Positions 1-64,000 of a DNA stretch of 64,000 bases are shown here, in pieces. The notes under the pieces are model-generated. The model saw only the letters and a list, made by a program, of their open reading frames with translations, was not told the origin of the DNA and searched no databases. Origin of the DNA: an uncultured SAR116 cluster alpha proteobacterium (GTDB lineage: Bacteria > Pseudomonadota > Alphaproteobacteria > Puniceispirillales > GCA-002684695). The stretch is from positions 1 to 64,000 of the forward strand of contig CACAIE010000005.1 in assembly GCA_902532475.1 (NCBI GenBank). The letters run 5' to 3'. The translations under genes and the position numbers were made by a program. Each line of letters starts with the position of its first letter. Position 1 is the stretch's first letter.

Positions 1-1689
1 TTAGGGAATGAAACTTTTGCAGATTTACTAGCTGAGAGCTTTGCAGAAAACTCTAAAATAGAAGGAAGTGTAGTTAAAGGTACAATTGTAAGCATTGAAA
101 ATGATGTCGCTTTAGTTGACGTTGGTTTAAAATCTGAGGGAAGAATATCTCTAAAAGAATTTTCTCCTCCTGGAGTAAAAACTGAAATTAAAACAGGCGA
201 TACAGTTGATGTTTATATTGAAAAAATAGAAGGAAAAAATGGTGACACTGTTTTAAGTAGAGAAAAAGCGAAAAGGGAAGAAACTTGGTCAATTTTAGAG
301 ATAGCACAAAAAAAACAAGAGCGTGTGAATGGTATAATTTTTGGTAAAGTTAAAGGAGGATTTACAGTTGATTTAGATGGTGCAACAGCTTTTTTGCCTG
401 GAAGTCAAGTAGATATTCGACCTATAAAAGATCTCAATACTATTATGGGAGGACCTCAAGCTTTTTTAATTTTAAAAATGGATAGAAAAAGAGGTAACAT
501 AGTTGTTTCAAGGAGAGCCGTACTCGAGGAATCAAGAGCTGAGGCCAGAACTGAGTTAGTTTCCAATCTTGGGGAAGGCCAAGTACTAAAAGGAATAGTC
601 AAAAATATCACTGATTATGGAGCTTTTATTGATTTAGGTGGAGTAGATGGATTATTACATGTAACTGACATTGCTTGGAAAAGAGTTTTGCACCCTTCTG
701 AAGTTCTTAGTTTGGGGGATACTGTAACAGTGCAAGTTATCAAATTTAACACCGAAACACAAAGAATATCCCTCGGCATGAAACAACTTGAGGATGATCC
801 TTGGAATTCAATTGAGAGTAAGTACCCATTAGGCTCAAAAACAAAAGGAAGAATCACAAATATTACTGACTATGGAGCTTTTGTTGAATTAGACCCAGGC
901 ATCGAAGGATTAGTTCACATAACCGAAATAAGCTGGACTAAAAAAAATATTCACCCTGGGAAAATAGTTTCAACTAGTGAACAAGTAGAAGTGATGATTT
1001 TAGATATTGAAGAATCAAAGAGAAGAATATCTCTCGGTTTGAAACAGTGTATTAATAATCCTTGGCAAGAATTCCTTGACAAGAATCCAATTGGCACCGA
1101 AATAGAAGGAGAAATTAGAAATATAACTGAATTTGGTTTATTTGTTGCTGTTTCTGAACAATTAGACGGTCTAGTGCATTTGTCTGATATTTCTTGGGAG
1201 GGAAATACCGAAGAAATATTATCAAAGTACAATAAAGGTGACCAAGTAAAAACAAAAGTACTAGATGCTAATGTTGAAAATGAAAGAATTGCTCTAGGGA
1301 TCAAGCAACTAGAACCAGATCCTTTTGCAGATGGTTCGTTAAAATTAAAGCGCGGAAATATTATAACCTGTATTGTTGAAACTAGCAATGACCAAGGGCT
1401 TGAAGTAGGAGTTAATGATGGATTGAAAGGTTTTATTCGTAAATCTGAGCTCTCAAGAGATAGAGATGAACAAAGACCTGATCGTTTTGCAAAAGGAGAT
1501 AAAGTTGATGCACAAATTACTAATATTGATAAAAAATCTAGAAAGTTAACTCTATCAATCAAAGCAAGGGAAATACTTGAAGAGAAAAAAGCAATGAAAG
1601 ACTATGGGTCTTCTGATAGTGGAGCAACGTTAGGTGATATTTTAGGTGTTGCCTTAAATGTTGATAAAAAAAATGCAAAAGAAAAGTAG
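1..1689 (+). CDS. rpsA: 30S ribosomal protein S1 (5' truncated by window edge)
   Basis: Frame 1 is open from base 1 (LGNETFADLLAESFAENSKIEGSVVKGTIVSI...) and continuous with the ORF at 325; multiple S1 repeats (GxVKNITDYGAFIDLGGVDGLLHVTDI). The track start at 325 is internal. Confidence 0.97.
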   Translation, partial: LGNETFADLLAESFAENSKIEGSVVKGTIVSIENDVALVDVGLKSEGRISLKEFSPPGVKTEIKTGDTVDVYIEKIEGKNGDTVLSREKAKREETWSILEIAQKKQERVNGIIFGKVKGGFTVDLDGATAFLPGSQVDIRPIKDLNTIMGGPQAFLILKMDRKRGNIVVSRRAVLEESRAEARTELVSNLGEGQVLKGIVKNITDYGAFIDLGGVDGLLHVTDIAWKRVLHPSEVLSLGDTVTVQVIKFNTETQRISLGMKQLEDDPWNSIESKYPLGSKTKGRITNITDYGAFVELDPGIEGLVHITEISWTKKNIHPGKIVSTSEQVEVMILDIEESKRRISLGLKQCINNPWQEFLDKNPIGTEIEGEIRNITEFGLFVAVSEQLDGLVHLSDISWEGNTEEILSKYNKGDQVKTKVLDANVENERIALGIKQLEPDPFADGSLKLKRGNIITCIVETSNDQGLEVGVNDGLKGFIRKSELSRDRDEQRPDRFAKGDKVDAQITNIDKKSRKLTLSIKAREILEEKKAMKDYGSSDSGATLGDILGVALNVDKKNAKEK

Positions 1690-1757
1690 ATTGTTTCCTT
1701 CAAACCTTGACCAAACTTTAAAACTTATGCAATTTTATAACTTAAAGGGATGAGTTT

Positions 1758-2036
1758 ATGACAAAATCAGAACTAATTGCAAAAATAGCTTATAAATACC
1801 CAACCCTATATTTAAGTGATGTGGAGAAAATTGTTCTTACTATAATAAAAACTGTTTCAGAATCTATTACTTCAGGTAATCGCGTAGAGCTACGTGGTTT
1901 TGGAACATTTGGTTTAAAAACCATGAAGGCTAGGAAAAGCAGGAACCCTAGAACTGGCAAAACTGTTTTTGTAGAATCTAAATCGGTACCCTATTTCAGA
2001 ATGGGAAAAAAACTTAAAGAACGAATAAATAATTAG
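1758..2036 (+). CDS. ihfB: Integration host factor subunit beta
   Basis: HU/IHF fold with RNPRTGKTVFVESKSVPYFRMGKKLKERI; located directly after rpsA. Confidence 0.93.
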   Translation: MTKSELIAKIAYKYPTLYLSDVEKIVLTIIKTVSESITSGNRVELRGFGTFGLKTMKARKSRNPRTGKTVFVESKSVPYFRMGKKLKERINN

Positions 2037-2048
2037 TTTTAAATAATT

Positions 2049-2279
2049 ATGAGAAATTTGACAAAATTTTTTTCATTGATTCTGACACTACCTTTAATAA
2101 TATTTTTCTCAATTTTTACTATCTCAAATTCAAACATAACATATCTTAGTTTTTGGCCCTTTGAACAAAAATTGATTATGCCTATCTGGGCTTTATCTAT
2201 AAGCTTTTTTTTTCTTGGTTTATTAATTGGATGTGCCATTATGAAAATGACTTATATTAAAAAGAGGTTGTTTAAGTAA
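2049..2279 (+). CDS. LapA domain-containing membrane protein
   Basis: 76 aa, two TM segments, conserved position between ihfB and trpF. Confidence 0.7.
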   Translation: MRNLTKFFSLILTLPLIIFFSIFTISNSNITYLSFWPFEQKLIMPIWALSISFFFLGLLIGCAIMKMTYIKKRLFK

Positions 2280-2322
2280 GAAATCAAAAAATTATTATAA
2301 AATTTTGGGTAACTTAGAGTTT

Positions 2323-2964
2323 ATGGTTGAAATTAAAATATGCGGAATAAAAAGAGAAAAAGATTTAAAAACCATCATAGATCTAAATGTTACTTGGGCT
2401 GGGTTTGTTTTTTATAATAAATCCGTTAGATCTATAAATCGAAATGATCAAATCAAATTATTTAAAATTGCAAAAAACAAAATTGGTATCGTGGCTCTTT
2501 TTGTAGATCCAGAAGATACGCTTATTGAGGAAGTTACCACATTAATAAAACCTGATCTTATCCAATTACACGGTTCTGAAACCCCTGACAGGTGCAAGGA
2601 TATAAAGTTTAAAACAGGCATACCTGTTATGAAAGCTATACAATTAAATAAAATAGAAAATCTAAAAACAGTTTCAGAGTATGAAAATAAAGTTGATAGG
2701 CTATTGTTTGATGCTAAACTAACTGAAGAAAAATTAAGAGGAATTAATACCAAGCCATTTGAATGGCAAATAATTAAACATTATGAAGGAAAAAAAGAAT
2801 GGATGCTTGCGGGTGGATTAAACTCTAACAATATTGAGAACGCAATTAAAGAAAGCGGTGCTAGAGCTGTAGATGTTTCTGGTGGTGTTGAAATATCACC
2901 TGGAATTAAAAGTAAAAAATTAATTAAAAAGTTCATTGGTTGTGCGAATGAACTTTATCGCTAA
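2323..2964 (+). CDS. trpF: Phosphoribosylanthranilate isomerase
   Basis: MVEIKICGIKREKD start motif, GVFV-like core, LAGGLNSNNIENAI, VDVSGGVE; next to trpB. Start moved from 2305 to 2323. Confidence 0.94.
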   Translation: MVEIKICGIKREKDLKTIIDLNVTWAGFVFYNKSVRSINRNDQIKLFKIAKNKIGIVALFVDPEDTLIEEVTTLIKPDLIQLHGSETPDRCKDIKFKTGIPVMKAIQLNKIENLKTVSEYENKVDRLLFDAKLTEEKLRGINTKPFEWQIIKHYEGKKEWMLAGGLNSNNIENAIKESGARAVDVSGGVEISPGIKSKKLIKKFIGCANELYR

Positions 2965-2982
2965 ACAAAATTTTATAATAGT

Positions 2983-4209
2983 ATGCAAAACAAAGTAAAA
3001 CAAAATTCATTTAAAAATCAACCTTCTGAAGATGGAAAGTTTGGAGTATATGGTGGAATGTTTGTTGCTGAAACATTAATGCCTCTGATTTTGGAAGTTT
3101 CAAAATTTTATAATAAATTAAAAACTAATAAATTCTTTCAAGAAAAAATAAAATTTTATCAGAAAAATTATATTGGTAGGCCATCACCACTTTATTTTGC
3201 TGAAAGAATAACAAATTATTGCAATGGCGCTAAAATTTATTTTAAAAGAGATGAATTAAATCATACAGGAGCCCATAAGATCAACAATGTGATTGGTCAA
3301 GCATTATTAGCTAAGGAAATGGGAAAAAATAAAATCATAGCTGAAACAGGAGCTGGTCAACATGGGGTAGCTACAGCAACTGTTTGCGCACTATTTGACA
3401 TGAAATGTGAAGTTTTTATGGGTCAAGAAGATATTGAACGCCAGAGACCGAACGTTGAAAGAATGCAATTACTGGGGGCTAAAATTATTCCTGTTTTATC
3501 GGGTACAGGAACATTAAAAGATGCCATGAATGAAGCACTCAGATATTGGGTATCCAATGCTAAAACTCATTTTTATATAATAGGCACTGTTGCAGGCCCA
3601 CATCCTTACCCTATGATGGTTAGAGATTTTCAATCTATAATTGGTGAAGAGGCCAAATCTCAGATACTAGAAATTGAAAACAAACTGCCCAATAAACTTG
3701 TAGCTTGTATTGGTGGCGGATCAAATGCTATGGGTCTTTTTTATCCGTTTTTAGACGAGAAAAAAGTTGAAATAATTGGTGTTGAGGCTGGAGGTGAAGG
3801 GATACATTCAGGAAAACATGCTGCCTCTCTATCGGGTGGGAAACCAGGTGTTTTGCATGGAAATAAAACTTATTTACTCCAAGATAGTGATGGTCAAATA
3901 ATTGATGCACATTCAATTTCAGCTGGATTAGATTACCCAGGTATTGGCCCAGAACATTCTTGGCTTAACGATATTGGAAGAGTTAAATATGAAACATGTA
4001 CAGATGAAAATGCTCTTGAATCTTTTTTTCTTTGTTCGCAACTAGAAGGAATTATTCCTGCTTTAGAACCCTCACATGCATTATATGTTACGATGAAAAT
4101 TGCTAAAAAAATGAAGCCGAATGAAATTATTATTATGAATTTATGTGGGAGGGGTGACAAAGATCTTACCTCGGTATTACCAAAGTTAAAGAAAATGGGA
4201 AAATTTTAA
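2983..4209 (+). CDS. trpB: Tryptophan synthase beta subunit
   Basis: [14 protein letters not shown], [31 protein letters not shown]. Confidence 0.98.
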
Positions 4210-4212
4210 TAT

Positions 4213-5040
4213 ATGGGAACAAACAGAATATCCAATCTTTTTAACAGATTAAAAAAAAATAAAAGATCTGGATTAGGAATTTTCATTACAGCAGGAGATC
4301 CAAATATAAAGATTTCGCAATGTATATTAAATGAGCTTCCTAAAAATGGAGCAGATTTTATAGAATTAGGCATGCCATTTTCTGATCCAATGGCAGATGG
4401 ACCAGTAATCCAAGCGTCATCATTAAGGGCATTAAATGCAGGCATGAATTTGTCAAAAATACTTTCGATGGTCAAAAACTTTAGAAAAATAAATAATTAT
4501 ACACCTATTATTTTGATGGGTTATTTTAACCCTATATTTAATTTTGGTGCAGAAAAATTTGTTCGTGAATCCAAAAATGCTGGGGTCGATGGCTTTATAA
4601 TTGTTGATTTACCTCCAGAAGAAGATAAAGAGTTTTTTGATCCCGTTTCAAATTGTGCCTTAGATTTTATTAGATTAATAACTCCCACAACAGATGCTAA
4701 ACGTCTAAAGATGATATTAAAAAAATCTTCTGGTTTCCTTTACTATGTAACTATCACAGGCACAACTGGAACAAAAAAGGCGACTATCAAAGATATAAAA
4801 AGTTCATTATCACTCATAAATAGATTTTCAGATCTTCCAGTAGCCGTTGGGTTTGGAATAACTACAAAAACACAAATTTCTGAAATTTCTGAAATTGCTG
4901 ATGCCGCAGTTGTTGGTAGTCATATTGTAAAATTTATTGAGAATTCATATTCTGAACATAATTCTTTGGATGATAGAACTGTTTTAAATATTCAAAATGA
5001 AGTAAAACATTTATCATCTGGGATAAAAGTATTGGAATAA
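4213..5040 (+). CDS. trpA: Tryptophan synthase alpha subunit
   Basis: FITAGDP, FIELGMPFSDPMADGPVIQ, YYVTITGTTG. Confidence 0.98.
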   Translation: MGTNRISNLFNRLKKNKRSGLGIFITAGDPNIKISQCILNELPKNGADFIELGMPFSDPMADGPVIQASSLRALNAGMNLSKILSMVKNFRKINNYTPIILMGYFNPIFNFGAEKFVRESKNAGVDGFIIVDLPPEEDKEFFDPVSNCALDFIRLITPTTDAKRLKMILKKSSGFLYYVTITGTTGTKKATIKDIKSSLSLINRFSDLPVAVGFGITTKTQISEISEIADAAVVGSHIVKFIENSYSEHNSLDDRTVLNIQNEVKHLSSGIKVLE

Positions 5041-5043
5041 ATT

Positions 5044-5901
5044 ATGAACTGGCTAACTAAATCTGTTCTCCCAAAGATTAAAGCTTTAGTTAATAAAGAT
5101 GAAGTTAAAGAGAACTTATGGATTAAATGTAATTCGTGCAATCAAATGATCTTCAGCAAAGATCTTTTTGAAAATTTAAACATTTGCACTACTTGTAATT
5201 ATCATATGCCTTTATACCCTCAAGATAGACTTAAATTTCTTTTAGATGAAAATACTTTAGAAGTAATAGATTACTTAAGTGATAACCAGGATGTTTTAAA
5301 TTTTAAAGATTTAAAAAAATATTCAGATCGATTAAAAATATCACAAAATCTAACCAATCAAAGAGATTGTATTTATTTGGTAAAAGGTAAAATTGGTGGT
5401 TTCCCTGTAGTGGTCGCTGCATTTGATTTTAGATTTATGGGCGGATCAATGGGAAAGTCAGTAGGTAATGCTTTTGTTAAAGGAGCTCAAATAGCAGTTG
5501 ATCAAAAGAGTTCCTTTATAACAATACCTTCATCAGGAGGTGCAAGAATGCAAGAAGGCATTATTTCATTAATGCAAATGCCCAGAACAATCGCTGCTAT
5601 TCAAATGATTGAAGATGCTAAGTTACCTCATATAGTCCTTCTAACCAACCCAACAACAGGAGGTGTAACCGCAAGTTTTGCAATGTTAGGAGACATCCAT
5701 ATTGCTGAACCAGGTTCTACAATAGGTTTTGCAGGGAAACGTGTTATTGAAGAAACAGTGAAAGAAAAATTACCAGAAAATTTTCAAAAAGCTGAATATT
5801 TACTTGAGCATGGAATGGTAGACATTGTATCCGACAGGCATCAGCATAGAGAAGTTTTTTCAAACCTTTTGAGCATTACTTTAAAAGATTTTAAAAAATA
5901 A
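5044..5901 (+). CDS. accD: Acetyl-CoA carboxylase carboxyltransferase subunit beta
   Basis: N-terminal Cys4 zinc ribbon (CNSC..CTTC), SGGARMQEG, GFAGKRVIEET. Confidence 0.97.
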   Translation: MNWLTKSVLPKIKALVNKDEVKENLWIKCNSCNQMIFSKDLFENLNICTTCNYHMPLYPQDRLKFLLDENTLEVIDYLSDNQDVLNFKDLKKYSDRLKISQNLTNQRDCIYLVKGKIGGFPVVVAAFDFRFMGGSMGKSVGNAFVKGAQIAVDQKSSFITIPSSGGARMQEGIISLMQMPRTIAAIQMIEDAKLPHIVLLTNPTTGGVTASFAMLGDIHIAEPGSTIGFAGKRVIEETVKEKLPENFQKAEYLLEHGMVDIVSDRHQHREVFSNLLSITLKDFKK

Positions 5902-5908
5902 CTTTTTA

Positions 5909-7204
5909 ATGCCATTAATCAATCTAAATAAAATATTAATATCATTACAAGATTATCATCCTAAATACATTGATCTTAATTTAAATAGAATATACCGTTT
6001 ATTGAAAGATTTAGGTGACCCACATTTGAATCTTCCACCAACTATACATGTTGCTGGAACAAATGGTAAAGGCTCTACAATAGCGTTTTTAAAATCTATT
6101 TTAGAGTATGGCGGATTAAAAGTACATGTATACACGTCCCCCCATTTAGTAAGTTTTAATGAGAGAATTAGGATTAAGGGTCAATTAATAACTGATGAAT
6201 TTTTATCTGAATTATTACTTGAAGTTGAAAAAATTAATAATAAAAAAGAAATTACTTTTTTTGAATTTACAACTGCGGCTGCTTTCCTCGCCTTTTCAAG
6301 AGTTAAAGCTGATATATTATTATTAGAAGTTGGCCTTGGTGGAAGATTAGACGCTACTAATGTTGTCCCAAATATACTTGCTTCAATAATTACAAGAATA
6401 TCTTTTGACCATGAACATTTTTTAGGCAATACCCTTTCTTTAATTACTCGAGAAAAATGTGGGATAATTAAAAAGGAAACCCCAGTAATAACAATGCACC
6501 AAGGGGAAAATATTAATCAAATAATAAAAAAGACTTCAATTAAATTAAATGCTCCACTGTCTATAATCAATAAGAAAGATTTCATATTAGGAAAAAAAAG
6601 ATTTTCATTTAAATATAATAATAAAATCATTGAATCTCCTTTACCTTCTCTAAGAGGAAAGCATCAGCATGAAAATAGTGCCCTGGCTTTAACTTGTTTA
6701 AACATAGTTTCCCAAAAGCTAAATAAGTTTAATTTAAGCAGGTCAATTAATGGATTAAAAAAAGTAAGATGGCCGGCTAGAACACAATTTTTAGATAGTG
6801 GTAAGTTGATTAAATTAGTTTATAAAAAACAAAGATTAATTGTTCTTGATGGAGCTCATAATACCTTAGGAGCTAAATCTCTTAAAGAAGTCTTGAAAGA
6901 ATTTAGTGATAATTGGTTATTAATTTTTGGTTACCTTAAAACTAGAAAGCCACAAGAGTTTTTAGAGGAATTAAGAAGTATTTCCAGTGAAATTATAACA
7001 GTTAAAATCCCTGAGCAAAATGAAAGTTACTCTTCAAAGAAATTATTAAAGGCTGCAAAAATGATTGGGTTTTCAGGCTATGCTTCAACATCAATTGTTG
7101 ACGCTTTTAATAAAGCAGAAGAAAGCAATTTATGTATATGTATATGTGGGTCTCTTTATTTAGCTGGAAAAATTTTAAGTATGAATGAAACAGTTCCTAA
7201 CTAA
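5909..7204 (+). CDS. folC: Bifunctional folylpolyglutamate/dihydrofolate synthase
   Basis: HVAGTNGKGS, YTSPHLVSFNERI, EVGLGGRLDATN, VLDGAHN. Confidence 0.96.
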   Translation: MPLINLNKILISLQDYHPKYIDLNLNRIYRLLKDLGDPHLNLPPTIHVAGTNGKGSTIAFLKSILEYGGLKVHVYTSPHLVSFNERIRIKGQLITDEFLSELLLEVEKINNKKEITFFEFTTAAAFLAFSRVKADILLLEVGLGGRLDATNVVPNILASIITRISFDHEHFLGNTLSLITREKCGIIKKETPVITMHQGENINQIIKKTSIKLNAPLSIINKKDFILGKKRFSFKYNNKIIESPLPSLRGKHQHENSALALTCLNIVSQKLNKFNLSRSINGLKKVRWPARTQFLDSGKLIKLVYKKQRLIVLDGAHNTLGAKSLKEVLKEFSDNWLLIFGYLKTRKPQEFLEELRSISSEIITVKIPEQNESYSSKKLLKAAKMIGFSGYASTSIVDAFNKAEESNLCICICGSLYLAGKILSMNETVPN

Positions 7205-7520
7205 TATTTTCACTTATCCACTCAGATAGTTTTGCCTTTGAAAGGGCTCCGATTTTTTCAGCTATTACTTCACCATTTCTAAACAGAAGTAAAGTAGGGA
7301 TGCCTCTAACACCATACTGTTGAGGAGTTGAAGGGTTTTCATCAATATTTAATTTTGTAACCCTTATATCCTCTTTCATCTCTTCAGAAATTTCCTCTAA
7401 TGCAGGGCCTATCATTTTACATGGTCCGCACCACTCAGCCCAAAAATCAACTAAAGTCAAACTGTCTGATTTCAGTACTTCTTTCTCAAAGTTAGTGTCA
7501 TTTATTTTTATTGAAGCCAT
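7197..7520 (-). CDS. trxA: Thioredoxin
   Basis: WAEWCGPCK active site; 107 aa; 3' end overlaps convergent folC by about 8 bp. Confidence 0.97.
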   Translation of the reverse strand: MASIKINDTNFEKEVLKSDSLTLVDFWAEWCGPCKMIGPALEEISEEMKEDIRVTKLNIDENPSTPQQYGVRGIPTLLLFRNGEVIAEKIGALSKAKLSEWISENIS

Positions 7521-7603
7521 ATTATTTTTTGTCCTTACTTTGTAATTAATTTAGTTATGAGAATGAACAAGGTCAAGAAAGATTAAATAAAATTTTTATT
7601 ATA

Positions 7604-9031
7604 TTATAAAAATTGATTTTCAATGTCAGAAATTAATTTATCAAAATCCTTTAGTTGATTTAATTTTTCAACATTATTTTCATTTTCATACTTTGCTTTA
7701 AGATCATCTGATTCTTTGCATGCCTTTGGAATAGTGTTCCATTTTTCGTTATTCATGCTTAAAATTTGGTTTGCTATAGAATTATGAATTTTTTTATAAA
7801 TATCTTTAGGAAGAGTTGAAGGGTGTTCTTCATATATTAATCTCATCCCAAAATAAAAAAGCCTTTCATCGTTGAAGCTATCACATATACTTAACCTTTC
7901 ATCCCATTCAGCTTTATGAAATTTTTCCATGATCTGTTTGTCACTATTGGAAAAAAACCCACCTCTATACAAACTTTCCTCTGCTTGTATCTCCTCTTGA
8001 GATTCAAAGTCACTTTTGAATTCATGTTCCTCTTTAAGTATTGTGGATAAAAGCGACTTAAACTCTTCATTATTTTGAATCTGTGTTGCTCTTTCAATAT
8101 AGATGCCTTCATTTATATCATTGTAGTTATCAAACTTTGAATAGTTTTTGTAATTCATAATAATAGGATTTTTATTATTTTTAATGCTTCTTATAATTTT
8201 GGGACTTTTGGAAATCTCTCTTGATAATTCATTCTTGGACATGTTTAAATATATTTTGGGGTCATTAATTAAGTCAAAACATTGAGGCCATTGATAAACT
8301 GGATGATCACAAACATGTGTTAGAAGAAAAGGTTTCGGTTTTCCATAAAAATAGTCATTGTAACAAAATAATAGTTCATTTTTTATTGTTTTATTAACTT
8401 CAGATTTAGAAGCATTTTTTAGGCCTGAAAGCCAAATTTCATTCGCGTTTTTACATAAAATTTTTCCTATCTCTTTTGTTGCTATAACATCACCTAAAGC
8501 ATCGTGAGCTATATGATTAATTTCATTCATAGGAGCAATTTCATCTAATTTTAGAACGGGGTTCCCTTTTGAGTTGGTTGAATAATTTAACGCTTCCGGA
8601 AAGTAAAGACAGGCACTTCTCACCATGCCTAAAATATCAGCTCTTTTATTCCCATTAAGTTGAGTAAAGTATGGATTATAAAGAGATTTAAATAGAGTTT
8701 TTCTTAAAAACTCTTCATCGAAATTAATTGAATTATAGCCAATGAATATAGCAGGTGACCACTCTTGAAGCTTCTTAATCACTTTATCAATTAAATAATA
8801 ATGGGTTAAGTTTGAGTTTTTAAGCATTTCTGTTGAAGAATTATTTACTAAGAGAGCGCCAGGCTCTGGAACCAGACCTGGCTTTAATGAGCATCTTAAT
8901 TCAATTTTATCTATCTCTTGAAAGCTTAAATTAACTAATACTGCTCCAACTTGAATTATCTGATCCCAATTAGAATTTCTTCCAGTAGTTTCAAAATCAT
9001 ACACTACTAATTTAAGGTTCTCATCTATCAT
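7604..9031 (-). CDS. sbcB: Exodeoxyribonuclease I (DEDD exonuclease)
   Basis: VVYDFETTGRNSNWDQIIQVGAVLV, IFIGYNSINFDEEFLRKT, HIAHDALGDVIAT; ExoI-like length and C-terminal region. Confidence 0.85.
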   Translation of the reverse strand: MIDENLKLVVYDFETTGRNSNWDQIIQVGAVLVNLSFQEIDKIELRCSLKPGLVPEPGALLVNNSSTEMLKNSNLTHYYLIDKVIKKLQEWSPAIFIGYNSINFDEEFLRKTLFKSLYNPYFTQLNGNKRADILGMVRSACLYFPEALNYSTNSKGNPVLKLDEIAPMNEINHIAHDALGDVIATKEIGKILCKNANEIWLSGLKNASKSEVNKTIKNELLFCYNDYFYGKPKPFLLTHVCDHPVYQWPQCFDLINDPKIYLNMSKNELSREISKSPKIIRSIKNNKNPIIMNYKNYSKFDNYNDINEGIYIERATQIQNNEEFKSLLSTILKEEHEFKSDFESQEEIQAEESLYRGGFFSNSDKQIMEKFHKAEWDERLSICDSFNDERLFYFGMRLIYEEHPSTLPKDIYKKIHNSIANQILSMNNEKWNTIPKACKESDDLKAKYENENNVEKLNQLKDFDKLISDIENQFL

Positions 9032-9468
9032 AAAAAATTACATGAAATTGATTTTACTTGTATTTCTCTTTTACTAGGAATTTTATCAATAAAATCAAAT
9101 CTTATGCTAGTCCTAATTTTAGGAATAATATTATCTAATTTTTCTGGCCACTCAATGATAGATATTGCTTTACTGAAAGCTTCATCAAGGTCTAAATCAT
9201 TAATGTCAACGCTATTGTTTAATCTATAAAAATCCATGTGCCAGATTTCTGGACCTTTATATGGTTGATAAGTTTGGATAATATTATAAGTAGGTGAAGT
9301 TACGTCAATATCTTCCTTCATCAAACTTCGTATAAAAAATTTAGCAAAAGTAGTTTTACCTACTCCAAGAGGTCCAGAAAGTGTTATAACATCACCTTCT
9401 GAACAATTTTTGGAAGTTTCAGAAGCTAGTTTTTTTAATTTTTTCAGGTTAAAAAAGTTGCTTATTTT
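9028..9468 (-). CDS. tsaE: tRNA threonylcarbamoyladenosine biosynthesis protein TsaE (5' end unresolved)
   Basis: Upstream of the track ORF the frame reads ISNFFNLKKLKKLASETSKNCSEGDVITLSGPLGVGKTTFAKFFIRSLMKED (P-loop), then ...HMDFYRL...; no ATG/GTG/TTG start before the in-frame stop. Confidence 0.85.
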   Translation of the reverse strand, partial: KISNFFNLKKLKKLASETSKNCSEGDVITLSGPLGVGKTTFAKFFIRSLMKEDIDVTSPTYNIIQTYQPYKGPEIWHMDFYRLNNSVDINDLDLDEAFSKAISIIEWPEKLDNIIPKIRTSIRFDFIDKIPSKREIQVKSISCNFL

Positions 9469-9479
9469 TTAGTCCCCAA

Positions 9480-10880
9480 CTAATACCTATATTGATCAGA
9501 TTTAAAGGGGCCATTAGACGTAATGCCTATATAGCTTAACTGTTCTTCACTTAACTTAGTTAAAGTGGCGCCTACTTTTGACAAATGTAATTCTGCTACC
9601 TTCTCATCTAATTTTCTTGGAAGAGTATAAACTTTATTGTCATAGGCATCGTTATTATTAAAAATTTCCATTTGGGCTAAAACCTGATTAGTAAATGAGG
9701 CAGACATTACAAAACTAGGGTGACCTGTAGCACAACCAAGGTTAACTAATCTTCCTTTAGCGAGCATGATTATTTTTTTTCCATCTGGAAATTTTACTTC
9801 ATCCACTTGCGGTTTAATCTCATCCCATATCATATTATTTAGACCACTAATTTGAATTTCAGAGTCAAAATGGCCGATATTGCATACAACTGCCCTATCC
9901 TTCATTTCTCGCATATGATCAACAGTAATAACGTCTTTATTTCCAGTTGCAGTAACAAAAATATCTGCTTTTGATGCAGCTTGATCCATCGTTACAACTT
10001 CATAACCTTCCATTGCCGCTTGAAGAGCACAAATTGGGTCAATTTCAGTAACCATAACCCTGGCACCACCTTGTCGCAATGAAGCTGCAGATCCTTTTCC
10101 AACATCCCCAAAACCACACACTACCGCTACCTTACCAGCTAGCATTACATCTGTGGCACGTTTTATTCCATCTACCAAGCTTTCCCTGCAACCATATAAA
10201 TTATCAAACTTTGACTTTGTAACACTATCATTGACATTTATAGCAGGAAAAGGTAGGTCCCCTTTTTCTGACATCTGGTATAATCTCAAAACTCCTGTAG
10301 TGGTTTCTTCGGATACACCCTTTAGGTTGTTTTTAACCTCACCAAACCAACCCGGACTTAACTTTATCCTTTTTAAGATTTGAGCCTTCATGGCCTCTTC
10401 TTCTTCATTTTCTGGATTTTTTAATACTTCTTCACCTGCTTCCATTTTAGATCCAAAAATAATATAGGAAGTAGCATCACCCCCATCATCTAATATCATA
10501 TTAGGATAGCCACCATCACTCCAAGTAAATATCTTGTCTACATACTCCCAATATTCTTCAACAGTTTCACCTTTTTTTGCAAAAACAGGAATACCCGCTT
10601 TGGCAATCACGGCCGCAGCATGGTCTTGAGTTGAAAAAATATTACAACTGGCCCAACGAATATCTGCTCCTAAGTTTTCTAATGTCTCAATTAAAACCGC
10701 AGTTTGAATCGTCATATGAAGACAACCGGCTATTCTTGCGCCTTTTAAAACTTTGGATTTACCGTATTCTTCTCTAATAGACATTAGTCCAGGCATTTCT
10801 GTTTCAGCAATATCTAATTCTTTTCTGCCCCAATCAGCCAATGAAATATCTGTTACAACAAAATCTTCCGCAGATGACAT
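9480..10880 (-). CDS. ahcY: Adenosylhomocysteinase
   Basis: [55 protein letters not shown]. Confidence 0.98.
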
Positions 10881-10973
10881 AATTTTATTCCTTATTTATA
10901 TTAATTAAATTAAAAGCTAAATATCAGCTTAAAGTGTTTTGAGCAATAGATCGAGATAAATTTTATTGGCTTG

Positions 10974-12539
10974 CTAAAACTCTATAATAAATCTAGAACC
11001 TTCTACTTTCTTGTCATTATATATATTTTCTGCATATATATTAGCGTTATGTGACAAAAGTATTTGCCTTACAATAGATAACCCAAGTCCAGAATGCTTT
11101 CCAAATTTTTCATTTGAAGGCCTTTCTGTGTAAAACCGCTCAAAGATTGTTTCTTTTTTCGCTTCTGAAATTCCTTGACCTTGGTCTGAGATTTTCACCA
11201 AAACTTTCTGAGCTTTGGAAAAAGCTTCTATATTTATTTCACCATTTTTAGGAGAAAATGAAATAGCATTATTAATAAGATTATCAAAAACTTGTATTAG
11301 CCTTGCTTGGTTCCCACTAATTAACAACCCGTCTTGAACATTGACTTTGAATTTAACATTTTTAATGGTCTGATTTCTAATTTCAATAAATTCAATAATT
11401 AATTTAGATAGATTTATTCTTGTCATTTCATCTCTAGAAAGATCTGCATCAAGGCGGCTAGCATCTGAGATGTCAGTAATTAATCGATCAAGTCGATTGA
11501 TATCTTCTAATACTATTTCCATTAGCCTTTTCTTTTTAGTTTTATCTTTAATAACAGATAATGTTTCAATCGCACTTCTCAAAGAAGTAAGGGGATTTTT
11601 CAACTCATGAGAAACATCCGCTGCAAATGAAGCAATAGAATCCATTCTCAATAATAAATCTTTGGTCATGGCGTCCAATGAATAGGCTAACTCTCCTATT
11701 TCGTCTTTACGGTTAATTAAGGTTTTTACTTCCATGTTTGCTTTATTTTTATTATTTCTAACGTTATCAGCTGCCTTAGCTAAGCGACTTATCGGTATTG
11801 TTATTTTTTTCGAAAAAATAAATCCTAAAATTGATGTCAAAACAATCATAAATAGAAAAATTTTTATGAAAGAGTATTGTAATTGGTTTATGTCTTCCTG
11901 AATTATTTTTCCATCTTTTGATAGCATTACAGCGCCCCTAACACGTCTTTCATTCCCCACTGGCACAGCAACGCTTAGTATCAATTTTCCATTTTTATCC
12001 TGTCTAACCATATCTGCATTAAAACCATTTAAAGCGGTTAAAACTTCTTCAAAATTTTTAGCACTGTAATTTGAATATTCTTTATAAAGAGGATACTGAT
12101 GACTAATTTTAATTGATTTTATTAAATTATTAATAAAACCACTTATTCCATTAAAAAAATTGTTTCTATGATTAAATTTAGGCAATCTAAGAACTTCAAC
12201 TTTTGGAGACAACTGAGATAATAATTTAGTATCGGTATATAAGCTTCCATCTGGCTGAAACAAGCGGATTCTAATTTTATTGTTTTGGCCTGCCAATGGC
12301 AAAAGAAGTTCAATAGTTTCTTTAGAAAAAGATCTCCTGATTACTCTTTCAGAATCTCCCTCCAACCTATTCATCATAATCGCTAAAGTTTCTGCTTGTC
12401 TTCTAAGTCCTAATAATTCTTGTGAAACTAGCGTTTTTGTGTATTGGTCTAAAAATAATATTCCTATCAGTGTTATAAATATAGGAAGAAGAATAATTAA
12501 ATAAAGTGTTGCTGTAAGCTTTGAAAAATAGTTTTTTTT
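10974..12539 (-). CDS. chvG: ChvG-like sensor histidine kinase (5' end unresolved, A10 tract)
   Basis: HELKNPLTSLRSA H-box, HAMP, N/G boxes, adjacent to chvI. The open frame extends past the track start (LTATLYLIILLPIFITLIGILFLDQYTKTLVSQELLGLRRQAETLAIMM...). Confidence 0.85.
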   Translation of the reverse strand, partial: KKNYFSKLTATLYLIILLPIFITLIGILFLDQYTKTLVSQELLGLRRQAETLAIMMNRLEGDSERVIRRSFSKETIELLLPLAGQNNKIRIRLFQPDGSLYTDTKLLSQLSPKVEVLRLPKFNHRNNFFNGISGFINNLIKSIKISHQYPLYKEYSNYSAKNFEEVLTALNGFNADMVRQDKNGKLILSVAVPVGNERRVRGAVMLSKDGKIIQEDINQLQYSFIKIFLFMIVLTSILGFIFSKKITIPISRLAKAADNVRNNKNKANMEVKTLINRKDEIGELAYSLDAMTKDLLLRMDSIASFAADVSHELKNPLTSLRSAIETLSVIKDKTKKKRLMEIVLEDINRLDRLITDISDASRLDADLSRDEMTRINLSKLIIEFIEIRNQTIKNVKFKVNVQDGLLISGNQARLIQVFDNLINNAISFSPKNGEINIEAFSKAQKVLVKISDQGQGISEAKKETIFERFYTERPSNEKFGKHSGLGLSIVRQILLSHNANIYAENIYNDKKVEGSRFIIEF

Positions 12540-12557
12540 TTAGTATAAACCTGTCTT

Positions 12558-13244
12558 TTACTCACAATATCTATATCCTACGCCATAGAGAGTTTCTATT
12601 TGATCAAATTTCTTATCAACTAGACGAAATTTTTTTCTAAGCCTTTTTATATGAGAGTCTATAGTTCTGTCATCAACATAAATAGTTTCTCCATAAGCGG
12701 CATCCATTAATTGATCTCTTGTTTTAACCAACCCTGATCTTTGAGAAAGGTCTTTTAAAATCAAAAATTCAGTTACTGTTAATTTTACATCATCACCTTT
12801 CCATTGTGTGGTGTGCCTTGATGAATCCATAATTAACTCACCCCTTACAATTATTGAATCTGGACTAGCATCATCATTTAAATTAACTCTTCTTAAAATA
12901 GCTTTTACTCTTTCAATAAGCAGTCTTTGAGAAAAAGGTTTCCTAATATAGTCATCAGCCCCAATTCTCAAGCCAAGAGCCTCATCAACTTCATCATCTT
13001 TACTGGTCAAAAAAATAACTGGTAAGTTTGAGCTTTTTCTCAATTTTTCTAAAACTTCCATTCCATCTAATCTAGGCATCTTTATATCTAAAACTGCTAG
13101 GTCAGGAGGTCGTCTTGTAATTCCATTTAAGCCTTGTTCTCCATCTAAATATTTATCAACTGTAAAACCCTCTGCTTCCAGTGCCAATGAAACTGAAGTT
13201 AAAATATTTTGGTCATCATCCACTAAGGCAATTCTATTTACCAT
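12558..13244 (-). CDS. chvI: ChvI-like OmpR-family response regulator
   Basis: Receiver domain ([25 protein letters not shown]) plus winged-helix DNA-binding domain ([20 protein letters not shown]). Confidence 0.93.
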
Positions 13245-13349
13245 TTTATCCTCCTTAGAATAAATAAAACTTACTACTAATAGTTAATAAAAACAAATAT
13301 GAGGCAAATTAGTGGCAATATAATGGCTTATAAAGTTTCCTTAAAATAA

Positions 13350-16121
13350 TTAATGTGCTTCTGCCCAATTTTTCCCAATGCCAAAATCAACTATAAGTGG
13401 GATTTGTAAATTATAACTTGGTAAATGGGCATTTTCCATTTCTGTTTTGATAATATTTGAAATTTCAACAAGTTCATTTTCTGGACACTCAAAAACAAGT
13501 TCATCATGAACTTGCAAAAGCATTTTTGATTTGAAGTTTTTTTCTCTAAATGTTTTATTGATTCTAATCATTGCCTTTTTAATTATATCTGCGGCACTTC
13601 CTTGAATAGGAGCATTTATTGACTGTCTTTCTGCAAATGATCTCTCTTGAAAGTTTTTTGAATTTATTCCCCTTATAGGAATTCTCCTACCAAAAAATGT
13701 TTCAACGTATCCATTTAACTTTGCTTTTGCAATCATTTCATCCATATAGTTTCTAATTTTTGGGAATTGATCGAAATAGGCTTCAATAAAGTTTCTAGCT
13801 TCACTTTGACTGCATGAAAGCTGTTTAGACAAACCAAATGCTGAAATCCCATAAATGATGCCAAAATTTATAGCTTTAGCTCTTCTTCTAGTTTCAGGAT
13901 TTAGTTCTTTTATAGGTATTCCAAAAACTTTTGAAGCTGTTTGAGCATGAATGTCAGTATTACTTTTAAAAGATTTTATCATCTCATGTTCATCTGCAGC
14001 ATGTGCAATTAATCTAAGTTCTATCTGGCTATAATCTGCTGAAAGTAATTTATGATACGGCCTTGAAATAAATGCTTCTCTAATTCTTTTCCCATCCATA
14101 GACCTAATTGGAATATTTTGAAGGTTTGGATTGCTAGAAGCCAATCTTCCTGTGGAAGCTGAAGCCATTGAAAAAGAAGTATGCACTCTTTGTGAAGTCT
14201 TGTTTATATTCTCTTGGAGAGCGTCTGAATATGTTGATTTTAATTTTGCGAGCCCCCTCCATTCAATAATTAAGTCTGCAATTTCGTAACCTTTATGGGA
14301 TAATGCTTCCAAGACACTAATTGAAGTACTGTGATTACCACTTTTGGATTTTTGTTCTTCTGGCAAATTCATTTTATTAAATAAAACTTCACCCAGTTGC
14401 TTAGGTGAAGCAATATTAAATTCCTGGTCACTGCAATCAAAGATTTTTTGCTGAAGATTATTTAATTTTTCTTGAAATTCAATTGATAATGAATTTAACG
14501 CAGACCTGTTGATTAAAATTCCCTCTTTTTCCATGTCAACAATTACATTTATAAGAGACCTTTCAATTGTTTCGTAAACGGTATTTAGTTTAAGTGAAAA
14601 AAGTTCTTGTTTAATAAAATTATAGGTCCGCAAACAAAAGTCAGCATCTTCGGCAGCGTAATTCAGCGCCTCATTGGGATGTATTTTATCAAAAGCAACT
14701 TGTTTACTTCCTTTTCCACACACATCCTCAAATTTGATAGTTTCATGTCCAAACAAATCAAAAGCTAAGCTGTCTAATTTGTGACTATATCTATTAGCAT
14801 CAATCACATATGACATGCACATCGTATCGTGAATTGGATTTATTGTAATTGATCCATTTCTTGGTTGAGATATAACTAGCTTATCATATTTGATGTTATG
14901 ACCAATTTTTATAACTGACGGATCCTCAAAAAGATTCTTTAGTAATTTAATTGCTTTTTCAAAATCTATTTGATTAATTTCAGACTCTTCTTTTATTTCT
15001 TCAGAAACAAAGTTTAATTCAGATTTAAGTTGTTTTTTAGATAAGTGCCTCAAAGGTATATAGTATGAAATTCCAGGTTTTGTTGCGATAGAAACACCTA
15101 CCAAGTCCGCTTCCATTGCATTGATTGAGTTTGTTTCAGTATCAACTGCAATTTCACCAGTTTTTTGACATTCCTTAATTAATAAATCTAAATCTTTAAT
15201 CTCAGTTATAAGTTTGTAATTTGCTTTTATATTTTTGATATTTACTTTTGCATTGTGTTCTTCATCGTTATCAAAAAGTTTATTTTCTAGTCTTTTAAAA
15301 TTATTTTCTCTAAGAAATTTTAATAATTTTTCATCATTTCTAGGCATCCATTTTAAATCATTAATTGAATAAGGGAGGGGTACATCAGTGTACAAGGAAA
15401 CAAGTTGTTTAGAAATTCTGGCTAATTCAGCATAATTAATTAAACTTTCCCTTCTTTTATTTTGTTTAATCTCTTGAGCGTTTTCTAAAAGGTTTTCTAA
15501 ATTCCCATATTCATTAATTAATAGGGCAGCTGTTTTGATCCCAATACCTGGAATTCCAGGAACATTATCGGAAGTATCGCCAGCAAGTGCCTGAACATCA
15601 ACCACCTTGTCTGGTGTGACACCAAACTTCTCTAAAACCCCTTCTGCTCCAATTGGAGTATTCTTCATTGGATCATAAAGTGATACCCCACCTTGTATTA
15701 GCTGCATCAAATCCTTATCAGATGAAATAATAACAGTTTCAATATTTTGTTTTACAGCAAATTTAGTATATGTTGCTATAATATCATCAGCTTCATATTC
15801 AGCTACTTCAAGAGACTTTAAACCAATTGCTTCTGTTGCATCTCTTATTAAAGAAAATTGTGGAACAAGTTCATCTGGAGGGTCAGGTCTATTGGCTTTG
15901 TAATCTTTATAGATTTTATTCCTAAAAGTAGCGCGGGCAGCATCAAAAACTACAAGGATATTTTCACCTTCCATATCCTGTGAAAGTTTTAATAACATTG
16001 AGGTAAACCCAAAAACTGCATTAACTGGAGTACCATCAGTTCTAGTCATGGGTGGCAAAGCGTAAAATGCCCTAAAAATATATCCTGAACCGTCAACCAA
16101 AATTAGACGATTCTGTTTCAT
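13350..16121 (-). CDS. polA: DNA polymerase I
   Basis: 5'-3' exonuclease (VDGSGYIFRAFYALPP), 3'-5' exonuclease (AVDTETNSI), polymerase motifs (SADYSQIELRLIAH, VHDELVFE). Confidence 0.98.
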   Translation of the reverse strand: MKQNRLILVDGSGYIFRAFYALPPMTRTDGTPVNAVFGFTSMLLKLSQDMEGENILVVFDAARATFRNKIYKDYKANRPDPPDELVPQFSLIRDATEAIGLKSLEVAEYEADDIIATYTKFAVKQNIETVIISSDKDLMQLIQGGVSLYDPMKNTPIGAEGVLEKFGVTPDKVVDVQALAGDTSDNVPGIPGIGIKTAALLINEYGNLENLLENAQEIKQNKRRESLINYAELARISKQLVSLYTDVPLPYSINDLKWMPRNDEKLLKFLRENNFKRLENKLFDNDEEHNAKVNIKNIKANYKLITEIKDLDLLIKECQKTGEIAVDTETNSINAMEADLVGVSIATKPGISYYIPLRHLSKKQLKSELNFVSEEIKEESEINQIDFEKAIKLLKNLFEDPSVIKIGHNIKYDKLVISQPRNGSITINPIHDTMCMSYVIDANRYSHKLDSLAFDLFGHETIKFEDVCGKGSKQVAFDKIHPNEALNYAAEDADFCLRTYNFIKQELFSLKLNTVYETIERSLINVIVDMEKEGILINRSALNSLSIEFQEKLNNLQQKIFDCSDQEFNIASPKQLGEVLFNKMNLPEEQKSKSGNHSTSISVLEALSHKGYEIADLIIEWRGLAKLKSTYSDALQENINKTSQRVHTSFSMASASTGRLASSNPNLQNIPIRSMDGKRIREAFISRPYHKLLSADYSQIELRLIAHAADEHEMIKSFKSNTDIHAQTASKVFGIPIKELNPETRRRAKAINFGIIYGISAFGLSKQLSCSQSEARNFIEAYFDQFPKIRNYMDEMIAKAKLNGYVETFFGRRIPIRGINSKNFQERSFAERQSINAPIQGSAADIIKKAMIRINKTFREKNFKSKMLLQVHDELVFECPENELVEISNIIKTEMENAHLPSYNLQIPLIVDFGIGKNWAEAH

Positions 16122-16312
16122 TATTTAATTTTTGTGGTTTTATTTTGCTTCAAAAATTTATGCGAGCAATATGGACAAGTCGTAATCTCATGCTCATCAA
16201 TAGAAAGGAAGATTTTTGGATGACCCATTAAACCGCCATCACAAGAAACTCTGTTTACTGAGACAACTGTTTCATCGTCTTTTTTGCCAAACATTCTATT
16301 AGTTGTATTCAT
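16121..16312 (-). CDS. Zinc-finger CHCC-type domain protein
   Basis: VSCDGG..GHPKIFLSIDEHEITTCPYCSHKF pattern. Confidence 0.75.
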   Translation of the reverse strand: MNTTNRMFGKKDDETVVSVNRVSCDGGLMGHPKIFLSIDEHEITTCPYCSHKFLKQNKTTKIK

Positions 16313-16385
16313 AAATATCCTAATAAAGCTTTACGTTTTATAAAAACATTTGAATATACATTCAATAGCAATAGCAAAGAAATAA

Positions 16386-18464
16386 TTAATATTGCCATTT
16401 TTTTGTCCAAAATTCTAGTATTGGCAAAACATCTTTCATTTCAGCTTTATAATTCTTCCACCTTCCTAAAGCTCTTGTATATAATTTTTCTATAACCTGA
16501 TTGTAACTGGGTGTGTTAATTTTTCTAGACAAAGCTGTATTTTGATAGTTAATTATTTCATCATTCCAATCTAAATTCAAACTTGCCAATAATTTAGACG
16601 TTTCCTCTTTTAAAGACACTACCAAATCTTCATATTTAATTAAATGGCAATCTAAGTTAAATATATTGTTGTAAATTTCAAATAGACGCATAGAAAGATC
16701 ATATAAATTTGCACTGTCCTTCAAATCCAAAAAGTTTACCATTGCATCATTCAAATTAAATGTTTGCATAAAACAACTCAAAACACAGTCTTTCGGATCT
16801 CTAATTAAAAGTATGAATTTTGCCTTTGGAAAGACCCTCAAAATTAATCCTAAATCAATAATATTCAAAGGGAATTTGTCAATGAAAACTTTTCCTCTAA
16901 TGTCTCTAAGACTAATATGTTTTTCTAGTTCTTTAAAGTAAATATTTTGTAATTTACTTAACTTATTATCGCTTAACTCATATAAGTTTTCATAAGTAGC
17001 AATTTTGTTTAAATATTTTTTCATTTTTGCTACCATTGGTTTTTCTTCAAGTGTAATAATATTTGAATGTGAACTTAATATGTTGTCTAAAAGTGTCGTT
17101 CCTGAGCGAGGAAACCCTATAAGAAAAACTGGGTTGAATTCATCTTCTTGGTGATTATTTTCCCAGTTTATTTTTTTATGCTTAGAGAAAGATTTTATTA
17201 ATTCTGAGATCTCTCTTTGATATTTTTTTGGATTGTATAAGCTATATTCTAAATCTAATTTAGTCAATGAATTTGCTTTTTGAAAATTTAAAAATGCTTT
17301 TCTATATTTTTGTGTTTTGTCATAGTCTTTTCCAAGCAATGCATATTTATCTATTTTCATTTTATTTGAGATTTTTTCATCTTCTATTGATTCTAAAAAA
17401 ATAATAGATTCTTTATATTCATTTTTCCTTGATGCAAGTTGTCCAGCACGAAATTTAATTTCATCATATTTATGTAGTTTTTCTTTTTTTGCTAAATTAA
17501 GTGTTTTTTCAATCATTTCTATGTTATTTGATCTTTCATAAAGGCTACATAAGTTAGAATATCCAATCACAAGCTTTGGATCAATCTTAATGGCTTTATT
17601 ATAACTTATAATTGCATCTCTATCATTTTCTAAATTTAATTCTGCGGTCCCTAAATTATTGAAGGCATCTGCTACATTTGGATTTATTTCTATTGCTTTT
17701 TTAATACTTTGGTATGCTTTTTTGTATTCTTTGGATATATTATATGTAGCCCCTTTGTTATTATATGCATCAAAATGATTTGGCTTAATCTTGATTACTT
17801 TTTCATAATGTTCTATTGCCCTTTCAAATTGTCCAAGTGATGTCAAAATATTGCCCATATTATAGAAACCTTCAAAATAATTTGGGTTTATTGAAACTGC
17901 TTTTTTAAGAAGCTCTAACGCATCCTCTAGTTTTTTTTCTTCTTTTAGTGTTAGTGCTAAATTATTATACGCCTCTACAAAATTTGATTGTAATGATATC
18001 GCTTTCTCAAAACTAATTTTTGCCTTTTTATAATTGTTAATATTTTTATAGGTAATTCCCAGATTATTCAAAACTTGAATGTTTTTTGGCTCAATTTCTA
18101 ATGCTAATTGGTATAATCTTATTGAATCGGTATATTTATCTAATGCAGCATAAGTTGCACCTAAAATATTTAAAATAATTACATGTCTCGAATATTTTGT
18201 CAGCAGTTTACTACCATAATCTAGTGATTTTGAATATTGGGAAGTATTGTATAGGTTTATTAATTTACTTATTGAATTTTTAAATTCATCATCTGACGCA
18301 TCAGAATATTTTGATATTTTTTTTATTCCATCTAAAGCTCTAGTGTTTTTTGGAAATATTTTTAGAATTTTTTGATAGCAATATTTTGCCTCTAAAAAGT
18401 TTCCTTTATTAACAAAATTTTTTGCTTTTTTTAGTTGATCATCTATAGAAAAATTTTGTGCCAT
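16386..18464 (-). CDS. TPR-repeat sulfotransferase family protein
   Basis: Many TPR units (AYNNLALTLKEEKKLEDALELLKKA) then the sulfotransferase P-loop PVFLIGFPRSGTTLLDNILSSH and LIRDPKDCVLS. Confidence 0.88.
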   Translation of the reverse strand: MAQNFSIDDQLKKAKNFVNKGNFLEAKYCYQKILKIFPKNTRALDGIKKISKYSDASDDEFKNSISKLINLYNTSQYSKSLDYGSKLLTKYSRHVIILNILGATYAALDKYTDSIRLYQLALEIEPKNIQVLNNLGITYKNINNYKKAKISFEKAISLQSNFVEAYNNLALTLKEEKKLEDALELLKKAVSINPNYFEGFYNMGNILTSLGQFERAIEHYEKVIKIKPNHFDAYNNKGATYNISKEYKKAYQSIKKAIEINPNVADAFNNLGTAELNLENDRDAIISYNKAIKIDPKLVIGYSNLCSLYERSNNIEMIEKTLNLAKKEKLHKYDEIKFRAGQLASRKNEYKESIIFLESIEDEKISNKMKIDKYALLGKDYDKTQKYRKAFLNFQKANSLTKLDLEYSLYNPKKYQREISELIKSFSKHKKINWENNHQEDEFNPVFLIGFPRSGTTLLDNILSSHSNIITLEEKPMVAKMKKYLNKIATYENLYELSDNKLSKLQNIYFKELEKHISLRDIRGKVFIDKFPLNIIDLGLILRVFPKAKFILLIRDPKDCVLSCFMQTFNLNDAMVNFLDLKDSANLYDLSMRLFEIYNNIFNLDCHLIKYEDLVVSLKEETSKLLASLNLDWNDEIINYQNTALSRKINTPSYNQVIEKLYTRALGRWKNYKAEMKDVLPILEFWTKKWQY

Positions 18465-18558
18465 AATTAATTCATTAAATACTTATTATTTTTATATATT
18501 TTTTTTATTCTTTTGTGCATAAAAAAAAGCAAATTATAATACTTTGGCGATCATATTT

Positions 18559-19713
18559 ATGGATAATAGTACTAGTTTAAATACGTTTGGCACACAAATT
18601 AGAAAATCTCCTTTCTTTAATGCCACCTTGCAATCTGGATGCACTTGCTTCTCTGTTTATAATCATATGTATATACCTAGAAGTTTTGGTGATCCTGTTC
18701 AAAATTATTGGAATTTGATTAATCATGCTATTTTATGTGATGTTTCTGTTGAAAGGCAAGTTCAAATTAGTGGCCCTGATGCTTCGGAGTTTGTACAGAA
18801 ACTTACACCAAGAAACTTGAAAGACTTTAAGATTGGTCAATGCAAATATGTTCTGATTTTGAGTGATGAAGGTGGAATTATTAATGATCCAGTTTTGTTA
18901 AGGCTGGATAGCAATAAATACTGGCTTTCACTTGCAGATAGTGATGTTCTTCTTTGGGCTAAAGGAGTTAAAATAAATTCTGGTCTCGATGTCAATATAA
19001 CTGAACCAGATGTCTCTCCCCTCCAACTCCAAGGTCCAAAATCCAAAATAATTATGAAAACCGTCTTTGGAAATTGGATTGATAATATTAAATATTATCA
19101 TCATGTTAAATTTGATTTTGGTAATATACCGCTTGTCATTTCAAGAACTGGATGGAGCAGTGAATTTGGTTATGAAATTTTTTTGCAAGATCAAAAATTT
19201 GGCGACCAACTATGGAATAAAATTATGGAAATAGGTAAGCCATTAGGTCTTTTCCCCGGACACACTTCAACTATAAGAAGAATAGAAGGCGCAATGCTTT
19301 CTTATATAGCTGATATGGATATTAGTAACAACCCATTCGAATTAGGATTAGATAAATTAGTTGATTTAACAATGGATTTTAATTTTATTGGTAAAGCCGC
19401 CCTAATCAAAATTAAAAATAATGGGATAAAAAATAAGCTTTGTGGCTTTGAAATTGATGGAGAACCTCTCAATAACCCCAATGATGAGCATATAGAAATT
19501 CTCTATAATTCTAATAATGTTGGCTATATAACCTCTTCTGTCTTCTCCCCAAGGTTGGAAAAAAATATTGCTATGGGTTATTTACCCGTTCAATATTCTG
19601 ATCTTGGCTTTGTTGCAAATGCAACATTTGAAGGTAAAATTAGAAATATAAAAGTTGTAAGTAAACCTTTTTATGATCCAAATAAAAATATTGCAAAAGG
19701 CCTAGAAACCTGA
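18559..19713 (+). CDS. dmdA: Dimethylsulfoniopropionate demethylase-like (GcvT family)
   Basis: GcvT fold with DmdA-like N-terminus (SGCTCFSVYNHMYIPRSFGDPVQNYWNLINHAILCDVSVERQVQISGPDA), FVQKLTPRN, GLFPGHTSTIRRIEGAMLSY. ATG at 18559 preferred over TTG at 18544. Confidence 0.8.
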   Translation: MDNSTSLNTFGTQIRKSPFFNATLQSGCTCFSVYNHMYIPRSFGDPVQNYWNLINHAILCDVSVERQVQISGPDASEFVQKLTPRNLKDFKIGQCKYVLILSDEGGIINDPVLLRLDSNKYWLSLADSDVLLWAKGVKINSGLDVNITEPDVSPLQLQGPKSKIIMKTVFGNWIDNIKYYHHVKFDFGNIPLVISRTGWSSEFGYEIFLQDQKFGDQLWNKIMEIGKPLGLFPGHTSTIRRIEGAMLSYIADMDISNNPFELGLDKLVDLTMDFNFIGKAALIKIKNNGIKNKLCGFEIDGEPLNNPNDEHIEILYNSNNVGYITSSVFSPRLEKNIAMGYLPVQYSDLGFVANATFEGKIRNIKVVSKPFYDPNKNIAKGLET

Positions 19714-19763
19714 CAATTTATTTAACCTAATAATTATAAATAGTTTTGAAAGGGTAAATATAA

Positions 19764-20426
19764 ATGACATTAAAAATTAATAGCGTTTGTCCAGATTTTA
19801 CTGCAAATACCACTGAAGGTGAAATTTCATTTCATGATTGGTTAGGTGATAGCTGGGGAGTATTATTTTCTCATCCTAAAGACTTTACACCTGTATGTAC
19901 AACTGAATTAGGATCTCTAGCCTCAATGAAAGATGACTTTGATAAAAGGAATGTTAAAGTAATTGGTTTAAGTGTTGACGGTGTTGATGATCATAATAAA
20001 TGGTTAGATGATATTGAAGATGTTTCAGGTACAAGGCCTAATTATCCAATAATTGCTGATGAAGATTTAAAAGTTGCTAAATTATTTAATATGTTAGAAG
20101 GAGATGCTGGATCAACTTCTATGGGAAGAACAGCTGTTGACAATGAAACCGTTAGGACTGTTTTTGTTGTAAGACCTGATAAAAGAATTGGTCTTTATTT
20201 AACATACCCAATGGCAACTGGAAGAAACTTCCATGAAATTCTTCGATCAATTGATTCTATGCAACTAACAGCTAACCACAAAGTTGCGACTCCAGCTAAT
20301 TGGCAAAAAGGAGATGATGTTGTTATATTACCAGCTGTAAAAAATGAAGAGGCTGAAAAAATATATCCAGATGGATGGGAAACAGTTAAACCTTACCTCA
20401 GAAAGGTTCCAGACCCTTCATCATAA
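19764..20426 (+). CDS. 1-Cys peroxiredoxin (Prx6-like)
   Basis: SHPKDFTPVCTTELG active site, DGVDDHNKWLDDI, C-terminal Prx6 extension. Confidence 0.93.
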   Translation: MTLKINSVCPDFTANTTEGEISFHDWLGDSWGVLFSHPKDFTPVCTTELGSLASMKDDFDKRNVKVIGLSVDGVDDHNKWLDDIEDVSGTRPNYPIIADEDLKVAKLFNMLEGDAGSTSMGRTAVDNETVRTVFVVRPDKRIGLYLTYPMATGRNFHEILRSIDSMQLTANHKVATPANWQKGDDVVILPAVKNEEAEKIYPDGWETVKPYLRKVPDPSS

Positions 20427-20651
20427 ATTGTAAATAATCAATAAAGTGAATTAATTTCATTTATTATCATTCACATTTATTAAGTAAATTCCAACACTTA
20501 CGAAAAGAAGAGATATTATAATTGAAATACTTATCTCTTCTTTCAAAATTACACAACCAAATATAACCCCGAAAATCGGTGCAAAAAAACTAAAGGATGC
20601 CATTGATGAGGCTGGATAAATTGACAGCACCCAAACCATGTCAGAAATCCT

Positions 20652-20686
<35 letters not shown>

Positions 20687-20881
20687 AATGATTAGTGGAT
20701 TTAATTCCCTAAAAAATAGCCAAAATAAACTGAAATAGGTAAAATTATAATACTAGAAACAATTAATTGATATATTAACTGCATTTCTGGAGTTGACTTT
20801 TTTAAATTTGATTTACGAACTATTAAAACAATTGCAGTCCATAAAAAACTTGAAAATAAAGCAAATGAATCTCCTAGTACA

Positions 20882-20891
20882 CCCCCCCCCC
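20882..20891. repeat. C10 homopolymer in an AT-rich context
   Basis: Uninterrupted C run read directly; frameshift point in the EamA pseudogene. Confidence 0.85.
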
Positions 20892-21356
20892 GCCAATTTT
20901 ATTTTTAGAGAAAAGAGCGATAAAAATAGCAACTATTTATAAGACAAAGCCTATTAACCTTTTTAAATTTAATTCTTTATCCTTAATTAAAAAATGAGCT
21001 GCTATACCTATCCAAACAGGCATTGAATAAATCAAAATTGAGGACCTAGTTACAGATGTATACTCGAGCGCATAAAATAGAAAAACAAATTCTATTCCGA
21101 ATAAGGCCCCACAAATTATACCAGGCAAAAGACTTCCATCACTAATAGACAACTTCTTTTTAAAGATAAAGCAAAACAATAGTACAGGAATGGCAGCTAA
21201 TATTGACCTTAGGCCCACTTGAAAAAGAGGATGTTTTCCAGTATTAACAATTTTAACCAAAGTTTGATTAAGTCCCAATAACATTGAAAATATGATTAAA
21301 ACCGATCCACCAATTAAATCAATTTTATTTTTTTTCCAATTTTTTACCGTTTACAT

Positions 21357-22397
21357 TTAATTACGAATAACATAATAGTATTTAATGTCTTTGTTTTCTT
21401 GTTTTTTCTTCATAATTTTTTCTTTATTTATCAAATAATTTAGGTGTGATTTTGCTTCGCAACTTGCAAAAAAAATATCGTGGTCATTTTTAATTTTGCC
21501 AAATAAAATTTCTGTCGCTTCTGAAACACTAATTGGCTTCTTGCTGATGGCCTTTAATAAGGTGTCTAATCTATTTCTATGATGTTTTATCAATGATAAT
21601 GCTCTTTTTGAGGGATCGGTGTAGGGATACTCGTGTCCTGGAAAAACTGACCAGTTTTTATCCATTTTTTGTTTAATTTTATTTAAGTATTTAAGGTATC
21701 CATCTAATACATTATTTTCATTATCATCTATACCAACTGATATATTTGGACTTATACGAGGCAGTAAAAAATCAAAGCATAAGTATATTTTTCTTTCTTC
21801 ATCATACAAACTTAATTGTGATGGTGAATGCCCTGTGTCAAATCTTCCTTTCCAAATACCTTTTTTAGTCTCTATAGTTAATGGATTTTCTATGCTGTTA
21901 ATCTCTGGTAGATGTTTGACCATCTTTTTAAAGCTATTACCTTGGTGTTTTACCCTCTCGATTAATTTTTTATCCAATCCAAATTCTTTGTAATTTTGTG
22001 ATAGAAGTTTTCCATACTCTATATCTGTATATAACATTATTTTTTTTATTCTTCGTAATTCTATTTTAGGAGCAAAGACTTTTAAATTTAATTTTTTAGA
22101 TAAAAACTTTGATGCCCCAATATGATCGGGGTGATGGTGGGTTATGATTATTTTCGACAAGCTTAATGTCGGTGATATGTTTTCTATAATTTCTCCCCAG
22201 CATTTTCTTGTCAATCTATTATCTATTCCTGTATCAATTATTACTAGACCGTCATTACTATTAATTGCATAAATGTTCACATGATCTAATCTAAAGGGTA
22301 ATGGGATTCTCGCCCAATACAGATCTTCTGTTATCTTTGAAAATCTATTTTTCATGGGATTTTTAATCTTTATTTTGTTTAATTTACTATTTCCCAT
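21357..22397 (-). CDS. MBL-fold metallo-hydrolase
   Basis: ITHHHPDHIGAS, DTGHSPSQLSLYD, FPGHEYPY. Confidence 0.9.
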   Translation of the reverse strand: MGNSKLNKIKIKNPMKNRFSKITEDLYWARIPLPFRLDHVNIYAINSNDGLVIIDTGIDNRLTRKCWGEIIENISPTLSLSKIIITHHHPDHIGASKFLSKKLNLKVFAPKIELRRIKKIMLYTDIEYGKLLSQNYKEFGLDKKLIERVKHQGNSFKKMVKHLPEINSIENPLTIETKKGIWKGRFDTGHSPSQLSLYDEERKIYLCFDFLLPRISPNISVGIDDNENNVLDGYLKYLNKIKQKMDKNWSVFPGHEYPYTDPSKRALSLIKHHRNRLDTLLKAISKKPISVSEATEILFGKIKNDHDIFFASCEAKSHLNYLINKEKIMKKKQENKDIKYYYVIRN

Positions 22398-22869
22398 TAA
22401 AAGGTTCTGAGTTTATGAAGTTATTTTGTTTCCAGGCCTCGAACAACACTATGCTAACAGCATTGCTTAAATTTAAACTTCTTGAATTCTTTATCATAGG
22501 AATGAACAGTTTATTTTTTTCTTGAAAGCCATTTAATATATCTTTTGGTAATCCTTTGGTTTCAGATCCAAATAGAATTGCATCTCCTTCATTAAATTTA
22601 TTATCGTTATATGAAATTTTACCAAATTTAGAAATGGCATATATATTTTTACTTCGTAATTTTTTGATGCAAGTATTTAAGTCTTCATGTAATGTTAAAA
22701 TTGAATGGCTATGATAATCTAGGCCTGCTCGCCTATATGACTTTTCATCAATTTCAAAACCTAATGGCTTAATTAAATGTAATTTTGAACCTGTATTTGC
22801 ACATAGCCTAACAATATTGCCTGTATTTGGAGGTATTTGGGGATTAAATAAAATTATATTATACATCAA
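22387..22869 (-). CDS. trmL: tRNA (cytidine(34)-2'-O)-methyltransferase
   Basis: SPOUT: LFNPQIPPNTGNIVRLCANTG, LFGSETKGLP, IPMIKNSRSLNLSNAVSIVLFE. Confidence 0.95.
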   Translation of the reverse strand: MMYNIILFNPQIPPNTGNIVRLCANTGSKLHLIKPLGFEIDEKSYRRAGLDYHSHSILTLHEDLNTCIKKLRSKNIYAISKFGKISYNDNKFNEGDAILFGSETKGLPKDILNGFQEKNKLFIPMIKNSRSLNLSNAVSIVLFEAWKQNNFINSEPFNGK

Positions 22870-23216
22870 ATTTTCATTGAACGAATTAAACTAATTAACT
22901 CATTTTCATTTTTTAAATTATTTATTGTTTTTTTATCTATTAATATTTTATGATTATTTTCATTTTTTATAAAACAGCATGGGATTTCATTTACAAATTT
23001 ACTTAAATTATTTCGTTTCAAGTCATCTATATAAATAAAAGATATTTTAACTTTGTAATCACTTATAAATTTTTTCCATCTTTCATTTTTTTTATAAGTA
23101 TGAGTAATCGAGCATAGGTTACATGAGTAGGTTGTGGGAGATAAAGATTTATGTAGAAAATCAATGATTCCGTTGATAAATCCTTTTCTGGCATTATAGC
23201 AAAAAATTAATTCCAT
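22866..23216 (-). CDS. Conserved hypothetical protein with Cys motif (TYSCNLCSITH)
   Basis: 116 aa ORF overlapping trmL start; internal CNLC and CC motifs. Confidence 0.6.
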   Translation of the reverse strand: MELIFCYNARKGFINGIIDFLHKSLSPTTYSCNLCSITHTYKKNERWKKFISDYKVKISFIYIDDLKRNNLSKFVNEIPCCFIKNENNHKILIDKKTINNLKNENELISLIRSMKI

Positions 23217-23300
23217 AAGCTTATATATACTTTTTATTTGTTAGTATCATTAAAATATTATATTGTTTTTTCAGCATTATAGTATAATGAAATCTATTCT

Positions 23301-24290
23301 TTGATATTTTCTTGTATGAATAATTTTAAACACTATTTTTTTATTTTCTTTGTTTTTGTGTTTCTTAATCCAACTTTTGGAAGTGAAAGCTTTGAAGTTA
23401 TTGAATTACACTCATCCAATGTAGATTTAATTCCAAATTATAAAGGTGATCCCCCATTAAAAAATTTAAAGTTCTTATCCGGATTAGAAATTAAAGGTAA
23501 CCATTTTAAATTTGGAGGTCTATCTGGTTTAGTTTTATCCTCTAACTTTGATTTCTTTTCTGTCAGTGATAAAGGTTACTGGATTAAAGGAAAATTAGAT
23601 TTTAATAAAGAATTTAAATTAAAATCACTTTCCAATGTAACTATGGGTTATTTAAAAGATGAAAATAACGTTCCTTTCAATCATAAAAGTAATTCTGATG
23701 CAGAATCTATAGAAATTTATAATGATAAATTTATTATTAGTTTTGAAAGAAACCACAGAGTATTATCATACGATTCATTAAATAGTAATTCGGAAACCCT
23801 GATAAACTTTAATCAATTATCTCATCTTCCAAATAATGGCGGGATTGAATCAATGTCTCCTTTGAAGGATTCATCTTTACTACTTTTATCGGAAGACCTT
23901 GTTATAGGAAATGATAAACTCGTAGGTTTTAGATTTTATAATCATGAAATGGAACAATTGCTTTTTAAGAAAACAGGCACCTACAAACCAACAGATATTG
24001 CAAGTCTTCCTTCAGGAGATCTTTTACTTTTAGAAAGAAGTTTTACACCAATAAAAGGTGCATCCGCTAAAATTTCTCTAATTAAGTTCGATGATTTATT
24101 TTCTAAATCATTAATAGAACCAATACATTTAGACACCATATCTCCTCCTATGACAGTAGACAACTTTGAAGGTATTTCATACTTAAGTTTAAAAAATGGT
24201 GGTTACCATATTTTTATATTATCTGATGATAATTATCGGTCAACTCAGAGAACACTATTGATGCAATTCTATTGGGATGGAAAAGTTTAA
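23301..24290 (+). CDS. Esterase-like activity of phytase family protein, secreted
   Basis: Signal peptide, LSGLVLSSNFDFFSVSDKGYWIKG, DAESIEIYNDKFIISFERNHRV, NFEGISY. Confidence 0.8.
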   Translation: MIFSCMNNFKHYFFIFFVFVFLNPTFGSESFEVIELHSSNVDLIPNYKGDPPLKNLKFLSGLEIKGNHFKFGGLSGLVLSSNFDFFSVSDKGYWIKGKLDFNKEFKLKSLSNVTMGYLKDENNVPFNHKSNSDAESIEIYNDKFIISFERNHRVLSYDSLNSNSETLINFNQLSHLPNNGGIESMSPLKDSSLLLLSEDLVIGNDKLVGFRFYNHEMEQLLFKKTGTYKPTDIASLPSGDLLLLERSFTPIKGASAKISLIKFDDLFSKSLIEPIHLDTISPPMTVDNFEGISYLSLKNGGYHIFILSDDNYRSTQRTLLMQFYWDGKV

Positions 24291-25699
24291 TTTATTGGGT
24301 CTATCGGTATTGGGTTATCAATATTCAAACATTGTTCTATAAATCTGGCATAAGATAATAAATTTGCCTCATCTTTGCATTTTGATATTAATTGCACACC
24401 TATGGGAAGTTTATCTTTTGAAAACCCTGCTGGCAGAGATATAGCGGGTGAACTTGTTAGCGTTATTGCAGAAACTATATTTAGCCACTCAACATAATTT
24501 GAAAACTCAACACCATTACATTCTCTAACATACCTTTCCTTAACTGGAAATGGCGTTACAATAGTAGCTGGGCATATCAGCAAATCGTATTTATCAAAAA
24601 AGTTTTGCATTCTATTGAACATATTAACTCTTTGATTTTGAGCATAAGATATTTCTTCCATTGATAATTTCATACCTTCCTCTATGTTCCATATAATTTC
24701 AGGTTTAAGAAGTTTTTTATTATTTATATATTGTGATTTTAAGTTTACATAAAATGTTAAAGATCTTAATATCTTGCTTGTAACAGGGGCTTCTTTTAGA
24801 TCAGGGTGTGATTCTTCAACTATTAAGCCATGCTTTTCTAATGTTTTTCCTACATCCAAAATAACATTCTGTATTTCTGGATCTACTGGCGGTAAACCTA
24901 GGTCTCTACTAATTGCTATTTTTCTTGGCTTATTATTAGATTTTGCGTATGAAAGATAACTTTCATCTGGTTTAATTTGTGAAACTGGATCTCTGTAATT
25001 TTCTCCACTCATTGCATCTAAAAAAAATGCTAGGTCTAAAACATTTCTAGCCATTGGACCATTCACTCCAAGCGTTCCATCTAGAATCCCTGATGGTGTA
25101 CTTGCTATTCTTCCTGGAGAAGGACGCATGCCTACTACACTACAGAAACTTGCTGGATTTCTTAAACTTCCTCCCATATCTGACCCATGTGCAACCCATG
25201 CCATTCCGGTTGAAAGGGCTACTGCAGCACCTCCTGATGATCCTGCCGCTGATTTTGTTGTGTCCCATGGATTAAGTGTATATCCAAACACTTCATTAAA
25301 TGTATTTGCTCCAGCACCAAATTCTGGTGTATTAGTCATTGCATATATAATACCACCTTTACTCTCAATATTTTTTACCAAAATGTCTGAGTTTTCTGCA
25401 ATTCTTTCTTTAAAAATTGGAGAACCACTTGTGCATCTGACACCAGAAACATCTGTCAAATCTTTAATAGGAATGGGAAGACCCTGCAGCATTCCTCTAT
25501 TTTTAATGTCCTTTTCTATTAAAATTTTTGCATTAACTTCAGCTCTTTCAAAACATAATGTAACTAAAGCATTTACTTTTTTGTTTACACTTGAAATTCT
25601 TTTTTGAAGTGATGAAAGACAGTCTAATGGTGAAATTTCTTTTGACTTTAAAAGTTTTATTATTTCTAGAGCATTTAATTGGTATAAATCCATGTCCAA
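24287..25699 (-). CDS. Amidase (amidase signature family)
   Basis: PIPIKDLTDVSGVRCTSGS, KSAAGSSGGAAVALSTGM, GSDMGGSLRNPASFC. Confidence 0.93.
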   Translation of the reverse strand: MDMDLYQLNALEIIKLLKSKEISPLDCLSSLQKRISSVNKKVNALVTLCFERAEVNAKILIEKDIKNRGMLQGLPIPIKDLTDVSGVRCTSGSPIFKERIAENSDILVKNIESKGGIIYAMTNTPEFGAGANTFNEVFGYTLNPWDTTKSAAGSSGGAAVALSTGMAWVAHGSDMGGSLRNPASFCSVVGMRPSPGRIASTPSGILDGTLGVNGPMARNVLDLAFFLDAMSGENYRDPVSQIKPDESYLSYAKSNNKPRKIAISRDLGLPPVDPEIQNVILDVGKTLEKHGLIVEESHPDLKEAPVTSKILRSLTFYVNLKSQYINNKKLLKPEIIWNIEEGMKLSMEEISYAQNQRVNMFNRMQNFFDKYDLLICPATIVTPFPVKERYVRECNGVEFSNYVEWLNIVSAITLTSSPAISLPAGFSKDKLPIGVQLISKCKDEANLLSYARFIEQCLNIDNPIPIDPIN

Positions 25700-25797
25700 A
25701 TTAAATTTTGTTTATATTAATGTTATCATTTTGTTTGTATTGATTTTAAGATATATTATATTTCATTCGAATCTACTTTTTTTTCTGGGCAATATAA

Positions 25798-27141
25798 ATG
25801 AGCATAAGAAGCAAATCTGAATTTATTATTTCAGGAGACGTTTTGTCTGTCTTAATGTCTCTAATTATTCCTATGTCTGTTGGTATGTTTGCACTTCTTG
25901 TTATTAATCTTGTTGATGCTTTTTATATTGGTAAATTAGGTGTTTTGCCCCTTTCAGCCATATCGTTTGCTTTCCCAGTTTTATTTACAATCATGAGTTT
26001 TAACATTGGTATTGCAATTGGTGCTTCGGCATCTATTTCAAAATTCATTGGCCAACGCGATTTGTATAAAGCAAAAATTACTATCACTAATATATTTATA
26101 CTAATTTTTACTCTAATGTGCTTTGTTTCTCTTTTATGTTTTTGGTATAATTCCCAAATCTTTATTCTATTTGGAGCTGATGGAAACACACTTATTCTAA
26201 TCCAAAGCTATATGTCGACCTGGTATATTGGTTCTCCCTTCTTTGCCTGCCTCGTTATTGGAAATTCAATTTTAAGAGCAAATGGTGATAGCACAACTCC
26301 TAGCTTGATAATAATAGCAACCTCTGGAATTAACGCAATTTTGGACCCTATTCTTATCTTTGGGTTTGGTCCAATCGATCCCATTGGAATAAAAGGCGCA
26401 GCAATTGCTACTACTATTTCTTATATAATTGGAATGAACCTCATGATTGCTTCTATTAGCAAAGTAGGATTATTATCACTCCCTGATAGAAGTTTAAATA
26501 CATTGATTAAATCTTGTTTCCCTATATTAATTATTGGGTTGCCGGCTGCTTTCGCAATGATGCTCAACCCAATCGTACTAGGATATATAAATAAATTGGT
26601 ATCTTCTCACGGTTCAGAGGCAGTAGCAGCTTTCGGCGTGGGATTAAGAATTGAATCATTAGCAACAGTTGGAATCATTGCTATTTCCTCATCACTCACA
26701 CCTTTTATTGGACAAAATTTAGGTGCAAATAAATTAGATAGGATTAATAAAGCAATAAACTATTCGGTTTTACTTAGTGCAATTTGGGGGTTAATAGTAG
26801 CTATACCTTTAATAATCTTTAATCAACAATTCTCAAGCTTATTTACTTCTGATATTACAGTGCAAAACTTATTAATCAATTACTTAAAAATAATTTCATT
26901 GAGTTATATATTTTGGGGATGGGCAAACATTGCTAGCGCAGCATTTAATGGTTGTCAAAAACCCTCTTATGCAACCATAATATTTCTGTCAAGGCTGTTT
27001 ATAATCACAATACCCTTCGTTATAATTGGCAATAATCTTTATGGGCTATTTGGGATTTTTTTGGGTATAGCATTATCAAACATAACTTCTGGGGTATTAT
27101 CAATTATATTCACTAAATATACAACGGCTTTATATAATTAA
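25798..27141 (+). CDS. MATE family efflux transporter
   Basis: 12-TM pattern with duplicated halves; VDAFYIGKLGVLPLSAISFAFP, AAFGVGLRIESLA. Confidence 0.92.
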   Translation: MSIRSKSEFIISGDVLSVLMSLIIPMSVGMFALLVINLVDAFYIGKLGVLPLSAISFAFPVLFTIMSFNIGIAIGASASISKFIGQRDLYKAKITITNIFILIFTLMCFVSLLCFWYNSQIFILFGADGNTLILIQSYMSTWYIGSPFFACLVIGNSILRANGDSTTPSLIIIATSGINAILDPILIFGFGPIDPIGIKGAAIATTISYIIGMNLMIASISKVGLLSLPDRSLNTLIKSCFPILIIGLPAAFAMMLNPIVLGYINKLVSSHGSEAVAAFGVGLRIESLATVGIIAISSSLTPFIGQNLGANKLDRINKAINYSVLLSAIWGLIVAIPLIIFNQQFSSLFTSDITVQNLLINYLKIISLSYIFWGWANIASAAFNGCQKPSYATIIFLSRLFIITIPFVIIGNNLYGLFGIFLGIALSNITSGVLSIIFTKYTTALYN

Positions 27142-27165
27142 TTTTTGTAATTTTTTGTAAACTTT

Positions 27166-28269
27166 TTAATTGATCCCAAACATTCTACAAGAACTTTCAA
27201 AGTCTTCTTTATTTATATAACAGCCAGCCATTTTTCTTTTACCTTTAAACTCACTTCTTCCATGAAGTATTCTCCAATTATTAAAAATAAGCATTTGACC
27301 AGGCTTCAAAATTTTTCTCCATTGCATAGAATTTTCGTTTGCAAGCTTATCAAACAATCTTATTGAACCATAAAAGGCTTGAATTTGATTGTTTGGCAAT
27401 CTAAAATCACTTCTATCATAATTATTAAAACTAACTTGTATAAGTTTATCACCTTTATCTAATTTGAATACAGGTCGTCTAGCTATTAATTCTACACCAT
27501 CTCCCAAATACCTTCCAGGCACATCAACCTTGGTTAATACATTAAAATAGTTGCTTTCTGTTTGTTTAATAATTTCGGCTATTTTAAACCCATCAACCAT
27601 AATTGATTCTCCACCTTCTGCATCATAATCACAACATAATAGTAATTGTAAACCAGGGGCATCATGATTATAAGTTCCGTCCGTATGGGGTCTCAACTCT
27701 TCTTGAGTATATGCGCTATCAGCCATTCCAGAATTAGATTCAAAGCTCCAAAGTCCTCCAAAAATTGAATTTCGTACATAACCTATTTCATTCGCTATAT
27801 ATTCAACACTAGTCATGTTTTTTGGACAATTTTCAATTATTGAAAATCCATAAGATGAAATTGTCTTTAGAAGAGTTTTCATCCCTTCTCTTTTTAGGAT
27901 TGTTTTATAATTGATTGTTATAAATGTTTCATGAAGCATACCTTTATCCCAAACAAAATCAATATTTTTAAGTGAGTTCGTACCCAATCTATTTGCATAG
28001 AGAAAATCAGCTGAATAACTTACGGATTCTTCCATGTCAGGCCATTTTACTTCAATTTTTTTATTATCATTTAAAAATTTAAATTCTGAAATCTTTATTT
28101 CAGGATCTAACAAAGCAGTAAAAACTGTTCTCTGATTACTTCTAGAATCCCAATTTTTAGAATCTTTGCAATGATCTCTAAGCCAAATATAAGGAAAGCA
28201 ATCCTTAAACCCATTTTCAAAAACTATATCTAAACTATTTTCAGATAATGAAGCACTACTAATATTCAT
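27166..28269 (-). CDS. Gamma-butyrobetaine hydroxylase-like TauD/TfdA dioxygenase
   Basis: N-terminal DUF971-like segment (PYIWLRDHCKDSKNWDSRSNQRT) plus RPHTDGTYNHDAPGLQLLLC and NWRILHGR Fe/2OG motifs. Confidence 0.88.
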   Translation of the reverse strand: MNISSASLSENSLDIVFENGFKDCFPYIWLRDHCKDSKNWDSRSNQRTVFTALLDPEIKISEFKFLNDNKKIEVKWPDMEESVSYSADFLYANRLGTNSLKNIDFVWDKGMLHETFITINYKTILKREGMKTLLKTISSYGFSIIENCPKNMTSVEYIANEIGYVRNSIFGGLWSFESNSGMADSAYTQEELRPHTDGTYNHDAPGLQLLLCCDYDAEGGESIMVDGFKIAEIIKQTESNYFNVLTKVDVPGRYLGDGVELIARRPVFKLDKGDKLIQVSFNNYDRSDFRLPNNQIQAFYGSIRLFDKLANENSMQWRKILKPGQMLIFNNWRILHGRSEFKGKRKMAGCYINKEDFESSCRMFGIN

Positions 28270-28361
28270 CTTTTTACACTCTTAATTAGATAATTAAATT
28301 AATAGTACAATGAATCAAATTTTCAAATTTATCTAGAAAATTTTATATAATTAACAAATTA

Positions 28362-28454
28362 TTATTTTGAATTATTTATAACACATTCCCCAGCCCATCC
28401 AGAGCAGAAAAAAGTATTAAAATGGTTATAGTTATCAATAATATTTGATGACAT
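28362..28454 (-). CDS. Candidate 30-aa small protein MSSNIIDNYNHFNTFFCSGWAGECVINNSK
   Basis: Short ATG ORF with an unusual CSGWAGEC segment in a locally AT-rich gap; not in the ORF track. Confidence 0.3.
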   Translation of the reverse strand: MSSNIIDNYNHFNTFFCSGWAGECVINNSK

Positions 28455-28593
28455 TATGATATCAAATGTTAAACAACCCAAAACTATTATTAAAAGAATA
28501 AATATTGGGCTAGTATTAGAAAAATTATTCATAAACCCTCCTATTCATATTATATATATGATTATTAATTCCTTAATTTTCAAGAGGGTTTTT

Positions 28594-29010
28594 ATGCCTG
28601 ATACTTTACTTACAGTTTTTATAAGCATGGCTTATTTTATTTTTTTGACTTTCCTGCCATATTTTATTTGGATATCTGATGGTGGGATTACTCTTAAAGA
28701 TCTTTTATATAACCGTCACCAATTGCAAGAAGAGCCATCAAAAGTGAAAATAGCAAATTTAGCCTTAGAAAACTATAAAGAAACATATCCTATATTTCTT
28801 GGGTTGTCGATTTTAGGAATAGTCATGGGAATACCCATACAATACTCTGCAGCTACTTGGATGATACTGAGATTTTTTCATACTCCTTGCTATCTCTTAC
28901 AATGGAACTGGTTTAGGATGTTGACATGGATATTATCCATAATTTGTCTATTTTGGATGACCTTTCAAATTATTAACCTTAATCGATTAACTATGTTCAG
29001 CCATTTTTAA
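28594..29010 (+). CDS. MAPEG family membrane protein
   Basis: NLALENYKETYPIFLGLSILG and FFHTPCYLLQWNWFRMLTWILSIICL; ATG 28594 preceded by AGAGGG, preferred over 28456. Confidence 0.7.
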   Translation: MPDTLLTVFISMAYFIFLTFLPYFIWISDGGITLKDLLYNRHQLQEEPSKVKIANLALENYKETYPIFLGLSILGIVMGIPIQYSAATWMILRFFHTPCYLLQWNWFRMLTWILSIICLFWMTFQIINLNRLTMFSHF

Positions 29011-29083
29011 TTAATTATTTAATTTTTTTACAATTTATACGTTAATATATATTATTCTCTAAACTATTTAGGATTTAAGAGAC

Positions 29084-29632
29084 ATGAAATTAGTGGGTTA
29101 TGCAAGAGAAGGCAAGTCTAGAGAAACACTTGATGCTCAAATAACTTCTCTTATGGATTATGGGTTAAAACTTGATAATATTTTTAAAGAAAGAAGATCT
29201 TATTTGGACGGCGAAAGGCCTGTGCTTAGTGAATGTATTAATACACTAGAACCTAGAGACACTCTTGTCGTAACCAGTTTAAATCAAATCGCAAAAAGCA
29301 TTAACCATCTCACGCATTTAAAATCTTCTCTCGAAGAAAAGGAAGTTGATTTTATTGTCATCAATCAAGGGATAGACACATCAATAAAACAAAATTTAGA
29401 TCTATTTTCAATGATAACGATTTTCTCTGAGTTTGAAATGAACTTAAGGCTTGAAAGACAACTGGAAGGCATCCAAAAAGCTAAGGAAAGTGGTGTCAGG
29501 TTTGGAAGAAAACCAATAGATAACAGAGTAATTCAAAATGTTAAAAAGTTGTTTTTGGATGGAATGAGTGTAGGGCAAATATCTATAAAGCTTGCTTTGG
29601 GAAGATCCACAATCTATAGATTACTGAAATAA
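29084..29632 (+). CDS. Small serine recombinase (resolvase/invertase) family protein with degenerate active site
   Basis: Full-length resolvase architecture: GYAREGKSRETLDAQ ... EFEMNLRLERQLEGIQKAKESGVRFGRK plus HTH GMSVGQISIKLALGRSTIYRLLK. Ser10 position is Gly. Confidence 0.9.
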   Translation: MKLVGYAREGKSRETLDAQITSLMDYGLKLDNIFKERRSYLDGERPVLSECINTLEPRDTLVVTSLNQIAKSINHLTHLKSSLEEKEVDFIVINQGIDTSIKQNLDLFSMITIFSEFEMNLRLERQLEGIQKAKESGVRFGRKPIDNRVIQNVKKLFLDGMSVGQISIKLALGRSTIYRLLK

Positions 29633-29670
29633 AATTTTAAATTAAAAAATTTTAGTTTCAAAATCAAAAT

Positions 29671-30309
29671 ATGAAAAATTTAAATGTATCCAAGATAGAC
29701 AAGAAGGTTGTTAACTATCTTAAAGTTGGTTTAACTTCAATGAGTAATAATAAAAGTCGATATATTTCTTTTCCCTTTCTAACTGATTCAACAATTGTAG
29801 AACTTACAAATCAAGTGTCCAAATTTAGATTTAGGAAAGCTACGCCTTTAGCAGGTAATTCTGTTACTCAAGATTTTGATATTTGTTTCCCTGCACCTAG
29901 AATTGGCAAAATAGATCATTTAGCAACATCAATAGAAAATTTATTTAGTCATGCTCTTAGGTTGATGTATAAACCACCAATTAAATACCCCAAATTTAAT
30001 GATGTTGCTATTCAAAGATATAAACCTGGTTCATTAGGAATTTCTCCACATAAAGACCATAAAAAATATATTTCAGTTATAATAATAATAACACTATCAG
30101 GCAAATCTGACTTGTGTATTTGTGAGGATAGAAAAGGTTTAAATCCATTAGTTCTAAATGACATTCCAGGTAATATTGTTGTCTTGCCTGCATCTGAATT
30201 TATTACTTTAAATAATAATTGTATTAGACCATTTCACTTTGTTAATAATATTGCAAATGGTAGACTTTCTATAGGACTTAGACAAAATAGTGAAATTATA
30301 CTCCAATAA
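29671..30309 (+). CDS. AlkB-like 2OG-Fe(II) oxygenase
   Basis: YKPGSLGISPHKDH (HxD), RPFHFVNNIANGRLSIGLR (distal H and R). Confidence 0.65.
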   Translation: MKNLNVSKIDKKVVNYLKVGLTSMSNNKSRYISFPFLTDSTIVELTNQVSKFRFRKATPLAGNSVTQDFDICFPAPRIGKIDHLATSIENLFSHALRLMYKPPIKYPKFNDVAIQRYKPGSLGISPHKDHKKYISVIIIITLSGKSDLCICEDRKGLNPLVLNDIPGNIVVLPASEFITLNNNCIRPFHFVNNIANGRLSIGLRQNSEIILQ

Positions 30310-30324
30310 AAATTTTGATAATTA

Positions 30325-31254
30325 ATGAGTAACCAAACTCAAAATAACCACTATCCTGTTTTTGGTATTTGTTTAGTAATTGGATTTACTATTATTGGCC
30401 CTATAATGGATACATTCGCCAAATTAGCATCAAATGAAATACCTATTGGACAGATATCCTTTTCAAGATTTTTAGTCCAGTCTATCATAATTATACCTAT
30501 AGCTTTTTATTTAAAAATCTTATATGTCCCTAACTTATTTGAAATATTGCTACATTTTATCAGAGCATTTTTTATTTTAGTTGCAACATCTCTATTCTTT
30601 GGGGCAATTAAGTTTATGCCTATGGCAGATGCAATTGCAATTTTTTTAGTTAATCCATTTATAATGACTTTTCTTAGTCATCTTATTTTAAAAGAAAAAA
30701 TTGGCTGGCGAAGAATTGTAGCTTGTATAATAGGATTTTCAGGGTCTATGTTAATTTTAAAACCTAGTTTTTCATTATTTGGAATTATTGCATTTTTTCC
30801 CTTAGGCACTGCAATAACTTATTCTTTTTACATGATCATTACAAAACATATGACAAACAAAATTCATCCTATTGCTTTGCAAACTTTCACAGGTTCTTGC
30901 GCTGTTTTAATAGTTTTTCCTTTTCTATTGTTATTTGACAACTCTTCTTTTGAGCCATTGTCATTAATTTGGCCGTCGCCTAATGCGTTAGTCTTATTAT
31001 TTGCAGTTGGCATAACTGCTACAATTTCTCATCTTTTTGTTGTTTATGGCCTTAAGTTTAGTCCCGCTTCAACTATTGCTCCAATACTCTACCTAGAAAT
31101 TGTTTCTGCTGCCATTTTAGGGTATTTTGTATTTAATGATATTCCTGATTTTTATTCAATAATTGGTGTTATTATTATTATTTTGGCTGGCTTATATGTT
31201 TTTATTAGGGAACATAGTCAAAACATTGGTTCTCAAAAGATTTTAAGAGAATAA
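30325..31254 (+). CDS. EamA/DMT family transporter
   Basis: 10 TM helices; GAIKFMPMADAIAIFLVNPFIMTFLSHLILKEKIGWRR. Confidence 0.9.
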   Translation: MSNQTQNNHYPVFGICLVIGFTIIGPIMDTFAKLASNEIPIGQISFSRFLVQSIIIIPIAFYLKILYVPNLFEILLHFIRAFFILVATSLFFGAIKFMPMADAIAIFLVNPFIMTFLSHLILKEKIGWRRIVACIIGFSGSMLILKPSFSLFGIIAFFPLGTAITYSFYMIITKHMTNKIHPIALQTFTGSCAVLIVFPFLLLFDNSSFEPLSLIWPSPNALVLLFAVGITATISHLFVVYGLKFSPASTIAPILYLEIVSAAILGYFVFNDIPDFYSIIGVIIIILAGLYVFIREHSQNIGSQKILRE

Positions 31255-31262
31255 AATATTAG

Positions 31263-31976
31263 TTACTCTAGATTTGATATCTGTGTTTCTGAATTATTTG
31301 GAAGGTTTAATTCTGACAATAAATTAATTCTTTCAAGTTGTAAATTATTGATCATAGAGATGGCAGTTGTTAACTTTTGGTTTTGAATTTTTGTTTTTGA
31401 GTTTAACGCTGCCAATGCCTCTTCAAGCCTTTTGATTTCTATGTTTGGGTTTTTGCCCACAAGACTATTCTCAATAGATAGCTTTTTATTTTCTATTAAA
31501 ATTTTACTGTTTTGTTTTTTTAAAGAATTTAACGAAATTTTTAATTCGTCAACAGTTCTAACCAATTCTGAAATCTTAAAGTCTTTTTCCTTTATTAACT
31601 TAATTTGATCCTTTTTTTTGTCTAATTTTCTTAGATGATTGCTATATAAAATGTTTTTTGAAAGATTATACTTTTCATATAATTCTTTATATTGTGCTTG
31701 CAATTTTTCTTGAGAAATAAAAGCAGTATCATTTGAAAATAAATTAACGTGATTTTGTTTATCTACCTTGTTAAGATTATAGAATTCAAATAACCCAAAC
31801 CAAACAGCTGAAATCGCAATCAAAATAGAAGAGTATATTGAGATTTTTTCCATTGAAGGCTTAAAGTGATATTCTTTTACAGGCTTCTCCAACACTAAAA
31901 CTTGTTCTTGATTGTCAAGTTTATATTTTAATTTGTCTATTTGGTGTCTTAATTTATTATTTTGATTATTTTTCAT
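31263..31976 (-). CDS. Hypothetical single-TM coiled-coil protein
   Basis: One TM (ISIYSSILIAISAVWFGLF) followed by long Lys/Glu/Leu coiled coil. Confidence 0.6.
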   Translation of the reverse strand: MKNNQNNKLRHQIDKLKYKLDNQEQVLVLEKPVKEYHFKPSMEKISIYSSILIAISAVWFGLFEFYNLNKVDKQNHVNLFSNDTAFISQEKLQAQYKELYEKYNLSKNILYSNHLRKLDKKKDQIKLIKEKDFKISELVRTVDELKISLNSLKKQNSKILIENKKLSIENSLVGKNPNIEIKRLEEALAALNSKTKIQNQKLTTAISMINNLQLERINLLSELNLPNNSETQISNLE

Positions 31977-32112
31977 GTTTCAATCTTTTATTTGTAAAAA
32001 TTAAACTATAATGGTTGCCAAGAATTGGAAATATAAAAGATGAAGCTATTGATTTCATTTATAAAAATATTTTTATTTTGTACTATTATAATTAATTTAC
32101 CATCAATCGATT

Positions 32113-32766
32113 CTATGTTATTGATGTAAAAATTTTTGCAGGACGATGATTGCCGTACCGTATTTTATTTGTTTTTTTGATAAAATATTTGTCTTTATTA
32201 TATGTTTCTAGCCATTTTCTAAAATTTCTCTTTTCATAAAATTGTTTGTCTTTTATTCCTAAATTTATAAAAGCTTGTTGAAGTTCTGTAAGAGTAAACT
32301 CTGTTTTTATGAAATAAAAAATATTTTCATATTTAAAAGATACGAATTTATTAATAAAATTTTCAATTCCTAGAAACCTTTCTTTAGTTAAAATAGATTT
32401 TTCATTTAGTTGAAACTTATTAAACCAATCAATATCCTTTAATTCATTATTGTATCTAAAGCTTTTTTTACCACTTGGATTAAGAGCTAAAAAATCAATT
32501 TCGATTTCTTCACCGTTTATGTTTGTTTCCATAGGTTTAAAGTGGTAATTTTCTATGGTTGAAACATAAATAATTTGATTTGCCGCTCTTTCGCAGACAA
32601 AAGACAAATCTTCATTTTTTTGTAAATATTTACTAGGTAGTTCCCAAAATGAGCTATTAACCCTTTTAATTGACAAAATTTTGAGTTCATTGCCAATTAA
32701 ACTAAGAAAAAATATATTAACTTTAATTAAAAAATTATTTTCATTAGTCATATAAAAATTAAACAT
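32113..32766 (-). CDS. NrtR-like Nudix-related transcriptional regulator
   Basis: Nudix fold with degenerate box, then EFTLTELQQAFINLGIKDKQFYEKRNFRKWL winged-helix signature typical of NrtR-type proteins. Confidence 0.7.
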   Translation of the reverse strand: MFNFYMTNENNFLIKVNIFFLSLIGNELKILSIKRVNSSFWELPSKYLQKNEDLSFVCERAANQIIYVSTIENYHFKPMETNINGEEIEIDFLALNPSGKKSFRYNNELKDIDWFNKFQLNEKSILTKERFLGIENFINKFVSFKYENIFYFIKTEFTLTELQQAFINLGIKDKQFYEKRNFRKWLETYNKDKYFIKKTNKIRYGNHRPAKIFTSIT

Positions 32767-32790
32767 AGTGTATTAAGTACACTAATACAA

Positions 32791-33230
32791 TTAAAAACCT
32801 TTTATTTTCTTTAGGGTTTTATGAGGCGTTATACTTTCAACGTCCACAATCAACTTAATGAAACCTCCATTTTCAGAGCTCAGTAATTTTTAAAAAATTT
32901 TTAAAATTCTTCTATTCGTTTCACTTTGAAAAATTTCATACCATAAGATGATGCTAATTTATATAATCAGGATTAATAATATCAGTTGCCTTAACTCTGC
33001 CTGGATAATTTTTCTCTTGATGCATTCTTATTGTTCCATAACTGGAGTTGTTTAATAGAAAAATTACTGGAAAACAATTATATTACTTAGCCGTTCCTAG
33101 TTCTGCTAAATTTATTTGATGATCAACATCATCAGTAAAGCAGATAACTCTCACCAGGCACACCAAAAAGAATTTTTATATTTTGTTTTAAAATACACAT
33201 TTATAAAAGTTTTGCACCGGTTGTCTTCAT
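32791..33230 (-). pseudogene. Decayed ThDP-dependent enzyme (acetolactate-synthase-like)
   Basis: MKTTGAKLL*MCILKQNIKILFGVPGESYLLY** then QINLAELGTAK*YNCFPVIFLLNNSSYGTIRMHQEKNYPGRVKATDIINPDYIN / LASSYGMKFFKVKRIEEF*KFLKITEL / ENGGFIKLIVDVESITPHKTLKKIKGF*. Confidence 0.88.
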
Positions 33231-33249
33231 TTATATATTATTTAATTTT

Positions 33250-33717
33250 TTAATCGATAACCTGCATAGTCGCTAATTTTTTTCTAAGCAGCTGCAAATT
33301 ATCTTGAATTGACTTTACATTCACTGATTTATTTTCAAGTTGCTGCAAAATAGAGTCTAGGTCTGATGCCAAGTCTTGGCTTTGTTTGTTTGAATCTATT
33401 AGTCTTAATTGTGTTTTTCTCAAAATGGCTGCAACAGCCTTATCCTCTTTGATCATTTTTTTTAAAGAAAAATGGGGTATTTTAGTGGCCAGCACTTTTT
33501 GCTCGCCAGCAACAGCCTTAACTGATCTGTTGGTTTGCAAAATACATGACGTCTCACCAAACACCTCACCTTCTCCAACCCTGCCCAATAAGAGCCCGGT
33601 TGATGTATACAAGTAAACAAAACCCTGAACCACTAAGAAAGCAGCATTAGAGTCATCCCCTACATTATAAATTAACTCTTGTGCTTCCCAGATTATTTGG
33701 TTGTTTTTTTCTTCCAT
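33250..33717 (-). CDS. Cyclic nucleotide-binding-domain protein
   Basis: VVQGFVYLYTSTGLLLGRVGEGEVFGETSCILQTNRSVKAVAGEQ; start at MEEKNNQII (33717) preferred over 33822. Confidence 0.75.
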   Translation of the reverse strand: MEEKNNQIIWEAQELIYNVGDDSNAAFLVVQGFVYLYTSTGLLLGRVGEGEVFGETSCILQTNRSVKAVAGEQKVLATKIPHFSLKKMIKEDKAVAAILRKTQLRLIDSNKQSQDLASDLDSILQQLENKSVNVKSIQDNLQLLRKKLATMQVID

Positions 33718-33822
33718 ACTCTTTTTATATTTAATTAATGTTGCCCAAGAATTAATATTATATAATAAAATATCGATAAAATAAATTTTATTTAAAGTTT
33801 TTAAAATTGTAAGGATTTTCAA

Positions 33823-34968
33823 ATGAATTTTTCATCTAATTGGAGCTTCCCTACTTCAGTAAGAATAGGAAACGAAAGACTGAAAGAAATTGGTGATTGT
33901 TGTCAAAACTCAAATATTTCAAGACCTCTAATAGTTACAGATCGAAATTTAAAAGATCATAAAATAACTCGTCGCCTGATTTCAGAAATAGACACCAAAA
34001 GCTTATCGCATTCTCTATTCCATGAAGTTGACCAAAATCCAAACGAAAAGAACCTCGCTGACGGTATAACGAAGCTTAAATCTGCAAGTTTTGATGGGAT
34101 CATAGCATTTGGAGGTGGTTCTGCACTTGATTTAGGGAAGTTAATTGCATTCATGGCCAATCAAAGTTTACCTGTTTGGGAATTTGAAGACTTAACTGAT
34201 AACTGGAAAAAAGCAAATCCTGAAAAAATACTTCCTATAATTGCAATCCCTACAACAGCTGGAACTGGATCAGAGGTAGGAAGAGCAGCTGTTTTAACGG
34301 ACAAAAAACATAAAATAAAGAAAGTAATATTTCATCCTAAAATGTTGCCAGAAAGCGTTATCTGTGACCCAACTCTTACTCTCGACCTCCCTAAAACTAT
34401 TACCGCTGGAACGGGAATGGATGCCCTTGCACATTGTTTAGAAGCCTATTGTTCTCCAGGATATCACCCTATGGCTGATGGCATTGCGTTAGTTGGAATG
34501 AAATTGGTAAAAGAAAATCTATTGGAAGCTTATACCAATGGTGCAAATCTTAACGCGAGAACCAACATGTTGAGCGCAGCTTTAATGGGAGCGACTGCTT
34601 TTCAAAAAGGCTTGGGAGCCATGCACGCTCTTTCTCATCCTGTTGGAGCAATTTACAACACACATCATGGCACTACAAATGCTGTAGTTATGGAGAAAGT
34701 TCTCAAGTTTAATAAAAAAATAATTAATAAAAAGATTGATCATTTAGCAATTTATCTAGAATTAGAGGGAGGATTTGAAGGCTTTATAGATTTTATTAAT
34801 CAATTATGTAGAGACCTTAACATTCCTAAATCATTAAAAGAAATGGGTGTAAGGAAAGATCAATTTCATTTAATTTCACAGATGGCTATTAAGGACCCCA
34901 CAGCATCTGGCAATCCAAAAAAAATGACTTTAGAAAACACTCTTAAGTTATTGCAAAACTGTTATTAA
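33823..34968 (+). CDS. Iron-containing alcohol dehydrogenase
   Basis: FGGGSALDLGKLIAF, PTTAGTGSEVGRAAV, HALSHPVGAIYNTHHGTTNAVV. Confidence 0.94.
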   Translation: MNFSSNWSFPTSVRIGNERLKEIGDCCQNSNISRPLIVTDRNLKDHKITRRLISEIDTKSLSHSLFHEVDQNPNEKNLADGITKLKSASFDGIIAFGGGSALDLGKLIAFMANQSLPVWEFEDLTDNWKKANPEKILPIIAIPTTAGTGSEVGRAAVLTDKKHKIKKVIFHPKMLPESVICDPTLTLDLPKTITAGTGMDALAHCLEAYCSPGYHPMADGIALVGMKLVKENLLEAYTNGANLNARTNMLSAALMGATAFQKGLGAMHALSHPVGAIYNTHHGTTNAVVMEKVLKFNKKIINKKIDHLAIYLELEGGFEGFIDFINQLCRDLNIPKSLKEMGVRKDQFHLISQMAIKDPTASGNPKKMTLENTLKLLQNCY

Positions 34969-34970
34969 AT

Positions 34971-36371
34971 TTATTTGCAATTTTTTGCAATTTGATGGAT
35001 TGCTGCCATTGAATCATCAACTTTATCAAACATTTCATTTACCTGCTCTTCTGAAATAATTAGTGGCGGACAAAACCCAATCACGTCACCTGGAAGTGAT
35101 CTCAAAATAACACCATTATTTTGAATTACCTTTGCTGACTGGGCCGCAATTTTCTTTTTTACATCAAATTTCTTGTTTTCATCATAACCAAATTCTATTG
35201 CCCCTATAAGACCAACTGAACGGCTGTGACTTACAAACCAATTATTTTTAAAAATTTTCTTTATGCGTTCACCAAATGCCTTAGATACTTTCTGTACATT
35301 AGAAATTATATTTCTCTCTATCATAATCTGTTGTGCTTTTAATGCTACTGCTGCGCAAACTGGATGGGCTGAATAAGTATACCCATGGCCAAAAATACCC
35401 AATTCATTGGCTTGACTTTCAATCGGCTTATATACCTTTTCAGACAATATAACTGCAGAAATAGGTAAATATGCAGACGATAGAGCTTTTGCCGTAGTAA
35501 TTATGTCAGGCTTAATATTAAATGTTTCTGACCCCCACATATTTCCAGTTCTGCCAAAACCACAAATAACTTCATCTGCAACCATTAAAATATCATGTTT
35601 GTTTAAGATTTTTTGAATTTTTGGGAAATATGATTCTGGAGGTATTATAACGCCTCCAGCACCCATAACAGGTTCTGCAAAAAAAGCAGCAATTGTCTCT
35701 GGACCTTCTTCCAAGATTAACGTTTCTAGCTCTTTAGCTAACCTATCAGAAAAAGTTGCTTCATTTTCATTGGTTAAAGATTCATTAAAATAATCTGGTG
35801 CCATGGTATGCAAAACAAAGTCTAGAGGAAGTGAAAATCCATCCTGGGCGTAAGACATTCCAGTCAAACTGGCTGCTGCAAGTGTCACACCATGGTAACC
35901 TCTTTTTCTGCTTATAATTTTCTTTTTATTCGGCAAGCCTCTTGCCAAACTATAATACCAAATCATTTTTATCGCTGTATCATTTGCCTCTGAACCTGAA
36001 TTTGCAAAGAAAACTTTGCTCATGTTAACAGGTGAAATCTTAATCAAATGTTCAGCTAAATCTATGGCAGGATTTGCAGTTTTACCAGCAAAACTATGGT
36101 AAAAAGGAAGCATTTTAAGTTGTTCAGTGATTGTATTGATCAATTCATTTTCAGAAAAACCTAAAGAGGCACACCACAGCCCACTCATGCCTTCTATAAA
36201 TTTTTTTCCTGTATCATCAAAAACATATATTCCTTCACCTTTATTGATAATATGAGGTCCCTCTTTTAAAAGAGTACTTGGGTGCGTATAAGAGTGGAAA
36301 TGAAACTCTATATCTCTACTATAATCAGAATTCCCTTCAAATTTTTTATCATCATACATGTTGCCCACCAT
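34971..36371 (-). CDS. Class III (omega-amine type) aminotransferase
   Basis: MSGLWCASLGFSENELI, FFANSGSEANDTAIKM, ADEVICGFGRTGNMWG, TTAKALSSAYLPISAV. Confidence 0.93.
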   Translation of the reverse strand: MVGNMYDDKKFEGNSDYSRDIEFHFHSYTHPSTLLKEGPHIINKGEGIYVFDDTGKKFIEGMSGLWCASLGFSENELINTITEQLKMLPFYHSFAGKTANPAIDLAEHLIKISPVNMSKVFFANSGSEANDTAIKMIWYYSLARGLPNKKKIISRKRGYHGVTLAAASLTGMSYAQDGFSLPLDFVLHTMAPDYFNESLTNENEATFSDRLAKELETLILEEGPETIAAFFAEPVMGAGGVIIPPESYFPKIQKILNKHDILMVADEVICGFGRTGNMWGSETFNIKPDIITTAKALSSAYLPISAVILSEKVYKPIESQANELGIFGHGYTYSAHPVCAAVALKAQQIMIERNIISNVQKVSKAFGERIKKIFKNNWFVSHSRSVGLIGAIEFGYDENKKFDVKKKIAAQSAKVIQNNGVILRSLPGDVIGFCPPLIISEEQVNEMFDKVDDSMAAIHQIAKNCK

Positions 36372-37095
36372 TTATATGTATTTCAGATCCATTTAGATAG
36401 TCTGACATATCACTGCACAAAAAGTAAATGGTTTGAGCCACCTCCTCAGGAGTTCCGAATCTCCCAAGAGGAATTTTTGGCACAATCAATTTCTCGCTTT
36501 CAGGTGAAATAATATCTGTTTTAATTTCCCCAGGCGCGATCGCGTTAACCCTAATACCTAATGGACCAAAGTCAGAAGCCATCTCCCTAGTGAGCGCACT
36601 CAAAGCAGCCTTTGAAGTTGCATACGCTGAACCTGCAAACTCATGAACCCTGCTACCTGCAATAGATGTAACATTAACAATACTTCCTGACCCTTTTTCT
36701 AAGTGAGTTTTTAAAATTTTTGCTAAAAAAATTGGTGCAAAAAAATTTACTTGAAAAACTTCCTGCCAACAATCCTCTGAAGTGGAAATTGTATTCAATC
36801 TTTTATTATCAACACTTTTAGGAGATATTCCTGCATTATTTACAAGTGCATGCAAGGCCTTTCCATCTAATTTTTCAATTATGTCTTTTGATCCTTTAGA
36901 AATTTTATCCATTGAGCTTAAATCCATTTGTACATGGTCATACATCCCATCTGACCAGGGACATATCTCAGGGACTTTTTCTCGCGAGCAAGTTATTACT
37001 CTCCATCCAGCACTTGAAAATCTTTTTACAGTAGCGTGGCCTATTCCTCTACTCGCTCCCGTCAAAACAAGGTTTCTAATTTCATTTTGAACCAT
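36352..37095 (-). CDS. SDR family oxidoreductase
   Basis: LTGASRGIGHATV, LVNNAGISP, YATSKAALSALTREMA. Confidence 0.93.
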   Translation of the reverse strand: MVQNEIRNLVLTGASRGIGHATVKRFSSAGWRVITCSREKVPEICPWSDGMYDHVQMDLSSMDKISKGSKDIIEKLDGKALHALVNNAGISPKSVDNKRLNTISTSEDCWQEVFQVNFFAPIFLAKILKTHLEKGSGSIVNVTSIAGSRVHEFAGSAYATSKAALSALTREMASDFGPLGIRVNAIAPGEIKTDIISPESEKLIVPKIPLGRFGTPEEVAQTIYFLCSDMSDYLNGSEIHINGGQHV

Positions 37096-37130
37096 ATAAA
37101 CACCATAGAAAAATTATAGATATTTTATTT

Positions 37131-37155
37131 ATACAGTACTATATTAGTACTGTAT
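37131..37155. promoter_or_regulatory. Perfect 11-3-11 palindrome ATACAGTACTA-TAT-TAGTACTGTAT (candidate operator)
   Basis: Exact inverted repeat in the gap between the ABC permease and the SDR gene. Confidence 0.6.
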
Positions 37156-37180
37156 ATAACTTTATTTCCTTATGCTCCTC

Positions 37181-38419
37181 CTACCCAGGCGAAACCCCTC
37201 TCAATCGCTCTGATCGTCTCCTAAGTAACTCAACTGCAGTTAGAATTGCTATCGATAAAATCACAAGAATTGTGGCTACAGCTAGAATTGTTGGGCTAAT
37301 CTGTTCTCGAATACCTGAAAACATTTGCCGCGGTATAGTTCTCTGTCTGACATCAGCCAGTTGGAGAACAACCACCACTTCATCAAATGATGTAATAAAA
37401 GCAAACAAGCCTCCTGAAATTACTCCTGGTAGAATTAAAGGCATCTGAACCTTAAAAAATGTTCTTATCGGTCCAGCACCAAGATTTGCTGCAGCACGAG
37501 TAAGATTATTATCAAACCCTGACAATGTTGCAGTAACAGTAATTATTACAAAGGGCGTCCCCAAAATAGCATGCGCCAAAATTAATCCGGTATAAGATTT
37601 TGCCAGTCCTATTTGACTATAAAAATAAAAAAGTCCTGAAGCTGTAATAACTAATGGTACTATCATGGGCGAAATGAGCAGTGCCATAATAGGTCTTCTA
37701 TAGGGCATTTCAGAACGACTTAGCCCAATTGCTGCCAATGTACCGATAGAAGTGGCAAGAAGTGTCGCACCGATGCCTATAATAAAACTATTTTTTATTG
37801 AGCGTATCCATTGTGCATTTTGCCAAACGTCTGTCCACCACCCCTGAACCGCCTCTGGAGCAGCCATTCCATTAATCAAAATATCCCAATACCATCTTAG
37901 TGAAAAAGCCTCTCTTTCAAAAGCCAACATTCCTGGAGTAAAGCTAAAATATGGTTCTTGATTAAAGCTTAACGGCACCAAAATAATAATAGGAACAATT
38001 AAAAATAAGAAAATCAAGGAGCAGATCCCCCTAAATGTGTAAAACCATAACACTTCTGGAGAAGTGGCGTACGGAGGCAAGGGAAGACGATAATTTCCCG
38101 ATGAAAGCCAAATTGATAACTGACCTAAAATGAATCCCATTATTGCCATTAACAAACCATAGGACAATCCAATATAAAAAAACCCCGCAAAGCCTAAAAT
38201 TGCTAAACAAAAAATACGTGATAAGTTTATGTCTTTAATTACTAAAACTGCAAAACTTGCAATCATTGAAAAAATCAATGCACCTGAAACGATCAACAAT
38301 AAAGCCAATTGCATATTCCCTCGCGCAGAAAGGAACCCCACAATTGCACCATATAAAGCGCACCATAAAACAGTGAAGGATAATGGGGGTTTTGGAGGTA
38401 TATATTTATATTCAGACAT
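37181..38419 (-). CDS. ABC transporter permease, PotC/PotI-like, with N-terminal TM extension
   Basis: EAA-type loop (AAANLGAGPIRTFFKVQMPLILPGVISG); about 130 extra hydrophobic residues at N-terminus. Confidence 0.9.
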   Translation of the reverse strand: MSEYKYIPPKPPLSFTVLWCALYGAIVGFLSARGNMQLALLLIVSGALIFSMIASFAVLVIKDINLSRIFCLAILGFAGFFYIGLSYGLLMAIMGFILGQLSIWLSSGNYRLPLPPYATSPEVLWFYTFRGICSLIFLFLIVPIIILVPLSFNQEPYFSFTPGMLAFEREAFSLRWYWDILINGMAAPEAVQGWWTDVWQNAQWIRSIKNSFIIGIGATLLATSIGTLAAIGLSRSEMPYRRPIMALLISPMIVPLVITASGLFYFYSQIGLAKSYTGLILAHAILGTPFVIITVTATLSGFDNNLTRAAANLGAGPIRTFFKVQMPLILPGVISGGLFAFITSFDEVVVVLQLADVRQRTIPRQMFSGIREQISPTILAVATILVILSIAILTAVELLRRRSERLRGVSPG

Positions 38420-38426
38420 AAATCAC

Positions 38427-39677
38427 TTACCCTAACTTCATATTATCTATGCCAACTACACGATCATAAATCCAGAAAAGAAAAAGTACAATCACAAGCA
38501 AAACCAAACCCATAGCAGCAGCTAAATTCCAATTCAGAGATTTCCGCATATGAAAATCGATAAAATTAGAAATCATTTGACCGTCTTGCCCACCAACTAA
38601 AGCAGGAGTTATATAATAGCCTATAGCAAGAATAAAAACCAAAATAGCTCCTGCCCCAATACCAGGAATTGTTTGCGGAACATAAACTCTCCAGAAAGCT
38701 GTCCAGTTGGTTGCACCTAATGATTTTGCTGCCCTGACATATGATGGAGAAATTGTTTTCATCACTGAATAAATTGGTAAAACCATAAATGGCAATAGAA
38801 TATGCGTCATAGCAATTAAAACACCTGTTTTATTATATATAAGGGAAAAACGATCATCATCTTCAGCAAATCCAAAAATAACAAATAAGTCATTCATAAC
38901 TCCTTCACCCTGAAGCATTGCTATCCAAGCTGTTGTTCGAACAAGTAAAGAAGTCCAAAATGGTAGTAAAACTAAAATAAGCAGCAAATTGGAAGTTCTC
39001 AAAGGAAGAGAAGCCATCAAGTAAGCAATGGGGTATCCTAATAGTAATGAAGCAATTGTTACAATTAATGAGATTTCTAGAGTTCTAATAAATAATTTAA
39101 CGTGAATTCTTCTTTTTTCATCTTGCAAAGAAATTGACCCATCAGCATTAAGCTTGTAATCCAAAGAAGCAGCTATATAGCCTATCGTAAAAACATTGGA
39201 AGAAACTTTCATTGCCTGCCATGTTTCAATTTTAGACCATTTTTTTTTCAATTTCTTTAAAGATTTCTTAAATGGAGGCTTTAATTTCGCTGCCTTTTTT
39301 GCAGACGAAGTAAATAGAGACCTGGTGCCAGATAACTCTCTGTTAACTCTAGTTGCAACTTTACCAATGGTTTTATTTTTCCTGGCATTAACCAAATCAA
39401 TGACTAAAGCGGCATACATTTCCTCAGTTGGCTCTGAAACGCCATCCCAATCTTCAAGAATATTTGAAGTTTCCGGCATTAGATTACTAAATCGAGTGTC
39501 GTAAACCCCTTGCCACAAAAGTAAAATAATAGGCAAAACAAATAAAAATATTAGAAAAATTAATAAGGGTGAAACTAATCCAAAAGCCCTTAATTTATTT
39601 CGAAACAATGACTGTTGCAGTTTCTTTTTTAAGGGTGTGCCATCAGCAGCTTGTAACGTTTCAGAATTAGCATTCAT
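38427..39677 (-). CDS. ABC transporter permease, PotB/PotH-like, with long periplasmic insertion
   Basis: RAAKSLGATNWTAFWRVYVPQTIPGIGAG; about 140 polar residues between first and second TM. Confidence 0.9.
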   Translation of the reverse strand: MNANSETLQAADGTPLKKKLQQSLFRNKLRAFGLVSPLLIFLIFLFVLPIILLLWQGVYDTRFSNLMPETSNILEDWDGVSEPTEEMYAALVIDLVNARKNKTIGKVATRVNRELSGTRSLFTSSAKKAAKLKPPFKKSLKKLKKKWSKIETWQAMKVSSNVFTIGYIAASLDYKLNADGSISLQDEKRRIHVKLFIRTLEISLIVTIASLLLGYPIAYLMASLPLRTSNLLLILVLLPFWTSLLVRTTAWIAMLQGEGVMNDLFVIFGFAEDDDRFSLIYNKTGVLIAMTHILLPFMVLPIYSVMKTISPSYVRAAKSLGATNWTAFWRVYVPQTIPGIGAGAILVFILAIGYYITPALVGGQDGQMISNFIDFHMRKSLNWNLAAAMGLVLLVIVLFLFWIYDRVVGIDNMKLG

Positions 39678-39697
39678 AGTGAGAGATTAATATTTTA

Positions 39698-39729
39698 AAT
39701 AAGGGAGGATAATAACACCCTCCCTTATT
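39698..39729. terminator. Intergenic hairpin between SBP and permease (AATAAGGGAGG/CCTCCCTTATT)
   Basis: 11-bp perfect inverted repeat, 10-nt loop; directly downstream of the SBP stop (minus strand). Confidence 0.7.
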
Positions 39730-39737
39730 ACAAAAAT

Positions 39738-40817
39738 TTAGTTTGCTAACCAAGCGTTAAAACGCTCATTCAACTCGTCTTGGTTGTCTGCCCACCAAGC
39801 ATAGTCATTTTGAATAGCATTTTTAAAGTTAGCTGGATCTGTAGGCATATGTGGAGCCATCTTTAGATCCGGTTGATTATGATAACTGCTAACCAATGCT
39901 GCAGAAGATAATCTTGTTGGTCCATAAGAAATCCATGATGCCTGAGCAGCCAATTGCTCTGTAGCTGTAGAAAATACTAGAAATTCCATAGCTAGATCTT
40001 TATTTTTAGCACCCTTAGGAATAGCCCATAAATCTAAATCATAAACTTGACCATCCCAAACGATTGTAAAAGGCTTTCCCTCTGCTGCTACAGCATTAAA
40101 AATTCTACCATTATAAGCAGTCGTCATCGCTACTTCACCGTCAGCTAATAACTGAGGTGGCTGAGCTCCCGCTTCCCACCAAACAACACTATCTTTAATA
40201 GTATCTAGTTTAGCAAATGCACGATCTACGCCTTCTTCAGTTGATAGAACAATATAAACATAATCAGCTGGAACACCATCAGCCATAAGAGCCATTTCTA
40301 GGTTTGGCTTTGGACCCTTTCTCATTCCTCTTTTACCTGGAAATTTTTCTAAGTCAAAAAAGTCTGCCATTGTTTTTGGTCCATTTGGCATTTTTTCAAA
40401 GTCATATGCAAAAATAGTTGACCAAACGATATTACCTACAGCACAATCTACAACTGAATTTGGAATAAAGTCATCTGCTGCTGGAGTTCCATCTGCACCA
40501 GGTGGTAAAATTGACGCGTCAATTTCCTCAAGCAATCCTTCATCACATCCACGAACAGCGTCAGAAAGCTCTAAGTCAACAATATCCCAAGTTACATTTC
40601 CTGCTTCAACTTGTGATTTTATTTCAGCTAGTCCCCCTCCATAGTCCTCAGAGACAACTTGGTGGCCTGTTGCAGCAGTCCATGGCTTATGATAAGCCTC
40701 AATTTGAGATTTAGTATAAGCACCGCCCCATGATACAGCAGTTATTGATCCTGCTGATGCAGCACTTGCAAATAGCGCTGCTCCAGCAACACCTATTATA
40801 AGTGATTTGAGTTTCAT
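39738..40817 (-). CDS. ABC transporter substrate-binding protein, spermidine/putrescine type
   Basis: Signal peptide MKLKSLIIGVAGAALFASAASA, AVSWGGAYTKSQIEAY, WWEAGAQPPQLLADGEVAM. Confidence 0.92.
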   Translation of the reverse strand: MKLKSLIIGVAGAALFASAASAGSITAVSWGGAYTKSQIEAYHKPWTAATGHQVVSEDYGGGLAEIKSQVEAGNVTWDIVDLELSDAVRGCDEGLLEEIDASILPPGADGTPAADDFIPNSVVDCAVGNIVWSTIFAYDFEKMPNGPKTMADFFDLEKFPGKRGMRKGPKPNLEMALMADGVPADYVYIVLSTEEGVDRAFAKLDTIKDSVVWWEAGAQPPQLLADGEVAMTTAYNGRIFNAVAAEGKPFTIVWDGQVYDLDLWAIPKGAKNKDLAMEFLVFSTATEQLAAQASWISYGPTRLSSAALVSSYHNQPDLKMAPHMPTDPANFKNAIQNDYAWWADNQDELNERFNAWLAN

Positions 40818-40924
40818 TATTTTCTCCTTTTAAACCCGATAGTTTAAATTATCTAAATTAATTTCTAGATAATTATTTATTAGTATTCCATGATCTTTTG
40901 TCACGTTATTACTAATACTATATA

Positions 40925-42007
40925 TCATGCATCTAACGCATGACAATCTTTAGAATCCCAACTAAGTGAAATTTTTTCTCCAATCTTTAAATTATTTTGA
41001 ATATTGGAGTTGGGTATCTTAACTATAAATTCATTTTCTTTATCCAACTCAATTAAACAACGAATATGATCACCATGGTAAATCAACTGCTTAACAAGGG
41101 CGTTAACCTTATTTTTATACTTGCTATTAAGGTGAATTCTCTCAGGCCTAATAGATAAAGTTGTATCACTACCAACTTCCCCACAATTGACCTTTAATGC
41201 TTTTACTTCCAGATTCTGAGCGGTTTTCACTGTTACTTCATTGTTGTTAATATTTTTGACTTTTCCGGTTAATTTATTATTTTCCCCTATAAACTGGGCA
41301 ACAAAAGCATTTTCAGGCTTTTCATATAATCCTGCAGGAGTCGATAATTGCTGAATTTGACCATCATTAAATACAGCAACTCTATCAGACATAGTTAAAG
41401 CCTCAGACTGGTCGTGAGTTACATACACTACCGTAACGCCAAGTTTTTTATGAAGGTTTTTAATTTCATATTGCATATGCTCTCTTAATTGCTTATCTAA
41501 CGCTCCTAAAGGTTCGTCCATCAAAACTAAATCTGGGTTAAAAACAAGACTTCTTGCCAAAGCGATTCTTTGTTGCTGTCCTCCTGATAATTGCGCAGGC
41601 TTTCTATTAATAAATTCAGACATTTGAACCATTTCCAAAGCTGTTTTTACTTTTTCTTCTCTATTTTTTTTATCAATTTTTCTTACTTCTAGTGGAAATG
41701 AAAGGTTTTCTCCTACTGTCATGTGAGGAAATAAAGCGTAGTTCTGAAAAACCATACCTATACCTCTTTTATGGGGCGGTATATTATTGATAGGTTTTCC
41801 ATCGAATAAAATCTCACCATGGGTTGCTGTTTCAAAGCCGGCAAGCATTAACAGACAGGTTGTTTTTCCAGATCCTGAAGGTCCTAACATGGTTAAAAAT
41901 TCACCCTTTTTAATCCTTAAATTCAGGTCCTTTACTACTAAGCTTAAACCATCATAGCTCTTTTGAACTCTTTCAAAAACTACAAATGAATCATCTTGAG
42001 TGCTCAT
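40925..42007 (-). CDS. ABC transporter ATP-binding protein, PotA/PotG-like
   Basis: GPSGSGKTT, LSGGQQQRIALARSL, TOBE-like C-terminus. Confidence 0.95.
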   Translation of the reverse strand: MSTQDDSFVVFERVQKSYDGLSLVVKDLNLRIKKGEFLTMLGPSGSGKTTCLLMLAGFETATHGEILFDGKPINNIPPHKRGIGMVFQNYALFPHMTVGENLSFPLEVRKIDKKNREEKVKTALEMVQMSEFINRKPAQLSGGQQQRIALARSLVFNPDLVLMDEPLGALDKQLREHMQYEIKNLHKKLGVTVVYVTHDQSEALTMSDRVAVFNDGQIQQLSTPAGLYEKPENAFVAQFIGENNKLTGKVKNINNNEVTVKTAQNLEVKALKVNCGEVGSDTTLSIRPERIHLNSKYKNKVNALVKQLIYHGDHIRCLIELDKENEFIVKIPNSNIQNNLKIGEKISLSWDSKDCHALDA

Positions 42008-42213
42008 AATTATTTTTTATTACCTCTAAAATTGTTTAAGCTTTTTTTGCCAATAAAAATAACATATCATATAAAAAAAAATTCTTATTGCAATTAAGAT
42101 AATACTTTTTTTATTGAGAAACATCTAATTTGAATTAGATTTTTCAAGTTTGCCGATTTTTTTAAACTTTAAGCAGAGAAAGTTGTTAATTTTAATTTTG
42201 AAAAAGGTTAACT

Positions 42214-43155
42214 CTATAATTCATTTGTCCAAATTGGATTTGTCCAAGCCTTTCTTCCATTTTCATCAATAATCACTATACGCACCCAAGGGGTTTTGTT
42301 GGTCCTTTCCACTCCGGGAGGAAATCTAATTTTAGTTCTAACCATTGCATCACCATGAGATGCAAGAGATGCGGAACCATATCCAACTAGAATTGCAGAG
42401 CTAATTGGTGAGCTCTCTATATTTAATTCTTCTCTATTTATTGATAAATCAAAAATCTTTGGTCCCTGAGAAGAGTAAAAATGCCCTTCTTTTAAAGATT
42501 TTAATAAAGAAAGAGGCTCATTTTTTTCAGATTTAACTTCTACCCAACCACCAAAAAAGTCACCTGATTTAAAATGCGCATCATCAGTAGCAATTAGATT
42601 TAATTTTTTTCCTTGTGATAATAATAAGTCTAATAAATACGCTCCATCTCCTCTGTCGCTATCTACAGCACATCCATGGTTATAAATTTCTGCGCAATGC
42701 GCAGCTTCTATAGTTTCAGCATCATTTAAAGTTAAACCTGACCATTGAGGATGTGCAATGGATACAAATGCTCCACTATCTCTACATCTTTGAGCAAGAT
42801 CTGAAGCTGTTTCTTGTTCTTGAGAAGGAACAAAATTTGGAGAATTTGAAGGCTTGAAATCTTTTGGTAACCCGATAGCTAGCAAGTGCCAAATTTCACC
42901 ATTCTGCATTGATCCTGAATGAACCTCCGCACCCAGTATTGTTGTAAAATTGCTTTCCCTATATTTCGTTGTATCAGTAATGGGGTAATCATAAAGGCCA
43001 ACAAAATGGTCAGAAATACAAAGAAAGTCATAGCCTTTTTCCTTGTATTTTTTACAAACCAAGTCCGGGGAGAGCAATCCATCTGAGTTAGTTGAATGTG
43101 TATGAAGGTTCCCCTTAAAAAATTCACCTTTATTTGAAAAAGCAGATGGCCTCAT
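42214..43155 (-). CDS. PHP-domain metal-dependent phosphoesterase-like protein
   Basis: GNLHTHSTNSDGLLSPD, CISDHF, IAHPQWSGLT, DDAHF. Confidence 0.85.
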   Translation of the reverse strand: MRPSAFSNKGEFFKGNLHTHSTNSDGLLSPDLVCKKYKEKGYDFLCISDHFVGLYDYPITDTTKYRESNFTTILGAEVHSGSMQNGEIWHLLAIGLPKDFKPSNSPNFVPSQEQETASDLAQRCRDSGAFVSIAHPQWSGLTLNDAETIEAAHCAEIYNHGCAVDSDRGDGAYLLDLLLSQGKKLNLIATDDAHFKSGDFFGGWVEVKSEKNEPLSLLKSLKEGHFYSSQGPKIFDLSINREELNIESSPISSAILVGYGSASLASHGDAMVRTKIRFPPGVERTNKTPWVRIVIIDENGRKAWTNPIWTNEL

Positions 43156-43234
43156 ATCTTTTGCAAGCAGTTGATAGTTGTCTCTTTTAACTTAATAACA
43201 AAGTAACAGAAAAGAATCAAAAATTAGATAACGT

Positions 43235-43486
43235 TTAATTGTGATCCAGAGTTTTTTGATTATTTGAATTATTTACGTACCTTACTTTTATCCAACAATC
43301 ATTATCTTGAGATAAATGAAACCATTTCTCACCTGACTTAACTAAAAACTTAAATTGATTAAATTTTTCAGAATCTTCAGAGTTTTTTGCTAAATCTGAT
43401 ATTTTGATTTCACAAGCACTTATTCCAAGTGAATAAAATAAAAATATTGAACAAATCACTATATAAATAACTAAATTATATTTCAT
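43235..43486 (-). CDS. Hypothetical secreted/anchored protein
   Basis: 83 aa with N-terminal hydrophobic segment followed by polar region with Cys. Confidence 0.4.
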   Translation of the reverse strand: MKYNLVIYIVICSIFLFYSLGISACEIKISDLAKNSEDSEKFNQFKFLVKSGEKWFHLSQDNDCWIKVRYVNNSNNQKTLDHN

Positions 43487-43634
43487 GGAAATTAATTTTA
43501 TAAATTAATAAATCAATAAAAAGATAATTTCATGGCCACTTTATGAAAAAAAATGTTTAAAATGCCTCAAATACGACTCGATCAAGGCAAAAAATATTGT
43601 ATGCTATGATTATTAATATAAATTTGAGTAATGA

Positions 43635-44168
43635 ATGCTGAAAGAGGTGATTGTGTCTGAATTAACTGACCAATTCTATGAAATAAAAAATTTAATTTAT
43701 GAAAAGTTTTTGATTTTTATCACTTATGTATCAGATCTCTATGATTTAACTTTTATTAAATTAAAGTCTGAGTTTGATGTTTTGAAGAATATTATTTCTT
43801 CATTTACTAATTATTTGTCAAAAGTTTATGAGATGGTTCTCATAAGATTAAATATAGAACTATCTGATCTTAAAACAATCATTTCATCATTTACTAATTC
43901 TTTAAGTGAGAATGGAAGAATTGCCTTAGTCACTATTATTATAATTATTTTAGCGTTTGCTTTAATTATTATATTAAAGCCAAAACAAAAAATACAATCT
44001 GGAAATAAACCCTCAAAAAACAAATCAAAGTCCATTAGAGGACAGCTTCTTGAAATTGAAATTGATTTACTTGAGCTTCAAGATAAATACAGCAGAAATG
44101 TAATTAGTTATAACAGTTATTTAGCTGAAACAAAAAGACTTGGGGAAAGAGCTAACAATCTTCAGTAA
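43635..44168 (+). CDS. Hypothetical membrane protein with internal repeat
   Basis: IKLKSEFDVLKNIISSFTNYLSK and IRLNIELSDLKTIISSFTNSLSE repeats, then a TM and a C-terminal helix. Confidence 0.5.
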   Translation: MLKEVIVSELTDQFYEIKNLIYEKFLIFITYVSDLYDLTFIKLKSEFDVLKNIISSFTNYLSKVYEMVLIRLNIELSDLKTIISSFTNSLSENGRIALVTIIIIILAFALIIILKPKQKIQSGNKPSKNKSKSIRGQLLEIEIDLLELQDKYSRNVISYNSYLAETKRLGERANNLQ

Positions 44169-44172
44169 ATGA

Positions 44173-44382
44173 TTATTTGTAGTTGGTTCTTAGGGCATAC
44201 TCACTTAATATAATTTCTCTCCTAGTTACATCATTTTCAATGCGAATTTCATAATGTGTTATATTATTTAATTTAATCTCTCTCTTAATTGAGCATACTG
44301 ATCCATTAGCCTTTGAATGAATTCTTTGACCAACAGTAAAACTGACTTCTTTACTTTTGAAAATGTTATTAAAAAATGTCAT
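44173..44382 (-). CDS. Hypothetical small protein
   Basis: 69 aa ORF, beta-rich (FTVGQRIHSKANGSVCSIKREIKLNNITHYEIRIEN). Confidence 0.45.
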   Translation of the reverse strand: MTFFNNIFKSKEVSFTVGQRIHSKANGSVCSIKREIKLNNITHYEIRIENDVTRREIILSEYALRTNYK

Positions 44383-44523
44383 AAACTAAGCCTTAAAATC
44401 ATAGGATAATCAAAGGTTAGAACTTTTTTACGAAGGGCTGTTACCGACCTTCTATGTACTTATAATATAACAAACTGTTTTATCCTCTTTCATGATATAC
44501 TAGTAGATGAAAAATCGCAATTT

Positions 44524-45342
44524 TTACTTCTCATTTTGAGAAATAATTAGTTTTGCTAAATCCCAATTTTGATCTGAAAAAATATCTTTGTTTATTTTTT
44601 TGCTGCTTTCAAACCAATCGGTAACATTTGTTATTTTATTGAGCCCTGAAATATACTCGTCAATAATTTCATTAGCTCTGGTTTTACTAAAAGATTGGAA
44701 ATGCCCTCCATGGAATAAATTTATATCTAAATTCTTAATACGCAATAAGGTTTGTTTATATTGCTCTATACTGGAATGATAGAATGAATCTAAAAGCTCC
44801 CCATCATAAATTGCGTCTCCGCTAAACAACTCCTTAGACTTCATATCCATCAAGCCTATTGACCCTGGAGAATGTCCAGGAAGATGGAGTATTTGAAACG
44901 CTTTATCACCTAAATCAATGACATCGCCTTCATCTAAGTAACCCGTCAACGGAGCTGGTTTTACATAAAATGTATCGCCTGAATAATTTGGAAATTGTTT
45001 TTTATCAATTATTCCTATCTCCTTCCAAGCTCCAGAAAAAACAATGTTCTCATTTAAGGGAGACTTAATTATTTCTGCTTCTTTCCTATGTCCCAATCTG
45101 TCATCAAACTCATGCAATGAACCGCAATGATCAAAATGCGAGTGCGTAATAATAGCTTTAATCGGTTTATCCGTTTGCGCCACAACCCAATCCCTTAATG
45201 GACTAAGACCCATTCCCGTATCAATGATTAAGTCATAGTTTTTGCCTTTGACGTGCCAAATATTGCATCGCATAAAATTGGCAACATAGGTTTCTTGGAT
45301 CAAAGAAATTCCATCAGATATATTAAAGGTTTTGTAAGACAT
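44524..45342 (-). CDS. MBL-fold metallo-hydrolase
   Basis: ITHSHFDHCGSLHEF, LPGHSPGSIGL, SGDAIYDG. Confidence 0.92.
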   Translation of the reverse strand: MSYKTFNISDGISLIQETYVANFMRCNIWHVKGKNYDLIIDTGMGLSPLRDWVVAQTDKPIKAIITHSHFDHCGSLHEFDDRLGHRKEAEIIKSPLNENIVFSGAWKEIGIIDKKQFPNYSGDTFYVKPAPLTGYLDEGDVIDLGDKAFQILHLPGHSPGSIGLMDMKSKELFSGDAIYDGELLDSFYHSSIEQYKQTLLRIKNLDINLFHGGHFQSFSKTRANEIIDEYISGLNKITNVTDWFESSKKINKDIFSDQNWDLAKLIISQNEK

Positions 45343-45398
45343 AAATAATTAACGTTTCTATTTATAACAGTATTATTAACTTTATCATTTATGGAAAG

Positions 45399-46643
45399 TT
45401 AATTAAGTTCCCACTCATTTAATATAGGCAAAATATTTAAACTTTTCTCAATAAGTTGTGAGATTTTCAACAATTTTTCATCTTCTCCAAACCTTCCTAC
45501 AATCTGGATGGAATAGGGCAAGTTGTTCTCATTTACACCTGTTGGGATTGTGATAACTGGTAAACCAGTATAACTCCAAATAGAATTCATTCTAAAATCT
45601 CCCGTTGAATCAATCCCAAAAGGCGCCAAATCTGGTGCAACTGGCGCTATCCAAATATCAATTCCATTATCTATCATTAACGATTGAACAGATTGCTGAT
45701 CTTTCCGAGCTTTATTTAATAACAAAGCCAAATTATTAGGAGGAATTTTTTTTCCAGATTCAATAGATTGTCTACTTATAGGTCTATATAGTTCTTTATA
45801 TTTTTCATACCAACCTGAGTGAACATTATAAAGTTCAGCAAATGTTATTTTATCAATTGTAAGATTGTAATTCGCAATATCATTTACTAATTCTACTTTT
45901 TTTACGTGAAATGGCCTCCCTAATCGTTGGACAATATTAAGATATTGTTTCAAAACATGTGGCTTCGATAAGTCTAAGTATGAGCCCTCCGGAATCCCAA
46001 TGAAAATGTTTTTATCTAACGTAGGTTTTTGCGAGCTCCAATTTTCAACAATGATTGGCAATGTTTTTTCTAACAGATTAAAATCTTTTGCAAATATTCC
46101 AATATGATCCATTGAACTTGAAAAAAGCAAAACCCCATCCCTACTTATACGACCAAAGCTTGGCTTGTAACCAATAACACCGCAATAACCTGCTGGCCTT
46201 ATCACAGAGCCAGAAGTTTGAGTTCCAATAGCAACATCACAAAACCCTGCAGCTACTGACGCTCCTGATCCACTGGAAGACCCCCCAGGAGTATGGGAAA
46301 GATTCCTAGGGTTCCTAGTTTCACCTGGATCGGATACTGCAAATTCAGCAGTTACTGTCTTTGCCGTAAATATTGCTCCAGCATCTAACAAGCTAGAAAC
46401 ACAACTAGCTTGAGATCCTTTAAATAATTCATGCGGTAACAAAGACCCGCATCGCGTTGGATAACCTTCAACATTGATAATATCTTTGACACCAATTAAA
46501 ACATTTTTCAAAGGTAACTTTTTATTTGTTTTAGAATGTATTTTTGCGCTGTCTTCTAAGATTCTCCTTTCATCAAAGGTACCTTTAACAAAAGATTTTA
46601 CTCTACTTTCATATTTAGTAATGTGCTCTATTCTTTTTTTCAT
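45399..46643 (-). CDS. Amidase (amidase signature family)
   Basis: LIGVKDIINVEGYPTRCGS, HTPGGSSSGSGASVAAG, GTQTSGSVIRPAGYCG. Confidence 0.93.
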   Translation of the reverse strand: MKKRIEHITKYESRVKSFVKGTFDERRILEDSAKIHSKTNKKLPLKNVLIGVKDIINVEGYPTRCGSLLPHELFKGSQASCVSSLLDAGAIFTAKTVTAEFAVSDPGETRNPRNLSHTPGGSSSGSGASVAAGFCDVAIGTQTSGSVIRPAGYCGVIGYKPSFGRISRDGVLLFSSSMDHIGIFAKDFNLLEKTLPIIVENWSSQKPTLDKNIFIGIPEGSYLDLSKPHVLKQYLNIVQRLGRPFHVKKVELVNDIANYNLTIDKITFAELYNVHSGWYEKYKELYRPISRQSIESGKKIPPNNLALLLNKARKDQQSVQSLMIDNGIDIWIAPVAPDLAPFGIDSTGDFRMNSIWSYTGLPVITIPTGVNENNLPYSIQIVGRFGEDEKLLKISQLIEKSLNILPILNEWELN

Positions 46644-46729
46644 AACTAAAAGATTAAAAAATTTTGGAGCTAGACCAAGCGATTTATTTAATTAACTATT
46701 AAAGAATTTAAGAAGTAATATTGTTTAGT

Positions 46730-47707
46730 TTATTTTCTATCATAATAACCTGCCCTAACCATTGCCCCGATAAAATTGCAAATAAGTCTTTCTGCATGAA
46801 AAAGAGTAGTATTTCCTTTTTCAAAAGAAGGTGAGATTTCCACAAGATCAAACCCTATAACTCTTCCTTTCTTAACTATCCCATGAACTAATTCCCTTAT
46901 TTGTAACCAATTTAACCCACCAGGAGTAGGCGCATTAACTGCTGGCATTATTGTAGGATCCATACCATCTGCATCAACTGTTATATAAAAATTTACGTCA
47001 TCTGGTATTTTCTCAAGTATTGCTTTTATCCCTATATCATGCACTTCATAGGCACTAATGAGATTAGAGCCATAGGCAATTGCATCATCATATTCTTGCT
47101 GTCTTCCACTTCCCACGCCCCTCAAGCCAATCTGATATATAGCAGAGACTGAATTTAATTCAGAAGCTCTCTTTATTGGACTAGAATAACCCTCTTTTTC
47201 ACCATTTACTTCATCTCTCCAATCCATGTGAGCATCAATTTGAATTAAAACAATAGGCTTATTTTTAGGCAACGCTCTCATTATAGGAATGGGTATCCCA
47301 TGATCGCCACCAATACAAATGAGCGTCGCATCTGAATCAAAAATCTTTTTTGCTACTTTTTCAGCTCTTCGGTAATGTTCTCTTGGGTCTGTGAAGTCTG
47401 CTGAAACATTTCCGCAATCAACAATTTTGATATCTTTATTATCTAATAATGGTCCACCAAGATCCCAATCAAAATGTTTTAAAGTCCTAGGCTCATCCCA
47501 TGCTGCATCTTGAGCATTTAATCTTAATGTATCAGGTGCAGTACTTTGATCATTAGATAATTCATTAGGATAATATGGCAAACCATAAGGTACGCCTAAA
47601 ATTACTATGTCTGCATCTAAATTGTCTAAATCTAAATTTAGAGGAAATCCTAACAAACCTCTCGCATTTCCTTTGGGTGGTTCCGTTAAAGATATATTAT
47701 TTTTCAT
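46730..47707 (-). CDS. Ureohydrolase (agmatinase/arginase family)
   Basis: CIGGDHGIPIP, QIDAHMDWRD, TVDADGMDPTIMPAV. Confidence 0.92.
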   Translation of the reverse strand: MKNNISLTEPPKGNARGLLGFPLNLDLDNLDADIVILGVPYGLPYYPNELSNDQSTAPDTLRLNAQDAAWDEPRTLKHFDWDLGGPLLDNKDIKIVDCGNVSADFTDPREHYRRAEKVAKKIFDSDATLICIGGDHGIPIPIMRALPKNKPIVLIQIDAHMDWRDEVNGEKEGYSSPIKRASELNSVSAIYQIGLRGVGSGRQQEYDDAIAYGSNLISAYEVHDIGIKAILEKIPDDVNFYITVDADGMDPTIMPAVNAPTPGGLNWLQIRELVHGIVKKGRVIGFDLVEISPSFEKGNTTLFHAERLICNFIGAMVRAGYYDRK

Positions 47708-47821
47708 TTTATTTCAGAAATCCTTTATTAGTATTTTAATTTCTATAATTCTCAATATATTTAAACTTTTTCTTAATGATGTCCTTAACAATCTATTAAA
47801 TTATTTTCTAACAAAATATAA

Positions 47822-48949
47822 CTACCAACCATTGAAACGATCCCAAACATCAATGATTTGATTTTTTTGATTTACAACATTGTAACTACTATGAGCTGCA
47901 GCTGTTGCACAAGCATGGTTAGGGAGTACTCTCAAAACCTCGCCAGGCTTAAAATAAGGAAGCTCCGCGTTACCTCCTTTACGAACTTGAATTATCCCAT
48001 GCTCTTGCTGGACATTAGTCACAATGACATCTTTGATTAAGGTTCCGTCCTCATAACAAACCTGACCATAACCATAGTCCGTTTCCTGAGAATATGTTCC
48101 TCGATCACGCGACAGAGCCATCCATCCTGCATCCACAATAATTGCATCTATTTCTTTATTGTAACTAATGACTGAAGTTAAAACTGATAGCGCTATCTCT
48201 TTAACTTCGCATACGCCCACCCCTGATTGAACCAAGTCAAAAAACATAAACACACCAGCTCTTAATTCTGTAATCCCAGCATTTTTACAACCTGATAATG
48301 CAGTTGGAGTTGATCCAATAGTTACTAATTCACAATTAATACCAGCTTTTTGAATTGTCTCTGCAGCCATCAGCGTTTGGTCAGCTTCATTTCTTGCGCA
48401 ATTTTTTATATCTTCTGCGTTAGACAAACCATAACTTTCCCCAGCATGAGACATCATACCTCTAAAAAGGTCAAACTCATCAAGACATTTACCAATTTTA
48501 ATAAGTTGATCATTTGCGTAAGGTCGAACACCTGACCTATGCCCATCAAGATCTAATTCTATTACAGCATTTATTCTATTTCCTGTGCTTTTATAAAAAG
48601 AAACCAATTCTTGTGCTGTTGAAATATTATCAACTGAAACTGTTATTTTGCAATTATTAGATAAATTTTTTGCTATTCGGTCTAATTTATTTGGAACAAT
48701 TGCAACGGAATAAAGAAAATCATTAATTCCACTGCTTTTTAACTTTTCTAATTCTTCTATAGTTGATACCATAGCACGAGGACCAAATTCTTTAACCAGT
48801 ATCTTTGTTATTTCAAGACATTTGGCAGTCTTCAAATGTGGTCGAAAATCAATATTTTGCTTTGAAACAATTGATTTAATTTTTCTAATATTATTATCAA
48901 GTTTGCCTCTATCCAAAATAAGGCATGGGGTAAATAAATCTTTCAACAT
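47822..48949 (-). CDS. DSD1-family PLP enzyme (D-threonine/D-3-hydroxyaspartate aldolase-like)
   Basis: TPCLILDRGKLDNNIRKI, RPHLKTAKC, ELDLDGHRSGV, VLPNHACATAAAHSSY. Confidence 0.88.
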   Translation of the reverse strand: MLKDLFTPCLILDRGKLDNNIRKIKSIVSKQNIDFRPHLKTAKCLEITKILVKEFGPRAMVSTIEELEKLKSSGINDFLYSVAIVPNKLDRIAKNLSNNCKITVSVDNISTAQELVSFYKSTGNRINAVIELDLDGHRSGVRPYANDQLIKIGKCLDEFDLFRGMMSHAGESYGLSNAEDIKNCARNEADQTLMAAETIQKAGINCELVTIGSTPTALSGCKNAGITELRAGVFMFFDLVQSGVGVCEVKEIALSVLTSVISYNKEIDAIIVDAGWMALSRDRGTYSQETDYGYGQVCYEDGTLIKDVIVTNVQQEHGIIQVRKGGNAELPYFKPGEVLRVLPNHACATAAAHSSYNVVNQKNQIIDVWDRFNGW

Positions 48950-49119
48950 TTAATTATTAAATTTCCTTTATTTATGTATTTTAAAATCACTTGACTCTAA
49001 ATTCATTTAAAATAAAGCTTATATTAACAGATTAATCTATACAAATTTATATTGTTTTGAATTATTATAAATATTTGTATTTATTGATTCTTAAAAATTT
49101 ATTTAGAAGGAGAGGACAA

Positions 49120-49974
49120 TTGAAAAATTTACTAAATAACAAACTATTAAGTTTTTTCTGTTTAATTTTATTAAGTTCTATTTCGTTTATTGGCTTAAAT
49201 GTTCAAGCAGAAACAACATTTGAAAAAATTAAGAGGACAGGCAAAGTAACTGTGGGCACAGAAGCAGCTTTTCCACCCTTTGAATTTGTAGAAGATGGAA
49301 AGATTGTAGGCTATGGAAAAGACATACTTGATTATATCATCGCTGACCTAGGAGTTGAATTAAATCAACTAGACCTTCCTTGGCAAGGAATTCTTCCTGG
49401 AGTATTGGCAGGTAAATTTGATTTTGTTGCAACAAGTGTCAGCATTCGTCCAAAAAGAGCAAAAACATATGCTTTTACAGTTCCTATTGCTGAAGGAACA
49501 AACTGGGTAATGAAACGAGACGGTGACTCTTCAATTATGAGTCCAGATGATTTATCAGGAAAAGTTGTTTGCACTCAATTAGCATCAGGTAGTGAACAAG
49601 CCACCAAGGAGTGGGAAGAAGATATGAAATCAAGGGGTTTAAAGGGTTATAAAGAATTAAAATTATTTACTGCACACCCTGAAGCTACTTTGGCTCTTGC
49701 CAATGGGACCTGTGATGCACAAACACAAACAGTGCCAAATTTAGCTGTTGTTGCAAAAAAACAAAAAGGCGTTTTTGAACTTGTCGGACCGATTACAGAC
49801 AAAACATATATGGCTTGGGTGACTAGGCCTGAGGATACTGACTTAAGAGATTACTTAAGTTCCAAAATACTTGAATTGCGTGACAGTGGAAAAATTGATG
49901 AATTTCAAGACAAATGGTTTGGCTTTAGAATGGCTATACCAAGTGAAGGGCATCTTCCTGAAGGTTCACTTTAA
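49120..49974 (+). CDS. Polar amino acid-type ABC transporter substrate-binding protein
   Basis: KVTVGTEAAFPPFEFVEDGKIVGYGKDI; signal peptide. TTG start at 49120 behind AAGGAGAGG fits better than ATG 49057. Confidence 0.9.
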   Translation: MKNLLNNKLLSFFCLILLSSISFIGLNVQAETTFEKIKRTGKVTVGTEAAFPPFEFVEDGKIVGYGKDILDYIIADLGVELNQLDLPWQGILPGVLAGKFDFVATSVSIRPKRAKTYAFTVPIAEGTNWVMKRDGDSSIMSPDDLSGKVVCTQLASGSEQATKEWEEDMKSRGLKGYKELKLFTAHPEATLALANGTCDAQTQTVPNLAVVAKKQKGVFELVGPITDKTYMAWVTRPEDTDLRDYLSSKILELRDSGKIDEFQDKWFGFRMAIPSEGHLPEGSL

Positions 49975-49992
49975 GATTTAAAACATAAAAAA

Positions 49993-50029
49993 ATAAGATT
50001 GCCTTATTATAGTTCTAAGGCAATCTTAT
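49993..50029. terminator. Intergenic hairpin ATAAGATTGCCTTA / TAAGGCAATCTTAT
   Basis: 14-bp perfect inverted repeat, 9-nt loop, 18 nt after the SBP stop and before the permease. Confidence 0.75.
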
Positions 50030-50058
50030 AATTGATTTTCAAGTTCTAATTTAAACTA

Positions 50059-50721
50059 ATGAAATTTGACATAAGTTATATTATCGACGCCTTGCCTCGG
50101 TTATTTGAGGGAGCACTAATAACATTGCAAGTGGCAATTTTGGGTTTTTGTCTAAGTTTAATTTTAGCTACAACTATTACAATTGCTCGCACATCATTAA
50201 ACTCTAAAATTTTTAATACTATAATAGCCTTTTATATAAGTTTTATTAGGGGGACGCCCCTTCTCGTTCAAATCTTTCTTATATATTACGTTCTGCCTGT
50301 ATTTGGATTAAATTTGGGCCCTTTCAGTTCAGGAATAATTGCAATCACCTTAAATAGTGCTGCTTTTGTTACAGAAATCTTAAGAGGTGGCTTGGCGTCT
50401 GTTCCAAATGGCCAGTTTGAGGCAGCAAAATCACTTGGAGTGTCAGGTGTAGCGCTATGGCGAAAGATAATTTTACCTCAAACTTTTATTGCTTCAATTC
50501 CTCCATTAGTAAACGAATTTACAATGGTCTTAAAGGCCACAGCTCTCCTTTCAGTTATAACAGTGGTAGAACTGATGAGAGTTTCGCAACAGATTTACAG
50601 TGCTAATTATCACCCTGTTGAAGTTTTAAGTGCTACTTTTGTTATTTATTTTTTGATGTGCTTTGTTGTCAGTCGAAGTTCTGCAATCCTAGAAAATAAA
50701 CTAAAAGTTAAAAGGGCTTAA
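50059..50721 (+). CDS. Polar amino acid ABC transporter permease (HisM-type)
   Basis: RGTPLLVQIFLIYYVLP, FEAAKSLGVSGVALWRKIILPQ. Confidence 0.94.
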   Translation: MKFDISYIIDALPRLFEGALITLQVAILGFCLSLILATTITIARTSLNSKIFNTIIAFYISFIRGTPLLVQIFLIYYVLPVFGLNLGPFSSGIIAITLNSAAFVTEILRGGLASVPNGQFEAAKSLGVSGVALWRKIILPQTFIASIPPLVNEFTMVLKATALLSVITVVELMRVSQQIYSANYHPVEVLSATFVIYFLMCFVVSRSSAILENKLKVKRA

Positions 50722-50729
50722 GTAAATAG

Positions 50730-51443
50730 ATGAATCTTGAGTACACAATATTTATTGATTATGCGCCAACAATATTATTAGGGTTCTGGCTCACTCTAAA
50801 AATTGTAGTGTGCGCGATTGCAATGGGTATTCCATTGGGATTATTTCTTGCCCTTGGAAGAAGGTCTAATTTTGTATTCCTTAGTTTTTTATCTACAAGT
50901 TTTATTGAAATTTTTAGAAACACACCATTTATAATACAAGTATTTTTATTCTATTACGTTTTACCTTTTTATGGTCTTAGACTTTCAGCGGAATACGTTG
51001 GAATATTAGCTCTAGCAGCCTTTGGCAGTGCATATTTTGCTGAAATTATAAGGGCAGGAATAGACGCTGTACCTAAAGGTCAACTTGAAAGTGCACGAGC
51101 TATAGGCATGACTGATTGGCAGTCCATGAAAAATATAATATTACCACAAACTTTATCAATCGTGATACCGCCTTTAACTAATCAAACTTTAACTCTCATA
51201 AAGGAATCGGCTATATTATCAACAATTACAGTTCATGAATTGACAATGACAGGGCTGATGGTTCAAGGAGAGACATTTAGACCTTTTGAAGTTTTTATAA
51301 TGGTCGCTCTTCTTTATTGGGCTTTAAATGAAACAATTGCTACGATAATGAGGAGATTTGAAAAAAATATTAATAAGAATAGAAATACTGGGCCTACAAA
51401 TAATTCTAGTGCAATATTGAAACAAAATGAAAATACAAGATGA
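50730..51443 (+). CDS. Polar amino acid ABC transporter permease
   Basis: FRNTPFIIQVFLFYYVLP, LESARAIGMTDWQSMKNIILPQ. Confidence 0.94.
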   Translation: MNLEYTIFIDYAPTILLGFWLTLKIVVCAIAMGIPLGLFLALGRRSNFVFLSFLSTSFIEIFRNTPFIIQVFLFYYVLPFYGLRLSAEYVGILALAAFGSAYFAEIIRAGIDAVPKGQLESARAIGMTDWQSMKNIILPQTLSIVIPPLTNQTLTLIKESAILSTITVHELTMTGLMVQGETFRPFEVFIMVALLYWALNETIATIMRRFEKNINKNRNTGPTNNSSAILKQNENTR

Positions 51444-52216
51444 CTTTAAATTTTCTAGAACTTAAAGGACTCCATAAAAAGTTTGGAGATATTACAGCAT
51501 TAAATAATGTCTCTTTAAATGTATCAAAAGGAGAGGTAATATTTATTATTGGGCCAAGTGGCTGTGGAAAAAGCACTCTGTTGAGAGCAGTAAATTGGCT
51601 TACTCCCCCAGATAAAGGTGAGGTTTGGTTGGAAGGTGATATTGTTGGATCTTTATCTTCCAAACTAACGATTGAAGAATCCAAATTATTGAATAGTTTC
51701 CGTGCAAAAATGGGAATGGTTTTTCAACAATTTAATGTTTGGCCTCATTTAAACGCATTAGAAAATGTAGTCAGAGCTCAAATGGTAGTGGCTAAGAGAA
51801 ACAAAGCTGAATCTGAAGTCAAGGCTTTAAAGATTTTAGATGAAGTTGGCTTATCTGATAAAATAAACGAATGGCCAGATAATCTTTCTGGAGGGCAAAA
51901 GCAAAGATTGGCTATAGCCAGATCTTTGGCTATGGATCCTATATTAATGCTACTTGATGAACCGACCTCTGCACTAGACCCTGAACTTGTCGGAGAGGTT
52001 TTGTCTGTTTTAAGGCGGTTAGTAAATAATGGAATGACAATGCTAATAGTTACTCATGAATTAGGTTTTGCTTCTAAATTTGGAGACCGAATAGTGTTTA
52101 TGGATGGCGGTGAAATTATTGAAGAAGGAATTCCAGAAAAAATTCTTAAAACACCTAAAACTCAAAGACTAAAAATGTTTTTAGAAAAACTTAATATTAC
52201 TTCCTTTAAACAATAG
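51440..52216 (+). CDS. Amino acid ABC transporter ATP-binding protein (GlnQ-type)
   Basis: GPSGCGKSTLLRAVNWL, NLSGGQKQRLAIARSLAMDP, LLDEPTSALDPEL. Confidence 0.95.
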   Translation: MTLNFLELKGLHKKFGDITALNNVSLNVSKGEVIFIIGPSGCGKSTLLRAVNWLTPPDKGEVWLEGDIVGSLSSKLTIEESKLLNSFRAKMGMVFQQFNVWPHLNALENVVRAQMVVAKRNKAESEVKALKILDEVGLSDKINEWPDNLSGGQKQRLAIARSLAMDPILMLLDEPTSALDPELVGEVLSVLRRLVNNGMTMLIVTHELGFASKFGDRIVFMDGGEIIEEGIPEKILKTPKTQRLKMFLEKLNITSFKQ

Positions 52217-52266
52217 GAAAAAAATTTTAATTAATTTTTATAAAATATAAAAAAAAGAAAAATTAT

Positions 52267-53238
52267 ATGTCAAATAAGCTTACTACTCCTCCAACAAATC
52301 AATTTCAGAGTATTCAGTACTCTGATTTTCATGACTTTCCAATAGTAACTGACTTAGATAATTTTGAAGCTGATATAGCATTTTTAGGCATCCCTTTTGG
52401 GGATCCTTATTCTATGGGTGAAGCCAGTAATGACCAGTGTACGGCTCCAACCCATATCAGGAGATACCGTGAAAGAGCTTTGTCAGGACTTGACAGATAC
52501 GACTTCGATATTGGTGGAACTCTTTTAAATGGTGAGGATATTAGAGTTGTTGATTGTGGAGATGTTATCGGAGAAGCAAAAGATGTGGCCGGCAATCATG
52601 ACCGTTCTGAGCAAGCAGTCAGAAAAGTTTTATCTTCTGGCGCTTTACCTATCATTCTGGGTGGTGACCATGCGATTCCTATACCCGTTTTCAGAGCATT
52701 TGAAAATCATGGACCCATTACATTAGTTCAGGTAGACGCCCATATCGACTGGAGGGATGTTTTTCATGGAGTAAGTTATGGTCTATCAAGTGTCATCAGA
52801 AGAGCGTCAGAAATGGATCATATTAATGAAATTTTTCAGATTGGCCTTCGTTCAGCTGGTAGCGCCAGACCAGAAGAGGCGCAAGCAGCACTAGATTATG
52901 GAGCCAATTTAATTTCTGATATAGAACTTCAGGAAGTTGGGATGAAAGCTATTTTAGACAGAATTCCAGACGGCCATAATTACTACCTTACTATCGATGC
53001 AGATGGTGTAGATCCAACAATTATGCCTGCAGTTGCTGGACCTGCACCAGGTGGAGTGAATTACTCACAGATGAGAACCCTCATACAAGGGTTGGTAAAT
53101 AAAGGTAAGGTACTAGGAATGGATATTGTCGAAATAACTCCAAGTAAGGATGTTAATGGTATAACGGCTATTACTGCTGGTAGGTTTATAAGCAATTTAA
53201 TTGGCTCTGCTGTAAGAGCTGGATACTTCAAAAAATAG
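52267..53238 (+). CDS. Ureohydrolase (agmatinase family), tandem copy 1
   Basis: ILGGDHAIPIP, QVDAHIDWRD, TIDADGVDPTIMPAV. Confidence 0.93.
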   Translation: MSNKLTTPPTNQFQSIQYSDFHDFPIVTDLDNFEADIAFLGIPFGDPYSMGEASNDQCTAPTHIRRYRERALSGLDRYDFDIGGTLLNGEDIRVVDCGDVIGEAKDVAGNHDRSEQAVRKVLSSGALPIILGGDHAIPIPVFRAFENHGPITLVQVDAHIDWRDVFHGVSYGLSSVIRRASEMDHINEIFQIGLRSAGSARPEEAQAALDYGANLISDIELQEVGMKAILDRIPDGHNYYLTIDADGVDPTIMPAVAGPAPGGVNYSQMRTLIQGLVNKGKVLGMDIVEITPSKDVNGITAITAGRFISNLIGSAVRAGYFKK

Positions 53239-53249
53239 TAATTTATAAA
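52326..53249 (+). repeat. 924-bp direct repeat, unit 1 (partner 53306-54229)
   Basis: Aligned by eye at constant offset 980; differences seen only at 52468, 52483 and 52484. Confidence 0.93.
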
Positions 53250-53261
53250 GGAGATACAAAT

Positions 53262-54218
53262 ATGTCAAATCGGCTAACCGTACCACCAAAAAAGGAATTT
53301 CAAAGTTTTCATGACTTTCCAATAGTAACTGACTTAGATAATTTTGAAGCTGATATAGCATTTTTAGGCATCCCTTTTGGGGATCCTTATTCTATGGGTG
53401 AAGCCAGTAATGACCAGTGTACGGCTCCAACCCATATCAGGAGATACTGTGAAAGAGCTTTGCGAGGACTTGACAGATACGACTTCGATATTGGTGGAAC
53501 TCTTTTAAATGGTGAGGATATTAGAGTTGTTGATTGTGGAGATGTTATCGGAGAAGCAAAAGATGTGGCCGGCAATCATGACCGTTCTGAGCAAGCAGTC
53601 AGAAAAGTTTTATCTTCTGGCGCTTTACCTATCATTCTGGGTGGTGACCATGCGATTCCTATACCCGTTTTCAGAGCATTTGAAAATCATGGACCCATTA
53701 CATTAGTTCAGGTAGACGCCCATATCGACTGGAGGGATGTTTTTCATGGAGTAAGTTATGGTCTATCAAGTGTCATCAGAAGAGCGTCAGAAATGGATCA
53801 TATTAATGAAATTTTTCAGATTGGCCTTCGTTCAGCTGGTAGCGCCAGACCAGAAGAGGCGCAAGCAGCACTAGATTATGGAGCCAATTTAATTTCTGAT
53901 ATAGAACTTCAGGAAGTTGGGATGAAAGCTATTTTAGACAGAATTCCAGACGGCCATAATTACTACCTTACTATCGATGCAGATGGTGTAGATCCAACAA
54001 TTATGCCTGCAGTTGCTGGACCTGCACCAGGTGGAGTGAATTACTCACAGATGAGAACCCTCATACAAGGGTTGGTAAATAAAGGTAAGGTACTAGGAAT
54101 GGATATTGTCGAAATAACTCCAAGTAAGGATGTTAATGGTATAACGGCTATTACTGCTGGTAGGTTTATAAGCAATTTAATTGGCTCTGCTGTAAGAGCT
54201 GGATACTTCAAAAAATAG
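53262..54218 (+). CDS. Ureohydrolase (agmatinase family), tandem copy 2
   Basis: Same motifs; protein identical to copy 1 after the first ~20 residues except two substitutions. Confidence 0.93.
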   Translation: MSNRLTVPPKKEFQSFHDFPIVTDLDNFEADIAFLGIPFGDPYSMGEASNDQCTAPTHIRRYCERALRGLDRYDFDIGGTLLNGEDIRVVDCGDVIGEAKDVAGNHDRSEQAVRKVLSSGALPIILGGDHAIPIPVFRAFENHGPITLVQVDAHIDWRDVFHGVSYGLSSVIRRASEMDHINEIFQIGLRSAGSARPEEAQAALDYGANLISDIELQEVGMKAILDRIPDGHNYYLTIDADGVDPTIMPAVAGPAPGGVNYSQMRTLIQGLVNKGKVLGMDIVEITPSKDVNGITAITAGRFISNLIGSAVRAGYFKK

Positions 54219-54229
54219 TAATTTATAAA
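53306..54229 (+). repeat. 924-bp direct repeat, unit 2 (partner 52326-53249)
   Basis: As above. Confidence 0.93.
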
Positions 54230-54270
54230 ATTCAATTTTAATCCTAACCATATAATATACAGGGTCATTA

Positions 54271-55635
54271 ATGAAATTTGAAAATCTGGTCATAGAAAAA
54301 CTTGCAAAGGGAATTATTCATTTAAACTCGATTACATTTCCTGAGAATGTCATAAGCATAGCTAAAGAATTAATTGTTGATATTTCAGGAGTTACTTTGG
54401 CAGGATCTTGCACAAGCTCTGCGCACTCAATCTTTGATGCAGCCTCAGAAATTTATTCATCAGGAAATTGCAATGTAATTGGTCGAAACAAATCAATTAA
54501 TCCTTCAGGTGCTGCGTTTATAAATGGAGCATCGGCTCACTCTCTAGACTTTGATGACAATTGTTACGCAGGCGTCGTGCATGGTTCAGCTGTTGTTTTC
54601 CCAGCTGTTTTAGCTTTTGCCCAATACAAAGCTTTGTCAGGTTTAGATTTATTAAAAAGTTTTATAATCGGCTTAGAAATAGAGTTTGCCGTAGCCAAAG
54701 CTTTTTCAAATAATATTTATGACAAAGGCTGGTGGACAACTTCAGTGCTGGGCTCAGTTGGAAGTGCAGCAGGCGTGGCTTCTTTAGCTAAAATGGATAC
54801 CAAAGAAATTGAGAACGCTCTTTCATTAGCAATTTCTGGTGTGGGTGCAACTCGAGCTGTTCGTGGAACCAATGCAAAACACTACTATTGCGGGCGTGCA
54901 GCAGAAAATGGAATTGTGTCTAATAGTTTGGCAATGAAAGGCGCAATAGGTCCTTTAGATGTTTTTGAAGATAGGAATGGTATCATTTCTATCCTTAACG
55001 ATAACGTTTTTGATCACTCGTACATCAATGATATTGGTAAAGAATTTGGCTTATTAAACCCTGGAGTGGATATAAAAAAATATCCTGTTTGCTACGCAAG
55101 TCATGCAGCAGCTGATGGGGTAAATTCGATTATAAAGTCTAATAATATCACAATTGAAAATATTGATACTATTATTTGCACAGTGCCTCCCATAATAGCT
55201 TCAAATCTTACTTTTCATAACCCAAAAACAGTAAAAGAAGCCCAATTTAGTTTGGAATTTGCAATTGCCATAATCTTAAAATATGGAGACATAAAATTAG
55301 AACATTTAAGTTCTGACTGCATTATGAATTCAGATATTCAAAACCTAATCAATAAAGTTAAAATGTGTGTCGGCAAACTACCAAAAAACGTTAAGTCATC
55401 TAGAGGTATCTGCCCTGAATGGTCAAATGTAGAATTGTTTACAAGTAGTGGTGAACGTCATGAGAAATTTATTGGGGCCCCTTTGGGTTCCTCTATCAAT
55501 CCCCTGTCAGAAAAAATGCTTTATAAAAAATTTGATTCTTGTGTAAAATTTTCCAAAATCAATTTAGTAACAAAAACCATTTATGAAAAACTGATTAACA
55601 TTGAAAAAGTTAAAAATTGCCAGGAATTATTTTAA
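54271..55635 (+). CDS. MmgE/PrpD family protein
   Basis: FINGASAHSLDFDDNCYAGVVHGSAVVFPAVLAFAQ, HAAADGVNSIIK. Confidence 0.9.
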   Translation: MKFENLVIEKLAKGIIHLNSITFPENVISIAKELIVDISGVTLAGSCTSSAHSIFDAASEIYSSGNCNVIGRNKSINPSGAAFINGASAHSLDFDDNCYAGVVHGSAVVFPAVLAFAQYKALSGLDLLKSFIIGLEIEFAVAKAFSNNIYDKGWWTTSVLGSVGSAAGVASLAKMDTKEIENALSLAISGVGATRAVRGTNAKHYYCGRAAENGIVSNSLAMKGAIGPLDVFEDRNGIISILNDNVFDHSYINDIGKEFGLLNPGVDIKKYPVCYASHAAADGVNSIIKSNNITIENIDTIICTVPPIIASNLTFHNPKTVKEAQFSLEFAIAIILKYGDIKLEHLSSDCIMNSDIQNLINKVKMCVGKLPKNVKSSRGICPEWSNVELFTSSGERHEKFIGAPLGSSINPLSEKMLYKKFDSCVKFSKINLVTKTIYEKLINIEKVKNCQELF

Positions 55636-55686
55636 ATAATTCGGTATGCGCAAATAAGTAGTGATAAAATCTTTTTCACACGGGCA

Positions 55687-56085
55687 CTATCTTTGTAAAA
55701 CTGCGGTGGCTTCAATTTCAACCAACGCCTCGTCTTCGATCAGATTTGCAACAACCACCATAGTCATAGCTGGGAAATGTTTGCCCATAACTCGGCGGTA
55801 GGACTGTCCAACCTCTCGCTGACGGGCCAGATATTCCTTCTTATCCTTAACATACCAGGTGAGGCGGGTGATATCAGTGATTTGCCCGCCAGCTTTTTCA
55901 ACCACAGTGATGATGTTTTGGAGCGTCTGTTCCGTCTGGCCAATAAAATCATGGGTTTCAAAAATCTGCTGGGAATTCCAACCAATTTGTCCGCCAACAA
56001 ACAGTTGACCATCCTTGGACAGAATGCCGTTTGCATACCCCTTTGCAGGAGCCCAGTTTTCTGGTGAAATTTCTTTATGTGTCAT
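55687..56085 (-). CDS. RidA-family (YjgF/YER057c/UK114) protein
   Basis: GYANGILSKDGQLFVGGQIGWN, QTLQNIITVVEKAGGQITDITRLTWYV, ALVEIEATAVL. Confidence 0.92.
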   Translation of the reverse strand: MTHKEISPENWAPAKGYANGILSKDGQLFVGGQIGWNSQQIFETHDFIGQTEQTLQNIITVVEKAGGQITDITRLTWYVKDKKEYLARQREVGQSYRRVMGKHFPAMTMVVVANLIEDEALVEIEATAVLQR

Positions 56086-56490
56086 TCAGATCTCCCTTTT
56101 CAAATAAGAAATAAAGGCCGTGCGTAAATCACGAGACCAGATTGAAGGTTTTCCAGCGTTGTCAACATTGACCAAAGTCGCCGTAAAGTGAACCCTGTCT
56201 TCACTGGCACATTTAGTCCGGATCGACAGAGACATACTGGCATTGCCAACTTTTGTGACATTAAGATCTAAGTGGAGAAGATCACCATGGCGGCTGGGAC
56301 GCAAAAACCGAGTTTCGATTTTTGCAGTTGGAACCCCGCCCGAGACATGGACAAGTTCAAACGGGTGTCCAATGTGATCAAAAAATGCCTCAACACAATC
56401 TGACATCATCTCGAAATAACGCGGATAAAAAACAATCCCTGCAGGATCACAATGTTTGAACAAAACCTTTTGATTAAAACAAAACGCCAT
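56086..56490 (-). CDS. Acyl-CoA thioesterase (4HBT family)
   Basis: VLFKHCDPAGIVFYPRYFEMMSDCVEAFF. Confidence 0.92.
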   Translation of the reverse strand: MAFCFNQKVLFKHCDPAGIVFYPRYFEMMSDCVEAFFDHIGHPFELVHVSGGVPTAKIETRFLRPSRHGDLLHLDLNVTKVGNASMSLSIRTKCASEDRVHFTATLVNVDNAGKPSIWSRDLRTAFISYLKREI

Positions 56491-56507
56491 CTAGAAATCC
56501 CCTAAGA

Positions 56508-58130
56508 TCATGTTTTGTCTCCAAGTCGAAAACGCTGTACTTTACCGGTTGCGGTTTTGGGAAGTTCTTTAATGAATTTTATAGAACGTGGGTATTTGAA
56601 TGGAGCAATCGTGGCCTTAACGTGTTCCTGAAGCAGGACGGTCATTGCCTCATCCGGGTTAAACCCTTCAGACAGAACTACATGCGCTTGGACAATGGAT
56701 CCACGCTCATCGTTCGAAACGCCGATCACACCACATTCGGCGACCGCTTCGTGAGACAACAACGCGGCCTCAACCTCGGGTCCTGCGATGTTATAACCAG
56801 AAGAAATTATCATGTCGTCATTACGGGCAGTAAAATGAAGATAGTCGTCTTTGTCCATCACAAAAGTGTCACCAGTGATGTTCCAGCCATTTTGAACATA
56901 GATATCCTGCTTTTCTCCACCCAGATAACGACAGCCTGTAGGGCCTCGAACGGCCAGGCGGCCAGGCTCACCTCGTGACTGTTCTTTGCCAGCATCGTCA
57001 ATGATCTTTACCTGATATCCCGTTACAACTTTTCCGGTGCACGCGGGCCTGTGATCATCAAACCGGTTAGATACAAAAATATGCAACATCTCGGTTGCTC
57101 CGATCCCGTCCAGCATTGGTTTGCCAGTTTTTTTCATCCATTCCTCGTAAACCGGAGCGGGCAGAGTTTCACCAGCTGATACGGCGGCACGCAAACTGGA
57201 TAAATCTGCGCCATCGTCCATGGCACGTATCATTAAGCGATAAGCAGTGGGGGCGGTGAAACAAACAGTTGCTTTGTATTTCTCGATAATCTCTATCATG
57301 TTCGGCGGAGAGGCGGTTTCCAGCAACGTCGCTGCCGCGCCAAAACGCAATGGAAAGATTGCCAAACCACCCAGCCCAAAAGTAAAGGCTAGTGGTGGCG
57401 AGCCAACAAAAACATCTTTAGGAGTGACACCCAAAACCTCTTTGGCATATCCATCCGCGATTATAAGCAAATCGCGGTGAAAATGCATTGTTGCTTTGGG
57501 ATCGCCAGTGGTGCCCGATGTGAATCCCAATAGAGCCACGTCATCTCGTGCAGTTTCAATGGGATCAAACCTGACAGATTTTTCCAGTGCCAACCGATCT
57601 AGTTCGGCATCGTGGTTGGAGGTTCCGTCAAAGCCAACCACGTATTTCAAAAATGCTGAAGTCTTTGCGCACGACGACAATTCATCCATCAACCGCGTGT
57701 CACAAAGTGCATGGGTGATTTCAGCTTTGTCAATAATCTTGCCCAGTTCACTCGCGCGTAACATTGGCATGGTATTTACCACCACTGCACCTGCCTTGGT
57801 GGCCGCCAACCAACATGCGACCATCGCCGGGTTGTTGGCAGAGCGAATCAACACACGATTGCCCGGCTTCACACCTAAGTCGTTAACCAGCGCATGGGCC
57901 AATCGGTTTGTCCAGTCGCTGAGCTCTTTGTAAGTCCGTTGCCGGCCATTGCCGATCAGTGCTGTGTGATCACCAAAACCGCGAGCAACCATCGCATCGG
58001 TTAACTCCACCGCTGCATTAATCTTCTGCGGGTAATCAAATCCGTCCAGCAAAAACTCAGGTTGAGTGGCTGGATCGGGCAAATTATCCCGCGCAAATGT
58101 GTCTACATGTCCGGTATAGTTGTCCATCAT
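56508..58130 (-). CDS. AMP-dependent aryl-CoA ligase, probably 2-aminobenzoate-CoA ligase
   Basis: LLGFTSGTTGDPKATMHFHRD, GATEMLHIF, GWNITGDTF, PKTATGKVQRF; gene context. Confidence 0.85.
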   Translation of the reverse strand: MMDNYTGHVDTFARDNLPDPATQPEFLLDGFDYPQKINAAVELTDAMVARGFGDHTALIGNGRQRTYKELSDWTNRLAHALVNDLGVKPGNRVLIRSANNPAMVACWLAATKAGAVVVNTMPMLRASELGKIIDKAEITHALCDTRLMDELSSCAKTSAFLKYVVGFDGTSNHDAELDRLALEKSVRFDPIETARDDVALLGFTSGTTGDPKATMHFHRDLLIIADGYAKEVLGVTPKDVFVGSPPLAFTFGLGGLAIFPLRFGAAATLLETASPPNMIEIIEKYKATVCFTAPTAYRLMIRAMDDGADLSSLRAAVSAGETLPAPVYEEWMKKTGKPMLDGIGATEMLHIFVSNRFDDHRPACTGKVVTGYQVKIIDDAGKEQSRGEPGRLAVRGPTGCRYLGGEKQDIYVQNGWNITGDTFVMDKDDYLHFTARNDDMIISSGYNIAGPEVEAALLSHEAVAECGVIGVSNDERGSIVQAHVVLSEGFNPDEAMTVLLQEHVKATIAPFKYPRSIKFIKELPKTATGKVQRFRLGDKT

Positions 58131-59287
58131 ACTGCTCCTCTGAATAGGTCTAATGTTTGCCGTGCAATAACAAGGCGTTGAACGTCCGATGCACCCTCGT
58201 AGATGCGTAAGGCGCGAATATCGCGGTAAAGTTCTTCAACCTTACTGCCTCTGCGGACGCCATCGCCTCCATGCAGTTGAACTGCGCGATCAATCACCAG
58301 TTGTGCCTGATCGGTTGAAAACAGCTTTGCCATTGCTGCCTCGCGGGTCACACGGGGCACACCAGTGTCCTTGGTCCAAGCCGCACGATAAATCAAAAGT
58401 GCACTGGCATCGACATCCATTGCCATGTCGGCAATATGACCCTTCACCATTTGTAGATCGAAGAGAGGCGCGTTTTGGATGTGCCGGGTGGTAACACGCA
58501 CCAATGTTTCGTCCAACGCGCGGCGGGCAAAACCCAAAGCAGCAGCAGCCACTGTCGAACGAAACACGTCAAGGACCGCCATGGCAATCTTAAATCCTTG
58601 GCCAGGGGCACCAATCATAGCTGATTTAGGCACACGCATATCTGTAAAGCGCAATTTGCCCAAAGGGTGTGGGGCGATAGTTTGCAAACGTTCAATAACT
58701 TCAAATCCATCAATGTCAGGTGTAACAATAAAGGCACTCATTCCGCGAGCACCCTTTGCTTCTCCAGTATGAGCGAAGACTGTGTAAACATCCGCAATCC
58801 CACCGTTCGAAATCCAAGTTTTTTCACCATTGAAGACATAGTGGTCTCCGTCTTCGGTGGCGGTCATGTTAGAGTTCGCAACATCTGACCCTGATTGCGG
58901 TTCAGTCAAAGCGAACGCCGCCAAGGCTTTTCCGGTGCGTGTCAGCGGTAACCATTCCTCTTGTTGAATAGCATTGCCAAAAAGCGAAATTGCACCAGTA
59001 CCTAGCCCTTGCATCGCAAACGCAAAATCGGCAAGACCATCATAGCGCGCTAGCGTTTCCCGGCTCAGACACAAGGTTCGCACATCAAGTGTTTCGCCCC
59101 CCTGAGCAGCGGTTTCTTTAAGCCATCCATCATCTCCGAGGGACCTTACGAGTGCAATGCAGGCCGCGTCAGTATCGCTGTGGTCCACTTTTGTGACAGC
59201 AGTGGATACCCATGCTTCAAGGCGTTTTGTATAGTCGCGATGTCTATCCTCAAAGAACGGCCAAGTCAGAAAAGTTTGATCTGCCAT
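58127..59287 (-). CDS. Acyl-CoA dehydrogenase
   Basis: AFALTEPQSGSDVANSNMTA, GEKTWISNGG, QLHGGDGVRRGSKVEELYRDIRALRIYEGASDVQ. Confidence 0.93.
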   Translation of the reverse strand: MADQTFLTWPFFEDRHRDYTKRLEAWVSTAVTKVDHSDTDAACIALVRSLGDDGWLKETAAQGGETLDVRTLCLSRETLARYDGLADFAFAMQGLGTGAISLFGNAIQQEEWLPLTRTGKALAAFALTEPQSGSDVANSNMTATEDGDHYVFNGEKTWISNGGIADVYTVFAHTGEAKGARGMSAFIVTPDIDGFEVIERLQTIAPHPLGKLRFTDMRVPKSAMIGAPGQGFKIAMAVLDVFRSTVAAAALGFARRALDETLVRVTTRHIQNAPLFDLQMVKGHIADMAMDVDASALLIYRAAWTKDTGVPRVTREAAMAKLFSTDQAQLVIDRAVQLHGGDGVRRGSKVEELYRDIRALRIYEGASDVQRLVIARQTLDLFRGAV

Positions 59288-60108
59288 CAGTCGCCCTCGA
59301 AAATCGGTTTTTTTCTAGCGACAAAAGCGCTGTAGGCGCGCTTGAAGTCTTCGGTCTGCATGCAGATCGCCTGTGCCTGGGCTTCGGCTTCAATAGCCTG
59401 TTCAATCGACATCGACCATTCCTGTGCTAGCATTGTCTTGGTCATCATGTGGGCGAAATTCGGCCCAGCAGCAATACGTTTAGCCATTTCCTGTGTCGCT
59501 TTCTCTAACTCTTCAACAGATACGATCTGATTGAAAAAACCCCAGTCAAAGCCTTCCTGAGCTGACATAGATCGTCCGGAATAAAGCAATTCGGAGGCAC
59601 GACCCTGACCGATGATCCGTGGCAAAATCGCACAGGCTCCCATGTCACAACCCGCTAGTCCTACGCGCGTGAACAAAAACGCGGTCTTTGCCTCGTGTGT
59701 GGCGATACGCAAATCGGAACACATCGCAATGATTGCACCAGCTCCAACACAGACGCCATCAACAGACGCAATGACAGGCTTTCTGCAGTGCAAGATTGCC
59801 TTAACCAAATCACCGGTCATGCGGGTGAAGGCCAGTAGCTCTTTCATATTCATCCGCGTCAGAGGCCCGATGATGTCATAAACATCTCCGCCTGAGCTAA
59901 AATTTCCACCATTTGAGCCAAATATTACTACATCGACATCGTCAAGATAGGAAAGATTGAGGAACCATTCACGTAACGCAGCGTAACTTTCGAAAGTCAG
60001 GGGATTTTTCCTGTCCGGTCGGTCTAGGGAAACGGTTGCAACACGATTTTTCAATTGAAGTAAAAAATGCTTTGGGGTCTCAGTCATCGTCTGTAACCTC
60101 TTTTCCAA
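59287..60108 (-). CDS. Enoyl-CoA hydratase/isomerase family protein
   Basis: [48 protein letters not shown]. Start may be internal (MTETPKHF). Confidence 0.92.
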
Positions 60109-60562
60109 TAGTTAAAGTTCTGGCCAGCAAAGTGGAGATTTCTGAACAGGTTTCTGTATCCTGGCCCCCTAGCATTTCACTGACCCATATCTCGTGGGTA
60201 GCAGCTTGTTTTAAAAACTCGTCGATGCCCTTTTGGGTTAAACGAACTCGGTAAGCGCGCCGATCTCCTGGTACACTCTCCCTGAGCATAAAACCATCTT
60301 TGGACAAACGATCCACAATGCCAGTTACGTTACCATTGGACACTAGCAGCATCCTCGACAACTCGCTCATCTTCAACCCGCTTTGATTGTTGTAGAGAGC
60401 CGACATCACATCGAACCGGGGCAATGTCGTGGAAAATGTCACACGCAACCGCTCGCGCAACTCCGCTTCTATAAGCCGGTTAGTTTTGAGCAAGCGTAGC
60501 CAAAGACGCAGAGGCTCTTTGGAAATCGGCTCCAGTGAAGGGTTTTTTTTTGGATGTTGCAT
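60080..60562 (-). CDS. MarR-family transcriptional regulator
   Basis: [66 protein letters not shown]. Confidence 0.93.
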
Positions 60563-61356
60563 TATATCTCACCTCCTGACAGGGCCATAGCATGTCCATT
60601 AACAGAACGCGCGCCATTTGAACATAGCCAGAGAACAGCTTCCGCAACTTCATCTGCCTGAATGAAACGGTCTTGAGGGTTGCCCTTAATTAAAGATTTT
60701 TCTACTTCAATACGGCTCATGCTTGATTTTTTTATGATATCTGCGATTGCACTATCCAAAAGTGGGGTTTCAATATAACCAGGGCAGATCGCATTAACAG
60801 TAATACCCTTTGACGCAATCTCAATAGCCAATGACCGCACAAGCCCTACAACACCATGCTTTGCAGCAGCATAAGCGCTGGCATAGGCATATCCTTTTAG
60901 ACCAGCAGTTGAAGCTATTGCAATCATTCTGCCATCATTAGCATCTAGCATATCTGGCAAGCCCGCCCGAAAAGAATTAGACACTCCAATCAGATTAACT
61001 GCAAGCATCGACTGCAAATGCGCTTGATCCACCTTTTTGAAAGGCAAGCTTTTTGCAGCGCCCGCATTGGCAATTACTCCCCAGATTGGTCCATACTCAC
61101 TACGCACCACGTCAAAAGCTGCTTCAACATTTTTTTCGTTGGTTACATCACAAATTTGATAGGGAAGACATTGCTCTTGAAGCGGAGTTTCTTTACGCCC
61201 CATAATCGTAACCTTAGCTCCTTGCTTGGCAAGCGCCTTAGCAGTTTTTGCTCCTACACCAGAACCCCCACCTGTAACGATGATATGTTTTCCCTGAATA
61301 CTCACTCTACTTTCAAATTTCCTTCTCTCTATCTGCCAATCGCCATGCCTGATCAC
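60562..61356 (-). CDS. SDR-family 3-hydroxyacyl-CoA dehydrogenase-like
   Basis: [55 protein letters not shown]. Confidence 0.88.
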
Positions 61357-63598
61357 GACCCGCTAAATAAGGGTTGGGCCAATCCTTTGCCGCGCGATCC
61401 CCAATTTTGGTAGCTTCATGCAATGTCCAATAGGGGTTGGAAAGATGCGGACGACCAATGGCCACCAAATCTGCACGTCCCGCCATCAATATAGAGTTGA
61501 CGTGATCAGCCTCGTAAATATTCCCAACAGCCATGGTATTTATACCAGTCTCGTTACGAATACGATCTGAAAATGGTGTTTGAAACATGCGGCCATAAAC
61601 AGGCTGTGCCTCATTGGATGTTTGGCCAGCAGAAACGTCAATCAAATCCGCTCCTGCATCAGAAAACGCTTGAGAAATCTTTACTGCTGTCTCAGGAGTT
61701 ACCCCAGCCTCTCCCAGCCAATCATTAGCCGAAATCCTAACTGAGATCGGCATATCATCGGGCCACACAGCACGCATCGCTTCAAAAACCTCCAAAGGAT
61801 AGCGCATCCGTTTGTCAAATGTCCCACCGTATTCATCCTCACGCTGGTTAGAAATAGGTGAGATAAACGACGAAATCAAATAACCATGCGCTGCATGAAG
61901 CTCGATCATATCGAACCCTGCTCGTTTTGCCATTAACACAGAATTGACGAATTGACTTTTAACCTTGTTCATTTCATCAAGTGTGATTTCACTTGGTGTT
62001 GCGTTATTTTCAGACCAGGGAATGGCGGATGCTGAAACCAAGTCCCAGTTATTTTCTTTAAGGGGTGCATCCATAGTCTCCCAGCCCAATTGAGTAGAAC
62101 CCTTACGCCCCGAATGGCCAATCTGACAGGAAATTTTGGCATCTGTATTAGTATGAACAAAATTCGTAATGCGTGCCCAAGCACTCTCGTGCTTGGAGTC
62201 ATAAAGTCCAGCACAACCAGATGTGATACGACCTTCGGCACTTACGCAAGTCATCTCGGTGCAGACCAAAGCTGCACCCCCTTTGGCGCGCTCTCCGTAA
62301 TGGGTCAAATGCCAATCTGTAGGGCAACCGCTTACAGCTTTGTATTGCGCCATCGGAGAAACAACGATACGATTTTTGAGCTTTAACTCGCGAATGTTAA
62401 AAGGTGCAAACATAGGTGGACGCGTGGGAAAGGTTGAAGAAACACCAGCATGTTTCATGAACCAACGCTCGGCAGAGGCAAGCCACGCTTCGTCCCGCTC
62501 TCGCAAATTCTCATGACTGATCCTTTGAGAACGGGTCAGCAAAGAATAATTTAGTTGCGTTGGGTCGAGATCTAGATATCTTTCAACATCCTCAAACCAT
62601 TCTACTGAATTTCTGGCTGCTGATTGCAACCTAAGAACATCTTGACGACGAGTGACTTCGTATTTTTCAAAGGCTTTGGACAAATGCGTTTCAACTTCAA
62701 TGCAATCGGCCAGTTCGATTGCAGATTCCATAGCAAGCTTTGTACCTGAACCAATTGAAAAATGAGCGGTTGCTGCAGCATCACCCAAAAGTACAATGTT
62801 CTTGTAATGCCATTTTTCACAAAGCACGCGAGGGAAGCGTATCCAGGCTGACCCCCGAATATGATTTGCATTAGTCATCAATGCATGACCACTTAAGTGA
62901 TCCTTGAAAATTTCTTCACAAATCTTGATACTTTCCTCCTGACTGAGATCAGCAAAACCAAATTTGTCAAAAGTTTCCTGGGCACATTCTACGATGAAGG
63001 TTGCAGTATTTTTATCAAATTGATAGGCATGAGCCCAGACCCAACCATGTTTCGTTTTCTCAAAAATAAAAGTGAAAGCATCGGCAAATTTTTGACGGGT
63101 ACCAAGCCAGACAAACTGGCATTTGCGCAATTCAAGATTGGGCTTGAAGTGAATTTTAAATTCACTGCGAGTTTTGGAGTTTAATCCGTCTGATGCAACA
63201 ACTAAATCATATGATTTTGAATAATCTGCAGCAGAAACAACTTCAGTCTCAAACAGAAGATTGACACCTAACTCGATTGCACGTTTTTGAAGGATCTGTA
63301 GCAATTTCTTACGCCCAATACCGCAAAAACCATGGCCCGAAGAGATTAGCCGCTGACCCCTATAGTGCAGCGTAATGTCATCCCAGTATGCAAAATAATC
63401 ATGGACCGACTTAGCGCTAACCGGATCATTAGCATGCAAATTTTCCAAAGTTTCATCGGAAAGCACTATACCCCAACCAAAAGTGTCATCGGCCTTATTG
63501 CGCTCGATCACATTGATCTCATGGTCAGAGTTTCTAAGTTTTAGAGAAATCGCAAAGTAGAGGCCTGCCGGTCCACCCCCTAAACATGCAACACGCAT
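61313..63598 (-). CDS. Fused FAD monooxygenase / OYE-family reductase (2-aminobenzoyl-CoA monooxygenase/reductase; often annotated salicylyl-CoA 5-hydroxylase/oxidoreductase)
   Basis: N-terminal [39 protein letters not shown]-terminal [65 protein letters not shown]. Confidence 0.92.
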
Positions 63599-63648
63599 TT
63601 CATTTTATCCTTCATTTTAAAGCAAGCATTACATAGCAACTAATTTAT

Positions 63649-63674
63649 TTCAAGCATAAAACTTTAAGCTTGAA
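63649..63674. promoter_or_regulatory. Inverted repeat TTCAAGC-N12-GCTTGAA upstream of the aminobenzoyl-CoA operon
   Basis: Exact 7-bp arms about 50 bp upstream of the first gene of the minus-strand cluster. Confidence 0.45.
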
Positions 63675-64000
63675 TATAATTTCGAACCACGATAAGAATC
63701 TAACCAACTAGAGGAAAAAGCATGCCGCACCGCTACTTTGATATCCCTCAGAAAGTCACGCCGGGATCCGCGCAAACAAGGATGCCCAACATTGCGTGTG
63801 AGTGTCCTTTTTTAGGGAACAGAAAATGACCAAAGAATACTTCGGTTCAGTTTCAGGTTATATGCCTTATGGCCTTATCTCAAGAGCCGACTGCATCTTT
63901 CTAGAAGTTTATAGAATCTGTTACGAGCATGAAACAACCGTCAGGTTATGAGCCCTGAAGTCCTAAACACCTTCGAAGGAAAGCATCAAAATCATGGTCT

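Follow-up and report, generated by a model that had tools for sequence, protein, structure and literature searches.

Small serine recombinases recombine DNA at crossover sites of 26-28 bp, and those adopted by cells are usually retained for DNA chemistry, namely phase inversion, resolution and developmental excision. The Tn3 resolvase (TnpR) autoregulates tnpR and tnpA through binding to res (PMC7157771), and its residues R8 and R68 touch the scissile phosphate (PMC4499144). In the S10A mutant of this resolvase catalysis is abolished and synaptic complexes still form (PMC4499144); an S10A subunit is also still usable at the regulatory sites II/III (PMC9943657). Active resolvases are already known to double as repressors, in a non-catalytic capacity. 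In a review of mobile-element recruitment, the terms searched brought up no case of a non-catalytic serine recombinase (PMC8987985). No resident resolvase family wholly without catalysis was found in the literature searched, in which subscription journals are thinly covered and a description may be missed.

The window (the whole stretch of 64,000 nucleotides that was analysed) comes from a 1.9-Mb draft genome, 65% complete, of a SAR116-cluster alphaproteobacterium. The first-pass annotation had described one of its genes as an intact serine recombinase ORF that has lost its catalytic residues, and had proposed that the product is a repurposed DNA-binding protein.

A small serine recombinase with an altered active site

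The gene and the domains of its product are located as follows.

29084..29632, + strand: ORF of a putatively inactive small serine recombinase; 182 aa from an ATG start, uninterrupted by stops; an orthologue in each of three other genomes of the genus
29093..29497, + strand: Resolvase (catalytic-fold) domain, residues 4-138; Pfam PF00239, 3.6e-24
29504..29629, + strand: Gly-Arg arm and C-terminal helix-turn-helix, residues 141-182; Pfam PF02796 (HTH_7), 1.5e-6 over residues 141-181

Both Pfam matches exceed the gathering cut-off, and searches of the PDB returned the Tn3 resolvase (7.1e-18) and the gamma-delta resolvase (1.3e-17), with matches spanning residues 1-181. NCBIfam and PHROGs gave just generic recombinase families. 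The gamma-delta resolvase is 30% identical to the protein and aligns without gaps up to residue 143, with G5, Y6, A7 and R8 retained, so its numbering had been applied correctly. Judged by sequence, the protein is by descent a member of the resolvase/invertase (small serine recombinase) superfamily. The helix E region used for dimerisation is retained (EFEM.LRLERQL) and the C-terminal helix-turn-helix appears intact, as had been claimed for both. A structure model built from only four sequences (AF2) is of moderate confidence (pLDDT 64, pTM 0.47) and too weak to judge the active-site pocket; its best Foldseek matches are the gamma-delta, Sin and Tn3 resolvases.

Compared with the gamma-delta resolvase, the window protein carries the substitutions S10 to G, D67 to N, R68 to Q, R71 to K and R119 to M, and a Glu in place of Asp36. 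The first four were those listed by the first-pass annotation, and all are seen in the alignment. Residues Y6, R8, S39, R45, D59, E118, E124 and R125 are retained. The three catalytic positions highlighted are the following.

29111..29113, + strand: codon GGC, Gly10 replacing the nucleophile Ser10; Gly in 4/4 orthologues, Ser in 16/16 aligned comparators and in three further relatives
29282..29287, + strand: Asn67-Gln68 replacing the catalytic Asp67-Arg68; NQ in 4/4 orthologues; of the 16 comparators, all have Arg68 and 15 have Asp67
29294..29296, + strand: Lys71 replacing Arg71, not conserved; Arg in two orthologues

G10, N67, Q68 and M119 are common to the window protein and its three orthologues, which come from independent assemblies; a sequencing error or chance can therefore be dismissed as the source of these substitutions. 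Gly10 and Gln68 thus hold across the clade. Lys71, which was to be checked as part of the same combination, does not: position 71 reads K, K, R, R in the four orthologues and is no clade marker. M119 is a weak marker because relatives of the catalytic type also carry T or A at this position. From the catalytic arginine set R8/R45/R68/R71, then, R8 and R45 are kept, R68 is Gln in all four proteins, and position 71 is split evenly between Lys and Arg. With Ser10, Asp67 and Arg68 replaced in 4/4 orthologues, and given the precedent of the Tn3 S10A mutant, the protein is probably catalytically dead, in line with the original proposal.

Distribution and phylogeny of the gene

Of the four other genomes in the genus, three encode an orthologue (63-67% identity), the named records being the SAR116-cluster alphaproteobacteria CPC30, AG-891-F06 and AG-899-J15. 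In the fourth genome (G002), which is 61% complete, the neighbouring genes likewise went undetected at orthologue level, so that absence of the gene there is uninformative. Beyond the genus, among 136 genomes of the order, 385 of the class and 399 of the phylum, only more distant relatives were detected; their E values were no better than 8.6e-41, compared with ~1e-104 for the orthologues. A motif-seeded scan of 84,980 species returned nothing except the three known orthologues, and a scan of viral contigs gave two distant matches only, one active-type small recombinase and one longer protein, both with Ser10.

S10, R68 and R71 are present in 16/16 aligned comparators, 15 of which also have D67; these were sampled by similarity to this family, and the result covers its nearest relatives and not all serine recombinases. 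The catalytic type is likewise seen in three more relatives, one of which, at 39% identity, is the closest detected; this makes 19 other relatives examined, every one with S10, R68 and R71. In a maximum-likelihood tree the four orthologues form a single clade (support 100/100). Its stem is long (1.6 changes per column) and the later branches are short, a shape that reflects a burst of change followed by constraint. The loss of Ser10, Asp67 and Arg68 is fixed in this one genus-level clade, which is represented by four genomes, two of them near-identical, that amount to three lineages. No homologue with Ser10 occupies the same locus (0/4).

The window's genome encodes one further recombinase and perhaps a second. 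Locus L021 (G000:C24) carries an active-type small serine recombinase at 6745-7296 and, 1 kb further on (8316-10058), a possible large serine recombinase of 580 aa that begins CYIRVSTQEQTKGFSLDTQ. This stretch is rich in small ORFs and may be a mobile island. At 1677-4235 of the same locus, consecutive similar ORFs share ETLTMDDLV.R.G.YYKK.T..PFTG and make up a family of tandem genes whose products are probably secreted repeat proteins.

Selection and chromosomal context

The reading frame is open in 4/4 genomes. For F06/J15, the sole unsaturated pair, dN/dS is 0.112 (Nei-Gojobori; dS 0.105, dN 0.012); the remaining pairs give 0.12-0.15 with saturated dS. Five neighbour genes compared in the same F06/J15 pair range from 0.07 to 0.40. 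The gene is under purifying selection, like its neighbours, and the relaxed selection that would mark a dying gene was not observed. A pseudogene is dismissed on the open frames and the dN/dS of 0.11-0.15.

Gene order around the recombinase is conserved in the genus over about 20 kb, from ~18.5 to 38 kb of the window, the F06 contig ending earlier. It comprises a MATE exporter, a TauD-like oxygenase, a MAPEG protein, the recombinase homologue, a conserved protein at 29671 and an EamA transporter. Other families of the order have the 29671 gene in a different context and without a recombinase, so the arrangement that includes one is particular to this genus. The recombinase homologue is a genus-specific gene of the core chromosome at a fixed place. 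The four genomes are collinear across the locus, with no rearrangement among them. Inverted repeats within 7 kb of the gene are AT-rich or imperfect only, and none flanks a segment inverted among the genomes. The earlier statement that no invertible segment or transposon lies alongside thus stands, and no paired recombination sites were found within 7 kb either. A mobile element is dismissed on the conserved gene order, which holds no element remnants. No Rfam family was detected near the gene.

Two neighbouring ORFs were also recorded. The protein encoded directly downstream (29671-30309, + strand) has no Pfam match and is conserved in 55/136 genomes of the order; in family f2 its homologue adjoins the aminotransferase that sits at 34971-36371 in the window. 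On the - strand, 28365-28532 is a small ORF of 56 aa without a Pfam match; it has a conserved FFCSGWAG stretch and probably one membrane segment, and its counterparts in three sister genomes are 55-58% identical (tblastn 1e-19 to 1e-20).

A candidate operator at the start of the gene

Two features were noted immediately upstream of the ORF.

29055..29083, no strand assigned: candidate operator, a 29-bp inverted repeat with 9-bp arms and an 11-bp spacer; same place in 4/4 genomes, exact in three
29027..29055, + strand: weak match TTTACA-17-TATTAT to a sigma-70-like promoter, immediately 5' of the inverted repeat

An inverted repeat at its own start, as expected of an autoregulated repressor, is thus present in all four genomes as a candidate site. 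It runs up to the base that precedes the ATG and overlaps the likely ribosome-binding site. Its pattern, TTCTCTAAA-N11-TTTAAAGAA, is imperfect in the window: the consensus TTCTYTAAA-N11-TTTARAGAA is exact in G001, G003 and G004, and the window's genome has two mismatches. Since an arm mismatch breaks the seed of the repeat finder, which missed the site, we relied on column shuffles and control genes instead. Over three lineages the arms pair at 23/27 positions. Joint column shuffles equalled the inverted-repeat score in 1/1000 and 0/300 cases (z = 4.1, with an arm length of 9 bp picked after inspection of the sequence; arms of 8, 10 and 11 bp give z = 3.5, 2.3 and 2.8). The upstream regions of nine neighbouring genes, most of them less conserved than the operator region, reached a best z of 1.75 under the same treatment. 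The 29-bp repeat is a likely operator site of the protein. Two points count against this reading: 29 bp is an odd length, where crossover sites in the family have 26-28 bp, and the repeat carries mismatches in the window's own genome. The promoter match is missing from both orthologues in which it was sought, sigma-70-like matches in the region occur at chance number, and no terminators were found there.

The exact pattern is unique genome-wide in three of the four genomes, partly by construction since it was drawn from these sites. Within the window, allowing three mismatches, there are three matches against 1.4 expected. A search of the four genomes with the 29-bp pattern and at most two mismatches found no second site recurring in both deep lineages. 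Genome-wide the pattern is not enriched, and the backwards control gave more matches; together these two results mean that no regulon can be claimed.

Proposed function and alternative explanations

The intact helix-turn-helix, the repeat at the gene's own start and the missing nucleophile are best explained by a DNA-binding dimer that regulates its own gene and no longer recombines DNA. We consider it probable, on balance, that the protein is a domesticated dimer of this kind, repressing its own gene and perhaps regulating others. DNA binding is suggested by the intact helix-turn-helix. The dimer would bind the 29-bp repeat with one helix-turn-helix on each arm and would, when bound, cover the gene start and the ribosome-binding site. 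It may thereby repress its own expression as the Tn3 resolvase does via res, and further target genes are likely. Between the two roles first suggested for a repurposed protein, that of a regulator is better supported; no specific support was obtained for nucleoid bridging.

That second, architectural role, in which the protein would bridge the DNA it binds, as a component of the nucleoid or of loops, instead of regulating particular genes, is unlikely but not negligible. Catalytically dead resolvase still makes synaptic complexes (PMC4499144), resolvase dimers can pair sites without catalysis, and the helix E region is kept; against it, the candidate site shows no clear excess in the window and none genome-wide over the backwards control.

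It seems unlikely that the recombinase was exapted in this genus into a dedicated transcription factor that regulates its own gene and whose old pocket is selected for another use, for example ligand sensing. The reuse of the active-site pocket for ligand sensing or other chemistry, taken by itself, is decidedly doubtful. Y6, R8, S39, R45, D59, E124 and R125 are invariant in a clade where only 95/182 columns are; these positions are, however, also structural and conserved superfamily-wide, no ligand is known, and the pLDDT of 64 precludes pocket analysis.

We see a similarly small chance that the protein is an antagonist, occupying recombination sites or forming mixed dimers with the active recombinases of incoming elements and so giving immunity against mobile DNA. 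The window's genome does encode an active-type relative (G000:C24, 35% identity), but the other three gene-bearing genomes (83-88% complete) hold no other match at E <= 0.001, and such a role would therefore have no conserved partner; the long stem also makes shared sites or mixed dimers unlikely.

Continued recombination through Ser12 or another nucleophile is very improbable. Ser12 is invariant in the clade, yet the Tn3 and gamma-delta resolvases have it too and Tn3 S10A is dead (PMC4499144, PMC9943657); Arg68, which contacts the scissile phosphate (PMC4499144), is also lost, and the four genomes show no rearrangement. A decaying mobile-element remnant whose frame is not yet lost would fit the restriction to one genus and the fast change on the stem but is scarcely credible, since all four genomes keep the frame open across saturated synonymous divergence at low dN/dS, share the same substitutions and have a conserved gene order free of element remnants.

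The autoregulating DNA-binding dimer remains the reading that we prefer. A genus-wide resident family that lacks Ser10, Asp67 and Arg68 and is still under selection offers a tractable case of a recombinase turning regulator, and the candidate 29-bp operator gives a concrete DNA site for testing that role.

Comparison with known systems

The protein shares its 182-aa length, domain order, fold, dimerisation helix region and HTH_7 domain with small serine recombinases such as gamma-delta/Tn3 TnpR, Gin and Hin. Unlike these, it lacks Ser10, Asp67 and Arg68, and its gene is a resident of the core chromosome, without a transposon, a res array or an invertible segment. The active-type proteobacterial relatives L045, L002, L028 and L085, the nearest by tree or identity (35-39%), have the same architecture and carry the full set S10, D67, R68 and R71, which the window protein does not. 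Autorepression through a site at the start of the gene, as proposed here, resembles the repression of tnpR and tnpA by Tn3 resolvase through res (PMC7157771); the SAR116-cluster gene differs in having one inverted repeat only, no transposase gene in divergent orientation and, as the residues predict, a product without catalysis. The closest parallel in the active site is with the laboratory S10A mutants of Tn3 resolvase (PMC4499144, PMC9943657), in which the nucleophile is likewise gone, the fold is kept, and binding and synapsis survive, whereas the loss in the SAR116-cluster protein is natural, fixed in its clade and accompanied by further active-site changes.
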